A stretch of DNA of 64,000 bases from Natrinema versiforme (lineage in GTDB: Archaea; Halobacteriota; Halobacteria; Halobacteriales; Natrialbaceae), in NCBI RefSeq assembly GCF_005576615.1, contig NZ_CP040330.1, forward strand, positions 3,162,001 through 3,226,000, in the 5' to 3' direction. Shown piece after piece: positions 1-64,000 of this stretch (the first letter of the stretch is position 1; each line of letters opens with the position of its first letter). A model generated the notes under the pieces. The model was not told the origin of the DNA. It saw only the letters and a list, made by a program, of their open reading frames with translations, and made no database searches. The translations under genes were made by a program, and so were the position numbers.

Positions 1-260
1 CAGGCCTCGACCAGCGGCTCGGCCGTCTCGACGAACGGGCCGGCACAATTGAGAACGGCATCGAACGTCGCGAGATGGGAGGCGATGTCGGCCGACTCGA
101 GGTCGAAGGTCCGGCCCTCGACGCCGAGGTCGTCGGCTTGGGCGGCGACGGCGCGGCCGTTCCGGCCGGCGAGAGCGGGCGAACCGCCGCGAGCGACGGC
201 CTCGCGTGCGATCAGCCGCCCCGTGTAGCCGTAGGAGCCGTAGATGAGAAGGGAGTCCAT
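1..260 (-). CDS. Saccharopine dehydrogenase / trans-acting enoyl reductase family protein (partial, N-terminus only)
   Basis: The gene runs off the left edge; only about 86 N-terminal residues are present, read leftward from ATG at 260. The start MDSLLIYGSYGYTGRLIA is the glycine-rich dinucleotide-binding beta-alpha-beta typical of this family. It is followed by a LAGRN element and NCAGPF, which match the family's usual LAGRN and NC(V/A)GPF blocks. The family is NAD(P)-dependent and includes lipid-modifying enoyl reductases as well as many uncharacterised members. The substrate cannot be inferred. It is divergent from the Rieske gene with about 95 bases between them. Confidence 0.8.
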   Translation of the reverse strand, partial: MDSLLIYGSYGYTGRLIAREAVARGGSPALAGRNGRAVAAQADDLGVEGRTFDLESADIASHLATFDAVLNCAGPFVETAEPLVEA

Positions 261-356
261 AGGCGGCGTAAGTGAGAGAGGGGTTTAAAATTCCGTCAGA
301 CATTTGCTCGCTCAGTGTCGTAACGTTCAGGGCGACCGACTCGTAACCGGTCGGTG

Positions 357-773
357 ATGGAGACAGGACGGATCACGGCGCTTGCGGACGTACCCGAGGA
401 CTCGACGTTTCTGTTTCGCGTCGCCGACGACTCCGGCGAGGAGCGAGAAGCGATCCTCGTCGCGGACGCGGACGGGGGAGTCGCCTGTTGGCTGAACTAC
501 TGCCAGCACCTCACGCACATCAAACTGGACAAGGGGTCGGGCGCGCCGATGCGAGACGGCGAACTCGTCTGTGCGAACCACGGCGCGTACTTCGAGGCCG
601 ACTCCGGGCACTGTACGTTCGGCCCCTGTGAGGGCGCGTACCTCACTGATCTCGAGGTCACCGTGTCCGACGGCGACGTCTACCTGACCGACGAGGCCTA
701 CGAGTTCGTCGGGACCGGCCCGCTCGAGGGCGATGACCTCGATCGGACCTCGACCTCGAACGTGGAGTTCTAG
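357..773 (+). CDS. Rieske [2Fe-2S] domain protein
   Basis: A 138-residue soluble protein consisting of one Rieske domain. Cluster ligands are visible as C49-x-H51 (CQH) and C72-x-x-H75 (CANH), with the GAYF loop after the second pair. The spacing suits a ferredoxin-type Rieske domain. There is no membrane anchor, so it is probably an electron-transfer protein or a partner of an unidentified oxygenase. ATG at 357 is chosen; GTG at 354 directly before it is an equal alternative. Its stop overlaps the stop of the convergent DUF7344 gene by 4 bases. Confidence 0.88.
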   Translation: METGRITALADVPEDSTFLFRVADDSGEEREAILVADADGGVACWLNYCQHLTHIKLDKGSGAPMRDGELVCANHGAYFEADSGHCTFGPCEGAYLTDLEVTVSDGDVYLTDEAYEFVGTGPLEGDDLDRTSTSNVEF

Positions 774-1138
774 ACCGCGTCGGGCGCGACGAGATCTCGC
801 TCCTGATCGTACTCGAGCAGTCCGGCGTCGACGAGCCGCGGGAGGTGGTCGTGGTACAGGGAGAGATAGACCTCCTGGACCCGTTCGGCCGAGATGTTCG
901 TCACGCTGTGGCCCGTCTCGCGAACGGCGACTTCCTCGGCCGCGTCCGGAAGCGTCAGTTCCTCGCCGTAGGTCTGCATGACCGCGAGCAACAGCCGACG
1001 GCGCTGGTCCGCGAGGAGTGCAAACGCGTCGTCGAGCGACTCGGCCGACGCGTCGGACTCGTCGTGCTCGTCGAGCCAGTCGAGTACCGTTCGGACGAAC
1101 TCGACGCAGTCGCGCTCCGAGTGGGATTTGGAAGTCAT
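770..1138 (-). CDS. DUF7344-type haloarchaeal winged-helix protein
   Basis: A 122-residue acidic protein. The central part (LDDAFALLADQRRRLLLAVM, then EVYLSLYHDHLPRLVDAGLLEYD) has the arrangement of the haloarchaeal DUF7344 helix-turn-helix: a helix pair, a recognition segment LYHDHLPRL and a wing. It is probably a transcription regulator with unknown target. A TATA-like stretch (ACTAATATTTAG on the minus strand, about 1247-1260) lies well upstream, implying a leader of about 85 bases. Confidence 0.75.
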   Translation of the reverse strand: MTSKSHSERDCVEFVRTVLDWLDEHDESDASAESLDDAFALLADQRRRLLLAVMQTYGEELTLPDAAEEVAVRETGHSVTNISAERVQEVYLSLYHDHLPRLVDAGLLEYDQERDLVAPDAV

Positions 1139-1324
1139 GTGTTCAGTGGTCTCGAGTCGAACGGCCGCAGCGGAGAACGGAACGACATCGCGGCGGTTCG
1201 GCGGCCGCCGTTCGCTCGAGTGTTCGTGTCGGGTTCTCGCCTGCGCCCTAAATATTAGTATCGGATTGGTCCCGGAATTATCAGCAGTTGATTACAGTCC
1301 GGGAGTGGCGACTGTCAGTCGCGC

Positions 1325-1615
1325 TCACTCGATCGTGAACGTCGGCTCGTCGATCGACTCGCTCTTGCAGTCGGGACACCGCGAGGGGAGGTTCAGCAGG
1401 TCGTCGTAGTCGTCGAACCCGCAGTCACGACAGGTCGGCGGTGCGACGAGCAGCTGTTCGTCGGTCCCGTCGACCGACTGGGAGACGTGTTCGACGTGGC
1501 GGATCACCGCGTGTGGCGTGAGATCGAGCCGGGTGGCCAGTTCGCTCGGCGTCGCGGGTTCGGCGCGGAGGGAGTCGGCGAGTCGCTGTCGCGTCGTTTC
1601 GTCGGCCTCTCGCAT
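1325..1615 (-). CDS. Small HTH / zinc-ribbon transcription regulator
   Basis: A 96-residue protein with two parts. Residues 8-48 form a helix-turn-helix (TPSELATRLDLTPHAVIRHVEH). Residues 60-85 form a C-terminal rubredoxin-like zinc ribbon with ligands C62-x2-C65 and C80-x2-C83. HTH plus zinc ribbon is a common archaeal DNA-binding regulator layout. The start at 1615 is chosen because homology-like sequence begins there; the reading frame stays open to 1876, but the upstream part has no recognisable protein character. It is divergent from the sugar nucleotidyltransferase, 151 bases away. Confidence 0.75.
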   Translation of the reverse strand: MREADETTRQRLADSLRAEPATPSELATRLDLTPHAVIRHVEHVSQSVDGTDEQLLVAPPTCRDCGFDDYDDLLNLPSRCPDCKSESIDEPTFTIE

Positions 1616-1766
1616 ACGTTGGCTCACGAGGGTCGTGCATTTATACTGTCGGCCGTCAGCCAGCGCGGCGAGAATCACTCTGTGGAGTCTCGGGTCGGCG
1701 ACTCGAGCGTCACAGCAAACCGGTGAAAGGGCAAGTAACTTACCCGGTGCAGGTGAACATCGGGTC

Positions 1767-2741
1767 ATGAAGGCCGTCGTCCTTGCAGGCGGGTACGCGA
1801 CGCGAATGTGGCCGATTACCAAACACCGGCCCAAGATGTTCCTCCCGGTCGGCGAGTCGACCGTCGTCGATCGCATCTTCGCCGAACTCGAGGCTGACGA
1901 TCGGATCGAGGAGGTCTACGTCAGCACGAACGAGCGGTTCGCCCCCGACTTCGAGGCCCACCTCGCTGACAGCGACTTCGACAAGCCACAGCTCTCGATC
2001 GAGGAGACGACCGAAGAAGACGACAAGTTCGGCGTCGTCGGCGCGCTCGCACAGCTGATCGACCGCGAGGATGTCGACGACGACCTGCTGATCATCGCCG
2101 GCGACAACCTGATGAGCTTCGGCGTCTCCGACTTCCTCGACTACTTTCAGGAGCGAGACGCGCCCACCCTCGCCGCCTACGACGTCGGCTCCCGCGAGAA
2201 GGCCAAGTCCTACGGGCTGGTCGAACTCGAGGGCGATCGAATCGTCGACTTTCAGGAGAAGCCGGACGATCCCAAGAGCACGCTCGTCTCCATCGCCTGT
2301 TACGCGTTCCCCCGAGCGTCGCTCGACCTCCTCCCGACCTACCTCGAGGACGGGAACAATCCCGACGAGCCGGGTTGGTTCGTCCAGTGGCTGCAAAACC
2401 GCGAGGCAACCTACGCCTACACGTTCGAGGGCGCGTGGTTCGACATCGGGACCCCCGAGAGCTACCTCGACGCCGTCGCGTGGCACCTAGACGGCGAATC
2501 GTTGGTCGCCGACTCGGCGACGCTCGAGGACACCACGATCGGCGAGAACGTCCACGTCATGGACGACGTAACGCTCGAGGGCACCGACCTCGAGCACACG
2601 GTCATCTTCCCGGAGGCGACGGTCCAGAACGGCGACATCCGCCGCTCGATCATCGATCAGGGGACACACATCGAGGAGTTGGACCTCGCCGGTGCGCTCA
2701 TCGGCGCTCACACGACGATTACGAACGGCGCGGACCAGTAA
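1767..2741 (+). CDS. Sugar-1-phosphate nucleotidyltransferase (NDP-sugar pyrophosphorylase)
   Basis: 324 residues. The N-terminal Rossmann-like transferase domain opens with LAGGYATRMWPITKHRPKM, the nucleotide-binding G-x-G-x-R...K signature, and has the metal-binding LIIAGDNL motif. From about residue 245 hexapeptide-like repeats (SATLEDTTIGENVHVMDDV) predict a left-handed beta helix. The family makes NDP-sugars for cell-surface glycans; the haloarchaeal N-glycosylation enzyme AglF belongs to it. No other glycosylation gene is adjacent, so the exact sugar is unknown. ATG 1767 has a TATA-like AGTAACTTA about 27 bases upstream. The frame is open further back to 1518 but looks non-coding there. 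Confidence 0.9.
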   Translation: MKAVVLAGGYATRMWPITKHRPKMFLPVGESTVVDRIFAELEADDRIEEVYVSTNERFAPDFEAHLADSDFDKPQLSIEETTEEDDKFGVVGALAQLIDREDVDDDLLIIAGDNLMSFGVSDFLDYFQERDAPTLAAYDVGSREKAKSYGLVELEGDRIVDFQEKPDDPKSTLVSIACYAFPRASLDLLPTYLEDGNNPDEPGWFVQWLQNREATYAYTFEGAWFDIGTPESYLDAVAWHLDGESLVADSATLEDTTIGENVHVMDDVTLEGTDLEHTVIFPEATVQNGDIRRSIIDQGTHIEELDLAGALIGAHTTITNGADQ

Positions 2742-2806
2742 CGGGCTCGAGCGCGTTTCTACCCGTACAGCTATACGGCTCCCGTGTGACGTGTGCGGAC
2801 AACGCG

Positions 2807-3559
2807 ATGAGATCCGACCAGACGGTCCGGGCGGTCCTCGAGCCGTACGCCGACGGCGTGTCCGCTGGGGAACTCGCGGCTGACTGCCGCGAGTACCGGC
2901 GCTGGACCGGTGACGATCCCGTGTTGCTCCTCGCCGAGGCCGCGGCCTCGACGACCGGACAGGACTTTCTCGACGGCATCGTCCCGGCCGTGACTCGGTT
3001 TCACGAGACCGTCGTCGCGACCGGTTCCGTCGACTCGTTTGCGGACCTCGCCGCACTCGACCGCGAGGACGAGGCGCTCGCGGCCGCCTTCGGTGCCGAA
3101 CGAAACCGACACGTCCTGCTCGAGGCCGCTCGCGTCCTCGCAGCGCGGCCGGAAACCGACGATTTAGACGCGCTGTTCGCGTGGGCGAGCGCGGCGGATC
3201 ACTACCGATACGCCGAGGATCCCGTCGGCTCGATCGCCGGTGTCGGCCCCTCGAGTTTCCAGTACCTACGCCAGCTCGCCGGCGTCGAGACGATCAGACC
3301 CGGACCGGCGGTCGCGGCCCTGATCGACGCCGTCGACGCCGAACTCGCGTCGTCGCCGCTCGACACGGCGACCGACTTGCGGACGATCGCATCCGGCGAG
3401 TGGCTGTCGATCACGTCGCCGTATACGGCCCTCGAGATCGATCGCCTCGCGTGGTGGACGGCGACGGACCCGGACGAACGCGAGGCGGTGGCCCGGAGGC
3501 ACGGAACACCGATCGACGCGGCGGCCGACCGTTCGCGATCCGCGGAGTCACGCGGTTAG
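2807..3559 (+). CDS. Hypothetical protein with a helix-hairpin-helix-like segment
   Basis: 250 residues, mostly helical and acidic. I do not recognise a named family. The segment IAGVGPSSFQYLRQLAGVET (around residues 145-165) resembles the helix-hairpin-helix GVGP-x-S/T loop of DNA-glycosylase-like folds, so DNA binding is possible. No catalytic Asp or Lys of a glycosylase can be assigned with confidence. It sits 65 bases behind the nucleotidyltransferase. Its end overlaps the convergent DUF892 gene by 12 bases. Confidence 0.65.
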   Translation: MRSDQTVRAVLEPYADGVSAGELAADCREYRRWTGDDPVLLLAEAAASTTGQDFLDGIVPAVTRFHETVVATGSVDSFADLAALDREDEALAAAFGAERNRHVLLEAARVLAARPETDDLDALFAWASAADHYRYAEDPVGSIAGVGPSSFQYLRQLAGVETIRPGPAVAALIDAVDAELASSPLDTATDLRTIASGEWLSITSPYTALEIDRLAWWTATDPDEREAVARRHGTPIDAAADRSRSAESRG

Positions 3560-4012
3560 CTCCCGCACTTCGTCGAGGCCGGTCTCCGCCTCCGCCTTCG
3601 TCGTCTCGAGCGGTTCGACGATTTCCGCGGGCAGGTTCATCCGATCGGCCAGCGTCAGCAGCGTCTCGAGTTTCGTGATCTCGAGGCGTTCGATGCCCCG
3701 ACCCAGTTCGGTCTCGACGAGGTCGCCGAGCACCGGATCGTTCAGGTCGTCGACGATCTCCTCGCGGTCGGTCCGCAGCCCCTCGAGCGCCGGGTTCTCG
3801 ACCGGTGCGGGTTCGGCCTCGATCCCCTCGAAGATAGGCTCGAGACGGGCGATCTGTTCGGTCGTCGCCTCGCTGTGGGCCATGAAGAACTCCTCGAGGT
3901 CCTCGTCGGTCGCGGCCTCGGCCAGCCCCGACTGGAGCTCCTCGAGTTCGCGCTCGATGTGGTAGAGTTCCCGCAGTTCTCGGACGAACAGGTCTCGATC
4001 GCTTTCGATCAT
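3548..4012 (-). CDS. Ferritin-like DUF892 (YciE/YciF) family protein
   Basis: 154 residues, almost all helical. It begins DRDLFVRELRELYHIERELEELQ, which matches the first helix of the DUF892 ferritin-like four-helix bundle. The second helix pair (FFMAHSEATTEQIARLEPIF) follows with the usual spacing. Family members bind iron or other metals and are often stress-linked; the function here is inferred only. The start at 4012 (MIESDRD) is preferred to 4039 because the extra nine residues have no family character. Confidence 0.8.
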   Translation of the reverse strand: MIESDRDLFVRELRELYHIERELEELQSGLAEAATDEDLEEFFMAHSEATTEQIARLEPIFEGIEAEPAPVENPALEGLRTDREEIVDDLNDPVLGDLVETELGRGIERLEITKLETLLTLADRMNLPAEIVEPLETTKAEAETGLDEVRELTA

Positions 4013-4127
4013 AGCGGAACCGTCGACGCACGAGCGCATAGCGGTTGGCCCGTCACTCGAAACGTCGCCCTCGAGCGCGGCAGCAAGCAGTCGCCGGAGT
4101 CGCCGTCACCAATCGTCGCAACGAGTC

Positions 4128-5024
4128 TCAGGGGAGATTCAACGTCATGTCCTCGGGCGCTGTTTCGACGGTGACGGTCACCGTTCGACCCTCCTGTGCG
4201 ATTTCGGTGACAGCGGCGGTCTCCCCAGTGAAGTCATCGGCCGCCGTCTCGAGGTCGGCGGCGTCGGCCGCGTCCTCGTCCGCGTATCGGATCACTCCAC
4301 CGGTGATCAACCGATCGTCGGAGAGTCGCTGTGACGTGCCGACGCCGACGCGACGGTCGTTCCCACCGGTCCCCGCGTCGGGTTCGGTCGAGACGGTCCC
4401 GCTCACGACCGCGCCGGCCGGTAACTCCGCGACCAGCCGCGAGAATTCGTCGCTCTCGTCGACGAACCGATCGCCGTCGCCGTTGGCGGCGTCGATCGCC
4501 GACTCGAGGGCCGCTCGGGGACCGCGCTCCCGGCCGGTCGGATCGGTGGCGGCGACGAGGTACTCGTCGGTCGCCGCGAACGCGAACCCGCCGGGAGCGC
4601 CGGTATAGATGTCGAACTTCCCATACCGCCCGTCGTCCTCGAGGCCGCGGTCGGCCACGATCGTACTCCCGTCGAACTCGCCCGACAGAACGAACAGCCG
4701 GTCGACGGTGAGCGAGTAGGCCACGGACTCGATGTCGAACCGCTCGCCGAACACGTCCCGATAGGACTCCCGCATCGTGTCGGCTTTCACGAACGCGTCG
4801 GTCTCGAGGAGCCCGGCGACATCCGTGTACCCGAACTGGACCTCGCCGACATCACGAGCGGTCGGGTCGGATAGCCACTCGATGTAGCTCGTGGGCCCAC
4901 CGTCGGTCTCGGTTTCGGACTCGGTGTCGCCCGCCGTAGTATCGTTACAGCCGGCGAGACTCGCGACGCCGCCGGCCGCTCCGAGTCCGACTCCTTGCCG
5001 AAGGAGATTCCGTCTCGAGATCAT
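4128..5024 (-). CDS. Predicted Tat-exported lipoprotein of unknown function
   Basis: 298 residues. The N-terminus has a twin-arginine motif (SRRNLLRQ), a hydrophobic stretch and a lipobox LAGC with Cys26, followed by a Thr/Glu/Asp-rich linker. This is the standard layout of a haloarchaeal Tat lipoprotein anchored outside the membrane. The mature part is beta-rich and ends TVTVTVETAPEDMTLNLP. No enzyme motif is visible. It stands alone between DUF892 and dph6. Confidence 0.75.
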   Translation of the reverse strand: MISRRNLLRQGVGLGAAGGVASLAGCNDTTAGDTESETETDGGPTSYIEWLSDPTARDVGEVQFGYTDVAGLLETDAFVKADTMRESYRDVFGERFDIESVAYSLTVDRLFVLSGEFDGSTIVADRGLEDDGRYGKFDIYTGAPGGFAFAATDEYLVAATDPTGRERGPRAALESAIDAANGDGDRFVDESDEFSRLVAELPAGAVVSGTVSTEPDAGTGGNDRRVGVGTSQRLSDDRLITGGVIRYADEDAADAADLETAADDFTGETAAVTEIAQEGRTVTVTVETAPEDMTLNLP

Positions 5025-5113
5025 GAGTTGCTACTAGGCTAGTCGTCTTATAAAACACGTTCGGAGCATGACAGCTTCCGCGAGGCGGGTTCGACGCGAT
5101 TCCCTTCGAACCG

Positions 5114-5839
5114 TCACTCTAGTCGGGCGTCGGTAATCCGCACCTGTCCCCGCGTTCCCTCCCACTCCGTCTCGTACTCGAGGTCGATCCGCCGATCCAT
5201 GTGCGGTCCGTCCACTACGAACGTCTCGAACTCGCCGCCCTCACCCAAGATGTGGACGCCGTACTCCTCGTTGAGCGCCTCGAGTTCGTCGATCGCCTCG
5301 CGGTCGAGGGTCCGGCCCAGCCACGACTCGTCGAGTCCGCGGGCCGCGACCTGAATGATCTCGATCTCGAAGCCGGCCTCGAGCATCGCGTCGGCCAGTT
5401 CTCGGGGCTCCTCCTGCCAGAGCGGGGCGAAGAGGTCGCAGCCGAGCCGGTCGCACATGCCCTGAATACGGCTCGTCTGGTACTCGCTCTCGACGGCCCC
5501 CGCCGTGACGCCCGCGATGCCCCCCGCGAGTTCGCGGTCGAGGTCTGCGAGTGCGGCCTCCAGGGGCTCGAGTTCGTCGTCGCCCTGGGCGCTCGAATCG
5601 GTGGCCGCGTCGGCCGCGAAGTCATCGGGTTCGACGTCGATCAGTTCGATACCGATGCTCTCGGCGGCCAGCGCCGCCAACTCGGTCGCGGGGACGTGAT
5701 ACATGTAGGAGTCGCCCGCGGGATGGACCGTGACCAGCCGCTCGACCGACAGCCCCGACTCGAGGGCGCGGTACAGCGCCCACGACGAGTCCTTGCCGCC
5801 CGAAAAGAGGCTCACCCACGCGCCGTCTGCGTCGCTCAT
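5114..5839 (-). CDS. dph6: Diphthine--ammonia ligase-like ATP-binding protein (DUF71)
   Basis: 241 residues of the DUF71 adenine-nucleotide alpha-hydrolase fold. The PP-loop FSGGKDSSWAL occupies residues 12-22, and the C-terminal EGGEFETFVVDGP signature typical of the Dph6 group is present. The family adenylates diphthine and amidates it to finish diphthamide on elongation factor aEF2. The length is normal for archaeal members. It is on the same strand as DUF373 and SppA but separated by about 50 bases, so co-transcription is possible but not shown. Confidence 0.88.
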   Translation of the reverse strand: MSDADGAWVSLFSGGKDSSWALYRALESGLSVERLVTVHPAGDSYMYHVPATELAALAAESIGIELIDVEPDDFAADAATDSSAQGDDELEPLEAALADLDRELAGGIAGVTAGAVESEYQTSRIQGMCDRLGCDLFAPLWQEEPRELADAMLEAGFEIEIIQVAARGLDESWLGRTLDREAIDELEALNEEYGVHILGEGGEFETFVVDGPHMDRRIDLEYETEWEGTRGQVRITDARLE

Positions 5840-5888
5840 AGTCGATGGTCGGCGGGAACTGATAAATGAATACCGAGTCCGAGACGAG

Positions 5889-7217
5889 TTAGCGGTCTCG
5901 CTCCCCGGACGACTCCGGATTCGCGTTCGCGTCTGCGCCGCCGTCGGTGCGCTCGGGATCAGTCACGTCTGGAACCGGTTCGACCTCGGGGTTCGCGCCC
6001 GCGTCGGCACCGGAGTCCGGTTCGCGGTCGCCGCTCGCATCGGTCGCGCCGCCGTTTGCGAGTGTCGCATTCGAGCCGCCGTCGCTACGTTCGGCGGCGT
6101 CGCTCGAGCCGCTGACCGACGACGCGATTCTGGCCCCGACGAGGCTCACGACGATGGCGGTGACGACGAACAGCGCGAGTCGTTCGCCGGCGCCCATCAC
6201 GAACCGCTCGTTCGAGAGAATGCCGAGTTCGTACGCCGAGACCACGAACGGCTCGATCACGTCCTGTTGCTCGAGGAAGTACGCGGCGAACCCGCGGACG
6301 ACGAGCCCCACGGCGACGACGATAAACGGCAGGTTGAGAAAGGACGTCCGGATCGGATCGTCGCCGATCGCCTCGTCGAGCAGTCGGCCGGCGCTGGCGG
6401 TCAGCGCGGCCATCGCGAGCCACGGGACGCTGTCGAAGGCGAATCGGGTCGCCGGGATCACGACCCCCGGCGTGTCGCCGAGGTTCGAGACGCCGAGCGC
6501 GCCGACGAACAGGCCGACGAACGTGAGCCCGGCAGCGACCACGTAGGTGACGACCGAGACCTGCCCGGAGTACAGTGATTCCCGCGTCTGGTGGGCGAAT
6601 CTGGTCAGGAATTCGTCGACGTTGAATCCCTTGTAGAGCAGGAACAGACCGATGACGGTGGTGATCGCGGCCGCGCCCGTCGCGGGGCCGACGGTGGTCG
6701 CGAGCAGCGGAAAGACCAGGAGCGTCAACCCGATCGGAACGAGGACGGTCTGGCGGAGTTCCTCGTCCGCCAGGAACTGCTTGAGCAGGTAGTAGGTCGA
6801 CTCGATGTCGCGGGCCTGCCGGACGACCACGCGATCGACGGAGTCGACGCGGACTCGGCTCTCGACGATCGGAATCAACCGCTCGTCTTCGGCGCTGTCG
6901 GTCACCACGACCGCCGAGTCCGGCTCGTAGTCGGCGATGAGGTCGTCGAGTTGCTCGGCGACCGCCCGATCCGCCGACACCATCGATTCGTGATCCCCGG
7001 AGACGACCGCGACGACCACCTCCTCGTTCTCGTCGCGCAGGTTCTGGGCGACCCGCAGCGACTCGAGCAAGGTATTGACTCCCGAGTCCTCTGGATCCGC
7101 GAGGCCGACATCGGTCACGAGCGCACGAACTGCCTCCCAGCCGACGATGGGCGAGCGGAGGCCGGTCTTGCGGCCCACGTCGTCGGTCCGGTCGAGACAG
7201 ACGACCAGCGTTGTCAC
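5889..7217 (-). CDS. DUF373 family membrane protein
   Basis: 442 residues. The first 150 are a soluble domain starting LVVCLDRTDDVGRKTG with the acidic DHESMVSADRAVAEQLDDL helix, typical of archaeal DUF373. Several transmembrane helices follow (first at TVLVPIGLTLLVFPLLATTV, about residues 175-195, then five or six more). The C-terminus is a long disordered Asp/Gly/Asn-rich tail (from about residue 370). Function is unknown in all archaea. It lies 102 bases downstream of SppA on the same strand. Confidence 0.85.
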   Translation of the reverse strand: MTTLVVCLDRTDDVGRKTGLRSPIVGWEAVRALVTDVGLADPEDSGVNTLLESLRVAQNLRDENEEVVVAVVSGDHESMVSADRAVAEQLDDLIADYEPDSAVVVTDSAEDERLIPIVESRVRVDSVDRVVVRQARDIESTYYLLKQFLADEELRQTVLVPIGLTLLVFPLLATTVGPATGAAAITTVIGLFLLYKGFNVDEFLTRFAHQTRESLYSGQVSVVTYVVAAGLTFVGLFVGALGVSNLGDTPGVVIPATRFAFDSVPWLAMAALTASAGRLLDEAIGDDPIRTSFLNLPFIVVAVGLVVRGFAAYFLEQQDVIEPFVVSAYELGILSNERFVMGAGERLALFVVTAIVVSLVGARIASSVSGSSDAAERSDGGSNATLANGGATDASGDREPDSGADAGANPEVEPVPDVTDPERTDGGADANANPESSGERDR

Positions 7218-7319
7218 GGTAGCCGATCCATTCTGTGCAACGATAAAACCACTTACTCGTTCGAACGGTCCCGTCCGTCTCGACCGCGATGACGACCGCT
7301 CGAGCGGCCGACCTCGGGA

Positions 7320-8324
7320 TTAGCTCCGCAGTCGGAAGCCGCGCCCGTCACCGAGATCCGCGATGCCGGCCCCGAAGGCGTAGGCGACCTGCTGGGCACC
7401 CGCGCCGACGCGGGCCATCAGCGGTCGCTCGGGTTCGAACTCCTCGACTGTCACCTCGTCCGTCTCGAGGCGGTCGGCGAGTTCGGTTTCGATCTCCCGG
7501 CGCGTGCCGAGGTGGTCGACCAGTTCCATCTCGTAGGCCTCCTCGCCGAGGTAGATCCGCGCCTCGGTGTCGCGGACGAACTCGGGCTCGAGATCGCGGC
7601 CGTCGCTGACCCGCTCGACGAACGTGTCGTAGTAGTCGTCGATCAGCCCCTGCAGGTACTCGCGTTCCTCGTCCTCGAGTTCCTTCAGCGGGGTGCCGGC
7701 GTCCTTGTAGTCGCCGGCGGCGAAGCGCTCGTAGGAGAGGCCGACCTTCTCGGCGAGGTCGCTGGCGTTGACCCGGGAGCCGATGACCCCGATCGAGCCG
7801 ACGATCGATCCCTCGCGGGCCCAGAGTTCGTCACAGCCGCTGGCAATCCAGTAGCCGCCGCTGGCACAGACGTCGGTCGCGTAGGCGACGGTCGGGCCGT
7901 CGAAGCGCTCGGCCGCGAGACGGATGTCGTCGCTGGGAACGACCTCGCCGCCGGGCGTGTTCAGCTTCAGGAGGAGTGCCTGTACGTTCTCGTCGTCGTT
8001 CGCGCGGTCGATCTGGTCGACGACGTCGTCGGCCGGCGTCGAGCCGGGACTGGTCGGGAGCGGCCCGCCGCCGCCGTCGCGACTGATCGGCCCCTCGACG
8101 GCGACCTCGGCGACGTCGTAGGTCGGAAACAGCGACTCGGCAGCGTTGCTCGTGAGCCGCAGGCCGACGAGGACGACCGCGAGCGCGACCAGCACGCCCA
8201 ACAGATCCGTCAGCGTCTCCGGGTAGATGATAAAGAGGGCGATGGCGACCGCCGCGGACGCGAGTCCGCCGAGGACGACCGTCAGGAGTCGATCGAGACC
8301 GTCGCTACTGACCACGGATAGCAC
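7320..8324 (-). CDS. sppA: Signal peptide peptidase SppA, S49 serine protease
   Basis: 334 residues. Two transmembrane segments (about 11-34 and 38-57) anchor an S49 protease domain outside or at the membrane. The catalytic pair is visible: Ser155 in CASGGYW and Lys207 in DYKDAGTP, with the substrate-pocket KLNTPGG at 120-126. The family cleaves leftover signal peptides in the membrane. The start is uncertain: GTG at 8324 or GTG at 8315 in the same frame; no in-frame ATG precedes the first helix. Confidence 0.9.
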   Translation of the reverse strand: MLSVVSSDGLDRLLTVVLGGLASAAVAIALFIIYPETLTDLLGVLVALAVVLVGLRLTSNAAESLFPTYDVAEVAVEGPISRDGGGGPLPTSPGSTPADDVVDQIDRANDDENVQALLLKLNTPGGEVVPSDDIRLAAERFDGPTVAYATDVCASGGYWIASGCDELWAREGSIVGSIGVIGSRVNASDLAEKVGLSYERFAAGDYKDAGTPLKELEDEEREYLQGLIDDYYDTFVERVSDGRDLEPEFVRDTEARIYLGEEAYEMELVDHLGTRREIETELADRLETDEVTVEEFEPERPLMARVGAGAQQVAYAFGAGIADLGDGRGFRLRS

Positions 8325-8395
8325 CTCGAGTCATATCGATACCTCGGAGCGGGTCCCGTTAAGCGTTGACGTTCTGAGGAGAAACCCATCAGATT

Positions 8396-8406
8396 GTTTT
8401 AATTAA
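8396..8406 (+). promoter_or_regulatory. TATA-like box for the small membrane protein gene
   Basis: The AT-rich run GTTTTAATTAA stands 24-33 bases before ATG 8429. This is the spacing expected for a leaderless haloarchaeal transcript beginning at or next to the start codon. Confidence 0.6.
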
Positions 8407-8428
8407 CGGTGAACAGTATTACCAATCG

Positions 8429-8782
8429 ATGGACCAGCGCAGGAGGGACCTACTCGTCGCAGGCGGCGGGATGCTCGTCCTCGGAACGTATGCCGTCATC
8501 ACCGGTCGAGCCGGGGAAATCGAGCCGAATGCGGGCGTTCTCCTCGTCGCGGCCGGTCTCGGAACGGGAGGCGCTGTCATCGAGCACGCATGGGATCGGA
8601 CGATACCGACGATAGTCGTGGGAGCCGTGATCGGCGGTTTCATCGGCGCGCTTGGCACCGACGAAACGTGGGTCGAACTCCTCGTTGCGCTGTTTGCCGG
8701 CGGGTTCCTCGGAACGGTCGGCTGGGACGTACTCGAGTCGTGGCTCTCGGACTCGTATCCGGAGTCCGCTCCCGCTCGGTAA
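8429..8782 (+). CDS. Small hypothetical membrane protein
   Basis: 117 residues with about four short hydrophobic helices (roughly 8-25, 35-50, 58-77, 82-100) rich in Gly and Val, and a short charged C-terminus. MDQRRRDLL places positive charges at the inner face. No family recognised. It is a single gene between two oppositely oriented ones, with its own TATA-like box. Confidence 0.65.
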   Translation: MDQRRRDLLVAGGGMLVLGTYAVITGRAGEIEPNAGVLLVAAGLGTGGAVIEHAWDRTIPTIVVGAVIGGFIGALGTDETWVELLVALFAGGFLGTVGWDVLESWLSDSYPESAPAR

Positions 8783-8828
8783 CCCGTCCGCCCGGCGGTC
8801 GAACGTGAAAAAGTGTAGATTCGTCCAG

Positions 8829-10202
8829 TTAGCGCCGCCTCGAGTCGGATCGGGATCCGCCGTCGGTCTGGGCCGACCGCGTCGGGTCTCCGTCCGCTGA
8901 CGGCCCCGCCTCGGTCGGTTCCGCGCCGCCGTCCCCGAGTTCCGTCTCGATCTCGGCCCGGGTTTCGGCGTCCCGCTCGGTCTCGGTCGCGTGATCCTCG
9001 TCGGACCGGCTATCCAGCCACGCCCGGACGAGGTTCACGCCGTCCTGGAAGAACGGCACCGGATCGTCGGTGACCGCGTAATCGAATCGCGGATGGTCGA
9101 CGAGCGACGTGGCCACCTCGCGTACGGCAGTCCCGAGCGACGGCCGGTCGACGAGCGGGTACTCCTCGGTCGCGACGCTGTGTAAGTAGCTGAGTTCGCC
9201 CCGGAGGAGGTGGCCGCCCATCCCGACCTCGTACGTCGGGTCCGTAGCGATCGGCTCGTCCATCGCCAACTGCCAGTAGTAGTACGGGAAGTCCGCGCCC
9301 GCGCGCACCGAAAACGGGAGCGACGACCAGAACCGCGGGTTGATCTCCATCAGTTTGAACTCGCCGTCGCTGGGGTCGCGCAGGAACTCGACCATCGCGA
9401 GCCCGTGCCAGTCGAGTTCGCTGAGCAGGGCGCGGCCGGCGGTCTCGAGTTCGGGAATGTGGACCGATTCCCGGTAGGCGCTGGGGCCGCCGCAGTACTT
9501 CCAGCCCCGGCGCTGGCAGTGCTGGAAGGTCGCGACCGGCGTTCCGCGGTCGTAGAGCGCGAAGAACCCGAACTCCCGCGAGTCGGGGACCCGCTCCTGG
9601 ACGATCGGGACGTGACCGCGCTTCTCGAGGGCCGCCTGCGGATCCGGCCGGGTGTCCGGGCGCTGGTACTCCGTCGAGCCGATCTCGGCGTCGTCGAACC
9701 GCGAGCCGAGGTAGGCGGGCGAGGCCACGGTGTAACGCGGTTTCACGATCGTCTCCCGACTCCAGTCGTCCCACTGATCGAGGAGTTCGGTCTCGGGGGC
9801 ACCGACCCCGGCCGCGTCGGCAGCCGCGAAGAGGTCGACTCGATCTTGAACCCGTCGGAGGGTCTCGAACTCCGGCCACGGCGTCGCGATCTCGTCGGCG
9901 AACTCCTCTTTGCGTTGTGCGAGGACGTAGACGTCTTCCTCGCGGACTGGAATAATCGTCTGCACGTCCGGGCGCTCGGCAAGCGAGAGCAGCGCGTCCC
10001 CGTATTCAGTGAGGTCCGTTTCCGGATCCGGAAGGCGAACGAACTCGTCGCGATAGGCCGAGCTGGCCGCCGGAGTCGACCGTGACTCGGAGCCCACGAT
10101 AGTCCGGACGCCGCGCGGGTTGAGTGAGCGGAGACAGGCAACGGTGCTCGGTGCGTCGATCCCGGGCACGAGCACGCTCGCGTCGTCCCTGTGTCGTTGC
10201 AT
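8829..10202 (-). CDS. ATP-grasp domain carboxylate-amine ligase
   Basis: 457 residues from the chosen start. An N-terminal Rossmann part (VLVPGIDAPSTVACLRSL) is followed by an ATP-grasp domain. A lysine in ETIVKPRY and the metal-binding acidic pair in FKLMEINPRFWSSLPFS are visible. This layout is shared by PylC/biotin-carboxylase-like ligases joining a carboxylate to an amine with ATP. The substrate is unknown. The last 60 residues are a low-complexity acidic tail. The frame reaches ATG 10229, but a TATA-like box lies only 2-11 bases before that codon and 29-38 before 10202, so 10202 is preferred. Confidence 0.85.
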   Translation of the reverse strand: MQRHRDDASVLVPGIDAPSTVACLRSLNPRGVRTIVGSESRSTPAASSAYRDEFVRLPDPETDLTEYGDALLSLAERPDVQTIIPVREEDVYVLAQRKEEFADEIATPWPEFETLRRVQDRVDLFAAADAAGVGAPETELLDQWDDWSRETIVKPRYTVASPAYLGSRFDDAEIGSTEYQRPDTRPDPQAALEKRGHVPIVQERVPDSREFGFFALYDRGTPVATFQHCQRRGWKYCGGPSAYRESVHIPELETAGRALLSELDWHGLAMVEFLRDPSDGEFKLMEINPRFWSSLPFSVRAGADFPYYYWQLAMDEPIATDPTYEVGMGGHLLRGELSYLHSVATEEYPLVDRPSLGTAVREVATSLVDHPRFDYAVTDDPVPFFQDGVNLVRAWLDSRSDEDHATETERDAETRAEIETELGDGGAEPTEAGPSADGDPTRSAQTDGGSRSDSRRR

Positions 10203-10230
10203 GACCGATAGGTGGGGGTCTTGTTGCATT

Positions 10231-10240
10231 GTTATAGATC
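10231..10240 (-). promoter_or_regulatory. TATA-like box deciding the ATP-grasp start
   Basis: On the minus strand the sequence reads GATCTATAAC. It lies about 29-38 bases upstream of ATG 10202 and only a few bases from ATG 10229. This supports the internal start. Confidence 0.5.
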
Positions 10241-10292
10241 GGATAACTGACGGTGTCGAACCGCGTTCCCGTTTCGCCCCGAATACACGGCG

Positions 10293-10727
10293 TTAGGCAT
10301 CGAATACCCGCCGTTCGAGCGCGGTATCCCTGTAGGCCGTACACCGCCGTATCCGTCCGTCTCGCAGGTCGAACACGTGGGCGAACGCGATATCGAAGGA
10401 ATTCTCGCCGACCGTGCCGACGTAGGCTCCCGCTACGATCATCGTGTCACCCGCGTCGATGAACCGCTCCGGGAGCGCCTGGAGGTGATCGGCTCGCCGG
10501 CCCGGAGCCCGCACCGCGTTCTCGAGGACGCTCTCGATCCCCGAACTGGTCCGTTCGCCCCGTTCGCCGGTCGTGGCGTCGACCCACGTGATATCGTCCG
10601 TCAGTAGCGATGCCAGTTCGTCCGTCCCGCCCCGATCCGTGACGACGTGATTGAAGGCAGTGTAGAACTCGGTGAGTCGCTCTCGAGGAGTCGTCTGTTC
10701 GGCCGACCGCTGTTCGTTGACTGTCAT
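10293..10727 (-). CDS. SnoaL/NTF2-like fold protein
   Basis: 144 residues of the cone-shaped NTF2-like fold: an N-terminal helix LTEFYTAFNHVVTDRGG, the ELASLLTDDITWVDATTG strand, and the final AHVFDLRDGRIRRCTAYRDT strand that is a hallmark of SnoaL-like proteins. Members include hydroxylases, isomerases and non-enzymes, so function cannot be assigned. The start at 10727 (MTVNEQ) is preferred over the open frame to 10772. It is downstream of nothing obvious and separate from the ATP-grasp gene. Confidence 0.8.
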   Translation of the reverse strand: MTVNEQRSAEQTTPRERLTEFYTAFNHVVTDRGGTDELASLLTDDITWVDATTGERGERTSSGIESVLENAVRAPGRRADHLQALPERFIDAGDTMIVAGAYVGTVGENSFDIAFAHVFDLRDGRIRRCTAYRDTALERRVFDA

Positions 10728-10939
10728 GTCTGTGCTCGATCGGATCGAAGACGCGTGCGGAGAAAAGAGCACGATTCGATCACACGAAATGAGAACGTCA
10801 CCGGAACTGTCACGACGGAGCGACCGGCCGCGGGAGCGACGCGCTCGGCCGTGTCAGAACGGGTCGCAGAGCCGTCACTACACGAAGGCTCGAGAAACCC
10901 GAAAACTCGGGAAGAGAAATCGCGGTAGACGGAATCGAC

Positions 10940-11821
10940 TTAGAGCAGTCCTGTCTTCTGGAGCTTCATCAGGTCCTCGGTGTCGAGGGTCTCGCCTTCC
11001 TTGAACTTCTGATAGATCTCCTCGGCCTCTTCTTTGGCCTCTTCTTTCTTCTTGTCGCGCTCGGACTTGCGCTCCTCTTCTTCCTTCTTGTCCAGTTCGC
11101 GCAGGCGCTTCTGGACGCGGACGAAGTCCTCGTGGTGGCGGTCGGCGGCCTCCTGGGCCTCGACGAACTTCTCGTGCATCTCGTCGGCTTCGTCACGGAT
11201 GTCGTCGGCCTCCCGATAGGCCTCGATCATCTGGTTGTGGTGTTCCTGGGCCTTGTCCGCGAGCTCCGTGACCTTCTGGTGGTGCTGGGAGGCGTCCGAT
11301 CGGACTTGCTCGGCTTCCTCGACGAGCTCCTCGAGGTCCTCGTTCTGATCGAGTTTCTGCTTGCGCTCCTCGTACTCCTCGCGCTTGTTCTCGATCTTCT
11401 CGATGAGTTCCTTCTCGTCCTCGCTCGAGAGAACCTCGGTCTGCTGTTTGAACTCGAGTTCCTCGATTTCTTCTTCGAGTTCCTCGAGGTCCTTGCCCTC
11501 GTCGAGCTCCATGTCCGATTTGAGCTCCTCGACCTTGTCGAACAGCTCGTTGGCTTCGGCGTTGAGCTCGTTGCGGCTCTCCTTGTGTTCTTGGACCTGC
11601 TCGTTGAGCTCGTCGCGTTTCTCGCGGTGCTCTTGGGCCTCGTCGACTTTCTCGCGGGTCTTCGCGTTGAGATCGTCGCGTTTGGAGGCCCGGTCGGAGG
11701 CCATCTGGTTCAGCTCGTTTCGCCGGTCTCGCAGTTGACCGGCCATCTTGATGAGCTGTCCCTTCGATTTGTTTTCTAAGTCGTCCTCTGTCAGTTCGAT
11801 GTTCTTCGATTCGTCTACCAT
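10940..11821 (-). CDS. Long coiled-coil protein (COG1340-like)
   Basis: 293 residues, nearly all a charged coiled coil of Glu/Lys/Asp/Gln heptads from about residue 20 to 270, ending in a short LDTEDLMKLQKTGLL tail. Archaeal proteins of this type are conserved and often mis-annotated as phosphoserine phosphatase; there is no phosphatase motif here. The tail motif is reminiscent of a small folded cap. The start at 11821 (MVDESKN) fits the family; the frame upstream to 11851 is short. A long leader of up to about 200 bases is possible (see 11822-12132). Confidence 0.82.
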   Translation of the reverse strand: MVDESKNIELTEDDLENKSKGQLIKMAGQLRDRRNELNQMASDRASKRDDLNAKTREKVDEAQEHREKRDELNEQVQEHKESRNELNAEANELFDKVEELKSDMELDEGKDLEELEEEIEELEFKQQTEVLSSEDEKELIEKIENKREEYEERKQKLDQNEDLEELVEEAEQVRSDASQHHQKVTELADKAQEHHNQMIEAYREADDIRDEADEMHEKFVEAQEAADRHHEDFVRVQKRLRELDKKEEEERKSERDKKKEEAKEEAEEIYQKFKEGETLDTEDLMKLQKTGLL

Positions 11822-12132
11822 GTTAGTCAAACCTCTGTGCCATACCCGCACCGGGGAAACAGTCCGACGGTCGCTCGAGTCGGTCGCCGACGGCTCGGCG
11901 ACTGACCCGGGAGAGACCGTTCAACTGTTCGGAGCGACTGCTCACGATCTGCGAAACCTCGGTGAATAAGATTTCCTGTCATCGATCGTCGAGCGATACG
12001 CGCCCCGGTGGCGTTCTGGTGACAGATACTATTGGCCCCTATAATTTAAATGTACCGGTCGCCAGACCCCTGAAACCGGTTAGCAGGGCCCTCGTTCGCC
12101 TGTGTTGGCCACTGTCATGATATGTAGATGGC
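11822..12132. other. 311-base intergenic region with a hairpin and a TATA-like stretch
   Basis: No protein gene is convincing here. It holds an 8-bp inverted repeat GTCGCCGA / TCGGCGAC around a CGGC loop at 11883-11902. It also holds an AT-rich TATA-like stretch TTTAAATTATAG (minus strand, about 12040-12051) that could start a transcript reading into the coiled-coil gene through a 190-base leader. Confidence 0.5.
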
Positions 12133-14055
12133 TTATAAACGATACCGGTTACGAACCGTCTCGTCGCCGACGGCGACCTCGAGGTCGACCCGGTCTGCGT
12201 CCCGCGGAATCCGGGCCGTTCCGGCGGCTGCCGTCTCGAGCGGGCCGACGCCGACCCGTTCCGTCTCCGTCGTCTCGCCGGCCCGCCAGCCGACGACGGC
12301 CTCGAGTTCTTCGTGGGTATCGTTACAGAGCGTAATGCCGACCGTTCCGGGGGCAGCCGGCCCGTCGAGGACGGCCTGAATCGGTTCGTACGACTGCGCG
12401 ATCGCCTCGGCGGCCGGCTTCGGCTCGCCGTCAGCTGTGTGGACGCCCATCCCGCCGCCCGGCGCGCCGTCCCGGAGCGTCGACGCCGCGAAGACGCCAC
12501 AGCCCCGCCGCCGGAGCCCCTCCGCGACCGTCTTCAACGTTCGCGCCTGCTCGCGCTGTGACCCCGCCACGTCGGCGGCCCCTCGCTCGAGCAGCGCCGG
12601 CTCGAGACCCGGAATCGCCGCGGGGTCGGCGTCGTCGTCCGCGAGCGAGCCGGCCCCGAAGCCGCCGACGAGATCGCCGAGCGACGGGTAGGTCTCGAGC
12701 AGCCAGTCGATATCGCCGGCCTCGAGGTACTGCCAGCCAGGAAAGAGCCGGGCGGCGTCCGGGTCGGTCCCCGGGGGACCCGTCACCGGGACGATCGGCA
12801 CCTCGTCGGGGAGCGCCTCGGCGATCGCGGCGGCGGGGTCGCGATCGACCGCGGTCTGCCACGCCCGGTATCTCACAGCGAGTTTGGCGAGCAAGCCGCT
12901 CCCGAGGGGGTCAGCGTACGGGTCCGTCGGGTGGTCCCGAACGCCGTACATCGCAAGGCTGGGGTGGGTTCCGTACTCGCGGGCCAGCTCGGCCGCCAGT
13001 TCCGTTCCCCGGCCGGCCGGAAGATCGGACCCGCTCGCGGGCAGGTCCTGCCAGACGAGGACCCCGGCCTCGTCGCAGGCCTCGTAGAACGATCGCGGCG
13101 GGACGTGTGCACGCGGCCGAAGCAGCGTCGCGTTCGCGTCGACGGCGCGCTGGACGTCCTCGCGCGGGTCGCCGCCGGGCAGGCGCGTAAAGCCGCGTGC
13201 ACGGACCCGTCGACCGTTAACCAAAAGGCCGTCCCCGTCGCGCTCGACGTGACGGAGGCCGACGGTCCGTTCGACGGTGTCGCCGCCGAGTTTCGCGCGG
13301 ACGGTGTACCGGTTCTGCGGGCCGTACTCGCGAGGCCACCACAGCGACGGCTCCCTGATCGGGATCGTCTTCGACACCGTCGTTCGCTCGCCCGCGTCGG
13401 CCTCGACCGGGACGCGCTCCATCGACGCACCGCCGCGGAACCCCTCCGGGCGCAGCGACAGCGTCACCGCGTCGTCGATCGACGCACCGGCGTCGACCTC
13501 GAGGGTCACGTCGATCGCGGCACCCGCGCCGTCGGTGATCGCGTTCGGCGCTGTGGCCGCGGTTGCGTCGGCATCCGTCGCCGACATCGAATCCGTCCCC
13601 AACCTGGGGCGAGCCTCGAACTCCCGGAGGAAGGTTCGCGGCCGCGACTCGACCTCGAGCCCCCACCAGATCCCCGGCGTGCCGAGCCGGTCGGGAACCG
13701 CGTCGGTCCCGTAGACGCCGGCGAAGGTCTCCGGGCGCTCGCAGACGACGAGCAGTTCGTTCTCGGGTTCGGGATCGAACTCGAGACGGGCCGGGACGAA
13801 GTGTGGCTCGTGTGCGGCAAGCCGCGTGCCGTTCATCCAGATCGTCGCGCGGTCGTAGGCGCCGCGAACGTCGAGGAGGGCGCGCTCGGTGGCGTCAGTT
13901 CGGGGGTCCGCGACCGTCGTTCGGTACGCGATCGGTCCCTCGCTGGCGACCGCCGCCGGCCGGCCGGGGACCGAAACCGGTCGCCACTCCGCGACGGTCG
14001 GGGGGTCGTCACCACCGCGGTCCGTGACGACCCCGGCACTCCACTCGTCGGTCAT
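12133..14055 (-). CDS. Glycoside hydrolase family 2-fold protein lacking both catalytic glutamates (predicted pseudoenzyme)
   Basis: 640 residues with GH2 architecture. The sugar-binding jelly roll (about 20-140) contains LDVRGAYDRATIWMNGTRLA. The immunoglobulin-like domain (180-270) ends in SLWWPREYGPQNRY. The TIM barrel (280-560) has FYEACDEAGVLVWQDLP. In active GH2 enzymes HPS(I/L).....NE carries the acid/base; here it reads HPSLAMYGVRDHP (Asp374 in place of Glu). The nucleophile in SEFG reads VGGFG (Gly465 in place of Glu). A sugar-binding or structural role is more likely than hydrolysis. There is no signal peptide. It stands as a single gene. Confidence 0.8.
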   Translation of the reverse strand: MTDEWSAGVVTDRGGDDPPTVAEWRPVSVPGRPAAVASEGPIAYRTTVADPRTDATERALLDVRGAYDRATIWMNGTRLAAHEPHFVPARLEFDPEPENELLVVCERPETFAGVYGTDAVPDRLGTPGIWWGLEVESRPRTFLREFEARPRLGTDSMSATDADATAATAPNAITDGAGAAIDVTLEVDAGASIDDAVTLSLRPEGFRGGASMERVPVEADAGERTTVSKTIPIREPSLWWPREYGPQNRYTVRAKLGGDTVERTVGLRHVERDGDGLLVNGRRVRARGFTRLPGGDPREDVQRAVDANATLLRPRAHVPPRSFYEACDEAGVLVWQDLPASGSDLPAGRGTELAAELAREYGTHPSLAMYGVRDHPTDPYADPLGSGLLAKLAVRYRAWQTAVDRDPAAAIAEALPDEVPIVPVTGPPGTDPDAARLFPGWQYLEAGDIDWLLETYPSLGDLVGGFGAGSLADDDADPAAIPGLEPALLERGAADVAGSQREQARTLKTVAEGLRRRGCGVFAASTLRDGAPGGGMGVHTADGEPKPAAEAIAQSYEPIQAVLDGPAAPGTVGITLCNDTHEELEAVVGWRAGETTETERVGVGPLETAAAGTARIPRDADRVDLEVAVGDETVRNRYRL

Positions 14056-14108
14056 TACGACTGTCAGTGAACCCGAGGTAAAAAGCCCTTCCGACGGTTC
14101 AGAACGGT

Positions 14109-15191
14109 CTAAAAGAGGTTCTCGAGCCGGTCATCGGCGAACTGGTCGGCGTGGTCGGTCGATTCCGTCTCCTGTTCCTGCTTGGCCTCCCGGGCGCGGT
14201 CCATGAACCGCTGGATGCGATCCGAGCGCTCCGCGCCGCCGAGCAGGACCAGCGCACCGAGGCGGTCGCTATCGAGCGGGAAGTCGCCGCCGCGGACCTG
14301 CATGCTGCCGGTTTCGTCCTCGAGCCAGTGGCGGGCCTTCTCGACGCCCTTGCGCGGGATCGCGTCGGGATCGCCGGCGATGACCAGCAGCGCCGAATCG
14401 GCCTCCGTCGCGTCCGGCAGGCTCGTCCCCGTCAGCAGCGCCTGCCGCGAGACGGTCATGGTCGTGGTGATGTTCTCGCTGCTATCCTCGCTCGCGATTT
14501 CGGTGGCATAGCCAAGCGCTGCGACGCCGCCCGCGCGGAGGGTGTTGATGACCTCGCTCGAGTCGACGACACTTTCTCCGACGCCTTCGACGGCCTCGCC
14601 GGAGGCGAAGAGCAGGCCGACCCGCTTCGCGATCTTCTCGTTTATCGTGTCGAACGCGCCCTCGACGCTCTCGCCTTGCTCGTGCCACGAGTCGTTGTCG
14701 ATCAGCAGCGTCGAGTCGGCCTCCCGCAGCAGCGTCTTCAGCGAGCGGCCGGCGTTGGCCTGATAGAGCGCCCCTTCGTTGCGGCCCGGCAACACGCCGA
14801 GCGCGTAGACGGGCACGTCGTAGATCTGTTTGAGGTGATGGACGAGCACGGGCGCGCCGCCGCTGCCGGTGCCGCCGCCGAGGCCGGCGACCACGAAGAT
14901 CGCCTCGGATTTCGAACTCACGCGGCCGTCCAGCGAGTTCAGGACCTGCTGGATGTCCGACTGCATCACTTCCGTGCCGAGTTCGTTGTCGGCACCGACG
15001 CCGTGGCCGTTGACGCGGTCGGCGCCGATCAGTTGCGTGTCGACGAACTGGAGGGACTGGAGGTCGGCTTCAGCGGAGTTGACGGCCAGCGCACCTTGGA
15101 CGGCTCCGAAGCCCATGTCCGCGTCGAACCGGGCGAGCCGTTCGGTGACGTTTCCGCCGGCCTGACCGACTCCGATCAGGGATACTTTCAT
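14109..15191 (-). CDS. cetZ: CetZ, archaeal tubulin-like GTPase
   Basis: 360 residues of the tubulin/FtsZ superfamily. The N-terminal MKVSLIGVGQAGGNVTERL is the first nucleotide-binding loop. The tubulin signature GGGTGSGG lies at residues 105-112, and the synergy-loop region NITTTMTVSRQALLTGTSL is present. The long acidic C-terminus ends DDRLENLF. CetZ proteins control cell shape in haloarchaea and differ from FtsZ; sequence is closer to CetZ. The start at 15191 is fixed by the family N-terminus. It is divergent from the DUF5791 gene. A small inverted repeat CACTC/GAGTG (15194-15209) sits just before the start. Confidence 0.9.
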   Translation of the reverse strand: MKVSLIGVGQAGGNVTERLARFDADMGFGAVQGALAVNSAEADLQSLQFVDTQLIGADRVNGHGVGADNELGTEVMQSDIQQVLNSLDGRVSSKSEAIFVVAGLGGGTGSGGAPVLVHHLKQIYDVPVYALGVLPGRNEGALYQANAGRSLKTLLREADSTLLIDNDSWHEQGESVEGAFDTINEKIAKRVGLLFASGEAVEGVGESVVDSSEVINTLRAGGVAALGYATEIASEDSSENITTTMTVSRQALLTGTSLPDATEADSALLVIAGDPDAIPRKGVEKARHWLEDETGSMQVRGGDFPLDSDRLGALVLLGGAERSDRIQRFMDRAREAKQEQETESTDHADQFADDRLENLF

Positions 15192-15357
15192 ATCACTCTC
15201 ATGTGAGTGGCTCCTGTTTAACGTTCCGGTGATCTGATACGCCGTATTTACGCTCGAGCGGGCGTCCGACCCCGGTCTCCGGGAGGACCAACGCGTTCCC
15301 GACCGACGATCGGCGAAGGTCACAATACCTTTCTGCCGTATTCCCGTCGTGTCCGGT

Positions 15358-15783
15358 ATGTTCTACGAACAGCGGATGACCGTCCCCGACTCGCCCGCCG
15401 ATCTCCGGGCCGAGTACGAGGACGATCTCGCAGCGGTCGTCGAGCAGCGCGGGGCCGCGGACGCGGCCGCCGAAACCGATCTCGAGCGAGAGACGCTCGA
15501 GGCGCTCTCGGCGGGCGACTCGCCCGACCTCACGCTCGAGGAAGCGGCGCAGGTGCAGGCGCTCGCGGCGGACACGCCCGATCCGGAGACGATCGTGACG
15601 ATGGCGCTCGAGCACCTGCTGCTGGGGATGTCGACGGCGGTCCTCGATGTCGACGCGGTCGAAAGCGAACTCGAGATCGATCTGGACGCCAAGGAGATCC
15701 ACCAGAAGATCGAGGGCCGAGCGCCGATGTCGTTCGGGGAGTTCGTCCACGTCCAGTACGTGATCGCGGACGGCGCGCCGTAG
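15358..15783 (+). CDS. DUF5791-type hypothetical protein
   Basis: 141 residues, acidic, all helical. MFYEQRMTVPDSPADLRAEYEDDL is a start I associate with the haloarchaeal DUF5791 group; middle and C-terminal helices are DPETIVTMALEHLLLGMSTAVLDVDAVE and MSFGEFVHVQYVIADG. Function unknown. ATG 15358 is preferred over the 15349 codon three residues upstream. It is divergent from cetZ with about 165 bases between, where a shared promoter region could lie. Confidence 0.7.
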   Translation: MFYEQRMTVPDSPADLRAEYEDDLAAVVEQRGAADAAAETDLERETLEALSAGDSPDLTLEEAAQVQALAADTPDPETIVTMALEHLLLGMSTAVLDVDAVESELEIDLDAKEIHQKIEGRAPMSFGEFVHVQYVIADGAP

Positions 15784-15874
15784 CCGGTCCTACCCGCGGC
15801 GAAGATCACCGCCGAGCGCTGTGCGGAATGATATCACCCCACGGATTTATCGCGGTCGGCGGTGTCCGAACGGC

Positions 15875-17146
15875 ATGTCGAATTCGGAGCGGAGCGAGAA
15901 CCGGCGGCGCGAGATCGACGCGATACTGGATCGCAAAGCCGGCACCGAGGCCGTCACCGACCTCGCGGATCGGTACCGGGTCGTCGGGGCCGCAGACCGG
16001 AGCACCTACGCGAACTGGCTCACGCCCGTCGAGGACCACTACGTCTGCCACCGCAACGAGACGCTCGATCCCGAGGTCGACTCGTGGACGGTTTCGCTGA
16101 CCGGCGTGGTCGATCGGGAAAACGACCTCGGGATGGACGCGATTCGGGACGAGTACCCCACGGTCGCGGTCGCGCACACGATGGAGTGTGCCGGCAACGG
16201 ACGCGGCTACTTCGACCCCGAGACGGGAAGCGTCCAGTGGGAGTACGGAGCCGCGAGCACCGCGTTCTGGACGGGAACGCCGCTGCGATCGATCCTATCC
16301 GATCACGGCGCGGCGACCGACGACGGCACGTGGCTCACCGCGGTCGGCGGCGACCGCCCCGAGGTCGACGGCGAGAACGACCTGTTCGCCCGATCGGTTC
16401 CGATGGCCAAGATCCTCGAGGACTGCATCCTCGCCTACGAGATCAACGGGCAGCCGTTACCCCCCGAACACGGGCGGCCCGTCCGGTTGCTCGTCCCCGG
16501 CTGGTACGGCGTCAACAGCGTCAAGTGGGTCACCGAACTCCGCGTGATGGACCGGATGGTCCACGGCCCGGAGTGGACGGACCGCGACGGGGACGATTAC
16601 ACTCGCTGGCAGCAGTCGTCCTACCGCATCCACCCCGAGGGGGTCGAGCCGGAGTCCAATGCGACGGTCTCGACGTTCGACACGTGGGACCAGTGGGAGT
16701 CCGACGAGATCGACCATCCCTACACCTTCGACGAGAACGTCAAGTCCACGATCGGCTTCCCCGAGGACGGCGCGACCGTCTCCCCGCGTGCGGACGGCGT
16801 GATCGAGGTCGTCGGCGTCGCGTGGGCCGGCGACGACGACGTGACGGCGATCGATATTTCGACCGACGGCGGCGATAGCTGGGCGGAGGGGTCGTTCTTC
16901 GGCCCTGACTACGACTGCGCGTGGCGGCTGTTTCGCTACCCGTGGGAGCCCGAGGAGGGCTCGTACACGCTCGTCTCCCGCGCGACGGACGAGCAGGGGC
17001 GTCGACAGCCCGCACAAATCTCGCAACCTGACGACGCCGACGGAGGCACTGCGGACGCCGACGGCAGCGAGGACTACCCGTGGAACGAGGGCGGTTACGC
17101 GGAGAATGCGTTTCTCCCCCACGCGGTCGAGGTCACCGTCGAGTGA
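15875..17146 (+). CDS. Sulfite-oxidase-like molybdopterin enzyme
   Basis: 423 residues. The oxidoreductase molybdopterin-binding domain shows VCHRNETL (about 57-64), then HTMECAGNGR, where Cys105 is the likely molybdenum ligand, and the motif RPVRLLVPGWYGVNSVKWVTEL. A C-terminal dimerisation Ig-like domain (about 290-395, AIDISTDGGDSW...YTLVSRATDEQGRRQP) completes the SuoX plan. There is no Tat or Sec signal and no heme domain, so a cytoplasmic plant-type sulfite oxidase is inferred. The start at 15875 (MSNSERS) is preferred over 15821. Confidence 0.92.
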   Translation: MSNSERSENRRREIDAILDRKAGTEAVTDLADRYRVVGAADRSTYANWLTPVEDHYVCHRNETLDPEVDSWTVSLTGVVDRENDLGMDAIRDEYPTVAVAHTMECAGNGRGYFDPETGSVQWEYGAASTAFWTGTPLRSILSDHGAATDDGTWLTAVGGDRPEVDGENDLFARSVPMAKILEDCILAYEINGQPLPPEHGRPVRLLVPGWYGVNSVKWVTELRVMDRMVHGPEWTDRDGDDYTRWQQSSYRIHPEGVEPESNATVSTFDTWDQWESDEIDHPYTFDENVKSTIGFPEDGATVSPRADGVIEVVGVAWAGDDDVTAIDISTDGGDSWAEGSFFGPDYDCAWRLFRYPWEPEEGSYTLVSRATDEQGRRQPAQISQPDDADGGTADADGSEDYPWNEGGYAENAFLPHAVEVTVE

Positions 17147-17271
17147 GTGCACCCGTCTCTCACCGACGAGGCGGTCTCGAGCGAGTTTGGATTCTCGAGA
17201 AACAGCGCGGTATCACCCGGAAACCAACCCTCGAGCGGTGAAATTATGTGCGGTCGACAATGAGAACGGGT

Positions 17272-18171
17272 ATGAACGTTGCAATTCTCGGCTGCGGGCA
17301 CGTCGGCATCGAACTGGGCCGACAGCTCGCGGCGCGGGACCACGACCCGATCGGCGTTCGCCGGTCGGACGACGGCCTCGAGCGAATCAGGGACGCCGGC
17401 TTCGAGGCGGTCCGAGCGGACATCACCGACCGAGAGGGGCTCGCTTCGGTCCCGGACGTCGACGCGATCGTCTTCGCGGCCAGCAGCGGCGGGCGAGGTG
17501 CCGAGGCCGCACGGGAGGTCTACGTCGACGGGCTGCAAACGGCGATCAAGGCCTTCGGCGAGCGAGAGAACGCCCCCGACAGGCTCGTCTACACCTCCTC
17601 GACGGGCGTCCACGGCGACCACGACGGCGACTGGGTCGACGAGGAGACGCCGCTCGAGCCGACCACCGAAAAGACCGAGGTGCTCGCCGAGGCCGAGCGG
17701 ATCGCGCTCGAACTGCCCGGGGAGTACGGCTTCGATGGCACCGTAGCGCGCTACGCCGGGCTCTACGGCCCCGGCCGGTACCGCCTCGAGCGCTACCTCG
17801 AGGGGCCCGTCACGGAGGGGTACCTGAACATGGTCCACCGGGACGACGCCGCCGGTGCGGTCCGATACCTGCTCGCCGAGGATCTCGCTCGCGGCGAGGT
17901 CGTGCAGGTAGTCGACGACGAACCGGCCTCGAAGTGGGACTTCGCGGACTGGCTGGCCGACGAATGTGGCGTCCCGGAGCCGCCGAAACAGACGAAAGCC
18001 GAACGGCTCGAGGACGGCGATCTCTCCGAGGCGGGGCGACGGCGCATCCTGACGAGCAAGCGGTGCTCGAACGAGAAACTTCGGAGCCTCGGCTACGAGT
18101 TCGCCTACCCCACCTTTCGCGAGGGCTATCGCGATGCGATCGAAACGTACCGCGACGCGTCCGCTGACTGA
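17272..18171 (+). CDS. NAD-dependent epimerase/dehydratase (extended SDR-like)
   Basis: 299 residues. The Rossmann motif G7-C-G9-H-V-G12 (ILGCGHVGIELG) opens the protein, and LVYTSSTGVHGDH fits the SDR active-site Ser region. The catalytic Tyr-x3-Lys is not obvious at its usual place, so activity may be atypical. The C-terminal part holds the substrate domain (DEPASKWDFADWLADECG). ATG 17272 has TATA-like AAATTATG about 27 bases upstream; ATG 17260 is an alternative. It lies 125 bases after the sulfite oxidase. Confidence 0.85.
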   Translation: MNVAILGCGHVGIELGRQLAARDHDPIGVRRSDDGLERIRDAGFEAVRADITDREGLASVPDVDAIVFAASSGGRGAEAAREVYVDGLQTAIKAFGERENAPDRLVYTSSTGVHGDHDGDWVDEETPLEPTTEKTEVLAEAERIALELPGEYGFDGTVARYAGLYGPGRYRLERYLEGPVTEGYLNMVHRDDAAGAVRYLLAEDLARGEVVQVVDDEPASKWDFADWLADECGVPEPPKQTKAERLEDGDLSEAGRRRILTSKRCSNEKLRSLGYEFAYPTFREGYRDAIETYRDASAD

Positions 18172-18235
18172 GGATTCCCACCTATCGGGGCGAAATCGGG
18201 GCAAATTTCATGGTGGTTGGATTTGATTTGCCGAT

Positions 18236-19426
18236 ATGAGCTATCGGCGCGCCTCGGCGGGCGGTGCATTCGTCGGGGCGAACCCGTTGGTGGCCGAGTC
18301 GCTCGGCGACTCGGTCCGGTCCCTCGAGCCGCTCGTTCTCTCGCTTCTCGTTCTCGTCGTCGTCGGCCTCGTCCTCGGCGGCTGGTGGGTGATTCGCTGG
18401 TTCCGTCGGCCGCCGGGCGCTCGGCTCCAGCGCGTCCTCGCCGGGCACGACGCGGTGACGGTGTTGATGCACCCGAACCCGGATCCGGACGCCATGTCGT
18501 GTGCGATGGGCGTCGCGCGGATCGCGGCGTCGGTCGAGACCGACGCGACGCTGCAGTTCTCCGGCGAAATTCGCCATCAGGAGAATCGCGCGTTCCGGAC
18601 CGTCCTCGATCTGGACCTCGAGTCGATCGAGGCGAGTTCACAGCTCGCCGCGGACCCCGTGGTGTTGGTCGATCACAACACCCCGCGGGGGTTCACCGGA
18701 GCCCAGACCGTCGAGCCGATCGCGGTCGTCGACCACCACCCGGGCAACGGGGCCGGGACGAAGTTCACGGACGTGCGAACCGACTACGGCGCGGCGTCGA
18801 CGATCATCGTCGAGTACCTGAACGATATCGGCGCGACGATGGCCGACGAGGACGGCTCAAGCGGGTTTCAGGTATCACAGGAGTTAGCGACGGGGCTGCT
18901 CTACGGCATCCAGTCGGACACGAACCACCTGACCAACGGCTGTTCGCGGGCCGAATTCGACGCCTGCGCCGCGCTGTTTTCCGGCATCGACGAGGACCTG
19001 CTCGACCGGATCGCCAACCCGCAGGTCAGCGACGACGTGTTACAGGTCAAGGCGACGGCGATCACCGAAAAGCGGGTCGAAGGCCCCTTCGCGGTCTGCG
19101 ACGTCGGCGAGGTCGGCAACGTCGACGCGATCCCCCAAGCCGCGGACGAACTCATGCACCTCGAGGGGGTCACGGCGGTCGTGGTCTACGGCGAACACGA
19201 CGGCACGCTCCACCTCTCCGGACGTTCGCGTGACGATCGGGTTCACATGGGCGAGACGCTACGCCACGCCATCAGCGACATCCCGATGGCGAGCGCCGGC
19301 GGTCACGCGCGGATGGGCGGCGGCCAGCTCTCGGTCGATCACATGAACGGGATCGGCCCCTCCGACGGGATCAGCCGCGAGGAGTTCGAACAGCGGCTCT
19401 TCTCCGCGATGTCCGGCGAACGGTAA
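18236..19426 (+). CDS. Membrane-anchored DHH/DHHA1 phosphoesterase
   Basis: 396 residues. One transmembrane helix (about 32-56, LVLSLLVLVVVGLVLGGWWVI) precedes a DHH domain with HPNPDPDAMSC (metal-binding DxD), VLVDHN and VVDHHPG, the signature DHH. The DHHA1 domain has GGHARMGGG near the end. Related enzymes hydrolyse oligonucleotides, pAp or cyclic dinucleotides; the anchored layout resembles archaeal nanoRNase- or GdpP-like proteins, but the substrate is not decided. It follows the epimerase by 64 bases on the same strand. Confidence 0.88.
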   Translation: MSYRRASAGGAFVGANPLVAESLGDSVRSLEPLVLSLLVLVVVGLVLGGWWVIRWFRRPPGARLQRVLAGHDAVTVLMHPNPDPDAMSCAMGVARIAASVETDATLQFSGEIRHQENRAFRTVLDLDLESIEASSQLAADPVVLVDHNTPRGFTGAQTVEPIAVVDHHPGNGAGTKFTDVRTDYGAASTIIVEYLNDIGATMADEDGSSGFQVSQELATGLLYGIQSDTNHLTNGCSRAEFDACAALFSGIDEDLLDRIANPQVSDDVLQVKATAITEKRVEGPFAVCDVGEVGNVDAIPQAADELMHLEGVTAVVVYGEHDGTLHLSGRSRDDRVHMGETLRHAISDIPMASAGGHARMGGGQLSVDHMNGIGPSDGISREEFEQRLFSAMSGER

Positions 19427-19430
19427 CTGC

Positions 19431-20513
19431 TCAGTCGCCGTACTCGAGCAGCGATCGCAGCGCCGCCGGATCGGCCGTCTCGCCGGTTCCGACGAAGTGT
19501 GCCGCACAGGCGTTGCCGAGCGCGAGCGCCGTCTCGAGGCCCCAGTCGCGGGCCAGCCCGCAGGCAAGCCCCGCCGAGAACCGGTCGCCGGCACCGGTCG
19601 TGCGCCGGGGCTCGCCGAGATCGATCATGTCGACGGCGACGGTGTCGTCCCGCGTCGCCCCGATAGCGGCGTCCGCGCCGTGGGAGACGACCGCGGTGAG
19701 TCCGGTGGCCGATCGGAGCCCCGCAACTCGATCTCGAGTACTGTGCCGGTCGGATTCCGCGGACCCGTTCCGAGCCGAGACGCCGGCGGCCGACGCGGCG
19801 GCCTCGAGTTCAGTCGGGTTCACGCTCAGGACGACCTCGAGGGAGTCGGCGGCCGAATCGGCCCGCGAGAGCGCGTGCAACAAATCCGCGAGCGCCGCGG
19901 GCTCGACGGTCTCGATCGGACCGGGATCGACTATCACCGGAAGCGGTTCGGCCGGCGGCTCCGACGCTAGTCGGTCGAAGATAGCGGTGAGGCCGCGGAC
20001 CGAGACCCAGTTCGCACAGCAGAGCGCGTCCGCGCCGGTGAGTCGATCCCAGTCGACGACCGCGAGCAAGTCCTCGAGCCCCCAGTCTTCGGCCGGCCCG
20101 GGTTCCGAGAGGAGGAGTTCGTCCGCGTCGAATTCGACGACCCGGATCGTCGCCGGCGTCCCCATCGAGTGCGTCTCGAACGGTAGTTCGGAGAGCACCG
20201 GATGGTCGAGGTGGCCGACGAGCGCCGCTTCCTCGCCGAGCGCGTGGACCTGCGTCGCCGCGTTGACCGCCTGCCCGCCGGGCCGGACCGCGGTCGGCTC
20301 GAGCGAAAAGGTGCGACCGCCGTCCGCGAGCTGGTCGGCGAACGCGTCGGCCGCCTCGAGGCGGTCGCCGCCCGCTCCCGAGAGCGTATACCAGCGGTCG
20401 ACGCTGCCGTCGAGGAGCGAGACGACGCGCCGGTCGGCCCCGGTCTCGAAGCCGTCGAGCCGGTCGCGGAGTTCGTCGTAGCACACGGTCCGGAGTGAGC
20501 CGTTCGTCGGCAA
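19431..20513 (-). CDS. PfkB-family carbohydrate kinase
   Basis: 360 residues of the ribokinase fold. GGQAVNAATQVHALGEEAALVGHL is the N-terminal sugar-site region and TTGAGDRFSAGLACGLA contains the catalytic GAGD. The N-terminus is longer and more divergent than ribokinase itself. The sugar substrate is unknown. It ends only 4 bases from the end of the convergent DHH gene. Confidence 0.85.
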   Translation of the reverse strand: MPTNGSLRTVCYDELRDRLDGFETGADRRVVSLLDGSVDRWYTLSGAGGDRLEAADAFADQLADGGRTFSLEPTAVRPGGQAVNAATQVHALGEEAALVGHLDHPVLSELPFETHSMGTPATIRVVEFDADELLLSEPGPAEDWGLEDLLAVVDWDRLTGADALCCANWVSVRGLTAIFDRLASEPPAEPLPVIVDPGPIETVEPAALADLLHALSRADSAADSLEVVLSVNPTELEAAASAAGVSARNGSAESDRHSTRDRVAGLRSATGLTAVVSHGADAAIGATRDDTVAVDMIDLGEPRRTTGAGDRFSAGLACGLARDWGLETALALGNACAAHFVGTGETADPAALRSLLEYGD

Positions 20514-20577
20514 AAAGGAACGGCCGGCACGACCGCTCGAGTCGCGGCGCGTCGGCTCGCATCCGCGGCCGATTCGC

Positions 20578-20748
20578 CTATCGGATCTCCTTCCACTCGG
20601 AGCCGCAGTTCGGACAGATGCGGACCGTCTTGATCTCGTCCGGGTCGTTTTCGGTCTTCAGCGGCTTCTCGCACTCGCCACAGACGAGTCGATCGTAGGT
20701 ATCCTTCTCGAGGTCGCCGGCGCGGAGTGCCTTCCGGACTGATTTCAT
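20578..20748 (-). CDS. HVO_0758-type small zinc-finger protein
   Basis: A 56-residue gene. The protein begins MKSVRKALRAGDLEKDTYDR and has two CPxCG-like knuckles, CGEC (C23/C26) and CPNCGS (C45/C48), around a charged loop. This matches the haloarchaeal HVO_0758 family of one-domain zinc-ribbon microproteins. The function is unknown; such microproteins are thought to act in protein or nucleic-acid interactions. It lies upstream of the PfkB gene on the same strand with 64 bases between. Confidence 0.85.
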   Translation of the reverse strand: MKSVRKALRAGDLEKDTYDRLVCGECEKPLKTENDPDEIKTVRICPNCGSEWKEIR

Positions 20749-20920
20749 GTTCGCCCTGTAGGCAGGAGGGGAAGAAAAAGACCGGTGCTTTATCGAGTCT
20801 CGAGTCGGTTCCCGCGTTCCGACCGCGGTCGGCTCCCGTTGGCGACGATTTCGCCGCTGCCGGTTGGCCTATCTGGCCGCATTCGTGGCCGTTTTACCGG
20901 TCCGCTCGAACACCCCACCG

Positions 20921-22069
20921 ATGGAGTACGTCCAGGAGCGGATCGCCACGCTCCACGAGTTCGGCGAGGGAGACGGGGGCACGGGGAGCGACCTCGCCCG
21001 CGATGCCGCCGCTGCGGTCGCCGAAACGGCCGTCGTCGTCCCGATGACCGGTCGCGAGTACGAGAGTCCCGCCGCCGAACGCGTGCTTCGCGAACTCGAG
21101 TCCCTCGAGCCGGGGCCGGCCGCGGTCTTCGTTCCCGTCCGCGCCGAGCCCGACCGAATCGGCCCGTTTCGCGAGTGGCTCGACGCGTTCGCGCTGCCGA
21201 CGCGCGTGCTCTGGTGTAACGCGCCGGCCGTCGACGCGCTGCTCGCCGACGTGGGGCTGGGCGGCGAGTTCGGCAAGGGCCGGGACGTCTGGCTCGCGCT
21301 CGGCCCCGCCGCCGACGCCGCCGACGCCGTCGTCGTCCACGACGCCGACGCGCGGAGCTACGAGGCCGACCACGTCCGTCGGCTGCTCGCGCCCCTGACG
21401 ATGGACTTCGACTTCGCGAAGGGATACTACGCCCGCGTCGAGCGCGGGCGGCTCTACGGACGCCTCTTCCGACTGTTCTACGAACCGCTACTTCGGACCC
21501 TCGCGGACGCCCACGACGCGCCGATCGTCGACTACCTCGGCGCGTTCCGGTACGCGCTGGCCGGCGAGTTCGCCGCGACCGCCGGCCTCGCCCGACGGCT
21601 CCGCGCGCCCCGAGCGTGGGGCCTCGAGGTCGGGACGCTCGGCGACGCCTACGAGGTCGCCGGCTTCGGCGGGACCGCACAGGTCGACCTCGGCCGCCAC
21701 GAGCACGATCACCGCGCCGTCGCCGGCGACGCCGGCCTCGAGGGGATGAGCCGCGAGGTCGCCGCCGAACTCCTGCGGGTGCTCGAGGAACACGGGGTCG
21801 CCCCCGAGTACGGGACCTTACCCGAGCGATACCGGGCCGTCGGCGACGAACTGATCGACCAGTACCGCGCGGACGCGGCGTTCAACGGGCTCGAGTACGA
21901 CCCCGCGGGCGAGCGGGACCAACTGGCCCGCTACGCCGAGTCGATCGCGCCGCCGGGACCCGACGCGCGTCTCCCCCGGTGGATAGACGCCCCGTTCACG
22001 CCGGCGGACGTCCTCGCGGCGGCCCGGCCGTGGCGCGAACGGCGGCTCGGATCACGCTCGCAAGACTAA
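20921..22069 (+). CDS. GT family 2/81-like glycosyltransferase (glucosyl/mannosyl-3-phosphoglycerate synthase-like)
   Basis: 382 residues. TAVVVPMTGREYES is the first beta strand, and VVVHDADARSYEADHVRRLLAPL contains the DxD metal and sugar-nucleotide site. MDFDFAKGYYARVERGRLYGRLFRLFYEPLL is the characteristic follow-on of the phosphoglycerate-glycoside synthase group (FVKGYY-like). Those enzymes make compatible-solute precursors; the acceptor here is inferred. The start at 20921 (MEYVQERIATLHEF) suits this family; the frame to 20864 looks non-coding. It begins the run with DUF7109 and Nudix. Confidence 0.8.
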   Translation: MEYVQERIATLHEFGEGDGGTGSDLARDAAAAVAETAVVVPMTGREYESPAAERVLRELESLEPGPAAVFVPVRAEPDRIGPFREWLDAFALPTRVLWCNAPAVDALLADVGLGGEFGKGRDVWLALGPAADAADAVVVHDADARSYEADHVRRLLAPLTMDFDFAKGYYARVERGRLYGRLFRLFYEPLLRTLADAHDAPIVDYLGAFRYALAGEFAATAGLARRLRAPRAWGLEVGTLGDAYEVAGFGGTAQVDLGRHEHDHRAVAGDAGLEGMSREVAAELLRVLEEHGVAPEYGTLPERYRAVGDELIDQYRADAAFNGLEYDPAGERDQLARYAESIAPPGPDARLPRWIDAPFTPADVLAAARPWRERRLGSRSQD

Positions 22070-22102
22070 AGACTAATCCCGTCACCCGCCGTTGGACCGC
22101 GT

Positions 22103-22603
22103 ATGGACGCGACCGCCGACGAACTGGCCGGCGTGGTCGACCTCTTCGGTGGGGTGACCCGCGCGGAGTTAGAGCGGGCGCTCGCCGAGGCCGCCTACCG
22201 CGCCGACGGGCAGTCCGTCGACGACGACGCCCTCGGGGCGGCGATCGACGAGGCGCTCGAGTCGTTCGCGCTCGTTCGGTACGAGCCCGGCGAGGACGCC
22301 GCGGCGGCGTCGACCGCGGACGGCGAGGCGCTGCTGGTCGCCGGCCCGACGGCCTTTCCGACGGTGCCGGAGCACGCGGAGGACGTCCCGCACATTCTCG
22401 ATATCGAGCGCCGACGACTCGACCGCGACGCGCTGGGAGCGGCGACCCGCACGCGCCTGATCGACGCCGCCGACGAGGCCGTCGCGGCGGCCGACGCGGA
22501 GCGGCTCCGGACCCTGATCGACATCAGTTACGACATCGAGGCATGGGCCCCGGTCGATCTCGCGGACGAACGGACGCGGCTGGAGGACGCGCTCGAGGAA
22601 TGA
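22103..22603 (+). CDS. DUF7109-type hypothetical protein
   Basis: 166 residues, acidic and helical. It starts ELAGVVDLFGGVTRAELERALAEAAYR and ends in helices LRTLIDISYDIEAWAPVDLADERTRLEDALEE, a pattern I associate with the haloarchaeal DUF7109 group. Its function is not known. It overlaps the following Nudix gene by 4 bases (ATGA), so the two are almost certainly translated from one message. Confidence 0.75.
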   Translation: MDATADELAGVVDLFGGVTRAELERALAEAAYRADGQSVDDDALGAAIDEALESFALVRYEPGEDAAAASTADGEALLVAGPTAFPTVPEHAEDVPHILDIERRRLDRDALGAATRTRLIDAADEAVAAADAERLRTLIDISYDIEAWAPVDLADERTRLEDALEE

Positions 22604-23193
22604 CGGCGCGGAGACTGACCCTCGAGCCGGTCGCGAACTACGAGCCCACCGAGATCGGCGATCAGGAGTTCGACGCGGCGGTCCTCGCGCCGATCGTCGA
22701 CCGCGACGGCGAGGATCACCTGCTCTTTACCCGGCGGGCCGACCACCTCGGCGAACACCCCGGGCAGATGAGCTTCCCCGGCGGCGGGGCCGAACCGGAA
22801 GACGACACCATCCTCGAGACCGCGCTCCGCGAGGCGAACGAGGAGATCGGCCTCGAGCGCGGCGAGGCCGAAGTCGTCGGCCAACTCGACGATATCCGAA
22901 CGGTCACGGAGTACGCGGTCACGCCCTTCGTCGCGCACGTCCCCGATCGAGAGTACGTCCGCGACGACAGCGAGGTCGCCGAGATCGTCGTGCTGCCGCT
23001 CTCGGGGCTGCTCGATCCGGACAACTACGAGTACGAACGGCGCTCACATCCCTACTACGGCGAGATCGTCATCCACTACTTCCGCGTGAACGGCTACACC
23101 GTCTGGGGCGCGACGGGCCGGATTCTGGTGCAGTTGCTCGAGTTGGCGACCGATTTCGAAGCGCCCGAGAAAGTCGATCGATCGGAGTTCTAA
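22600..23193 (+). CDS. Nudix hydrolase, CoA-pyrophosphatase type
   Basis: 197 residues. LLFTRRADHLGEHPGQMSFPGGG is the NuCoA signature that precedes the Nudix box, and the box itself is G63-x5-D69-x7-R77E78ANEEIGL. The first Glu of the classical box is Asp here; the REAxEExGL core is intact. Enzymes of this type split CoA or CoA esters to 3',5'-ADP and phosphopantetheine. ATG 22600 overlaps the stop of the DUF7109 gene. Confidence 0.9.
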   Translation: MTARRLTLEPVANYEPTEIGDQEFDAAVLAPIVDRDGEDHLLFTRRADHLGEHPGQMSFPGGGAEPEDDTILETALREANEEIGLERGEAEVVGQLDDIRTVTEYAVTPFVAHVPDREYVRDDSEVAEIVVLPLSGLLDPDNYEYERRSHPYYGEIVIHYFRVNGYTVWGATGRILVQLLELATDFEAPEKVDRSEF

Positions 23194-23257
23194 TTCTCGC
23201 AAATCGGCGTCGAGCCATCGGGAAACGAGCGGCTCGCGGCAATCACTGACGTTACGG

Positions 23258-23728
23258 TTACAACCCCTCGAGCGAGCGCAGTTTCTGTTCGACGTCCGGC
23301 GGCGCGGCGCTGGGGCCGTCGCGCACGCGATGGTCCGGAATGAGGATCGGGGCCGGATTCTCGGCGAGCGCGGTCCGGACGAGGATGATGTCGTCTTCGT
23401 CCTCGTGATCGAGCCCCGAAGTCATCCGGGCGAGCGTCTCGACGGTCACTTGATCGCCGTAGGGAATCTCTCGGACTCCCTCGAGGACCGCCCGCTGATC
23501 GGTCGGCATGGTCATCGCGACAGTAACGTCGTCGAAGGTGACCGGCTCGAGTCCGTCGAGGTACTCGAATAACTGATCGAGCACGTCGTGGTCGTCCCCG
23601 GCGTCGTCGTCGGGGATCTCGGGAAACGAAACGCTCAGGACCCGCCCGCTGGCGGCTCCGAGCTGGACGTACCGATCGAGATACGGCGATTCCCGTGCGT
23701 AGATTCCAGCGTCCGTAACGTCCTCCAT
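23258..23728 (-). CDS. MGMT-like protein with Asp in place of the acceptor Cys
   Basis: 156 residues. The C-terminal half aligns by eye with O6-alkylguanine-DNA alkyltransferase: TDQRAVLEGVREIPYGDQVTVETLA followed by NPAPILIPDHRV. In active MGMT this is IPCHRV; here Asp132 replaces the methyl-accepting Cys. Alkyltransferase-like (ATL) proteins also lack the Cys (usually Trp or Ala) and flag lesions for excision repair. An ATL-like role is inferred. The acidic insert LDHEDEDDI (about 106-114) is haloarchaeal in style. Confidence 0.82.
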   Translation of the reverse strand: MEDVTDAGIYARESPYLDRYVQLGAASGRVLSVSFPEIPDDDAGDDHDVLDQLFEYLDGLEPVTFDDVTVAMTMPTDQRAVLEGVREIPYGDQVTVETLARMTSGLDHEDEDDIILVRTALAENPAPILIPDHRVRDGPSAAPPDVEQKLRSLEGL

Positions 23729-23884
23729 AGCCGCCCGTAGGCGATCCGGGCTTGAATAGCCGCCGGTCCTCCGCTCGAGTCGCGGTTCCCGCCGCGGACT
23801 CGAGTTTCGGGCCTCGGTCCGGACGGGCTCGCATCGCCCGTCGCCGCCCAGCGTGCGCTACCGGCTGGCAATGACGCAAGCCTT

Positions 23885-23911
23885 ATGTACATATGAGTAC
23901 GTCGATGTACA
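23885..23911 (+). promoter_or_regulatory. trpC promoter with three GTAC boxes spaced exactly 10 bp
   Basis: GTAC occurs at 23887-23890, 23897-23900 and 23907-23910. The first is in the palindrome ATGTACAT and the last in ATGTACAA. They span the TATA-like region (TTATGTACATA, about 27 bases before ATG 23915) down to the likely transcription start. The identical 10-bp phase puts them on one face of the helix. A repressor site for the trp operon is inferred. Confidence 0.5.
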
Positions 23912-23914
23912 ATA

Positions 23915-24742
23915 ATGAACTCCGATACGGAGCTCGCTCCCGCGGTGCAGTCGATACTCGAGGCGGCACGGGAGCGGTCGGGCGGGGAGGGCGTCGTCGA
24001 CGTCGACGCGCGCTCGCTGGCCGACGCGCTGGCCGCCGCCGAGGCCGACGGGCGAGTCCCAGTGATCGCGGAGGTGAAACCGACGAGTCCGACGGCCGAC
24101 GGGGCTCGTGAGGACGATCCCGTCGAACTCGCCGAGGCGATGGTCGCGGGCGGCGCGGCGGCGATTTCGGTCCTCACGGAGCCGACCCACTTCGGCGGCT
24201 CGCCCGAGGCCCTGACTCGCATCCGCGAGGCCGTCGACGTGCCCGTGTTGCGCAAGGATTTCGTCCTCGACGAATACGGGATGGACGTCGTCGAAGCGGA
24301 CCTCCTCTTGCTGATCGCCAGATTCGTCGACGATCTCGAGGCGCTCGTCGCGGCCGCCCGGGAGCGCGGCTTTCAGCCCCTCGTGGAGGTCCACGACCGC
24401 GAGGAACTCGAGACCGCGCTCGAGGCGGGGGCCGACATCATCGGCGTGAACAACCGCGATCTGGGGCGACTCGAGGTCGACCTCGAAACCTTCGAGTCGG
24501 TCGCGCCCGAGGTGCCGGACGACGTGACGCTGATCGCCGAGAGCGGCGTGTCGTCGCCGGCGGACGTCCGACGGATGCGCGCGGCGGGTGCCGACGCCCT
24601 GCTGGTCGGCAGCGCCATCATGGACCACGGCGCAGGCGACAGTGACGTGACCGAGAACACGCGTCGGCTCACCCGAGCGGATGCGACGGCGTCGACGGAA
24701 CCGGAGCCGACAAGCGAGTACGACGGAGACACACAGACATGA
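23915..24742 (+). CDS. trpC: Indole-3-glycerol phosphate synthase
   Basis: 275 residues of the TrpC TIM barrel. [12 protein letters not shown] (Lys55) is the substrate-binding strand, and [44 protein letters not shown] and [10 protein letters not shown] are the classical barrel motifs. The enzyme closes the indole ring from CdRP in tryptophan synthesis. The last 30 residues are a Thr/Ser/Glu-rich tail beyond the usual end. It is the first gene of trpC-trpB-trpA and overlaps trpB by 4 bases. A likely operator covers its promoter. Confidence 0.97.
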
Positions 24743-26055
24743 GCACGGAACGCGAACGAGACGACGAGCGTCGATCCAACCGGACGGGCACGTTCGGGGA
24801 CTACGGCGGCCAGTACGTCCCCGAGGCCCTGATGCCGGCGCTACAGGAACTCGAGGACGCCTACGAACGGTACGTCCTCGAAAACGAGGACGGCTTCATG
24901 GACGAGTTCCGCGAGCGGATGCGCGATTTCGGCGGGCGGCCGACGCCGCTCCAGCGCGCGGATCGGCTGAGCGAACGCTACGACCGCGAGATCTATCTCA
25001 AGCGCGAGGATCTCGTCCACGGCGGGGCCCACAAGCTGAACAACGCGCTCGGACAGGTCCTGCTCGCGAAATATATGGGCAAAGAGCGGATCATCGCCGA
25101 GACCGGCGCGGGCCAACACGGCACCGCGACGGCGATGGCGGCGGCCCACCTCGACATGCCCTGCGAGATCTACATGGGACGGACCGATGTCAACCGCCAG
25201 CGGCCCAACGTCTACCGCATGCGCATGAACGGGGCCGAGGTGAACCCGGTCGAAGCCGGCAGCGGCACGCTGAAGGAAGCGATCAACGAGACGATGCGCG
25301 ACTGGGCGACCACGGTCGAGCGGACCCACTACGTCATCGGCTCCGTCGTCGGCCCGCACCCCTTCCCGCAGATGGTCCGGGACTTTCAGGCGGTCATCGG
25401 CGACGAAATCCGCGACCAGATCCAGGAGAAGGCGGGGCGACTGCCCGATAGCGTCGTCGCCTGCGCCGGCGGCGGCTCGAACACGATGGGCACCTTCCAC
25501 GCGTTCGTCCCCGACTGCGCGAACCCACGGTTCGCGGACGGCTCGAGCGGCGACGGGCCGCGCGAACAGGTCGATCTGTACGCGGTGGAGGCCGGCGGCT
25601 CGAGCCTCGAGATCGACGAAAGCGAGGGCGTCGCACCCAACTCCGCGACGCTCTCGACGGGCACCGACGGCGTCCTCCACGGCGCGATGACGAAGCTCCT
25701 CCAGAGCACCGACGGCCAGATCATGGAGTCTCACAGCGTCAGCGCGGGACTTGACTACGCCGGCGTCGGTCCCGAACTCTCGCATCTCGTCGAGACGGGA
25801 CGGGTCACGCCCGCGAGCGTCGACGACGAGGACGCGCTCAACGGCTTCCATCGACTCTCGCGACTCGAGGGGATCATCCCCGCCCTCGAGTCGAGTCACG
25901 CGCTAGGCTATTTAGAGAAACACACCGACGAGTTGGGCGACCTCGTCGTCGTCAACGTCTCCGGCCGCGGCGACAAGGACCTCGAAACGGTACTCGAGGA
26001 GACCGAGAAACGCGATCTCGAGGCCGCACCCGACGTGGAGGTGTTCGACCAGTGA
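24739..26055 (+). CDS. trpB: Tryptophan synthase beta chain
   Basis: 438 residues of PLP-dependent Trp[21 protein letters not shown] is the N-terminal signature, Lys99 in [12 protein letters not shown] is the Schiff-base lysine, ETGAGQHG and [15 protein letters not shown] form the catalytic and phosphate loops, and [20 protein letters not shown] is the C-terminal region. It joins indole to serine in the alpha2beta2 complex. Compared with bacterial TrpB (about 395) the extra length comes from an insert [15 protein letters not shown] and an acidic N-terminus. It overlaps both trpC and trpA by 4 bases. Confidence 0.97.
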
Positions 26056-26957
26056 GCGAGTACGACAGCGACATCGAGGCCGCGATTCGGGAGGACCATC
26101 CCGCGCTGATCACCTACATCACGGCGGGCGATCCCTCACTCGAGGACACCAAGGCATACGTCGAGGCTCTCGACCGCGGCGGCTCGGACCTGATCGAACT
26201 CGGACTTCCCTTTTCGGAACCGATCGCGGAGGGCCAGACGATTCAGGCCGCGATCAACCGCGCGCTCGCGGCCGGGACGACCCCCGAGGGCTTCTTCGAG
26301 TTGGTCGACGACCTCGAGACCGAGGCACCGCTGCTGGTGATGACGTACTACAATATGATCCTCCAGTATGGGGTGAGCGAGGCGCCGCGCGCCTCGGATA
26401 GTGACGCGGCTTCGCCGCGGAACGAACCCGACGTGAGGCCCTTCGTCGAACGGGCTGCGGAGGCCGGCCTCTCGGGTATCATCGTCCCCGACCTCCCCGC
26501 CGAGGAGGCCGAGCCGCTGCGGGCGGCCTGTGACGACCACGGGCTCGATCTCGTCTTCATCATCGCGCCGACGACCGAGGGCGAGCGCCTCGAGACCATC
26601 ATGTCCCACGTCTCGGGCTTTGCCTACGTGCAGGCCCGCCTCGGGACGACGGGCGCGCGTGCGAACGTCTCGGGTGCGACCCACGACAGCCTCGCGCGGC
26701 TGTCCGAGTACGATGTGCCCAAGGCCGTCGGCTTCGGCGTCAGCGAGGGCGACCACGCCGCCGAAATCATCGAGGCGGGTGCCGACGGCGTCATCGTCGG
26801 CAGCGCGCTCGTCGAGATAATCGCCGACGCCGACACGCCCGAGGCGGCGGTCGACCGCCTCGAGGCCAAAGCCCGCGAACTCAAGCGAGGCGCACGCCGC
26901 GGCGCGGACTCTATCACGGTCGACCCCGAAGATACACCGGAACCAGAACAGCCATAA
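26052..26957 (+). CDS. trpA: Tryptophan synthase alpha chain with a palindrome-derived insertion
   Basis: 301 residues, longer than the usual 260-280. The catalytic Glu49 is in [11 protein letters not shown]. The position equivalent to bacterial Asp60 reads Glu60 (PIAEGQTIQ). [25 protein letters not shown] and [13 protein letters not shown] are standard TrpA motifs. Between residues 107 and 128, where other TrpA proteins pass directly to the next helix, there is an insertion [20 protein letters not shown] encoded by two perfect stem-loops. The enzyme splits indole-glycerol phosphate to indole and GAP. It overlaps trpB by 4 bases and lies 24 bases before aroA'. Confidence 0.95.
26378..26419 (+). 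repeat. Two adjacent inverted repeats inside trpA
   Basis: The first is CGAGGCGC / GCGCCTCG with a CGC loop (26378-26396; 8-bp perfect arms). The second is CGCGGC / GCCGCG with a TTC loop (26405-26419; 6-bp perfect arms). Together they account for most of the extra codons of trpA. Confidence 0.7.
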
Positions 26958-26981
26958 CGGCAAGCTTGCTACACTCCCGCA

Positions 26982-27776
26982 ATGACTACAGGAATCGACG
27001 CACGACTCGAACGAATCGGGACAGACGGATCGTACGTGATCGTCCCAATGGACCACGGCATCACGATGGGTGCCGTTCAGGGACTGAAAGATATCGAATC
27101 GACGATCGACGGCGTGACCAGCGGCGGTGCGGACGCGGTCCTCACGCAGAAGGGAATCGCGCCCCGCGTCCACGAGAACAAGAACGACAAAGGCTACATC
27201 GTCCACCTCAACGGCTCGACCACGATCGGGCCGGACGAGGAGGACAAGCGGCTGACCGGGACCGTCGAGGAAGCTATCCGGGTCGGTGCCGACGCCGTCT
27301 CCTTCCACATCAACGTCGGCTCGAACCACGAACCGGACCAGATCAGTCAGCTCTCGGAGGTCACCGAAACGGCGAAGCGCTTTGGCATTCCGGTGCTCGC
27401 GATGGCCTACGCCCGCGGCCCCGGCGTCGATTCCGCGGATCCCGAAGCGCTCGGTCACGCGGTTCGACTCGCCGAGGAACTCGGCGCTGACATCGTCAAG
27501 ACCGGGTACAGCGGCGACGCCGAGAGCTTCCAGCACGTCGTCGAATCGACCCGACTGCCGGTCGTCATCGCCGGCGGCTCGCGGGGCACCGACCGCGAGA
27601 CGATCGATATGGTCCGCGGCGTGATGGACGCCGGCGGTGCCGGGATCTCCATGGGTCGCTCGATCTTCCAGCACGAGAACCCAGAGGCCATCGCGCGAGC
27701 GGTCGCCGGCGTCGTCCACGACGACCTTTCGACCGACGAGGCGCTGGCCGAAGCGGGGCTGGCGCTCGAGGCCTAA
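26982..27776 (+). CDS. aroA': 2-amino-3,7-dideoxy-D-threo-hept-6-ulosonate (ADH) synthase, archaeal shikimate pathway
   Basis: 264 residues of the class I aldolase-like family. VIVPMDHGITMGAVQGL, FHINVGSNHEPDQ, MAYARGPG, DIVKTGYSG (Schiff-base Lys) and GGSRGTDRETIDMVRGVMDAGGAGISMGRSIFQ match archaeal ADH synthase (often annotated fba2 or aroA'). It condenses aspartate semialdehyde with a 6-deoxy-ketohexose phosphate derivative as step one of the archaeal route to 3-dehydroquinate. The gene follows trpA by 24 bases, so it probably belongs to the same operon. aroB' and aroD lie downstream in the window. Confidence 0.9.
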   Translation: MTTGIDARLERIGTDGSYVIVPMDHGITMGAVQGLKDIESTIDGVTSGGADAVLTQKGIAPRVHENKNDKGYIVHLNGSTTIGPDEEDKRLTGTVEEAIRVGADAVSFHINVGSNHEPDQISQLSEVTETAKRFGIPVLAMAYARGPGVDSADPEALGHAVRLAEELGADIVKTGYSGDAESFQHVVESTRLPVVIAGGSRGTDRETIDMVRGVMDAGGAGISMGRSIFQHENPEAIARAVAGVVHDDLSTDEALAEAGLALEA

Positions 27777-27874
27777 TTCTCGGATTCTCTCTCGTCGCGT
27801 TTAGCTTGGACTGCCACAGCGTCGGCTGCGTTCTGTACCGAGCAGGCACCATTCATCCCGTCGGCGGCCGACGC

Positions 27875-28839
27875 TCAGTGACAGTGCGTGTCGAGGTGCA
27901 CGTCGCGGTCCGCATAGCGCGGAGAGAGTTCGACGGTGGCGTGATCGACGCCGTGGTGGGCGAGTTCGTCGTGGACCCGGCCGACGACCGCGTCGGCCTC
28001 GGTCATCGTCTCGACGCCCGTTTCGACGTGGACCGTCGCGACCGTGATCTGGCTGCAGATCTGCCACGCGTGGAAGTCGTCCACCCGGTCGACGCCGTCG
28101 ATTTCGGTGAGATGCGATCGGATGTCGTCGGTCTCGAGCGGCGTCTTGAGGAAGAAGATCTCGCCGCTGCCACGGAGGACCGTGATCGCGGACCACGTGA
28201 GACGGCGGCGATGAGCGCCGCGGCGATCGGGTCGATCACGCGGATGCCGGTCAGTTCGATGGCGACCACGGAGACGATGACGGCGACCGAGCCGCCGGCG
28301 TCGCCGAGCAGGTGATAGAACGCTCCCTTCTCGTTGAGACTCATCGCGTCGCCGTGGAGCACGTACACTGAGCCGAGGTTGACCAGCAGGCCGCCCAGCG
28401 CGATTGCGATCGTCGGCCCGGCACCGATGGCGACCGGCTCGAGGAATCGCTGATAGGATTCCCAGAGGATGAACCCGACCATCGGCAGGAGCAACAGGCC
28501 GTTGAGGAAGGCGGCGAAGGGCTCGAGGCGGTGGAGACCATAGGACCAGCGGTCGTCCTCGCCGTAGCGTTCGGCGACGTGGGCGGCGGCGAAGGCCATC
28601 ACGTACGCGAGCGCATCGAACAGCATGTGGACTGCGTCGCTGATGAGCGCGACGGACCCGAACGCCAGCCCGCCCGCGAGTTCGACGAGGAAGCCGACGA
28701 CGTTGATCAGCGAGACGGCGGCGAGCTTGCGACTGCTCGTCGACTCCCCGCCGTGGCCGTGTCCGTGATCGTGGCTGTGGCCGTGGTCATCGCGGGCGTG
28801 TGAGTCGTCGTGGGGGTGTGCCGACTCGTTGCGACTCAT
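27875..28839 (-). pseudogene. Cation diffusion facilitator (zinc efflux) gene broken by a frameshift
   Basis: Read in two frames this is a complete CDF transporter. The His-rich N-terminus (HGHSHDHGHGHGG) leads into six helices with ELAGGLAFGSVALISDAVHMLFDALAYVMAF, the metal-binding HxxxD site. The first frame fails after IAAALIAAV (about 28201-28203). The second frame picks up at TWSAITVLRGSGEIFFLKTP (from 28198) and ends in the normal cytoplasmic domain, DDFHAWQICSQITVATVHVETG, at 27875. One base is missing at the junction. Either the gene is dead or the base call is wrong. The 278-residue single-frame product would lack the C-terminal domain. Confidence 0.85.
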
Positions 28840-28864
28840 CGTAGGTCGAACTCAGTGGACCCGA

Positions 28865-28874
28865 CTTATTAAAT
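28865..28874 (-). promoter_or_regulatory. TATA-like box of the CDF gene
   Basis: On the minus strand ATTTAATAAG lies 26-35 bases before ATG 28839, as expected for a leaderless start. Confidence 0.5.
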
Positions 28875-29023
28875 CGGCTGCTATAAGGCGATGATTTCTA
28901 TGCTAATCTTAGCAAGTATTTGCGGATATGTTAATAATGACACGGTGATTCGTCGTAGTTTGCCCCACGTCTCGGAGCGGGTCGATCGGAAGAATTTCGG
29001 CGGCACGCTCCCTCCTCGAGGCC

Positions 29024-29596
29024 GTGACCGACGGCGAGGAACTAACGCTCGCGGACGAAATCGTCGCCCGGGCGCGGATTCACGCCCGCGAGGTCGTCGA
29101 TGAGCACGAACTGGCGATCGATCTCGCATCCCTCGAGTGGGACGTCTCGGCGCGAGCGCGCCGTCGCGCGGGCCTCTGTCGCTGGCACGCCGACCGCGAG
29201 GTGGCGACGATCGTGCTCGCGCGGCGGGCCTACGAACGGTACGACTGGCCCGACTTCGCGGGGATCGTCCGCCACGAGCTCGTCCACGCGTGGGAGTTCC
29301 AGCAGTTCGGCGAGTCCGGCCACGGCGACCGGTTTCGCGAGCGGGCCGCGGCGCTCGAGGCCCCGCGTTACTGCGAGGCGTTCGCGCGGCCGCGGTACGT
29401 CCTCCGGTGTCTCGCGGCCGACTGCGACTGGCGGGCAAAGCGCCACCGCGCGTCGAAACCGGTGAAGTCGCCGGACCAGTACCGGTGTGGGGGCTGTGGC
29501 GGTTCCTACGAGGTCGAGCATACGGAAAGCGGCCGAACGTGGACGACCGCGAGCGGCTACGGCGGCGCGAAGGCGGCGCTCGGAGAGGACTGGTAG
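29024..29596 (+). CDS. SprT-like zinc metallopeptidase domain protein
   Basis: 190 residues. HELVHAWEF (His84, Glu85, His88) is the zinc-binding HExxH helix of the SprT/Spartan fold, and the C-terminal zinc ribbon shows C-x4-C in RCLAADCDW and CGGC later (YRCGGCGGSYEVEH). Spartan proteins cut DNA-protein crosslinks; bacterial SprT is less understood. The start is GTG 29024, because an in-frame stop at 28946-28948 closes the frame upstream and no ATG lies between. It is divergent from the CDF gene. Confidence 0.82.
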   Translation: MTDGEELTLADEIVARARIHAREVVDEHELAIDLASLEWDVSARARRRAGLCRWHADREVATIVLARRAYERYDWPDFAGIVRHELVHAWEFQQFGESGHGDRFRERAAALEAPRYCEAFARPRYVLRCLAADCDWRAKRHRASKPVKSPDQYRCGGCGGSYEVEHTESGRTWTTASGYGGAKAALGEDW

Positions 29597-29666
29597 GACG
29601 CGTCGATCGCGACCCACTCGAGTCGAGCGCGGAACACTTATTCGCCTCACCATACCTGTTTCGGGT

Positions 29667-30206
29667 ATGGGAATACTCGATCTGATGCTGGGCAACTCCG
29701 GACCCGGCGAGCAGGGTGTCGAGGCGACGTCGTATACCCTGCCGAAGGACACGCACGACTTCGTCTACCCCGTCGCGGTCCGTCGCGAGGAGGTCGAGGC
29801 GTTCGCCGAGTTGCTCGAGGCCGAAGCCGATGCGCCGGCGCTCGAGGCAGAGGCCGACGATCTGGAGGCGGCCTTCGAGGGACTGACCGGCGAGGGCGGA
29901 CCCGATATCGACACGGCCGAACTCGCCGAGCGGATGCGACGGCCCCGGAACGCGGCGGAACCGGTGATCGAGTCGTGGCGCGACTCCCTCGAGCGCGATA
30001 TCGGCGTGGTCTACGCCCGGCCGAATACCTACGACGCGCTGGTGGCGTTCGTCAAACTCTGCAAGCAACGCGACGACGACGAGGGCGACGCGTTCGACCT
30101 CCCCGAGAGCTTTCCGAACGCGGCGGCCCTGCTCAAGCGACTCGAGGAGGGAACCGACACCCAGTATCGCGCTGTGGTGCACACCGATCTGCTGCCCGAG
30201 GAGTAG
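29667..30206 (+). CDS. Hypothetical acidic protein
   Basis: 179 residues. It begins MGILDLMLGNSGPGEQGVEA and contains a long Glu/Ala helix (EVEAFAELLEAEADAPALEAEADDLEAAFEG) and a compact C-terminal part (YDALVAFVKLCKQRDDDEGDAFDLPESFPNAAALLKRLEEG). No family recognised and no catalytic pattern. ATG 29667 is the first plausible codon. It is 70 bases behind the SprT-like gene on the same strand. Confidence 0.7.
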   Translation: MGILDLMLGNSGPGEQGVEATSYTLPKDTHDFVYPVAVRREEVEAFAELLEAEADAPALEAEADDLEAAFEGLTGEGGPDIDTAELAERMRRPRNAAEPVIESWRDSLERDIGVVYARPNTYDALVAFVKLCKQRDDDEGDAFDLPESFPNAAALLKRLEEGTDTQYRAVVHTDLLPEE

Positions 30207-30241
30207 GGCGGACAGCCCGGCAATCGGTTCGCTTGGCGGAC

Positions 30242-30916
30242 TTAGACGATCGTTTCGAACGCCTCGAGCGACGCGAGTTCGTAGGTCGGCACGTGCTCGC
30301 TGGGCCCGTCGTCGCGCCCGGTATCGAGCCACGCCGAATCGATCCCCATCGCGTTGGCGCCCGCGATGTCGGCGTGGAGCGAGTCCCCGACGTGAATCGC
30401 CGCGTCCGGCGCGACCTCGAGTTCACCGAGCGCGCGTTCGAAGGGTGCCGCGTTCGGTTTCGGCAGGATCCCCGCGCTCGGCTCAGTAAACACCCGCACG
30501 TCGAAGGCGTCCTCGATGCCCAGCGCCCGGAGTTTCTGTGTCTGTGTTTTCCGACCGCCGTTGGTGATGAGCCCGACCCGACTTCGGTCGCGAGCGTGCT
30601 CGAGCGCCGCTTTCGCGCCGGGTCGAAATCTGACGGCGGTCGGGTCCTGCACCGCGAGGTACTCGGCTGCGAGCGTCGGCGCGATATCGGGGGCGACGCC
30701 GGCTCGCTGTGCGACTTCGGTAAAGAGGTGCTCGTAGAACTCGCGATCGGTCTCGGCGGTCGGCAGGTGAGGCACGGCGGCCCGCAGTTCCGCGGGGGTA
30801 CAGAACTGCTCGCAGCCGGCGCGTTCGAAGGCGGACTCGAGCAGGGTCGCGGCGTCCTGAGTCGGCTCGCAGAGCGTGCTATCGAGATCGAAACAGATCG
30901 CGTCGTAGGCGGCCAT
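30242..30916 (-). CDS. HAD-superfamily hydrolase
   Basis: 224 residues. CFDLDSTLC gives the nucleophile and acid Asp10 and Asp12, GLITNGG the Ser/Thr motif II, LPKPNAAPFERAL motif III, and IHVGDSLHADIAGANAMGI motif IV. The cap domain (about 20-90) is helical, as in phosphoglycolate phosphatase or pyrimidine-nucleotidase types. The substrate is not known. Start at 30916 fits; the open frame runs on to 31348 but without protein character. It is divergent from the DUF6293 regulator. Confidence 0.87.
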   Translation of the reverse strand: MAAYDAICFDLDSTLCEPTQDAATLLESAFERAGCEQFCTPAELRAAVPHLPTAETDREFYEHLFTEVAQRAGVAPDIAPTLAAEYLAVQDPTAVRFRPGAKAALEHARDRSRVGLITNGGRKTQTQKLRALGIEDAFDVRVFTEPSAGILPKPNAAPFERALGELEVAPDAAIHVGDSLHADIAGANAMGIDSAWLDTGRDDGPSEHVPTYELASLEAFETIV

Positions 30917-31120
30917 CTGGATCGTTGTACGAGCGCGGGCGTTCTCAACGTTTCGCCGATTCGATGCAGTATCCGTCGTTGCGACCAGTGCCGACGAGAA
31001 CAGCCCGAAAGCCCCGTCGCCCCTTTCAGTCCCACCCGGCGGTGGTTTGGCCGGATGGCCGACACTCGGCAGTTGACCGGGGGCGGTTTCGGCTCGAGCG
31101 GCCACTCCCGATTCCGCAGC

Positions 31121-31130
31121 AGTTATTTTT
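31121..31130 (+). promoter_or_regulatory. TATA-like box of the DUF6293 regulator gene
   Basis: AGTTATTTTT lies 21-30 bases before ATG 31151. The transcript would be leaderless. Confidence 0.5.
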
Positions 31131-31150
31131 GCTGACACGCCTCTCGGCGT

Positions 31151-32014
31151 ATGGAGGTCGTCAAGCGAGTTCACGTCGTGCCGTTGGGCTACGAGTTCGA
31201 TCGGATCCTCGAGCCGATCCGGACCCAGCGGGCGGATCTGGTCTACCTGCTCGAGGACGACAGCGCAGGCAATGGGGAGACCGACGGCGAACAGGACGGG
31301 GAGGGTGGACACGGGGAGCGAAACGCGACCGCGGCCGCCGACTATCACGACGAGTTACGCGAGGAACTCGAGTCGATCGTCCCCGAGGTGCGGACCAGAG
31401 CGTGCGATCTGACGGACGTGTACGCCGTCCTCGGCGACGTGACGACGATCGCCGATATCCACGCCGAGGATCAGGTGTACGTCAACGTCTCCGGGGCCGG
31501 CACGATTCCGGCGATCGGGGCGACGATCGCGTGTATGGACGTCTCAACGGACGCCCACGCCTACTACGTCGAGCCGTCGGAGTACACCCACGACGGGACG
31601 GCCGAACCCGGCTCGTTCGGCCTCGACGAGATGGAAGAGGTGCCGACCTATCCCATCGAGTCGCCGACGCGCGAGCAGGTCGCGATCATGGAGTTCCTCG
31701 CCGATCCAGCCGCGTGGGATGGCTTTCACGACGACCGGACGGCACCGCCGAAAAAGAAGGACCTCATCGAGTACGCTCGAGAGCAGGAACTCGCCTTCAT
31801 GGCCGATCGACGGTCGCCGGACGAGCACTCCGGCGAGGACAAGGGCGCGTTTCGGGTGCTCGACACCCACGTCCTCGAGCCGCTCGCCGAGGACGGCTAC
31901 GTGACGATCGAGTCGGTCGGCCGCCGGCGCGTCGTCGAGTTGACCGAACGGGGCGAAAACGCCTACCGGGCGTTCCGACACAAGCTCATGGACGAGGCCG
32001 GCGAGACGCGATAG
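31151..32014 (+). CDS. HFX_2341/DUF6293-type regulator: CARF-like sensor plus winged helix
   Basis: 287 residues. The N-terminal Rossmann-like domain (RVHVVPLGYEFDRILEPI; VYVNVSGAGTIPAIGATIACMD) is of the DUF6293 type, which resembles CARF domains that bind cyclic or dinucleotide ligands. Residues about 175-280 form a winged helix-turn-helix (VAIMEFLADPAAW, GAFRVLDTHVLEPLAEDGYVTIE, RRVVELTERG). A low-complexity acidic insert (ETDGEQDGEGGHGERNA, about 40-58) interrupts the sensor. CARF plus wHTH is the plan of Csa3-type regulators, but no CRISPR genes are near. The target genes are unknown. Confidence 0.82.
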   Translation: MEVVKRVHVVPLGYEFDRILEPIRTQRADLVYLLEDDSAGNGETDGEQDGEGGHGERNATAAADYHDELREELESIVPEVRTRACDLTDVYAVLGDVTTIADIHAEDQVYVNVSGAGTIPAIGATIACMDVSTDAHAYYVEPSEYTHDGTAEPGSFGLDEMEEVPTYPIESPTREQVAIMEFLADPAAWDGFHDDRTAPPKKKDLIEYAREQELAFMADRRSPDEHSGEDKGAFRVLDTHVLEPLAEDGYVTIESVGRRRVVELTERGENAYRAFRHKLMDEAGETR

Positions 32015-32067
32015 GCGGTGTCGCGGACGGCGGTATCGGTGGTGGAACGGCGCAGCGGAGGGGTGAA

Positions 32068-32115
32068 CGTCAGCGGTAGGGCGGCCGGAGGGGACGGCGT
32101 CAGCGGTGGGGCGGC
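32068..32115 (+). repeat. Short imperfect direct repeat in a G-rich spacer
   Basis: CGTCAGCGGTAGGGCGGC (32068-32085) recurs as CGTCAGCGGTGGGGCGGC (32098-32115), 30 bases apart with one mismatch. The whole 32015-32174 spacer is G-rich and otherwise empty. Confidence 0.6.
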
Positions 32116-32174
32116 GTCAGTCGGGGGAGCAATCAACGGAGGGTCGCCGTCAGCAGACGCGGGCCGACGGCGGT

Positions 32175-32756
32175 TCAGTGCTCGTCGTAGACCCGCGCGT
32201 ACAGTTCCGTTCCCAGTCGAGCCAGCTCGAGGTCGGCCTCGAGGCGCTCGATGTGGTCGCGAAGCGCCGCCGCCTCGAGTCCCGGGAACTCGCGGTCGGT
32301 GCGGGAATCGAGGTGGCTGCTCGCCCGCGCGAGCAGGAAGGGCGCGGCGTCAGCGAGGTGCGAGCCCGGGAGCTCGGGGCCAGCGCCGCGGCCGCGCTCG
32401 ACCGCGGCCAGGACTTCCTGTGCCGCGATGAGCGTTCGGCGCAGCGAGCGGATCTCGGCGTCGTCGGCGGGCGGCGTCAGGTACTGCGTTAGCAGTTCGT
32501 CGGCCGCGACGACTCGATCCGGAGCGACGTCGAACGCGTCCTCGAGCCGCTCGAGGGCGGGTTCGGTGACGTCCGTGCGCCGACACGCGAGCCGGACGGC
32601 ACCCAGTACGGTCGCCGGTCGGCCGTACTCGAGGACCGCCAACTCGCCCGCGTGCTCGAACGCCGCGCGGGCGATCTCAGCCGCGGGTTCCACCTCGAGC
32701 CGGTGGGCGGCGCAGTCGATCGTCAGTTCGGCGTCGTCGAGGTGGCGCTGACCCAT
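32175..32756 (-). CDS. Hypothetical protein with a TFB cyclin-box-like domain
   Basis: 193 residues. Residues about 20-90 run EVEPAAEIARAAFEHAGELAVLEYGRPATVLGAVRLACRRT, then DVTEPALERLEDAFDVAPDRVVAADELLTQYL. The order of helices and the G-R-x-x-x-x-x-x-A pattern match the second cyclin repeat of the TFB encoded at 35515-36498. There is no zinc ribbon, B-finger or first cyclin repeat. The C-terminal half (from about 105) is a helical extension of unknown role. It could be a TFB-derived regulator; this is inference from visual alignment only. Confidence 0.6.
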   Translation of the reverse strand: MGQRHLDDAELTIDCAAHRLEVEPAAEIARAAFEHAGELAVLEYGRPATVLGAVRLACRRTDVTEPALERLEDAFDVAPDRVVAADELLTQYLTPPADDAEIRSLRRTLIAAQEVLAAVERGRGAGPELPGSHLADAAPFLLARASSHLDSRTDREFPGLEAAALRDHIERLEADLELARLGTELYARVYDEH

Positions 32757-32895
32757 ACCAGAACGTTCGTTCGGACGGTTATTATCAACTTCCGAGAAAG
32801 TATTCTAACTACCGTTACTATCGTTACCCACAATACTATCATAACTATTCGAGCAGTACTAGCAGTTACGACGGTACTGGACTCGAAGACGGGAT

Positions 32896-32917
32896 CGGAA
32901 CAACGGCCGCTGTTCCG
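32896..32917. promoter_or_regulatory. Inverted repeat upstream of the 3-dehydroquinate synthase gene
   Basis: CGGAACA and TGTTCCG are perfect inverted 7-base arms separated by 8 bases, ending 73 bases before ATG 32990. The divergent region between the cyclin-box-like gene and this gene is AT-rich (32780-32880) with recurring GTTAC and ACTAT words. A regulator site is plausible but unproven. Confidence 0.35.
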
Positions 32918-32989
32918 ATATCGATCGGTCCGTCTGACGTTCCTGCCCGATTCGCCACGTTCAAGCCGGTTCCCTCCGAGGGTCGATTT

Positions 32990-34195
32990 ATGACGCGAGC
33001 TGTCTGGGTAAAAGCCGACGATACAGTCGGTGACTGGGACGACCGCCGGGAGCGGATCACCGCCGCACTCGAGGCGGGTGCAGACTGGGTACTGGTCGAC
33101 GAGGACGACGTTTCCCGCGCTCGGGAACTCGGCGATATCAACGTCGCCGCGTTCCGGACCGACGGGGACGTAACGCTCGTCGACGACATCGACGACGCCG
33201 AGGCCGACGGCGCGAGCGACGACGCGGAGTCGGACGCGCAGGCAGACGCGATCGTCGTCGGGAAAGCGGGCGAGGGCGACGCCACGATCGACCTGCCCGA
33301 GGACTTCTCGGGGTCGGCAGACCTCTCGACGCTGCGCCGGAACGGCGACTTTGAGCGCGGCGCGTACGTCCGCATCCTCGGCAAGGAGTACGAGCGCTTC
33401 GCCGAGACCGCCGCCGAGGAAGCCGACCACACGATCGTCGTCGGCGAGGACTGGACGATCATCCCCCTCGAAAACCTGATCGCCCGCATCGGCGACGAGA
33501 CCGACCTCGTCGCGGGCGTCACCAGCGCCGAGGAAGCCAAGACGGCCTTCGAAACCCTCGAGATCGGGTCCGACGCCGTCCTGCTCGACTCCGGCGATCC
33601 GGACGAGATCCGCAAGACCGTCGAGATGCGCGACCAGGCCGCACGCGAGCGCCTCGAGCTGGAGTACGCCGAAGTGCTCGACATCGAGCGCGCCGGCAGC
33701 GCCGACCGGGTCTGTGTCGACACCGGTAGCCTCCTCGAGCACGATGAGGGAATGCTCGTCGGGTCGATGGCCCGCGGACTGGTCTTCGTCCACGCCGAGA
33801 CCGCCGAGTCGCCCTACGTCGCCTCGCGGCCCTTTAGAGTCAATGCGGGCGCGGTCCACGCCTACGTCCGGACCCCCGACGGCGGCACGAAGTACCTCTC
33901 GGAACTCCAGAGCGGCGACGAAGTGCAGGTCGTCGACACCGACGGCAACACCCGCGAGGCCATCGTCGGCCGGGTCAAGATCGAACAGCGGCCGATGTTC
34001 CGGATCGCCCTCGAGACCGAGGACGGCGACCGCGTCGAGACGCTGCTCCAGAACGCCGAGACGATCAAGGTCGCCGCAGAAGAGGGCCGCAAGGCCGTGA
34101 CGGACCTCGAGGCCGGCGACGAGATCCTGCTGTATTCTGAGAACACGGCCCGCCACTTCGGCGAACCCGTCGAAGAGAGCATCATCGAGAAGTAG
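32990..34195 (+). CDS. aroB': 3-dehydroquinate synthase II (archaeal AroB')
   Basis: 401 residues. The protein begins RAVWVKADDTVGDWDDRRERI and holds TIIPLENLIARIG, FRVNAGAVHAYV and GDEILLYSENTARHFGEPVEE, all features of archaeal 3-dehydroquinate synthase II, which oxidatively deaminates and cyclises the ADH product of AroA' to dehydroquinate using NAD. It is unrelated to bacterial AroB. A short acidic insert (ADGASDDAESDAQ, about 70-84) is haloarchaeal in style. It is separated from aroA' by about 5 kb. Confidence 0.92.
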   Translation: MTRAVWVKADDTVGDWDDRRERITAALEAGADWVLVDEDDVSRARELGDINVAAFRTDGDVTLVDDIDDAEADGASDDAESDAQADAIVVGKAGEGDATIDLPEDFSGSADLSTLRRNGDFERGAYVRILGKEYERFAETAAEEADHTIVVGEDWTIIPLENLIARIGDETDLVAGVTSAEEAKTAFETLEIGSDAVLLDSGDPDEIRKTVEMRDQAARERLELEYAEVLDIERAGSADRVCVDTGSLLEHDEGMLVGSMARGLVFVHAETAESPYVASRPFRVNAGAVHAYVRTPDGGTKYLSELQSGDEVQVVDTDGNTREAIVGRVKIEQRPMFRIALETEDGDRVETLLQNAETIKVAAEEGRKAVTDLEAGDEILLYSENTARHFGEPVEESIIEK

Positions 34196-34272
34196 CGTCG
34201 CGGAATCGGTACGGAACGGCACCCGAGACCGGCACCGAATCCGAACGTCGACGTGCGAATCAGTCGCTCGCT

Positions 34273-34710
34273 TCAGAGATCGTTCGTCTCCGCCTCGGGA
34301 TCGACTGGCTCGAGGCGCGTCGTACACCAGTGACAGAACTCGAGGTCCGCGTCGATTTCTTTACCGCACTCGGGACAGGTCGGCCCCTCCGCGGTGTCGG
34401 CTCCGACCGAGGAGTGGCCGAGCGCGCGGAACGTCGCGTCGATCGCGGCGAACAGGGCGATAAACGAGAGGAGGAACTGTGTGATCGCACTGGTCTCCGC
34501 GGCCATGATATCCGCGTATGCGGTGATATCATCGACGCTCGTTACCGGTCCGGCGGCCGTCAGCTGGTCGATCGGAAGAAAGAGGGCGCTCGCCGACACG
34601 AAAAGAGCCGCGAACGCGGCGGCGCGGAGCCAGTCCCGGATGAGAACGTGACCCGCGCCGGGCATGATCACGGAGAGACCGGCGGCGAGAAGCGCACGGA
34701 GCCATGTCAT
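34273..34710 (-). CDS. Membrane protein with C-terminal zinc ribbon
   Basis: 145 residues. Three hydrophobic helices (about 2-22, 26-44, 71-93) precede a zinc ribbon CPECGKEIDADLEFCHWC (C111-C114-C126-C129 by spacing). The start at 34710 (MTWLRALLAAGLSVIMPGAGH) is chosen because the glycine-rich helix starts there. The PGAGH motif after the first helix is common in small archaeal membrane proteins with a TM2-like fold. Function unknown. Confidence 0.75.
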   Translation of the reverse strand: MTWLRALLAAGLSVIMPGAGHVLIRDWLRAAAFAALFVSASALFLPIDQLTAAGPVTSVDDITAYADIMAAETSAITQFLLSFIALFAAIDATFRALGHSSVGADTAEGPTCPECGKEIDADLEFCHWCTTRLEPVDPEAETNDL

Positions 34711-34769
34711 TGTAGTGAGGATGTAGGGACCCCCTGCCCTTAACATTCCGATTCTCGTTGTTTTTCAGC

Positions 34770-35444
34770 TCAGTCGAGTCGTGCGACCAGTTCGGCGAGC
34801 GTCTCGAGGTCGTACTGGCCCGGCGCGGTCGCCTCCGACGGGTCCACGGGCGCGTAGCCGATCTTCGAGCCGTAGACCGGAGCCACCGCGCGCGTGTGGC
34901 TGCCGACTTCGCCCATCGCCATCGTGGCGACCGCGTCGCCGTGGGCGGTCAGCTGCTCGGTCGCGGACAGGAGCGCGAGCGTGTCCGCCGTCGACTGGGC
35001 GGTCACCGCCAGTTTCGCCACGTCGGCGTACTTGCCCGCCTCGGTCAGCGTTCGAACCATCTCTTTGCGAGCCGGTGTTCCGTCGAAGTCGTGGGCCGAC
35101 GCGATGATCGACACGTCGCGATCGCGAGCCGTCTCGAGGACGTCCTCGGCGTCCCCCTCGAGGATCGACTCGAGTTCGACGTCGATGGCCGCGACGGCCT
35201 CGAACGCGGTCGCCGCCGCCAGTGCCTCGAGTCGGCCGTCCTCGGCTGCGTCTCCGCCCTCCCAGTCGGCGCGATTCGTCGCGATGATCGGCAACTCGCC
35301 GTCGTAGGCCTCGAGCGCGGCCAGCGGTTCGTCGGCCAGGTCCATTCGGAATTCGATCGCGTCAGCGTGCTCGCGGGCCGCGGGTTCGTCGGCGAGCGTC
35401 GCCGTCGCGGCCGTGAGCACGAACGAGTCGAAAGTCAAACCCAT
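34770..35444 (-). CDS. aroD: 3-dehydroquinate dehydratase, type I
   Basis: 224 residues. The TIM-barrel type I enzyme is identified by IEFRMDLADEPL, His118 in ASAHDFDGTP and the Schiff-base Lys144 in VAKLAVTAQ, and by GSKIGYAPVD near the end. It removes water from 3-dehydroquinate to make dehydroshikimate, the step after AroB'. It lies about 600 bases past aroB' but on the opposite strand. The zinc-ribbon gene between them reads in the same direction as aroD. Confidence 0.93.
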   Translation of the reverse strand: MGLTFDSFVLTAATATLADEPAAREHADAIEFRMDLADEPLAALEAYDGELPIIATNRADWEGGDAAEDGRLEALAAATAFEAVAAIDVELESILEGDAEDVLETARDRDVSIIASAHDFDGTPARKEMVRTLTEAGKYADVAKLAVTAQSTADTLALLSATEQLTAHGDAVATMAMGEVGSHTRAVAPVYGSKIGYAPVDPSEATAPGQYDLETLAELVARLD

Positions 35445-35514
35445 TGGCTACCAGTGGGAGCGAGAGCGACAAAAACGGTATCGTTTCGGCAGTCCCAGTC
35501 CGTCGAGAACCGCG

Positions 35515-36498
35515 TTAGGCCATCCCGATGGTCTCCTCGGCCTCGAGGAGTTCGTGATAGCGGTTCCGAATCGTCACTTCGGAGATGTCGGCGACGTCGC
35601 TGACGGCGGCCTGCGTGGTCTTCTCGTTGGTCAGGAGCGCGGCGGCGTAGACCGCGGCGGCCGCGAGGCCGACCGGCGACTTGCCGCTGTGGACGCCCTT
35701 CTCCTTGGCGTTCTGGAGCAGGCTCCGCGCGCGGTGTTCGGCCTCGTCTGAGAGTTCGAGTCCCGAGGCAAAGCGAGGGACGTAGCTCTCGGGGTCGGCC
35801 GGCTGGACCTCGAGGCCCAGTTCGCGGACCACGTAGCGGTAGGTGCGCGCGATCTCGTTTTTCTCGACGCGGGAGACGTCGGCGATCTCGTCGAGGCTCC
35901 GGGGGACGCCGGCCTGTCGGGCGGCGGCGTAGACACAGGCCGTCGAGACGCCCTCGATGGAGCGGCCCGGCAGCAGGTCCTCGTCGAGCGCGCGGCGGTA
36001 GATGACCGACGCGGTCTCGCGGACGTTCGTCGGGAGGCCCAGCGCGCTCGCCATCCGGTCGATCTCGCCGAGTGCCTGTTTCAGGTTGCGCTCCTTGGAG
36101 TCGCGGGTGCGGAAGCGCTCGTTCCACTTGCGCAGGCGCTGCATCTTCTCGCGCTGGCGGGAGCCGAGCGAGTTGCCGTAGGCGTCCTTATTTCGCCAGT
36201 CGATGTTCGTCGAGAGCCCCTTGTCGTGCATCGTGTTCGTCGTGGGTGCGCCCACGCGGGACTTCTCGTTCTTCTCGGCGGCGTCGAAGGCCCGCCACTC
36301 GGGGCCGCGGTCGACGGAGTCTTCCTCGACGACCAGTCCGCAGTCCTCGCAGACGGTCTCGCCGTGCTCGTCGTCGACGACGAGGTTGCCGGCACACTCG
36401 GGACAGACCAGATCCTGCTGCTCCTCGCTCTCGGTCTCCTGTTCGTTGGTTTCGGGTTCGCTACGTCGTACTCTCGTGTTCGATGGTGCGTTAGTCAT
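35515..36498 (-). CDS. tfb: Transcription initiation factor IIB (TFB)
   Basis: 327 residues. The N-terminal zinc ribbon has C32/C35 (CPEC) and C50/C53 (CEDC), the B-finger follows (VDRGPEWRAFDAAEKNEKSRVGAP), and two cyclin repeats lie at about 130-215 (SVIYRRALDEDLLPGRSIEGVSTACVYAAARQAG) and 225-310 (LLQNAKEKGVHSGKSPVGLAAAAVYAAALL). It bridges TBP on the TATA box and RNA polymerase. Haloarchaea carry several TFB genes, so the exact paralogue is undecided. The start at 36498 (MTNAPSNTR) is preferred over 36534. Confidence 0.96.
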   Translation of the reverse strand: MTNAPSNTRVRRSEPETNEQETESEEQQDLVCPECAGNLVVDDEHGETVCEDCGLVVEEDSVDRGPEWRAFDAAEKNEKSRVGAPTTNTMHDKGLSTNIDWRNKDAYGNSLGSRQREKMQRLRKWNERFRTRDSKERNLKQALGEIDRMASALGLPTNVRETASVIYRRALDEDLLPGRSIEGVSTACVYAAARQAGVPRSLDEIADVSRVEKNEIARTYRYVVRELGLEVQPADPESYVPRFASGLELSDEAEHRARSLLQNAKEKGVHSGKSPVGLAAAAVYAAALLTNEKTTQAAVSDVADISEVTIRNRYHELLEAEETIGMA

Positions 36499-36727
36499 AC
36501 GATGGCGATTGCTGCCCGGCCGAACCGATTGCAAAAGCCCGGACGGATCCGTTACCTCTCACGTTCAGAGACTCGAGGTTTAATGGTTTCGAAATCTCGG
36601 CCCCAGATCCCTCGAAAACGGGTAATTCAGGCGAACGAGCATGATAAATGGAAACATTAAAGCAGAGAAGGACGACCGCCGCGCGCGGAAACGGTGGCTC
36701 CAACTTCGCTCCGTGCAAAGGGCCGGT

Positions 36728-37252
36728 ATGGAACTCGCAGTCGGCAGCACGAACCCGGTCAAGGTCGACGCGGTCGAACGCACGCTCGAGCGATACGAGC
36801 CGACCGTGACCGCCGTCGACGTCGACTCCGGGGTGAGCGAACAGCCACGGTCGCTCGAGGAGACCGTTTCCGGTGCCGAGAACCGCGCCCGACGCGCGCT
36901 CGCGGCGACCGACGCCGACTACGGCGTCGGCCTCGAGGGCGGGGTCGCTCGGCTTGGAGCGACACCGGGCCTGTCCCTAATCATGTGGGGAGCCGTCACC
37001 GACGGCGACCGACTCGAGCGAGGTGGCGGGCCGACGCTTCGGCTTCCCGACCGGGTCGCCGAGCGGGTCTCGGACGGCGCGGAACTGGGACCGGTCATGG
37101 ACGACGTGCTCGGAACGGAGAACGTCGCCGAAGCGGAGGGGGCCGCGGGTGCGCTCACCGACGGGCTGACCAACCGGACGCGAGCGTTAGGCGAGGCGGT
37201 TGCGTCTTCGTTCGGACCGTTCGTAACAGCGTATTACGACACCGACGCGTGA
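36728..37252 (+). CDS. yjjX: DUF84 family inosine/xanthosine triphosphatase
   Basis: 174 residues. MELAVGSTNPVKVDAVERTL is the nucleotide-binding start, VSEQPRSLEETVSGAENRARRAL and GVGLEGGVA are the family's core motifs. The DUF84/YjjX family removes non-canonical purine triphosphates (ITP/XTP) from the pool. ATG 36728 is used because this N-terminus is conserved. It is divergent from tfb with about 230 bases between. Confidence 0.87.
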   Translation: MELAVGSTNPVKVDAVERTLERYEPTVTAVDVDSGVSEQPRSLEETVSGAENRARRALAATDADYGVGLEGGVARLGATPGLSLIMWGAVTDGDRLERGGGPTLRLPDRVAERVSDGAELGPVMDDVLGTENVAEAEGAAGALTDGLTNRTRALGEAVASSFGPFVTAYYDTDA

Positions 37253-37363
37253 CTCTCGGCCGCTGTGACGGGTCCCGCTTGCGTCACGGCTGTCGAAATC
37301 GCCGCTCCGATCCCGTCGGCCGGAAACCGTCACGAACAAACGACAGTCCGAGCCCGGTATATA

Positions 37364-37380
37364 TTAACCGCACGTACCAA
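37364..37380 (+). repeat. First copy of a perfect 17-base direct repeat upstream of the DUF7123 gene
   Basis: TTAACCGCACGTACCAA. The second copy is at 37444-37460, exactly 80 bases on. A shorter AACCGCACG lies at 37424-37432 between them. Confidence 0.8.
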
Positions 37381-37443
37381 CGAAACGTTTCCACCCGGTT
37401 AGTATCTCATTACGCCCCGGGAAAACCGCACGACAGGAGCGGG

Positions 37444-37460
37444 TTAACCGCACGTACCAA
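37444..37460 (+). repeat. Second copy of the 17-base direct repeat, 34 bases before the DUF7123 start
   Basis: TTAACCGCACGTACCAA again, ending 34 bases before ATG 37495 and followed by a small ACCC-N5-GGGT stem. The position next to the core promoter suggests a regulator site. Confidence 0.8.
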
Positions 37461-37494
37461 ACCCCCTAAGGGTGTTCCTGTCATCCGACCGTGT

Positions 37495-37728
37495 ATGAGC
37501 ACTGCAATGGCCCCCGACCTCACGAGCAAACAACAGCGGATTCTGGAGTACCTCCGGAACAACGCGGCGACGAAAACGTACTTCAAATCCCGCCTCATCG
37601 GCAAGGAGCTCGGCATGACGGCAAAAGAGGTCGGCTCGAACATCACCGCACTTCAAGAGGGCGACTACGACGTCGAGATTGAGAAGTGGGGGTATTCCTC
37701 GAGTACCACCTGGAAAGTCGACGCGTAA
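37495..37728 (+). CDS. DUF7123-type winged-helix protein
   Basis: 77 residues: DLTSKQQRILEYLRNNAATKTYFKSRLIGKELGMTAKEVGSNITALQ is a compact winged helix-turn-helix and GYSSSTTWKVDA the wing. It matches the haloarchaeal DUF7123 group. A DNA-binding role is likely. The upstream region has a repeated 17-base element, so self-regulation is possible. The start at 37495 gives a clean N-terminus (MSTAMAPDLTSK). Confidence 0.82.
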   Translation: MSTAMAPDLTSKQQRILEYLRNNAATKTYFKSRLIGKELGMTAKEVGSNITALQEGDYDVEIEKWGYSSSTTWKVDA

Positions 37729-37846
37729 CAGTCGACTGCGGTCGCGCGGTCCGTTTCTGCTCTTGGTTTACCGATCATAACGAGTGACGAACGACAGCCG
37801 ATAGCGACGCGAACGCTCTTCTATCGCGAGCCCTCAATATCGGGAC

Positions 37847-38497
37847 ATGACGGCAGTACTGTTCGATATGGACGGCGTCATCCTCGAGGGACCGCGAACG
37901 CATCCGCAGGTCTACGCCAACGCCGCCGACGCGGCGCTTGCCGAACTGGAGGTCGACCCGACGGCAACACAGCGGCGCGATTTCAGGGATCACGACCACG
38001 AACGGATCCAGAGACACTGTCAGGACCTCGGGATCGACCTCGCGGAGTTCTGGGATCGAAAGGAAGCACACGCCTCAAGCGGAACCCACGACCGCCTTCG
38101 ATCGGGTGAGCGCGGCACCTACGACGATATCGACGCGATTCACGACCTCGGGGAGCGGACGACGATTGGACTCGTCACCAACAACCGCCACGAGACCGCC
38201 GAATTCGTCGCCGACTACTACGAGTTCGATTTCGATGTCGTCCGCGGCCGTGACCCGACGGTCGAGGGCTACGAGCGACGCAAGCCCGATCCCTCCTACA
38301 TCGAGGAGGCACTCGAGGCCGTCGGCATCACGAGCGGCATCTACGTCGGTGATTCGGAAAAAGACGTGACCGCCGGGCGCACGGCCGGCCTCGAGACCGC
38401 GTTCCTCCGGCGGTCTCACAACCGCGATCGGTCGGTGGACGCGACCCACGAACTCGAGTCGCTGACCGACTTGCTGTCGCTGGTCGACTCGTCGTAA
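37847..38497 (+). CDS. HAD-superfamily phosphatase
   Basis: 216 residues. VLFDMDGVI (Asp7, Asp9) is motif I, GLVTNN motif II, RRKPDPSYIEEAL motif III and YVGDSEKDVTAGRTAGL motif IV. The helical cap (about 15-85) places it with phosphoglycolate phosphatase-like HAD enzymes. The substrate is unknown. It is unrelated in neighbourhood to the other HAD gene at 30242-30916. Confidence 0.87.
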   Translation: MTAVLFDMDGVILEGPRTHPQVYANAADAALAELEVDPTATQRRDFRDHDHERIQRHCQDLGIDLAEFWDRKEAHASSGTHDRLRSGERGTYDDIDAIHDLGERTTIGLVTNNRHETAEFVADYYEFDFDVVRGRDPTVEGYERRKPDPSYIEEALEAVGITSGIYVGDSEKDVTAGRTAGLETAFLRRSHNRDRSVDATHELESLTDLLSLVDSS

Positions 38498-38548
38498 TCT
38501 CGCAGTAATACGTTCTTACCGCCGGGTAACAGGTACTTAGTCCCGACC

Positions 38549-39166
38549 TCAGGCCTGATACTCGAGGAACTGATCCGCGTCTCGAGCGAGCGTCCGCGCG
38601 CGATCGCCGAAGGAGTCCGCGTGGCGGACGACCAGTACGAGCACCGTCTCGGGTCGTTCGACGGCGTAGCCGTCGTCCCGGGAGAGCAGTCCGGCCTCCT
38701 CGAGTTCGCCGGCGTACTTGCTCACCGTCGGCGGGGAGACCTCGAGGGCCGTCGCGAGGTCGCCGGCGGTGGCGTCCGAGTTCAGGAGGAGTTCGATCAG
38801 CATGCCGCGCGGGGTCTCCCGGCGGAGGTAGCCGAGCGCCCGTTTCTCGAACTCGTCGAACCGGCCGGCCGTGACGAACCGCTTGTAGTCGCCGTCGCGG
38901 TAGCGCTCGATGGCCTCGAGTTCCTCGAGCCGGCGGAGGTGGTGTTGGGTTTCGCCGGTCCCGAGTTGTAAGTCATCGCGGATCTTCGAGAAGTGCGCGC
39001 CGGGCGTCGTGGAGAGATAGCCCGCGATAGCGTCGCGCGCGTCGCTTTCACCCGTGTCAGCCGCCGCTGAATCGGAGCGTCCAACCAGCGGGGAGGCGGC
39101 ACCGAGGGCGGCAAATCGGCGCAGGGTCGCTCGTTTTTCATCGTCGACCCCATCGGGTGCTGTCAT
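38549..39166 (-). CDS. Regulator with two winged helices and a twin-arginine-like N-terminus
   Basis: 205 residues. Two tandem winged helices are visible: about 45-100 (AIAGYLSTTPGAHFSKIRDDLQLGTGETQHHLRRLEELEAI) and about 120-180 (MLIELLLNSDATAGDLATALEVSPPTVSKYAGELEEAGLL). The N-terminal segment KRATLRRFAALGAASPLVG looks like a weak Tat signal or a membrane-tethering helix, odd for a DNA-binding protein. The same two-domain plan recurs in the gene at 51367-51894. The start at 39166 is used. Confidence 0.8.
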   Translation of the reverse strand: MTAPDGVDDEKRATLRRFAALGAASPLVGRSDSAAADTGESDARDAIAGYLSTTPGAHFSKIRDDLQLGTGETQHHLRRLEELEAIERYRDGDYKRFVTAGRFDEFEKRALGYLRRETPRGMLIELLLNSDATAGDLATALEVSPPTVSKYAGELEEAGLLSRDDGYAVERPETVLVLVVRHADSFGDRARTLARDADQFLEYQA

Positions 39167-39375
39167 ACCTACTACTGTCCTCAAGGGCACGATACGTAAA
39201 ACAGGTTTCGCTCCGCTTTGTTCACCGATTATTACTGGTTAGGGATCCAATACGTGTCCTCGAGCGACGATGGAGACGAGAGTGAGCGCAATCGACGTAC
39301 AGACGATTATAGGGCGAGAAATAAGACGTAAACCGATGGCACCGAGACGAATCGACGGCGACTGAACGGAGACAG

Positions 39376-40557
39376 TCAGTCGCTCGAGGAGGGCTCGTCG
39401 TCCTCGTCGGCTGCCATCTCAGTGCCGCCGTCGGTCTGGCCTTGGAAGTCTTGGTCCATCTCCTCGATGACCTCGTCCGGATCCGAGATATCCGCCGGAT
39501 CCTTGCCTTCCTTGATCGCTTGGGCCTCCTGTTCCATCGCTTCGACGTCCATGTCCGCTTCCTGATCGATCTCGCCGATGATCTCGGCGATATCGTCTAG
39601 CCCGATCAGTTCGCGGGTCTCGTCGTCGAATTCGCGGCTCTCGAGGTCCGTGCCGTTCCCCTCGACGTCGCTGCCCGAGAGGTGCTTGCCGTAGCGGCCG
39701 ACCAGCGAGGTGAGTTCCTGGGGCATGACGAACGTCGTCGACTCGCCCTGCCCGATGTCGCCGAGCGTCTCCATTCCCTTGTCGATGATGGCGCGCTCGC
39801 CCATCGATTCGGCGGACCGTGCACGCAGCACGGTCGAGATCGAGTCACCCTGGGCCTCGAGGATCTGGCTCTGTTTCTCACCCTGTGCGCGGATGATCTC
39901 GCTCTGTTTGTCACCTTCCGCCTTCTCGACGGCACTGCGGCGTTCACCCTGTGCCTCGAGAATCATGGCGCGGCGTTTCCGCTCGGCGGAGGTCTGTTGC
40001 TCCATCGCGCGCTGGACGTCCTTCGAGGGGTTGACCTCGCGGACCTCGACCGACTCCACTCGAATGCCCCACTCGTCGGTGGGTTCGTCGAGTTCCTGGC
40101 GGATGCGGGCGTTGATCTCTTGGCGTTTGTTCAGCGTGTCGTCCAGTTCCATGTCGCCCAGCACGGCGCGCAGGGTGGTCTGGGCGAGGTTCGAGACGGC
40201 CTTCTTGTAGTCGTCGACCTGCAGGAACGCCTTCTTGGCGTCCATCACCTTGATGTAGACGACGGCGTCGGCGGTCACCGGCGAGTTGTCGCGGGTGATC
40301 GCTTCCTGACGGGGCACGTCGAGCGTCTGGGTACGCATATCGAACGCGTACGTGTTCGAGACGAACGGGGGGACGAAGTTGATCCCCGGCTCGAGCAGTT
40401 TGCGGTACTCGCCGAAGACGGTCAGGGCGCGTTTCTCGTAGGCGTCGACGATCTCGATCGCGCTCAGCAGTGCGGCGATCACGAGGACGAGGACGATGGC
40501 ACCGACGAGCAACACGGCTGCGCCGGTGGCTTGCATCGGGAACAGTTGTAGCACCAT
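39376..40557 (-). CDS. SPFH/stomatin-family membrane protein
   Basis: 393 residues. One membrane helix (about 10-36) is followed by the band-7 domain (EKRALTVFGEYRKLLEPGINFVPPF; QEAITRDNSPVTADAVVYIKV) and a long coiled-coil region (SAERKRRAMILEAQGERRSAVEKAEGD) ending in an acidic tail. SPFH proteins organise membrane microdomains and pair with NfeD partners; the nfeD-like gene lies directly upstream on the same strand, 72 bases away. Confidence 0.93.
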   Translation of the reverse strand: MVLQLFPMQATGAAVLLVGAIVLVLVIAALLSAIEIVDAYEKRALTVFGEYRKLLEPGINFVPPFVSNTYAFDMRTQTLDVPRQEAITRDNSPVTADAVVYIKVMDAKKAFLQVDDYKKAVSNLAQTTLRAVLGDMELDDTLNKRQEINARIRQELDEPTDEWGIRVESVEVREVNPSKDVQRAMEQQTSAERKRRAMILEAQGERRSAVEKAEGDKQSEIIRAQGEKQSQILEAQGDSISTVLRARSAESMGERAIIDKGMETLGDIGQGESTTFVMPQELTSLVGRYGKHLSGSDVEGNGTDLESREFDDETRELIGLDDIAEIIGEIDQEADMDVEAMEQEAQAIKEGKDPADISDPDEVIEEMDQDFQGQTDGGTEMAADEDDEPSSSD

Positions 40558-40629
40558 ATTTCGGCCTTACGGCGGTGGGGAGAAAAGCGTTCCCTTATTT
40601 CGTCAACATGTGAGACCCGAACCCACAGG

Positions 40630-41223
40630 TCAACTCGAGCGCTCCGTTTCGGTCTCCGGTTCGGCGTCGGTCGTCGATTCGTCGCCGGTGTCCGTGGGTT
40701 CTCGGTCGTCCTGTTGCGCGTCTCGTGCCAGCGCGCGATCGATCTCGTCCTCACCGATCGCGTCGAGGGATTCGACCGTGAGCACGTTTCCGCCGCCGGG
40801 GTCGATGACGATGACCTCTTCGCCTTCCTCGATCGTTCCGCTAGTCGTTCGCGCGCTGTAGTAGGGGGCGAACCCGCCCTCCTCGAGTTTGACCTCGCCG
40901 CTGCGGTTCGTGACCGTCTCGGTGACGTAGCCCGTCGCGCCGGACAGCGAGTCCGAGTCCGTGGTTCGGGCCGTCCCTTTGCCGCCGTAGAAGTCGAAGC
41001 GGTTGTAGATGTAGGCCGCTGCAAGCCCGATCACGAGGGTCAGTCCCGCCAGAATTATCGGGCTAAGCGGGGCCGGGAAGAGCACGCCGATCAACCCTGC
41101 GCCGACCAGCGCGATCCCGATGACGATGAGGTGGGCACCCGGCGAGATGGCCTCGAGTACCATCAGTACGAGGCCCACCACCAAGAGCAGGAGCGGCACG
41201 TTCCCCACGAGGGATTCGACCAT
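40630..41223 (-). CDS. NfeD family membrane protein
   Basis: 197 residues. Three or four helices (MVESLVGNVPLLLLVVGLVLMVLEAISPGAHLIVIGIALVGAGLIGVLF, then SPIILAGLTLVIGLAAAYIY) lead into an OB-fold-like domain (GATGYVTETVTNRSGEVKLEEGGFAPYYSARTTSG). This is the short NfeD form that works with SPFH proteins. No ClpP-like protease domain is fused. It is the upstream partner of the SPFH gene. Confidence 0.88.
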   Translation of the reverse strand: MVESLVGNVPLLLLVVGLVLMVLEAISPGAHLIVIGIALVGAGLIGVLFPAPLSPIILAGLTLVIGLAAAYIYNRFDFYGGKGTARTTDSDSLSGATGYVTETVTNRSGEVKLEEGGFAPYYSARTTSGTIEEGEEVIVIDPGGGNVLTVESLDAIGEDEIDRALARDAQQDDREPTDTGDESTTDAEPETETERSS

Positions 41224-41468
41224 ACGTAAGGCTATAGTCCCGCCCGAATTAAATGTTTGTCAAGTGCCACGCACGAGTTCGATGTGGAGCCGATCGCGGT
41301 GAGCCGTCGCCGTTACGGACCCGCTCGAGCACCATCGCGGCTCTCCGGATTCGGCGACGACACATCGGTCGTCCGACCGGAGCGGTCGGTAACCGGAGAC
41401 GATACTCGCCCGAAACGTTCGGGGAAAATTTTTGGTCTCGGAGTCGAGAATTCGATCAAGCGCCCTCC

Positions 41469-42557
41469 ATGAATCTCCGCGTGCGGATCTGTGCAGTCCT
41501 CGGTGTATTCGTCGCGGTTACTACCGTGTTCGTGCTTACGCTGCTGTGGACGTACGGCGTCTTGCTCCCGGGCGTCGTCGGCGGGACGATCGTCTTCCTC
41601 CAGTACGGCACCGTCGAGTTCGACCCCCTCCGGTTGCCGGTCTCGTGGGCAACGGCGCTGGTACTGGTCGGCGGCTTCCTCGCGGCACAGACGTATTACG
41701 GCTATCGGCGCGTGCTCTCGGGAACGCACGGCGTCGCCGGTGACGAGGACCACGCCGTCGCCCGAACGGTCCGGCGACTGGCGATGACTGCCGACGTGCC
41801 GGAACCGGACGTTCGCGTCGTCGCCGACGAGGCGGCGAGCTGTTACACCGTCGGTCGGCTCACCGACGCGACGATCGTCGTCACGACGGGACTGGTCGAG
41901 GCCCTCGACGCCGACGAACTCGAGGCAGTCCTCGCCCACGAGATCGCCCACGTCGCAAACCGGGACGTGACGCTGATGACGATCACGACGCTGTTCCTCG
42001 AGATCGCCGATCGAGCCTACCACGCGGCGCTGCTCGCGCGCCGCGCGCTTTCCGATCCCGGCGAACTGTCGGGCGGCGACCGGGTGGCGGTGTACTGGTT
42101 TCTCCCCTTGGTCGTGCTCACCTCCGTCTTCGTCGCGCCGATTCTCTGGGTGTTTCCGACGATCGCCGACTGGGCGACCCGAACGCTGTCACAGACGCGT
42201 GAGTTCGCCGCTGACGCCGCGGCCGCCCGGATCACCGGGACGCCGATGGCGCTCGCGAGCGCGCTGGTGACCCTCGCCGAGACGGCCGGAACGCCGGAGA
42301 CGGACCTCCGGACGGCCAGAACGCGAGCGCTGTGTATCGTCCCGACCGATCCGGTAACGGGCGACGAGACGGCGTTGCTGCCCGAGATCCAGCAACCGAC
42401 TGATGAGACGACTCGGCGCGCGAACGTGACGTCGTGGCTCGAGGCCACTACGCCCTCGGGACCCGTCCATGCCGACTCGTCCGATACTCACCCGCCGGTC
42501 GACGTCCGCGTGCGACGGCTGTCCGAGATGGCGGCCGAACTGGAGGGGACAGCGTGA
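41469..42557 (+). CDS. M48 family zinc metallopeptidase (HtpX-like)
   Basis: 362 residues. Two N-terminal helices (about 9-27 and 33-45, plus 60-76) precede HEIAHVANRD (His157, Glu158, His161), and the third ligand lies in the SQTREFAADAAAARI helix (EFAAD). Two more helices (VYWFLPLVVLTSVFVAPILW) split the domain, as in HtpX-type membrane proteases of quality control. Its stop codon overlaps the next gene start by 3 bases (GTGA), so it heads a translation-coupled run. Confidence 0.9.
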   Translation: MNLRVRICAVLGVFVAVTTVFVLTLLWTYGVLLPGVVGGTIVFLQYGTVEFDPLRLPVSWATALVLVGGFLAAQTYYGYRRVLSGTHGVAGDEDHAVARTVRRLAMTADVPEPDVRVVADEAASCYTVGRLTDATIVVTTGLVEALDADELEAVLAHEIAHVANRDVTLMTITTLFLEIADRAYHAALLARRALSDPGELSGGDRVAVYWFLPLVVLTSVFVAPILWVFPTIADWATRTLSQTREFAADAAAARITGTPMALASALVTLAETAGTPETDLRTARTRALCIVPTDPVTGDETALLPEIQQPTDETTRRANVTSWLEATTPSGPVHADSSDTHPPVDVRVRRLSEMAAELEGTA

Positions 42558-44215
42558 CGGGGGCGCGCCGGCTCTTGCTCGTCGTCGGCTGTCTGTGCTG
42601 TCTGTTCGTCGTCGCGAGCGCGCTGCCCGCGGCGGATCCGCGACTCGACGGGCCCGGTGGGAGCGACGGCGAGCCGATCGCCGGCGACTGGGACTCGATG
42701 GAGGACACCCCCGAGTTCGTCACGGAATCGCCCGACGACACGAACGGGCCGGACGACGATCGCGACGACGAGTCGAGTACAACCATCGAGATCGACGAGG
42801 AAATCGAACCGGGACGCAACGTGACGGTCCAGACCGACTATACCAGCCATTTCACCACGAGAACCATCGCAGTGAACGGCGAGAACGTCACCGAGATAGA
42901 CGAGTTCGGCAGGGCCACGATCGTCGTTCCCTACGCCGAGGAGATGACCGTCTCGATCCCCGAGCAGAATCAATCGCGAACGTTCGATGTCCGGACGGCT
43001 GCGACGCTCGAGATCCGCGGCGGGGCGGCTCCGGCTCGCGACCTCGAGATCACGGCCGAAGTCGGCTCGACGCCGGTGCCCAACGCGACGGTCTCCCGCG
43101 ACGGGACGGCGGTCGCGATGACCGATGCGGACGGGGAGGCCACCGTGACGCTCCCGGAGACGACCGGTCCGGTCGACCTCCGCGTCGAACGCGAACCGGT
43201 CGCCGGCAATCGGACCGTCGAGGTGGCCGAACCGACGGTCGAGTTCGTCTCGCCGGTCCTGTTCCCGGGCTCGCCCGCTCCGGTCCAGGTGTCGGCCGAC
43301 GGGGCCGGCGTTCCGAACGCGACGGTCTCCCTCGAGAGCGGCGGGACGGCGACGACCGGCGAAAACGGGCGGACGCGGCTCTGGCTGCCGATCGGCGACG
43401 AGGCGACCGTGACGGCCGAGGTCGGTGCGGAGACCGCGACGGCGACCGTCGGGGACCTCTACCTGCGGCTGGCGGCGGTCGTCGTGCTCGTCCCGGGGTT
43501 CTGCATCGGCGGTGTCGTAACCTACTACCGACTGATCGCCACCAGTGAACGACGGCGCGGAAACGCGGTGGCCGAGCTGTTCGTCGCACTCGCGGACCTC
43601 GTCGGGGGCCTCGGAACCGCGCTCAGCCGACTCTTCGGCGCTATCGGCGGATACAGCCTGCCGTCGATATCGCTCCCGACTATCTCGATGCCCAGTCTCG
43701 AGTTCGGCGGCACCGGCCGCGGGTCCCCCGCCGTCGGTTCGGCCCTCTCGTCGATCGGCCGGGCGTTCGGCTCCCTTCCGTCGCTCGGGTCGTTGCGCTC
43801 GTTCGGCCGATCGTCGGCCGACAGCGATCGGTCGCTGCTCGAGGGGATTCTCGGACCGACTGCGGATGACGAGGACGCCGACGAGCCGGGCGATTCCGAG
43901 GGTGACGAAGCGGGGAGTCCCGATCTCGCGGCCGAGCCGCTGGCCCCTCACGGGCCGCGCGCGGAGGTCCGGGCGGCGTGGCACGCGTTCCTCGATCGCC
44001 TCGAGATAGCGGACCGCGAGACGGCGACCCCCGGAGCGGTGGCTCGCGACGCGCTCGCCGCCGGGTTCCCCGCCGACCGCGTGAGCCGCCTCGTCGCGAT
44101 CGTTCGCGATATCGAGTACGGCGGCCGCGAGCCGTCGCCGGAGCGGGCGGCGGCGGCGCGGGCCGCGGTGCGTGAGCTGCTCGACCACGAGCCGGACGAG
44201 GAGGGATCGGAATGA
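42554..44215 (+). CDS. DUF4129-containing membrane protein with surface beta domains
   Basis: 553 residues. An N-terminal signal-like helix (VTGARRLLLVVGCLCCLFVVASA, about 1-23) is followed by an extracytoplasmic region of beta repeats (about 80-300: NVTVQTDYTSHF, ATLEIRGGAAPARDLEITAEVG, VPNATVSLESGG). One transmembrane helix lies near 303-325 (LYLRLAAVVVLVPGFCIGGVV), and the C-terminal DUF4129-like domain is AWHAFLDRLEIADRETATPGAVARDALAAGFP. DUF4129 usually accompanies transglutaminase, DUF58 and MoxR genes; no transglutaminase is seen here. GTG 42554 overlaps the M48 stop. Confidence 0.85.
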   Translation: MTGARRLLLVVGCLCCLFVVASALPAADPRLDGPGGSDGEPIAGDWDSMEDTPEFVTESPDDTNGPDDDRDDESSTTIEIDEEIEPGRNVTVQTDYTSHFTTRTIAVNGENVTEIDEFGRATIVVPYAEEMTVSIPEQNQSRTFDVRTAATLEIRGGAAPARDLEITAEVGSTPVPNATVSRDGTAVAMTDADGEATVTLPETTGPVDLRVEREPVAGNRTVEVAEPTVEFVSPVLFPGSPAPVQVSADGAGVPNATVSLESGGTATTGENGRTRLWLPIGDEATVTAEVGAETATATVGDLYLRLAAVVVLVPGFCIGGVVTYYRLIATSERRRGNAVAELFVALADLVGGLGTALSRLFGAIGGYSLPSISLPTISMPSLEFGGTGRGSPAVGSALSSIGRAFGSLPSLGSLRSFGRSSADSDRSLLEGILGPTADDEDADEPGDSEGDEAGSPDLAAEPLAPHGPRAEVRAAWHAFLDRLEIADRETATPGAVARDALAAGFPADRVSRLVAIVRDIEYGGREPSPERAAAARAAVRELLDHEPDEEGSE

Positions 44216-44886
44216 GTTCGCGTTCGTCTTCCGGACCGGGGCGAGATCCGCTGGTCCAGCTCCCTGCCATCGATCTCGAGCGAGTCGTGACGGCCGTGGT
44301 CGGTGCCGGTGTCGTCCTCGCGATCGGGGCGGTGCTACTCGGCGGCTTCGTCCCGTCCGTGCGGGCCCTCACCGTCCTGTTGTACCCGCTGGCAGTGCTG
44401 TTTCCGGCGCTCGGGATCGTGATCGCGGCGGCCACGGGCTGGTGGCTGTGGACCCGCGACCGCTCGAGCGAGTCCCCGCTGCTCGAGGGCGTCCCGCCCG
44501 AAGACGGCGTCAGTCACACGGAGACCGCGGTCGGCCGCGAGACGGAACGGACCATCACCGACGCCGCACAGGGCCGGTACCGCTGCCGGGCAAACGAGTC
44601 GGCGACGGACGTTCGGCGACGGCTCACGAAGGGTGCGGTTCGCGTCGTCGTCACGAAACGCGGGCTTGCGACCGACGCGGCTCGCGAGGCCGTCCGCTCG
44701 GGGACGTGGACCGACGACCCGGTCGCCGCCGCGTTCCTCGCCGACGGTCGGCGACAACCGCTCGGCGAATGGCTCCGGGCCGCGGTCGACCCCGGGGCGG
44801 CGTACCAGCGCCGCGTCCGTCGCACGCTCGCGGCGATCGAAACCATCGGCGGGGACGCCCGGACCGACGCGGAGGTGGACCGATGA
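44212..44886 (+). CDS. DUF7269-type membrane protein of the DUF58 cluster
   Basis: 224 residues. Two helices (about 23-46 and 50-80) and a soluble C-terminal part (TITDAAQGRYRCRANESATDVRRRLTKGAVRVVVTKRGLATDAAREAV). I associate it with the haloarchaeal DUF7269 group found beside DUF58 genes. Its function is unknown. It overlaps both neighbours by 4 bases (ATGA), so it belongs to the same translation-coupled run. Confidence 0.78.
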   Translation: MSSRSSSGPGRDPLVQLPAIDLERVVTAVVGAGVVLAIGAVLLGGFVPSVRALTVLLYPLAVLFPALGIVIAAATGWWLWTRDRSSESPLLEGVPPEDGVSHTETAVGRETERTITDAAQGRYRCRANESATDVRRRLTKGAVRVVVTKRGLATDAAREAVRSGTWTDDPVAAAFLADGRRQPLGEWLRAAVDPGAAYQRRVRRTLAAIETIGGDARTDAEVDR

Positions 44887-46238
44887 GCGATCGGACCGTC
44901 GAGCGACTCGGGGGCGACGAGTGGGCCATCACCGCGACGCTCGCGCTCGCGGGGCTCGGCATCGCCGCCGGCAGCCAACTCCTCGTCGCCGCCGCAACGC
45001 TCCCGCTGTGGTACGTCGCCGCGGCCGCGTTCGGGACGAATCGGCCGGCGATGGTGCGTGTCAACCGTCGGATTTCGGTTCGCGACGGTGCGAGCGGCGG
45101 GGTCATCGACGACGTCGACGAGAGCACGAACTCCGGTTCCGCGGCGGTGTCAGCCGACCCCGGTGAGACCGTCACCGTGCGGACGACCGTCCAAAACGCC
45201 GGCTCGGAGACGATCGTCGACCTGCGCGTCGTCGACGGCGTCCCGGAGGCGTTGCCGGTCGTTTCCGGCTCCCCGCGTGCGTGCGAGACCCTTGAGCCGC
45301 TCGAGGAGACAACCCTCGAGTACGAAATCGAACCCCGGCGCGGCGAGCACGCGTTCGACGACGCGACGGTTCGAACGCGCGATCTCACGGGGACGGTAGC
45401 CGAGACGTGGCGGGCGGGCGTGAGCGGCGACGACGCGGTTCGCCGTTCGCCGACCGTCGAATCGGTGTCGCTCGGCGACGGGGCGAACGACTACGCGGGC
45501 GAGGTGCCGACCGACGAGGGCGGCAGCGGCCTCGAGTTCTACGCCGTCCGCGAGTACGAGCCGGGCGATCCGGTCCGGTCGATCGACTGGCGGCGATACG
45601 CCGGGAGCCGGGAGCTGGCGACCGTCGAGTACCGCGCCGAGCGGGCGACGCGGATCGTCTGCGTCGTCGACGCCCGACCGAGCCAGTTCAGTGCGGCGAC
45701 GACCGCACGGCCTCCCGCGATCGAGCGGTCGGCCGACGCCGCCGAGCGAGCGCTCGAGGCGCTGGTGGCCGCGGGCCATCCGACCGGCGTCGTCGGGCTC
45801 CACGAGCGGCGGTTGACGACCGTCGCTCCGGGAACTGACCCCGCGACGAGACGGGAAGCGTCGCAGCTACTCGAGGGCGTCCGGGAGGCCAATTACCTCG
45901 GCTACCGGTCGAACGCTCGGACGCGAACCGACGATCCCGTCGCGGACCTTCCCCGGACGCTGCCGGGCGAGGCGCAGGTGTACCTGTTCTCCTCGTTCGT
46001 GGACGACGAGCCGGTCGACCTCGTCGAGCGGCTTCGGGCGCGGGGGTACGCGGTCCGCGTGATCTCGCCGGACGTCACGGCCGGCCCCGACGATATCTCG
46101 ACGCGGCTGGAATCGCTCGACCGGGAGACGCGACTGGCTCGAGCCCGCGCGACGGGCGCTCGCGTCATCGACTGGGACCGCGAGCAGTCGCTCGGGGTCT
46201 TACTTCGCAACGCGATCAGGACGGGAGGGACCCGATGA
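44883..46238 (+). CDS. DUF58 domain protein (MoxR/BatA-type)
   Basis: 451 residues. Two N-terminal helices (about 16-54) precede a DUF11-like beta domain (PGETVTVRTTVQNAGSETIVDLRVVDGVPEALPV). Then comes DUF58, hallmarked by EYEPGDPVRSIDWRRYAGS. The remainder is a von Willebrand-like Rossmann fold (RIVCVVDARPSQFS, VYLFSSFVDDEPVDLVERL) without an obvious intact MIDAS. DUF58 proteins team with MoxR ATPases in envelope assembly systems. Overlaps by 4 bases at both ends. Confidence 0.9.
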   Translation: MSDRTVERLGGDEWAITATLALAGLGIAAGSQLLVAAATLPLWYVAAAAFGTNRPAMVRVNRRISVRDGASGGVIDDVDESTNSGSAAVSADPGETVTVRTTVQNAGSETIVDLRVVDGVPEALPVVSGSPRACETLEPLEETTLEYEIEPRRGEHAFDDATVRTRDLTGTVAETWRAGVSGDDAVRRSPTVESVSLGDGANDYAGEVPTDEGGSGLEFYAVREYEPGDPVRSIDWRRYAGSRELATVEYRAERATRIVCVVDARPSQFSAATTARPPAIERSADAAERALEALVAAGHPTGVVGLHERRLTTVAPGTDPATRREASQLLEGVREANYLGYRSNARTRTDDPVADLPRTLPGEAQVYLFSSFVDDEPVDLVERLRARGYAVRVISPDVTAGPDDISTRLESLDRETRLARARATGARVIDWDREQSLGVLLRNAIRTGGTR

Positions 46239-47614
46239 ACACCGACGGTCGACTCCCGCCGACGACGAGGCGAGGGATCGCGTTGGCCGCCGGTATCGGT
46301 GCGCTGGCGCTCGCCCTCGCGGAACCGCTCGTTGCCGCCGGCGTCCTCGTCGGGATCGGTCTCGCGGCGGCGGTGGGGTTGTCCGCGAGTTCGTACCGCC
46401 GCGTCGCGGTCGCGTCGGCGCTGCTGCCGATCGTCGTCCTCGGCGGGGTCGCCGTGGTCGGTCTCGCGGGAGCGCCGATAGCGGCTCTCTCGGCGCTCGT
46501 CGGCGTGATCCTCGGACTCACCGCGGGTGGCGTCCTCGGTGGTGAGCCGACACCGGTCGCGCTCCTACGAGCGGGCGCGGCCGCGCTCTGTTCGGCGGTC
46601 GTCGCCGGCGGCGTAGCACTTCTCGCCGCCGGAATCGATACGCTGGGCGGTGCTGGACCCGCACTCGAAGCGGTCCCGTGGCTCACCGGCTACGGGCCGT
46701 CCGGACTGTTCCTCGCGCTCGTCGCCGCCGCCGTCGCGGTCGCGTCCGCCCTCTTTCTCGTCCCGCCGGCGGCGTTTACCGTCCCCTCGAGACGCGACGC
46801 CTACGACGGGACTCGAAACGCACTCACGAGGATGATCGGGGTCGCGGCCGCGCTCGCGATTGCCGTGCTGGCGGTACTGACGATGCTCTCCCCGTTCGCC
46901 CCGCCGCTCGAGTCGCTCGTCGACGCGGTCGCCGGCAGCGTGGTCGTTCGCGGACCGCTCGCGGCCGTGACGGGTGTGGCCGCCGTCGTCGCCGTCTCGG
47001 CGGCGGTCGTCCGCGGCGCGTGGGTCCAGACGGACGGGCGTCGAAACGCGACCGTCGCGATCGTCGTCGGCGCGGTCTCCGGCGTGGGGCTCGCGGTCGC
47101 CGGCGTCGGGAGTCTCGGCAGCGTCGAGACGACTCTCGTGGCCGCTGGTTTCGGCGCGACGGCAATCGTCCTCGGCGTCGGCTGGCTGGTGGCGTGGCTC
47201 TACGAGGGCGCGGTGCTGCAAGACGATGCCCCCGACCCCGTTACCGCCCTCGCCGGGGCGCTCGCGGCGGGCGGGATCGTCGCCGGTTCTACCGTCGACG
47301 CCGTGCTCCTCGACCTCGAGACGGTCCGGACCGGTGCGGCGGCGTTCGTTCCGATCGCGGCCGCGCTGTTCACGTACGACGTCGGTCGTTACGGGCGGAC
47401 GCTGGCGCGCGAGATCGGCCCCGACGCGTCCCGGCGGCCACAGCTCGTGCGGCTCGGCTGGAGCGGGGCGATAGCGGTCGTCGGCGTCCTCGTCGCGGCT
47501 CTCGGACTGGCCGGAGCGGCGGTCTTCGCGCCGACGCTGTCGGTTCCGGCGACGGCGGGCGTCATCGGCGCCGTGGCCGCGGTCCTCGGCGGGACGTGGT
47601 TACTGGTCCGCTGA
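46235..47614 (+). CDS. DUF7519-type polytopic membrane protein
   Basis: 459 residues of almost continuous hydrophobic helices, about 12 in number, with very little loop. Segments such as GIALAAGIGALALALAEPLVAAGVLVGIGLAAAVGLSA and VPATAGVIGAVAAVLGGTWLLV are typical. It resembles the haloarchaeal DUF7519 proteins that end DUF58 clusters. It is the last gene of the M48-DUF4129-DUF7269-DUF58 run and overlaps the convergent MoxR gene by 15 bases. Confidence 0.78.
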   Translation: MNTDGRLPPTTRRGIALAAGIGALALALAEPLVAAGVLVGIGLAAAVGLSASSYRRVAVASALLPIVVLGGVAVVGLAGAPIAALSALVGVILGLTAGGVLGGEPTPVALLRAGAAALCSAVVAGGVALLAAGIDTLGGAGPALEAVPWLTGYGPSGLFLALVAAAVAVASALFLVPPAAFTVPSRRDAYDGTRNALTRMIGVAAALAIAVLAVLTMLSPFAPPLESLVDAVAGSVVVRGPLAAVTGVAAVVAVSAAVVRGAWVQTDGRRNATVAIVVGAVSGVGLAVAGVGSLGSVETTLVAAGFGATAIVLGVGWLVAWLYEGAVLQDDAPDPVTALAGALAAGGIVAGSTVDAVLLDLETVRTGAAAFVPIAAALFTYDVGRYGRTLAREIGPDASRRPQLVRLGWSGAIAVVGVLVAALGLAGAAVFAPTLSVPATAGVIGAVAAVLGGTWLLVR

Positions 47615-48568
47615 GGGCGGTTCCATCGCCGGCACCGCACACTCCTCGAGCACGCCGTCGATTACCGCGCGCCGGGAGACGCCGTCGACGCTCGCCTCGG
47701 GCGTCAATACGAGGCGATGGGCGAGCGCGGGCCCGGCGATTCGTTTGATGTCCTCCGGAACGACGTACTCGCGACCCTCGAGGACGGCTCGAGCCCGGCT
47801 CACCTCGAACAGCCGCTGGACGCCGCGGGGCGAGACGCCGACGTCGACGCGGCCGTCGGTTCGGGTCGCTCGGCAGACGTCGCCGATGTAGTCGCGGACC
47901 GGGCCCTCGACGGCGATTCCCTCGGGAACGCGCTGGAGTTCGAGCACCCGCTCGCGGTCGACGACCGGGTCGACGGTCGGGTCCGGGCGGTCGCGGTCGG
48001 CCCGGCGGTCGATCAGTTCCCGCGTTCCGTCGGCGTCGGGATACCCCAGCGAGGTCTTGATCATGAAGCGGTCGCGCTGGGCCTCGGGCAGTTCGAACGT
48101 CCCCTCCTGCTCGACGGGGTTCTGCGTCGCGATGACGACGAACGGGTCGGGGAGGTCGTGGGTCTCGCCGTCGACGGTCACCTGTCCCTCGCCCATCGCC
48201 TCGAGCAGCGCGGACTGGGTCTTCGGCGGCGCGCGGTTGATCTCGTCCGCGAGGACCACGTTCGCGAACACCGGTCCGGGCGTGAAGTGGAACTCGCCGG
48301 TCTCCTCCTCGAAGACGTACGACCCGGTGATATCGGCGGGCATCAGGTCCGGGGTGAACTGGATCCGGGAGAACTCCAGCCCGAGCGCGGTCGCGAACGA
48401 CCGCGCGGTGAGCGTCTTGCCCGTTCCGGGCACGTCCTCGAGTAACACGTGACCGCGGGCGAGCACCCCGGCAGTGACCTCCTCGAGAACGGTTCGATCG
48501 GCGACGACTGCGGAGAGGATCTCGTCGACGACGGCTGCCGCCGTCGCCGCGGTGTCGGGGACTGACAT
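47600..48568 (-). CDS. moxR: MoxR-type AAA+ ATPase
   Basis: 322 residues. Walker A EDVPGTGKT, Walker B VLADEINRAPPKTQSALLEAM, and the sensor and arginine-finger segments ATQNPVEQEGTFELPEAQRDRFMIK are all present. MoxR ATPases drive metal insertion or folding of VWA/DUF58 partners. Here it is convergent with the DUF58 run, not leading it, so regulation must be separate although the function is probably joint. Confidence 0.95.
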   Translation of the reverse strand: MSVPDTAATAAAVVDEILSAVVADRTVLEEVTAGVLARGHVLLEDVPGTGKTLTARSFATALGLEFSRIQFTPDLMPADITGSYVFEEETGEFHFTPGPVFANVVLADEINRAPPKTQSALLEAMGEGQVTVDGETHDLPDPFVVIATQNPVEQEGTFELPEAQRDRFMIKTSLGYPDADGTRELIDRRADRDRPDPTVDPVVDRERVLELQRVPEGIAVEGPVRDYIGDVCRATRTDGRVDVGVSPRGVQRLFEVSRARAVLEGREYVVPEDIKRIAGPALAHRLVLTPEASVDGVSRRAVIDGVLEECAVPAMEPPSADQ

Positions 48569-48640
48569 ACCGATACCCGTCCCTACGCGAACTTATATCT
48601 CACGACGACCGACACGAACGACGGGGCCCGGTCGCGCGGA

Positions 48641-48988
48641 CTAGTCGTCCGGGTCGACCGAGACGGCGTCGGTCCTCGAGCCGCTCCGATAGACCGCAGC
48701 GAGGACCAGTACCGCGATCAGGAAGTCGGAGCCGTGCTCGACGAGGTGGTGAATCGTCATCGGAACGAGGCCGAGGACGGTCCCCAGCCCGGTCACCGAC
48801 CGGACGACGAGCACGCCGAGTGCGACCGTTATCAGCAGGTATCGGAGCGTCCGACGCCGAGAGTACGCGACGAGTCCGGCGACGAACAGCACCGCCGTTC
48901 CCAGCACCGCGAGCGCGATCACGCAGACGAGGACGGGGGCGAGTTGCGGGTTTAACCACTCGCCGGCGACCGACGTTGGGAGCGCCAT
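48641..48988 (-). CDS. DUF7471-type small membrane protein
   Basis: 115 residues with four hydrophobic segments (LAPVLVCVIALAVLGTAVLFVAGLVAY, LLITVALGVLVV, GLGTVLGLVPMTIHHLVEHGSDFLIAVLVLAAVY). ATG 48988 (MALPTSVAGEW) is chosen over 49021. I associate it with haloarchaeal DUF7471. No function known. It is 72 bases upstream of moxR on the same strand. Confidence 0.7.
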   Translation of the reverse strand: MALPTSVAGEWLNPQLAPVLVCVIALAVLGTAVLFVAGLVAYSRRRTLRYLLITVALGVLVVRSVTGLGTVLGLVPMTIHHLVEHGSDFLIAVLVLAAVYRSGSRTDAVSVDPDD

Positions 48989-49159
48989 GCGATCGATACC
49001 TGTAATCGGGCGGACACCCACCTATTCCCTTCGGTATTTCCGGCCGATCCAACAATCTTCTCGCGTGCGTGAGAAACGACACGGTGGGGACATCACGCGG
49101 ACCCACGAGTTTTCCCGACAGGTGCAGGCACTGTCGTTTTGCGCGAATGGCAGCTACCG

Positions 49160-49167
49160 GGAGGTGA
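49160..49167 (+). promoter_or_regulatory. Strong Shine-Dalgarno sequence before the SPW gene
   Basis: GGAGGTGA, 7 bases before ATG 49175. Full Shine-Dalgarno sites are uncommon in front of haloarchaeal first genes, so this gene is probably translated from a leader-bearing message. Confidence 0.7.
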
Positions 49168-49174
49168 GGAAACT

Positions 49175-49615
49175 ATGAGTGACACACCGAATACCGATAC
49201 CGACACCGACCGCGAGACCCGAGCCGACTACAACTCGCTGAACACGGACGCAATGCAGTGGCTGAGTGCCCTCGTCGCACTGATCGGGCTCTACATCGTC
49301 GCGTCGCCGTTCATCCTCGAGTCGACGGAGGCGGCGATCTGGAACGACACGCTCGTCGGGACGGCGATCTTCCTGACCGCCGGCTACAACTTCGTCCGGC
49401 TGTCGAGAGATCGACTGGCGAGCGTCGGCGTCGCGTCGCTGGCTGTCCTGCTCGGCCTCTGGGCGCTTATCTCCCCCTCGTTCATCGAGATGGGGAGCAG
49501 CGAACTCGCGACCGGGACCGCGATCTCCGGCGCGGCCGTCGCCCTCATCTCGGCGTACAACGCCTACGCGAACAACAAGGCCGATACGCCCGAACAGGCA
49601 CGCGCTCGAGCCTGA
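49175..49615 (+). CDS. SPW-repeat membrane protein
   Basis: 146 residues. Four helices; QWLSALVALIGLYIVASPFIL and SLAVLLGLWALISPSFIE carry the repeated (S)PF/SPW-like turn of the SPW family. The N-terminus is a Thr/Asp-rich soluble tail of 25 residues. The function is unknown. It has a strong ribosome-binding site and stands alone. Confidence 0.82.
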   Translation: MSDTPNTDTDTDRETRADYNSLNTDAMQWLSALVALIGLYIVASPFILESTEAAIWNDTLVGTAIFLTAGYNFVRLSRDRLASVGVASLAVLLGLWALISPSFIEMGSSELATGTAISGAAVALISAYNAYANNKADTPEQARARA

Positions 49616-49762
49616 TGCCGAGGACGATTCGTTGCGTCGCCGACTCTTTTTGACCGGAACCGCTCGCGGTGAGCGGGCGGACACGGATACCGCCGAGCGG
49701 ATGTTCCGAAGCTGTACATCCGACTCTCGATTTATATCTGATCGCAACGTATCCACCTGTGA

Positions 49763-50092
49763 ATGTCTGAAATAACCATCACGACGACGGACGGCCTCGA
49801 GGGACGGGAGATCACGGACTACCGCGGCGTCATTTCGGGGGAAGCGGTCATCGGCGCGAACGTCGTCAGCGACATCGCCGCCGGCATTCGGGACGTCGTC
49901 GGCGGACGGAGCGGCTCCTACGAGAAGAAGATCGAGCAAGGGCGAACGGAAGCGATCGCCGACCTCGAGGCCGAGGCACGGGACCTCGGGGCCGACGCGG
50001 TCGTCGGCGCGACGTTCGACTACGAGGAGATGGGCGAAGGCATGCTGTGGGTCAACCTCTCGGGAACCGCGGTCGAGACGCGCCGGGAGTAG
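49763..50092 (+). CDS. YbjQ/UPF0145 family protein
   Basis: 109 residues. GREITDYRGVISGEAVIGANVVSDIAAGIRDVVGGRSGSYEKKIEQGRTEAIADLEAEARDLGADAVVGATFDYE covers the whole YbjQ fold. These pentameric proteins have been called heavy-metal-binding, but their role is not settled. A TATA-like TTTATATC (49731-49738) stands about 25-32 bases before ATG 49763, a leaderless arrangement. Confidence 0.9.
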   Translation: MSEITITTTDGLEGREITDYRGVISGEAVIGANVVSDIAAGIRDVVGGRSGSYEKKIEQGRTEAIADLEAEARDLGADAVVGATFDYEEMGEGMLWVNLSGTAVETRRE

Positions 50093-50147
50093 CGACGGCG
50101 GCCGAGTTCCGGCCGCTCGAGCATGCTGGAGGGCGATAATGGCGACC

Positions 50148-51194
50148 CTACGTCTCCGGACGAATCCAGCTCCGAAGTCGGACGCCGTACTGCCGACCGA
50201 GGGTCAGCCCGCGTCGCCACGTCGTCGGCGAGAGCAGGAACCGAAGCCCGAGGGCTGCCATCGTCGTCCAGAAGACGAGCGCCGTCCAGAACCGCTGGGC
50301 GCGCTCGGAGTGTTTCATCACCGGGACCGTGACGAACGCGGCGAGAACGACGCCCCGCACAGCGCCGCGAGCGGGCAGCGAGAAGAGGTGAAACTCGTCG
50401 ATCGCGACGGCCAACGGCGCGAGCGCGCCGGCCGCGAACACGCCGCGAACGACGAGCGGTCGAACCGCGTCCGATGGCCGGTCGGCCGCGCACACGTGCC
50501 GTCCGAGCACTACGAGTTGCCAGCCCCCGAACGCGCCGAGTGCCGCTCCGAGGAGCGAGACGCTATTGGCGTCGACACCACTGACGACGAGGTTCACGGT
50601 TCCGGCGACGATCGCGAGCGCGAACGCCCCCGTTCCGTGATCGATCGAATAGCGGGCGAGGAGCCGTTCCGCACACAACAGGAACGCGATTCCGACGGCG
50701 ACCCCGGCGACCACGTCGACGAGGTAGTGGACGCCGAGCGCGATGCGCGAGAAACACACCGCAGCGATACCGATTCCCGCACCGGCGAACCGTCGGCGAT
50801 GAGTGCTGATCGAGAGCCGGTGTGCGAGGCCGAGATACACGATAGTCGTCATCAGCGCGTGGCCGCTCGGAAAGCCGTACCCGCCGGCCATCGCGGTCGC
50901 TTCGTAGAGCGGTTGGAGTATCCACGGCAGCGTCTCGATCGCGACTAACGGTTCGCCCGGACGCGGTAACGAGAAGACGTGTTTGAGCGCGCTGATGAGC
51001 GCGAGTCCGGCGAGCGTAAAACCGACGATGACGGCGGCGTCTTCCCGTTTCTCCGCGTGAAACCAGTAGATGAGGCCGACGAAGAGACTGAGAAACCAGA
51101 CGTCGCCCAACTGGGTGACGAGCGCGACGAGTACCGCCGCCCACTCCGGGATCACCGCCTGAACGGGTTCGAACTCTCCAATTCCACGACTCAT
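50148..51194 (-). CDS. PAP2-family membrane phosphatase
   Basis: 348 residues. The three PAP2 signature motifs are KHVFSLPRP, PSGH in GYGFPSGHALMTT, and SRIALGVHYLVDVVAG, with the catalytic His in the third. About nine helices are visible. The family dephosphorylates isoprenoid or phosphatidate phosphates at the membrane. The extra C-terminal helices (from about 195) exceed a minimal PAP2 core. A TATA-like TTTACTATATACC (minus strand, 51211-51223) lies 17-29 bases before ATG 51194. Confidence 0.9.
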   Translation of the reverse strand: MSRGIGEFEPVQAVIPEWAAVLVALVTQLGDVWFLSLFVGLIYWFHAEKREDAAVIVGFTLAGLALISALKHVFSLPRPGEPLVAIETLPWILQPLYEATAMAGGYGFPSGHALMTTIVYLGLAHRLSISTHRRRFAGAGIGIAAVCFSRIALGVHYLVDVVAGVAVGIAFLLCAERLLARYSIDHGTGAFALAIVAGTVNLVVSGVDANSVSLLGAALGAFGGWQLVVLGRHVCAADRPSDAVRPLVVRGVFAAGALAPLAVAIDEFHLFSLPARGAVRGVVLAAFVTVPVMKHSERAQRFWTALVFWTTMAALGLRFLLSPTTWRRGLTLGRQYGVRLRSWIRPET

Positions 51195-51366
51195 AGCTAC
51201 TGATAATCGAGGTATATAGTAAACTGTTTTGACGTGAGAGGACGCGTGTACGGGCGAACCCGCGACCGAGAGACGGTTCTCGAGGGTTGGGAACGTGGGA
51301 AACCCGTTATACGTCCCCCAGCAGTAGCCGACGATACGTCCGCGTTTCGGACACTACGAGATATCG

Positions 51367-51894
51367 ATGACCGACACTCGACAGCAGATTCAGGCCCACA
51401 TCGGCGACAACGCCGGCGTGCACTTCAACGAACTCGTCAGAGAGTCCGACTTCGCACCGGGACAGGTCCAGTACCACGTCCGGCGGCTGCGCGAGGACGA
51501 CCGCCTCGTCCGCGAGGAGTTCTACGGCCGGACCCACTACTACCCGCCGGCGTATGACGAGTGGGAACGTGCCGCACTGGCACTGTTCCGTCGGGAGACC
51601 GCCCGCGAGATCGTCGTCTACCTGATCGATCACGAACCGGCAGCGCCCGGTGACATCGCTGACGCCCTCGGGATCGCACGGAGTACGCTCGAGTACCACC
51701 TGAACCGGTTGGTCGAACACGAGCTCGTCACGAAGCGCTACGACGACCGTAATCGGGTCATCCTCGAACTGGCCGAGCCCGAAGCGACGGGCCGGCTGCT
51801 GGCGACGGTGACGCCGACGGTTCCCGACCGGCTCGTCGACCGGTTTACGCGGCTCGTCGACGAGTTGCTCGCGGGCGGGCAGGAATCGCGGTAG
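51367..51894 (+). CDS. Double winged-helix transcription regulator
   Basis: 175 residues. The first winged helix (about 1-60: RQQIQAHIGDNAGVHFNELVRESDFAPGQVQYHVRRLREDDRLV) and the second (about 78-130: EIVVYLIDHEPAAPGDIADALGIARSTLEYHLNRLVEHELVTKRY) form a tandem seen in haloarchaeal regulators. The protein at 38549-39166 has the same plan. The start ATG 51367 is used. It is convergent with the AI-2E gene. Confidence 0.83.
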   Translation: MTDTRQQIQAHIGDNAGVHFNELVRESDFAPGQVQYHVRRLREDDRLVREEFYGRTHYYPPAYDEWERAALALFRRETAREIVVYLIDHEPAAPGDIADALGIARSTLEYHLNRLVEHELVTKRYDDRNRVILELAEPEATGRLLATVTPTVPDRLVDRFTRLVDELLAGGQESR

Positions 51895-51972
51895 CGGTCG
51901 CGGTAGCGGTCGGGTACTGTGGTCGTGGTCGGCGGTCAGTTGCGGTCGCCGCCAGCCGACCGCAGGGCAGCG

Positions 51973-52992
51973 TTACGACATCCCGGGCGTTTCCTCGAGT
52001 CGGTCGTAGTGGTCGTTCATCACGTCGAGCGTCGCGATCAGCGCGCCGAGGACGACGGGGCCGTAGAACAGACCCATGACGCCGAAGGCGTAGACGCCGC
52101 CGAGGACGCCGAGGATGATGACGGCAGGGTTGAGTTCGGCGTAGCGATCGACGAGGACCGGCCGGAGGTAGTCGTCGGAGAGGCCGACGATGATCACGCT
52201 GTAGACGAACAGCCCCACTGCGAACAGTGGCTGGTCGATCAGGAAGAGATAGACGACGGCCGGCCCCCAGACCAGAAACGAGCCGATCAGCGGGATCAGC
52301 GAGAGGATGATCATGACGAACGTCCAGAACGCGGCGTTCGGGACGCCGGTCGCCAACAGCCCCAACCCGGCGAGAGTCCCCTGAATGATCGCGATCAGGA
52401 CGTGCCCGGCGAGGACGGCCCACATGACTTCGTCCAGTTTCTGGTAGAAATCGTCCTGTGCGTCGTCCGGCAGCGGCGTCAGTTCCCGCAGCCACGCCAA
52501 CAGGTCCCCGCCGTCTTTGAGCAGGTAGTAGAGCAGGAACAGCGCGAGCCCCAGTCCGATCAACACGTGCGTAAGCGCGCTGAACCACTCCGTCGAGCGC
52601 TCGAGCACCATCGTCCCGGCGCTCTGTGCGGCGTCGGCGAGCGCCGACGGCAGATCGACAGTCTGGCCGGTCTGTTCCTCGATCGCCCGCTCGAGGTCGG
52701 CCACCTGCAACGAGTCGGTGTTGACCTGCTCGAGGAGTCGGCGAGCGTCGCTGGCGACCGCCGCGACGATGCCGATCAGCGGGACGACGAAGCCGGCGAT
52801 CGCGAGGGCGACGAGCCCGAAGGCGGCGATCGGCGCCGCGACGTGTGTCTCGAGGCGCTGCTGGACCGGGTAGAGGACGTAGGCGATGAGGATGGCACCG
52901 AGGATGTACTGGAAAAACGGAAGCACGAGCAACAGGGAGAGATACGCGAAGAGGGCGACGAGGACGAGGAGAAATCCCTTGCTGAGATTCAC
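51973..52992 (-). CDS. AI-2E family transporter-like membrane protein
   Basis: 339 residues with about eight helices: LLVLVALFAYLSLLLVLPFFQYILGAILIAYVLYPVQQRLE at the N-terminus and LIPLIGSFLVWGPAVVYLFLIDQPLFAVGLFVYSVIIVGLSDDYLRPVLV, the AI-2E family's conserved C-terminal motif. Members include Na+/H+ antiporters and putative autoinducer exporters. The start is GTG 52992 (no in-frame ATG), with TATA-like GTTTTATGC (about 53015-53023) 23-31 bases upstream on the minus strand. Confidence 0.88.
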   Translation of the reverse strand: MNLSKGFLLVLVALFAYLSLLLVLPFFQYILGAILIAYVLYPVQQRLETHVAAPIAAFGLVALAIAGFVVPLIGIVAAVASDARRLLEQVNTDSLQVADLERAIEEQTGQTVDLPSALADAAQSAGTMVLERSTEWFSALTHVLIGLGLALFLLYYLLKDGGDLLAWLRELTPLPDDAQDDFYQKLDEVMWAVLAGHVLIAIIQGTLAGLGLLATGVPNAAFWTFVMIILSLIPLIGSFLVWGPAVVYLFLIDQPLFAVGLFVYSVIIVGLSDDYLRPVLVDRYAELNPAVIILGVLGGVYAFGVMGLFYGPVVLGALIATLDVMNDHYDRLEETPGMS

Positions 52993-53108
52993 ACCATTAT
53001 TTCTACCGTCGGCAGCATAAAACCACGGCCTGAACCTGTATTCAGTCCGGACTGTCGTGCGTACCCGTCACACGGCTTCAAGGGGCTGGTTCGCGAATTT
53101 CGGACCGA

Positions 53109-53846
53109 ATGTCGACTCAGCTCGATCCCCTCTCGCTCTCGGCCGATCTCCTGTATACGGTCAAGACCGAGGGAGACGCCGATCAGTTACGAGAGCATCT
53201 GGCGGCGCTCGAGCGAACGCAGCTAGAGCGAGCGCTCTCCGGTCGAGAGGGGAAACTCGCCTTCTGGCTCAACTGTTACAACGCCTACGCGCAACTGCTG
53301 ATAGAGGAGGAAGAACCCGATCTGCTCGAGGGCGGGCTCCTCGACCGCTGGAAGTTCTTCGCGCGCGATCAGATTCCCGTCAGCGGGGTCTGGCTGAGTC
53401 TCAACGATATCGAGCACGGCTTGCTCCGCAGTTCGAAGCAATCGTGGGGTTTCGGCTACGTTCCCCGGCTGTTTCCCTCCTCGTTCGAGCGGCAGTTCCG
53501 CCTCGAGGAGTGCGATCCGCGGGTGCACTTCGCGCTGGGCCACGGTGCCGAGCACTGCCCGCCGATCGCGGTCTACTCGCCGCGGGATGTCGACGAGGAA
53601 CTGGACATCGCGATCGAGTGGTTCTTAGAGGAGAACGTCAGCTACGATCCCGCGGACGACGCGGCGACGGTCCCGCGACTGTTCCGGCAGTACCGTGGTG
53701 ACTTCGGCGGCAAGCAAGGCGTCGTCGACTTCCTCCGGGAGTACAACGCCGTCCCGGAGGGGACGACGCCGGTCCTCGAGTACGAACAGATAGACCACTC
53801 CGCGGAACTCGACGTGGATTTAGACGCCGAAGACATCCGATCGTAG
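53109..53846 (+). CDS. DUF547 domain protein
   Basis: 245 residues. KLAFWLNCYNAYAQLL, SLNDIEHGLLR, PRVHFALGHGAEHCPPIAVYSP and DFLREY are the DUF547 hallmarks, with the His of HFALGHG conserved. The domain resembles a thiol-peptidase-like fold, but its function is unknown. No signal peptide is seen. It is a single gene. Confidence 0.85.
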   Translation: MSTQLDPLSLSADLLYTVKTEGDADQLREHLAALERTQLERALSGREGKLAFWLNCYNAYAQLLIEEEEPDLLEGGLLDRWKFFARDQIPVSGVWLSLNDIEHGLLRSSKQSWGFGYVPRLFPSSFERQFRLEECDPRVHFALGHGAEHCPPIAVYSPRDVDEELDIAIEWFLEENVSYDPADDAATVPRLFRQYRGDFGGKQGVVDFLREYNAVPEGTTPVLEYEQIDHSAELDVDLDAEDIRS

Positions 53847-53866
53847 CTCGCCGCCGCCGACTCGAC

Positions 53867-54577
53867 CTACTCGAGTCGATCGATCCTCGCCGCCGGCGCG
53901 CTCCGCATGACGCTTCGGGCCGCCCGTTCGGCGTTGGACCGCGAGGCGTACCCCTCGCCGCTGTCGGCGACGATGTTTCCGTTCCAGTGGACGAGCCGCC
54001 AGCGCCACTGGCCGCCCTTGTCCTCGTAGACCTCGAAGCGACTGGTTCGGCCGGAGTCGGCCGCCACCGCCGTCTCGTCGGTTTCGTCCGCCTCGACGCC
54101 GTCGTCGCCACCGTCGCGGTCCGCCACCCCCTCGAGGGGCATCACCGCCGCCACGGGATCGACGTCCGCCGAGTCCGCATCCGCACCGCGGTCGGCGGTC
54201 TCGGTTTCGGCGGCCGCAGCCGTCTCGGCCGACCCGGCGGTGTCGCCGTCGGCGATCGAGTCGCGGTCCGTGACTCGAACGCTCGAGCCGTCGGGGTCGT
54301 CCCACTCGAGTTCGAGTTCCAGTTCGCCGACCGGCGGCTCGTCGTCGGCATCGTACTCGGCTTCGAATTCGGCGACGACGCGCTCCGGAACGGCGATCCT
54401 AACAGTTTGATCGTCGCCGTCCAATCGGACGGGGCGGCCGTCCTCGAAGGCGGTCGCGAACTCGCGGAAGACGGCGGCCAGTTCCGCGCGGTCGTACCCG
54501 CGCTCGAGTTCGAACTCGGTTTCGCCGTCCGTCTCCGAGTCGTTCGATCCGTCCGAATCGTCGGGTGAGTCGACCAT
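53867..54577 (-). CDS. amphi-Trp domain plus DUF1508 (HVO_2922-type) fusion protein
   Basis: 236 residues. The N-terminal third (FELERGYDRAELAAVFREFATAFEDGRPVRL...ELELELEW) is the amphi-Trp domain of acidic haloarchaeal proteins. Residues about 100-175 are a disordered Asp/Glu/Ala linker. The C-terminus (SRFEVYEDKGGQWRWRLVHWNGNIVADSGEGYASRSNAERAARSVM) is a DUF1508/YegP unit. Both modules usually occur alone. The function is unknown. Confidence 0.85.
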   Translation of the reverse strand: MVDSPDDSDGSNDSETDGETEFELERGYDRAELAAVFREFATAFEDGRPVRLDGDDQTVRIAVPERVVAEFEAEYDADDEPPVGELELELEWDDPDGSSVRVTDRDSIADGDTAGSAETAAAAETETADRGADADSADVDPVAAVMPLEGVADRDGGDDGVEADETDETAVAADSGRTSRFEVYEDKGGQWRWRLVHWNGNIVADSGEGYASRSNAERAARSVMRSAPAARIDRLE

Positions 54578-54686
54578 ACGGGGATTACGAGCGGCGTCCG
54601 GTTAGTATTTCGTGCGCTCCCACCGAACGCCGTCGGTCGTCCGGGCTGTCGGTGCGTTTTTGTCGTCGCGCTGTCTTCGCTCGGCC

Positions 54687-55493
54687 ATGACTTCACGCGA
54701 CTGGCGCGCCGACCGCGATGCCGTCCTCGACCGCGACGGGTTCTCGTGTCGACACTGCGGCACCGACGGCGGCGACGACGACCCTGCCGCGCTCCGACTC
54801 GTCCCCGTCGGCGACGTTCCGCTCGAGGGAGATGTCCACGAGAGCGCGCTCGTCACCGTTTGCGACGAGTGTTTCGCGACGCTCGAGTCCTCGCCGTCGG
54901 CGGACCCGATCGCCAGCGACGAGCTGTTTCGCCGCGTCCGCGCAACGACTGGCGTGCAGGGCGAGACGATTTCGGACATCGCGTCGTTCGCGTCAATCGC
55001 GACGTCGCTGCCCGCCACCCTCGAGTCCGCCGTCGACGACGGAACGGACGCCGAACTCGACGACTCGATCTCGGAGTATCGCCGCAGTCGCCGCGACGTG
55101 TTGCTCGCGCTCGCGGTCGTCGACGCCCGACTCGAGCGCCTCGCCGCCCTCGACGGCGGCGCGTACGACCCCGAGATCCGGACCGCGCTCGAGGGCTTTT
55201 CCGACGCCGCGGCCGACCTGCAGTCGACGCTCCGCGAGGTCGTCGCACTGAGCGAAACGGTCGCGATCGGCCTCGAGCGCTGCCACGGCTGTTTCGGCGC
55301 GCTCGAAGGGGAGACGTGTGAGACGTGCGGGCTCGAGGCGCGCGAGACCGCGGAGTGGGAGGGCGACGACGGGGCCCTCGCGTTCGAGCGGCTGTTCGCG
55401 ACGATCAACGACCGGCTACAGGGGGCATCGGAGACGACCGAGACGCTGACCGATCGAACGACGACGCTCGCGCGACGGCTTACGGCGGCGTAG
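54687..55493 (+). CDS. HNH-like protein with two zinc-knuckle pairs
   Basis: 268 residues. The N-terminus RDAVLDRDGFSCRHCGTDGG and VTVCDECFATLE has the two CxxC pairs of an HNH endonuclease module, and LRLVPV lies where the first His normally stands (there is no His there), so the nuclease may be inactive. A long helical region follows, then a second zinc ribbon CHGCFGALEGETCETCG near residues 195-212. ATG 54687 is chosen. Function unknown. Confidence 0.7.
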   Translation: MTSRDWRADRDAVLDRDGFSCRHCGTDGGDDDPAALRLVPVGDVPLEGDVHESALVTVCDECFATLESSPSADPIASDELFRRVRATTGVQGETISDIASFASIATSLPATLESAVDDGTDAELDDSISEYRRSRRDVLLALAVVDARLERLAALDGGAYDPEIRTALEGFSDAAADLQSTLREVVALSETVAIGLERCHGCFGALEGETCETCGLEARETAEWEGDDGALAFERLFATINDRLQGASETTETLTDRTTTLARRLTAA

Positions 55494-55525
55494 TCGGGAG
55501 AGAAGTCGAACGACTCGCGAACCGC

Positions 55526-56284
55526 TCAGGTGTCGGCGACCACGCTCGAGTCGAAGTTCGCGATCGTTTCGTCGGTCACGCCACCCCGGGAGAACAGCGT
55601 GACGATGTCGTCGGAACGGATTTCCGTGTCGCCGTGTGGTGTCAGCACGGTATCGTCTCGCTCGATAGCGATCACGAGCGTGTCGTCGGTGAGGGCATCA
55701 CAGCGGGCCGCTTCCTGAATCCGCATTCCGGCGGCCGGGGCGTCCCGATCGACGGTCACCTCCGCGACTTCCGCGTCGCCGGAGAGGCTGATGAAGTCCG
55801 TCAGCACGGCGTTCTGGGTCTCGTCGGTGGGACCGTACGGCGAGTACGCGCGAGTCGTTTCCGTCTGAACGAGCACCTCGTCTTCGATCTCGACGCCGAG
55901 ATCCGAGAGCGATCGGGCGATCCGGCGTAAGTCCTCGGTGTCGCTCCCGACCGCAAGCACGTGCAGGTTCCGCCGTCCGGTCATCAGTTCGCGGACGTTG
56001 ACGACTCCCGGAATGATCTGGGCCTGTCGCGCGATCGATTCCCGCTCGGAGACCGGCGCGTTGCACATAAAGAGGTTCGGCAGATGACCGTCCGCCCGTT
56101 CGAAATCGATGCTCGCGTGATAGCCGGTGATAACGCCCTGCTCCTCGAGTTGCGAGATCCGGTTCCGAATCGTCCCCGGGGAGACGTTCAGGTCGTCCGC
56201 GATCGCCGGAGCCGAGGTGTTCCGAGCGTCACCCATCAGCGCGTGAATGATCCGACGATCGATCTCGTCGAGCCGATAGTCCAT
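55526..56284 (-). CDS. Lrp/AsnC-family regulator with C-terminal TrkA-C-like domain
   Basis: 252 residues. Residues 1-60 are the Lrp HTH (DRRIIHALMGDARNTSAPAIADDLNVSPGTIRNRISQLEEQG). About 64-140 is an RAM-like ligand domain (LFMCNAPVSERESIARQAQIIPGVVNVRELMTGRRNLHVLAVG). Residues about 170-245 (AAGMRIQEAARCDALTDDTLVIAIERDDTVLTPHGDTEIRSDDIVTLF) resemble a TrkA-C (RCK-C) domain, which often binds small ligands. It is divergent from the amino-acid permease, so it is a likely controller of that gene. Confidence 0.88.
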   Translation of the reverse strand: MDYRLDEIDRRIIHALMGDARNTSAPAIADDLNVSPGTIRNRISQLEEQGVITGYHASIDFERADGHLPNLFMCNAPVSERESIARQAQIIPGVVNVRELMTGRRNLHVLAVGSDTEDLRRIARSLSDLGVEIEDEVLVQTETTRAYSPYGPTDETQNAVLTDFISLSGDAEVAEVTVDRDAPAAGMRIQEAARCDALTDDTLVIAIERDDTVLTPHGDTEIRSDDIVTLFSRGGVTDETIANFDSSVVADT

Positions 56285-56567
56285 ATCCGCGCTGTACGCC
56301 GGCGGGTACTATATTCTCCGTTGATCGTCGTCGGTAGTGTCACCAACATATTATTTTTGCTGTATCAGTAATTTATTGGATCTGCACTCAGGTATCCCCA
56401 ATCATATCGGATTATTTATACCGGTGTCGCGGAAAGGACCACACAAATGATCGAGGACGACCCCGCGAGGCCCGCCGCGAGCCGGCGGGACGGCACTGGT
56501 ATGCGGAACCATCGACCCCGCTCGAGCGCGGATCGGCCGCGAATCACACTGCGGCAATGCCAGACCG
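56285..56567. promoter_or_regulatory. Divergent promoter region between the Lrp-type regulator and the permease
   Basis: The regulator has TATA-like GAATATAGTA on the minus strand (56307-56316), 23-32 bases before its start. The AT-rich centre 56340-56420 ends in ATTATTTATA (56411-56420), the likely permease TATA. From there a leader of about 120 bases runs to ATG 56568, holding a perfect 7-bp stem CCCGCCG / CGGCGGG (56471-56489, 5-base loop). A 42-codon frame (ATG 56447 to TGA 56575) ends over the permease start. Confidence 0.6.
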
Positions 56568-58856
56568 ATGAGTGACGACGAACTCGCCAAGGACCTGGGG
56601 CTCCTGTCCGCCCTCGCGATCGGTATGGGGACGATGATCGGCGCGGGTATCTTCGTCCTCCCCGGCGCTGCCGCTCAGGAAGCCGGCCCGATAGTCGTCG
56701 TCTCGTTCGTGATCGGCGGCGCGATCGCGATGGTCAACGCGTTAGCGGTGAGCGAACTCGGGACGGCGATGCCGAAAGCCGGCGGCGGCTACTACTACGT
56801 CAACCGCGGTCTCGGACCGCTGTTCGGGTCGATCTCCGGCATGGGCGACTGGATGGGTCTGGCCTTCGCCTCGGCGTTTTACTGCATCGGCTTCGGGGGC
56901 TATCTCACCGACCTGCTCGCCGGCACGGTGCTCGCGCTGCCGACGCTCGAGTTCGGGCTGTTCGCGCTGACGGACATCCAGTTGGGAGCCCTGATCGCCG
57001 GGCTCCTGTTCGTCGGCGTCAACTACGTGGGCGCGAAGGAGACCGGGGGCGTCCAGACGGTGATCGTCACGGTCCTGTTGGGCATCCTTACGATCTTCGC
57101 CGCAACCGGCTTTCTGCATTTCAACTGGGGGACGTTGACGACCGACGGGCTCGCGCCGACCGACGCGGGCTACGGCGCGATCCTCCCGGGGACCGCCCTC
57201 GTCTTCGTCTCCTTTCTCGGCTACGCGAAGATCGCGACCGTCGCGGAGGAACTGAAAAACCCCGGTCGGAACCTCCCGATCGCGGTCATCGGCAGCGTCG
57301 CCGTCGTGACGGCCATCTACGCCGTCCTCGTCGGCACGATGGTCGGCATCGTCCCGTGGCACGCACTCGACGACAGCGTGCCCGTCTCACAGGTCGCCGA
57401 GATCACGTTCGCGGGGATCCCCGTGCTCGACGCCGTCGGCGTCACCCTGATCTCGCTGGCAGCGATGCTCGCGACCGCCTCGAGCGCGAACGCGTCGATC
57501 CTCTCGTCGGCCCGGATCAACTTCGCGATGGGCCGGGACAAGATCGTCACGGACAGACTCAACGAGATCCACCCCACGTACGCGACGCCGTACCGGTCGA
57601 TCCTGCTGACCGGCAGCGTCATCGTCGTGTTCATCGCCGCGCTGGGACAGGACCTCGAGATCCTCGCGAAGGCGGCGAGCGTGCTCCACCTGATCGTCTA
57701 CGGCCTGATGAACCTCGCGCTGATCGCGTTCCGGCAGGCCGACGTGCCCGACTACGACCCGGACTTTCGGGTGCCGTTCTACCCGGTGACGCCGATCGTC
57801 GGCACAGTGCTTTCCTTCGGCCTCATCGGGTTCATGGACCCGATCGAAATCGGCCTGAGTCTCGCCTTCGTCGCCGTCGCGGTGCTGTGGTACGCGCTGT
57901 ACGCGCGCTCGAAGACGCCCCGGCAGGGCGTCCTCGGCCAGTACATCCTCGACCGGTCCGAGGCGATGCCGGACGTCGCGGTTTCGGCGGCGAACGCGGC
58001 CAGACCCGATGGGTCGGGCGAGTATCGCGTGCTGGTCCCGCTGGCAAACCCTCGGACCGAGCGACACCTGATCGAGTTCGCCAGCACGCTCGCCGCCGAA
58101 CGGGACGGCATCGTCCACGCGGTCCACGTGGTACAGGTCCCCGACCAGACGCCGCTCGAGCGCGGTGTCGAACGGATCGACACCGAATCCGAGAGACTGC
58201 TCGAGCGGGCCCGCGAGCACGCCGCGGCCCGCGACGTGGAGATCGAGACGACGACGATCGCCTCGCATCGTTCCGTCGAGGAGGTGTTCGACGCCGCCCG
58301 CGAGTACGACGCCGATCAAGTGGTGATGGGCTGGGGCGGGGACCGGCCGTGGTCCGTGGGTCGCGCCGAACAGCCGCTCGACGAACTCGCCCGCGACCTC
58401 CCGTGTGACTTCCTCGTGTTGAAAGACCGGGGCTACGATCCCAGCCGGATCCTGCTGCCGACCGCCGGCGGACCGGACTCCGATCTCAGCGCCGAGATCG
58501 CGAGAACCCTGCGTTCGGCCACCGGTGCCTCGATCGACCTGCTCCACGTCGTCGACGACGAGAGCGAGCGCGAGGCCGGCGAGGCGTTCCTCACCGAGTG
58601 GGCCGCCGACCACAATATCGGGGACGCCGTGCTCACGGTCGATACGTCGGGCGATATCGAAGGTGCGATCGACCGCGAAGCCGCCGGAGAGACGCTCGTA
58701 ATCATCGGCGCGACCGAGCGCGGCCTGCTCTCCCGGCTCGTCCGCGGCTCGCTCGTCTTCGACATCGTCGACGACCTCGAGTGTTCCGTGTTGCTCGCCG
58801 AGCGGCCGACGACGCGGTCGCTCCGCGAGCGGCTGTTCGGTCGCTCGAAGAAGTAG
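56568..58856 (+). CDS. Amino acid permease (APC family) fused to two universal stress domains
   Basis: 762 residues. Residues about 5-455 are a 12-helix APC transporter that begins LGLLSALAIGMGTMIGAGIFVLPGAAA, the substrate and sodium site GxGIF region. Two cytoplasmic USP domains follow (about 484-620: YRVLVPLANPRTERHLIEFASTLAAERDGIVHAVHVVQV...ADQVVMGWGG; and about 625-745: RILLPTAGGPDSDLSAEIARTLRSATGA...LVIIGATERGLLSRLVRGS). Transport of amino acids or polyamines is inferred. USP domains may sense nucleotides. The divergent Lrp protein probably controls it. Confidence 0.93.
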   Translation: MSDDELAKDLGLLSALAIGMGTMIGAGIFVLPGAAAQEAGPIVVVSFVIGGAIAMVNALAVSELGTAMPKAGGGYYYVNRGLGPLFGSISGMGDWMGLAFASAFYCIGFGGYLTDLLAGTVLALPTLEFGLFALTDIQLGALIAGLLFVGVNYVGAKETGGVQTVIVTVLLGILTIFAATGFLHFNWGTLTTDGLAPTDAGYGAILPGTALVFVSFLGYAKIATVAEELKNPGRNLPIAVIGSVAVVTAIYAVLVGTMVGIVPWHALDDSVPVSQVAEITFAGIPVLDAVGVTLISLAAMLATASSANASILSSARINFAMGRDKIVTDRLNEIHPTYATPYRSILLTGSVIVVFIAALGQDLEILAKAASVLHLIVYGLMNLALIAFRQADVPDYDPDFRVPFYPVTPIVGTVLSFGLIGFMDPIEIGLSLAFVAVAVLWYALYARSKTPRQGVLGQYILDRSEAMPDVAVSAANAARPDGSGEYRVLVPLANPRTERHLIEFASTLAAERDGIVHAVHVVQVPDQTPLERGVERIDTESERLLERAREHAAARDVEIETTTIASHRSVEEVFDAAREYDADQVVMGWGGDRPWSVGRAEQPLDELARDLPCDFLVLKDRGYDPSRILLPTAGGPDSDLSAEIARTLRSATGASIDLLHVVDDESEREAGEAFLTEWAADHNIGDAVLTVDTSGDIEGAIDREAAGETLVIIGATERGLLSRLVRGSLVFDIVDDLECSVLLAERPTTRSLRERLFGRSKK

Positions 58857-58882
58857 AAACGGGCGGTCGGATTCGGAACGGC

Positions 58883-59611
58883 TTACAGTTCGGTCGCGGC
58901 CTCGAGCGAGAGATCGATCGCGCGCCCGACGTTGTTTTTCGCCTTGTCCGGGAGTTCGTCGTCCTCGGTGTCGGTGCCCTTCTGGGTGCCTTCGACGAGG
59001 TTGCCGTCGACGGTACAGATCGCGCCGGCGCGCAGTCCCTTGCGGCGGGCCAGCGAGAAGACGGCGGCGGCCTCCATCTCGACGGCTAACATGCCGGCGT
59101 CCTCCCAGTCGGCGACGTGTTCGTCGGTCTCGGCGTAGAAGGCGTCGTCGGAGACGATCGGGCCGACGTGGACATCCTCGTCGTTCGCCTCGGCGGAGTC
59201 GACCAACGCCGAGAGCACGTCGTAGTCCGGGACCGCGGGGTACTCGGTGGCCTCGTAGCGCTTGCTCGTCCCCTCGTGTTTCGCCGCGCCCGTCGCGACG
59301 ATCATGTCGCCGATCTCGATGCCGGACTGGAGCGCGCCGGTCGTCCCGACCCGGAGGAACGTCTCGACGCCGACGTTGGCCATCTCCTCGATCGCGATCG
59401 CGGCGGAGGGACAGCCGATCCCCGTCGAGCAGATCGTCAGCTCACGCCCCTCGTAGGTGGCGTTGACGATCTTGTACTCCCGGTTCTGTGCGATCGTTTC
59501 CGACTCGTCGCAGTGATCGGCGATCCGATCGACTCGCCCGGGGTCGCCCGGAATGAGCGCGATGTCCGTCAGATCTCCGTCGTCGACCAGCAGGTGTGGT
59601 TGGGTCGCCAT
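58883..59611 (-). CDS. udp: Uridine phosphorylase
   Basis: 242 residues. DIALIPGDPGRVDRIADHCDE and VTSTGIGCPSAAIAIEE-like segments (here ICSTGIGCPSAAIAIEEMANVGVETFLRVGTTGAL), DMIVATGAAKHEGTSKRY and VEMEAAAVFSLARRKGLRAGAICTVDGNLV identify the nucleoside phosphorylase family, closest to uridine phosphorylase. It splits uridine with phosphate to uracil and ribose 1-phosphate. The start is ATG 59611 (MATQPHLLVDDGDL). It is the first gene of the local nucleoside-catabolism cluster. Confidence 0.92.
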   Translation of the reverse strand: MATQPHLLVDDGDLTDIALIPGDPGRVDRIADHCDESETIAQNREYKIVNATYEGRELTICSTGIGCPSAAIAIEEMANVGVETFLRVGTTGALQSGIEIGDMIVATGAAKHEGTSKRYEATEYPAVPDYDVLSALVDSAEANDEDVHVGPIVSDDAFYAETDEHVADWEDAGMLAVEMEAAAVFSLARRKGLRAGAICTVDGNLVEGTQKGTDTEDDELPDKAKNNVGRAIDLSLEAATEL

Positions 59612-59735
59612 ACCGTCGGATTCCGCGGGCGGTACAAAAAAAGGTTCGAGGAAGGGCCGAGGCTGACCGACTCGCCCGGCGATCCTCGACAGCACCCCCG
59701 TTTCCCGCACTCGCCCGGCGACCCGCCCGTCGCCG

Positions 59736-60038
59736 TCAGTCGATCGGGCACACGTCGACGCGCTCGGATCGGATCGTGACCAGCGCGTCGTCGATTTCGA
59801 ACTCGACGGTCCCCGCCGACCGGCTATCGCCCCGATTCGTCTCGGCGAAGAGGCTGTCGAGTGCGTCCGGATCGATGTAGTCGTAGAGCTGCGTACTGGC
59901 CGCGGTAACATCGTCACCGTAATACCGGGCCAGTGCCGTTGCAGCGGCGATACTCGGCGGTTCGTCGTCTCGTCGGTCGTACTGGATGCGCCGTTGAAGG
60001 TCACATCCGTGGGACTGGTTTACCCTTCCTTCCGTCAT
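59736..60038 (-). CDS. HalOD1 output-domain protein
   Basis: 100 residues. RIQYDRRDDEPPSIAAATALARYYGDDVTAASTQLYDYIDPDALDSLF and TVEFEIDDALVTIRSERVDV form one HalOD1 domain, common as the output of haloarchaeal bat-type signalling proteins. Here it is free-standing without sensor or HTH partner. Its partner is unknown. Confidence 0.85.
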   Translation of the reverse strand: MTEGRVNQSHGCDLQRRIQYDRRDDEPPSIAAATALARYYGDDVTAASTQLYDYIDPDALDSLFAETNRGDSRSAGTVEFEIDDALVTIRSERVDVCPID

Positions 60039-60178
60039 GTCTCTCAGTCACGGGATCGTGACTGTTACTGGAGTGGCCAACGGCGTCGTCCATATAACTA
60101 CCGTCAGACAACACCCGGTGAGAACCACACGACTGCAGCGCTTTCGCGCGGTCCGGAGAGCGCGTAAGAAGGCACCGG

Positions 60179-61066
60179 TCAGGATCGGCGTGTGAGAACG
60201 TCCTCGACCGCCCCTTTCGTCGGTGCGTTCCGCGCTCCGTTGTGGCTCGCGGTCAGCGCACCACAGGCGTTTCCGACCGCGAGCGCGCGGTCGATCTCGC
60301 GCTCCGCGAGCCACGTCGCGAGGAATCCCGCCGCGAAGGCGTCGCCCGCGCCGGCCGTGTCGATGGGATCGATGTCGAACCCCGGATGAACGACCGTGCC
60401 CTCCGGCGTGTACGCTTCCGCCCCGTCGGCCCCGCAGGTCACCACGACGATCCGCTCGTCGGTCGCCGCATCGATCGTGTCGGCCTCGAGCAGCGCCGCG
60501 GCCTCCCGGTCGCTGACGAAGACGAGGTCCGCGAGCGCGAGCGCCTCGCCGTAGTCCCGATCGCCGATCCGGCGGCCGGGATCGAAACTGACGGAGACGC
60601 CCGCCTCGCTCGCGATCCGTGCGATCGCAGCGGCGGTCTCCGGCCATTGGCCCGTGAGGTGGACGTGGTCGGCCGTCCGAATCCGTGCCGGCTCGAGGTC
60701 GTCGGGCGTCACCGCCTCGTTGACGCCGTCGTTGCCGAGTATCGCGACTTCACCGGTTTCGTCGACCAGCAGGTACTTGACGGCCGTTTCGGCCCCCTCG
60801 ATAACGCGGACGCCCTCGAGGGAGACGCCCGCGGTCTCGAGTTCCCGACGGGCGAGCAGGCCGTGGTCGTCGTCGCCGACGCTCCCGATCAGTTCGGTGT
60901 CGACCTCGAGTCCGGCGAGTGCGGCGGCGACGTTCGCGGCGCTCCCGCCGCCCGACTGGCGCTGCGAGCGGATCGCCGCCTCGCCGTCGGGTTGGGGAAA
61001 CCTGTCGACGCGAAGGGTCACGTCCCAGTTGACGTGACCGGCGGCGAGTACCGTGATCGGATCCAT
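60179..61066 (-). CDS. PfkB-family ribose or ribose-1-phosphate kinase-like protein
   Basis: 295 residues. VLAAGHVNWDVTLRVDRFPQPDGEAAIRSQRQSGGGSAANVAAALAGL is the ribokinase N-terminus, and DTAGAGDAFAAGFL holds the catalytic Asp. The gene is near uridine phosphorylase and deoC. In haloarchaea a PfkB kinase phosphorylates ribose 1-phosphate to ribose 1,5-bisphosphate in nucleoside breakdown, and this gene is a candidate on context. Ordinary ribokinase activity is an alternative. Confidence 0.87.
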   Translation of the reverse strand: MDPITVLAAGHVNWDVTLRVDRFPQPDGEAAIRSQRQSGGGSAANVAAALAGLEVDTELIGSVGDDDHGLLARRELETAGVSLEGVRVIEGAETAVKYLLVDETGEVAILGNDGVNEAVTPDDLEPARIRTADHVHLTGQWPETAAAIARIASEAGVSVSFDPGRRIGDRDYGEALALADLVFVSDREAAALLEADTIDAATDERIVVVTCGADGAEAYTPEGTVVHPGFDIDPIDTAGAGDAFAAGFLATWLAEREIDRALAVGNACGALTASHNGARNAPTKGAVEDVLTRRS

Positions 61067-61152
61067 TCGAGACTACTGAGAGGACGGCTCCGCCCGGCAA
61101 AAATCTAGGGCCAACGCGGCGGAGTCACGCGGTTGCGGTGGGAATAGAACGC

Positions 61153-61974
61153 TCAGGCGACGGCGAACAACAGCGTGTTGTGGACGGCCGGTCCGAGCCC
61201 GACCGCGGCGACCAGCGCGAGGAGCGTCCGAGCCTGCTGTGGGGCCTCGTCGACGTACTCCCGGAAGAGGCCGAGGATGACCATCGCGAGGACGACCTTG
61301 ACGAGGACGAACAGCCAGCCCGCACCGACGTACTCCGCGGTCGGCAGCGCCTCGCCGGCCTCGAGAATCAGCAAGGAGAGCGGCACGTCCTCGCCGGCCC
61401 CGAGGACGTCGTAGCCGATCGCGGTCGTGACGCCGTCCAAGGTGTGGCCGAAGACGACGAGCGCGCCCGTCGCGCTCGTTGTCGTCGCGATATCGGTGAA
61501 CCAGAGACTTAGCGCGATCCACGCGACCGCGGTGACGATGCCGGCGACGACGACGGCGATGACCGGCCAGAACGGCTCGAGCGTCCCCGCCTCGAGACCG
61601 AGCGAGAGCGCGAACATCGTGAAGACGGTGAAAAACGCCGTCCCGGCGATGCCGACGAACCGGGGGATCGTCGGCTGTAACCCGCCGACGTGGAGGAAGA
61701 TCGCGATAATCCAGACGACTCCCGCGACGGTCGCGGTCACCGCGTAGACCATCGGCGCGGTAAACAGCGGCTCGATCGTCGCCGGGAACGCACCTAACTT
61801 GTAGAGGACGTGGAGACACGCGCCGAACATCATCCACGGCGCGAACGCGATGACCGTCCGATCGGTCACCGGCGGCTCGAGCGCCCACAACAGCGCGATG
61901 ACACCGCTGAGAACGATGACGACCGGACCCAGCAGGTACCACGGCGGGACGACGAACCCCTCGGGTAATACCAT
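61153..61974 (-). CDS. DUF63 family membrane protein
   Basis: 273 residues with about seven or eight helices, beginning GFVVPPWYLLGPVVIVLSGVIALLWAL and containing FAPWMMFGACLHVLYKLGAFP and VVFGHTLDGVTTAIGYDVLG, the DUF63 signature with its conserved His-Asp. The family is archaeal and uncharacterised. It lies between the PfkB gene and the isomerase remnant. Confidence 0.88.
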   Translation of the reverse strand: MVLPEGFVVPPWYLLGPVVIVLSGVIALLWALEPPVTDRTVIAFAPWMMFGACLHVLYKLGAFPATIEPLFTAPMVYAVTATVAGVVWIIAIFLHVGGLQPTIPRFVGIAGTAFFTVFTMFALSLGLEAGTLEPFWPVIAVVVAGIVTAVAWIALSLWFTDIATTTSATGALVVFGHTLDGVTTAIGYDVLGAGEDVPLSLLILEAGEALPTAEYVGAGWLFVLVKVVLAMVILGLFREYVDEAPQQARTLLALVAAVGLGPAVHNTLLFAVA

Positions 61975-62083
61975 ACGGTGGAATAGCTCACACCAGTGAC
62001 TAACACTTTCCGATTATCGGATATTCACTGAATCGAATACGTCCGACGCTCATGGCAGCGCACACGGCACGTTCGGCTGGATA

Positions 62084-62104
62084 TAGACCGCCTCAGGCGG
62101 TCTA
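62084..62104. terminator. Perfect 9-bp hairpin over the end of the isomerase remnant
   Basis: Arms TAGACCGCC (62084-62092) and GGCGGTCTA (62096-62104) surround a three-base loop. The right arm contains the stop codon of the remnant (62102-62104, minus strand). It has the form of an intrinsic terminator stem, though without a T-run. Confidence 0.5.
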
Positions 62105-62280
62105 CGGGTCAATGGTGGTCTCGCCGACTCGTTCCCGGCCGAGTGACACGATGCGTTCCGGCGAGAACTGACCGCGCTCGGTGACATAGCGTCGACGTAC
62201 CGCGGCGGCGTCACGTCGAAGGCGGGGTTGTCGACGTATTGAACGGGAAAAAGGATGCCGTCGGCTGTGACTCGGTATCG
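62102..62280 (-). pseudogene. Remnant of an eIF2B-like / ribose-1,5-bisphosphate isomerase gene (C-terminus only, frameshifted)
   Basis: Read on the minus strand from about 62240, the sequence gives DNPAFDVTPPRYVDA (ending 62188), loses one base, and continues VTERGQFSPERIVSLGRERVGETTIDP to the stop at 62102. NPAFDVTPP..VDAIVTERGQF is the conserved C-terminus of the eIF2B alpha/MtnA/R15P-isomerase family, and the ERGQF-x-PE form suits the archaeal R15P isomerase. Upstream of about 62280 the frame hits a stop and no N-terminal homology is visible. The gene is mostly deleted. The exact upstream border is approximate. Confidence 0.75.
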
Positions 62281-62391
62281 TATCCGTCACGACGGTCCGG
62301 AGAATCGCTGCGGGACCGACAGACAACGGTTCCGTCGAGCCTCCGATCGAACGCCGCTTCGGTCCGCTCGACGATCCGAAGAGACCGAGCC

Positions 62392-62781
62392 TCACTCCGA
62401 GCGAGACGCTCGGTACCCCGCGATCGCTTCGGAGAGCACGTAGCTACACACGATGAGAACGAAAAGCGGTAGCCAGACCGTCTCGAGCGTGACGGGTCCG
62501 ATCGTTCGGTCACCCGCGTAGAGGACGATCGCTCCCCCGCCGAGTAAGACCCCGAGCATCGCCACATAGCGCCACCGCGTGTCGGGCGGGACCGTTCCGT
62601 CGGCTCTCCGGATCGCGAGATAGAGGTGTCCGCCACCGAAGAGCAGTCCGTTCACCAACAGAGCCACCGCGATCGCGACCGGTCCCGTTCCTGTCCCCAC
62701 GTCAAATGAGGCGGCGACGAGCAAGACGAGTACCGCGAGGCAACACGCGCCGATATGTGCAGCCGTGTCTCGAGAAACCAC
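62392..62781 (-). CDS. Small hypothetical membrane protein
   Basis: 129 residues with four helices: [64 protein letters not shown] and [25 protein letters not shown]. The frame remains open far upstream, but protein character begins at [14 protein letters not shown] 62781 is chosen, with a TATA-like GATATTGA about 22-31 bases before it on the minus strand. No family recognised. Confidence 0.65.
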
Positions 62782-63021
62782 GCCGTGTACTTCCGTGGGA
62801 TCAATATCAGTCTTGTGAAACGTAAAACAGGACTGCGAACCGGTCGTTCGGACAGTCTCGACCGACTGGAACAGTCGGTTCGTCTCCGTAGCGACCGACT
62901 GATTCGCACCGAAACGCCGCTCGTGACGGGACCGCGCTGCTGCAGGCTGATCGTCCGGCTCCGCACGACCTCGGGGACTCGAGTGGGCGGCTTTTTCTTC
63001 GTCCGGCGAGTCGGCCCGTGT

Positions 63022-63657
63022 ATGGACCGCAGCGAACTCGCCCCCCTGATCGACCACACCGTCCTCGGCCCCGAGACGACGCTCGAGGACGTTCGAGACG
63101 TCCTCGATGCGGCCGCCGAGTACGGAATGAACGCCTGCATCCCGCCCTACGCGGTCGAGACGGCCGCCGAGTACGCACCCGACGTGACCCTCGCGACGGT
63201 GATCGGCTTCCCGCACGGCCAGCACGCGCCCGCGGTGAAACGCAAGGAGGGAGTTACGGCGTGGCAAGACGGCGCGGACGAACTCGACGTCGTGATCAAC
63301 GTCGGCCGACTGCGAGCGGGCGAGGACGACGCGGTCAGGACGGAACTCGCGGAACTGGTCGCCGCGGTGCCGATCCCGGTCAAGGTGATCATCGAAACCG
63401 CGCTCCTGACCGACGCCGAGAAACGGCGGGCCTGCGAGGCCGCCGCGGCGGCCGACGCGGCGATGGTCAAAACCTCGACCGGCTTCGCCGGCGGCGGTGC
63501 CGCGGTCGACGACGTCGAACTCATGAGCGAGTTCCTCCCCGTCAAGGCCAGCGGCGGCGTCGGCAGCTACGACGACGCGCTCGCGATGCTCGAGGCCGGA
63601 GCCGAACGGATCGGGGCCTCGAGCGGGGTCGACATTCTCGAGGGCGCACCGGAGTAG
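63022..63657 (+). CDS. deoC: Deoxyribose-phosphate aldolase
   Basis: 211 residues. [44 protein letters not shown] (acid Asp), [10 protein letters not shown] and Lys150 in [12 protein letters not shown], the Schiff-base lysine, are all there. It cleaves 2-deoxyribose 5-phosphate to acetaldehyde and GAP in deoxynucleoside breakdown. The start is ATG 63022, with ORF upstream non-coding. It completes the cluster with uridine phosphorylase and the PfkB kinase. Confidence 0.95.
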
Positions 63658-63762
63658 AAGCCGGACGGGAACGGCCCGCCGGTCGGTTCTGTGGCGTCTT
63701 CGAGCAGGGAGTTTGGGAGCGAAGCCGAACGGTTTTGGTCGTTCCGCGACCAACGGAAAGCT

Positions 63763-64000
63763 ATGCTCGAGGGTGTGCGAGCGCGGCTGTACGCGCTCGC
63801 GAGACGACTCCGTCGGCTGGAGCGACGCGAACTCGACGCCGTCCTGCGGTGGCTCGAGCACACGGGCAATCTCGTCCACCTCTCGGTGCTGGTGTTCGTC
63901 CCGTTGCTGATCGCCGCGGTGACGTGGCTGGCGAACATGACGGCGGCGATCTCGTTCCTGCTGTTCCCGCCGCTTGCCTCCGGAACCTACACGCTCTTCG
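63763..64000 (+). CDS. HPP family membrane protein (partial, N-terminus only)
   Basis: The gene is cut by the right edge after 79 residues. A basic N-terminus (ARLYALARRLRRLERREL) is followed by the first helix LVHLSVLVFVPLLIAAVTWLANMTAAISFLLFPPLASGTYTLF, whose FPPLASGTYTLF is the start of the HPP motif region. HPP proteins are integral membrane proteins linked in plants and cyanobacteria to nitrite transport. ATG 63763 is used. Confidence 0.8.
   Translation, partial: MLEGVRARLYALARRLRRLERRELDAVLRWLEHTGNLVHLSVLVFVPLLIAAVTWLANMTAAISFLLFPPLASGTYTLF

Follow-up and report, generated by a model that had tools for sequence, protein, structure and literature searches.

The gene at 12133-14055 of the window, a stretch of 64,000 nucleotides from Natrinema versiforme (contig NZ_CP040330.1), encodes what we take, at a probability of roughly two in three, to be a cytosolic GH2-derived pseudo-glycosidase, which belongs to a vertically inherited family restricted to Halobacteria, and whose scaffold is maintained, most likely for a non-catalytic role. 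The protein is a GH2 member by sequence and by fold, composed of a jelly roll, an Ig-like domain, a TIM barrel and a C-terminal β domain. It has kept the enzyme fold and lost the catalytic residues while the scaffold is under selection, the combination that marks a pseudoenzyme. The features are listed in Table 1.

Table 1. Positions in the window of the GH2-derived gene, its domains and catalytic columns, and the flanking genes.
Feature	Position	Strand	Details
CDS, GH2-derived protein	12133..14055	minus	640 aa, predicted cytosolic, pI 4.6
N-terminal jelly-roll (GH2 sugar-binding-type) domain	13561..14055	minus	approx. residues 1-165; boundary estimated from model
Ig-like GH2 domain	13246..13560	minus	approx. 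residues 166-270; PF00703
TIM-barrel region	12388..13245	minus	approx. residues 271-556; 374-485 modelled with low confidence
Asp374, column of Asn in the GH2 'NE' pair	12934..12936	minus	profile alignments
His375, column of the acid/base Glu	12931..12933	minus	profile alignments
Gly465, column of the nucleophile Glu	12661..12663	minus	profile alignments
C-terminal beta-sandwich domain	12136..12387	minus	approx. residues 557-640
CetZ tubulin-like gene, upstream, 53-bp gap	14109..15185	minus	PF21011 CetZ_C 2.7e-63
DUF7121 coiled-coil gene, downstream	10940..11851	minus	neighbour in 99/101 distinct loci

The reading frame is real, as it stays in frame across the orthologues and is full-length in many Halobacteria. 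A PDB sequence search with the window protein returned GH2 enzymes, the best of which were β-glucuronidases and a β-mannosidase, and a profile built from 46 orthologues gave much stronger matches (E 1.4e-29). When the haloarchaeal family was aligned, profile against profile (hhalign), to 13 bacterial relatives, the match covered 537 columns, with a probability of 100 and an E-value of 2.7e-56. PF00703 scores 33 bits in the window protein, above the cut-off, and is present in 45 of the 46 members; PF22666 is matched weakly by the window protein, and at E<=0.01 by 30 of the 46. The barrel model PF02836 had no match in the window protein or anywhere in its genome, and was matched at E<=0.01 by no member of the orthologue set A2. 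The AlphaFold model, with a mean pLDDT of 73, spans whole GH2 enzymes end to end, with VIA-align Z scores of 26 to CapGH2b and about 19-20 to the GH2 exo-β-mannosidases and the exo-chitosanase CsxA. The Pfam domain, the PDB matches, the profile-profile alignment and the fold comparison thus agree on the GH2 assignment made in the original prediction. The complete scaffold of jelly roll, Ig-like domain and barrel that it described is likewise present, as are the motifs WQDLP and HPSLAMY. The C-terminal β domain, which it had not mentioned, is retained even by a lineage missing half of the barrel. No second copy of the gene was found in the same genome with the window protein itself as the query.

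The best structural matches, the GH2 exo-β-mannosidase/exo-β-D-glucosaminidase group (6byc, 2je8 and 2vzs) together with CapGH2b (9nfe), have the same domain order and fold and share the WQD, HPS and FG motifs with the window protein; 6byc is also the best profile match of the family. However, as compared to this group, the window protein is shorter, and His375 and Gly465 take the places of the acid/base and nucleophile glutamates. Moreover, where related bacterial proteins have the Trp residues of the segment WQLNDCWP..W, the window protein reads LRD...GGGMGV. Three bacterial proteins, L008 and L009 from Bacillota MAGs, which are the best-scoring non-archaeal matches, and L011 from an Ignavibacteriaceae MAG, have RVHAHV, WQD and CHNEP...EYGAQ/EFGAQ in common with the haloarchaeal HDDP...EFGAG members, but differ from the window protein in retaining NE and E, and are 21-23% identical to it overall.

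The acid/base segment reads VRDHP in the window protein, as compared to HNEP or SNEI, and N, E and E occupy the three columns in every one of the 21 proteins compared, of which 15 are bacterial and six are haloarchaeal GH2 proteins. The register of residues 374, 375 and 465 rests on profile alignment, because the pLDDT of the model is below 50 over most of residues 374-485; it was the same in the profile-profile alignment, in a joint alignment and in a separate one with the six haloarchaeal GH2 controls. The acid/base site had been placed at Asp374, which is off by one, as this residue aligns with the Asn of the pair; the replacement of the Glu itself stands, by His375. The nucleophile position coincides with Gly465, as proposed. 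The loss of both catalytic glutamates, and with it the description of the window protein as a GH2-fold pseudoenzyme, is therefore supported by the profile alignments. Neither of the two residues that define a retaining GH2 glycosidase, an acid/base Glu in an NE motif and a nucleophile Glu, is present. Given that NE and E are kept in every comparison protein, the window protein is not expected, as judged from its sequence, to work as a classical retaining glycosidase. A compensating carboxylate may lie elsewhere in the pocket, as the model is poor at residues 374-485, and Asp337, Asp374 and Asp529 remain.

Matches at E 1e-5 were obtained in 157 of the 391 Halobacteria genomes. The family is carried by 134 of these (E at or below about 5e-45, counted from the match table), and the 23 with weak matches only are taken to hold other GH2 proteins. 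Members were found in six sampled families (f1, f3, f6, f7, f8 and f10), and the heavily sampled family f4 gave weak matches only. Relatives outside the order were limited to one weak match among 295 genomes of the phylum. The 101 distinct Halobacteria orthologues comprise 37 with E or D at the nucleophile column, 55 that have lost it, including the window protein, and nine half-barrel members. In the latter (L112-L120), all from one genus of f8, the second half of the barrel is gone, and the nucleophile segment with it, whereas the jelly roll, the Ig domain and the C-terminal domain are retained. Glu occupies column 465 in 34 of the 92 untruncated orthologues, and column 375 holds D, E, Q, R, H and others. 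On the family tree, at least nine switches between Glu and another state are needed at column 465 among these 92 rows. Glu at both columns is found in 2 of the 92, and the six independent pairs on supported branches are too few for a correlation test. That the substitutions would be conserved across other haloarchaea had been put forward as a check, and this was not borne out: His375 and Gly465 vary among the orthologues, and it is the scaffold that is conserved.

The 37 members with E or D at column 465 present a different pocket. The acid/base column is Asp in 34 of them, mostly as the motif HDDP, and H315, H317, H373, D374, D375 and E465 (window numbering) are each kept in 32-34 of the 37. 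The altered pocket is highly conserved in L054, L078, L094 and other Glu465 members. This HDDP...EFGAG pocket may represent a modified active site, or a place where a ligand or metal binds.

To compare constraint, the orthologues were split by the state of column 465, which is itself not independent evidence and was left uncounted. In the E/D465 set, residues 373-375 all lie below the 25th percentile of barrel variability, and H315, H317, H373, D374, D375 and E465 all lie below the 28th. In the nucleophile-lost set, on the other hand, residues 375, 373 and 374 are at the 92nd, 75th and 55th percentiles within the barrel, respectively, while R313, W335, W441, Q503 and D529 do not exceed the 10th. 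Over the whole gene, each of the 18 pairs with dS >=0.15 has a dN/dS of about 0.13-0.28. Within the genus of the window, where selection after the nucleophile loss can be gauged, the ratio is 0.22-0.28 (six pairs, dS 0.15-0.51), or 0.15-0.27 for the barrel alone; one further pair, with a dN/dS of 0.37, is too close to weigh (dS 0.04). Thus, in the lineage of the window protein, the catalytic columns are nearly free and the scaffold is held by purifying selection.

These patterns bear on whether the protein could still be catalytically active by a different mechanism, in which Asp374, Asp337, Asp529 or the conserved His317 performs the chemistry. Almost every untruncated member has kept Asp337 and Asp529, and the preserved pocket of the HDDP...EFGAG relatives is in line with such an enzyme. 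However, the weak constraint on residues 373, 374, 375 and 465 in the window lineage is unexpected for a working site, and position 374 is D in only 37 of the 55 members of the nucleophile-lost set. We therefore consider an altered mechanism unlikely. A non-catalytic role is the most likely, because purifying selection still maintains the scaffold; the protein would keep its fold and act in the cytosol by binding or scaffolding.

Surface glycan sensing, the role suggested by the original prediction, is not supported. Although the jelly roll resembles the sugar-binding-type domain of GH2, no export signal was seen, and neither the window protein nor its orthologues have a hydrophobic N-terminal segment: a strongly hydrophobic N-terminus occurs in no member of the orthologue set, and 99% of the members share Trp5. 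The window protein has no membrane-like stretch, and its most hydrophobic 15 residues average 1.1 on the Kyte-Doolittle scale. The protein is therefore predicted to be cytosolic, and a surface sensor or lectin is highly improbable.

The steps leading to the pseudo-glycosidase can be ordered provisionally. In the ancestor of the family, the acid/base motif NE would most likely have become DD, with the nucleophile Glu kept. In the lineage of the window protein, the nucleophile would have been lost next, leaving both catalytic columns free to vary. The active site would thus have been altered early, and constraint then lost in several lineages. The order of the two active-site changes is provisional because the root of the tree, where long branches meet, is unsure. 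A more speculative and rather doubtful extension is that the re-built pocket of the sister HDDP...EFGAG branch performs non-GH2 chemistry, or binds a ligand new to GH2, and that in the line of descent to the window protein this pocket was dismantled, while the rest of the protein kept a second, non-catalytic role.

Precedents exist for both pseudoenzymes and dead glycosidases (PMC10211241, PMC6549527). The GH28 pseudoenzymes of beetles (PMC6549527) likewise keep the hydrolase fold without the catalytic function; however, they belong to another family and another domain of life and accumulate as multiple genes, whereas in the window genome a search with the protein itself gave no second copy, and PF02836 had no match. 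Cytoplasmic GH2 β-mannosidases have been described (PMC10963439), as have GH2 proteins in glycosaminoglycan loci (PMC13260240). In the literature searched, we found no description of inactive haloarchaeal GH2 proteins or of this family. The genomes of the class hold the intermediates, from an altered acid/base with the nucleophile kept, through the loss of the nucleophile and of half of the barrel, to the deletion of the gene, and this graded series from enzyme to pseudoenzyme makes the steps experimentally comparable. The series and the conserved HDDP...EFGAG pocket of the sister set are the parts of most interest. In addition, an automatic label of β-galactosidase or β-glucuronidase would be wrong here and would inflate the counts of haloarchaeal sugar-degrading enzymes.

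Where present, the gene occupies a fixed locus, yet it is missing in 10 of the 21 sampled congeners, and CetZ adjoins DUF7121 in all ten. In one of them (genome G164), whose CetZ is 98.5% identical to that of the window, a 3' remnant corresponding to residues 611-640 lies between CetZ and DUF7121 (L145:1092-1183), and is therefore direct evidence of loss by deletion there. Elsewhere, tblastn at E 1e-4 detected no remnant in 20 genomes chosen for absence of the gene; the CetZ-DUF7121 spacing is about 300-490 bases in five of these, and the spacing between the DUF371-like gene and DUF7121 is about 240-640 bases in seven. The best reading is that of a dispensable gene with repeated losses. These losses at an otherwise conserved junction, the remnant in a close relative and the whole families without the gene would also suit a decaying gene that has no present function and is kept by chance for now. 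However, the low dN/dS in all of the pairs weighed, the uninterrupted frames among the matches listed and the conserved scaffold residues make decay quite unlikely.

The neighbouring genes were considered as possible functional partners. All 391 Halobacteria genomes searched carry DUF7121, regardless of whether the GH2-like gene is there, and DUF7121 is therefore a landmark and not a proven partner; other neighbours are conserved as well, so its linkage likely reflects conserved gene order. In 99 of the 101 distinct loci DUF7121 follows downstream in the same orientation as the GH2-like gene; of the other two, one ends at a contig boundary and one lacks it. A functional link with CetZ is weak: the two genes adjoin only in many Natrialbaceae, and CetZ persists where the GH2-like gene is gone. 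A DUF371-like gene and an endonuclease III gene (both identified by eye) and an S49 peptidase gene are also kept in many loci. Since gene order is conserved throughout the neighbourhood, it says little about the function of the GH2-like protein. DUF7121 also occurs in Methanosarcina acetivorans, and its copies are 73-99% identical to that of the window in the loci compared. Between DUF7121 and the S49 peptidase, the window carries ATP-grasp-like and SnoaL-like genes (8829-10772), a pair found in some Natrialbaceae loci and not in others, so the insertion varies between loci although its site is conserved.
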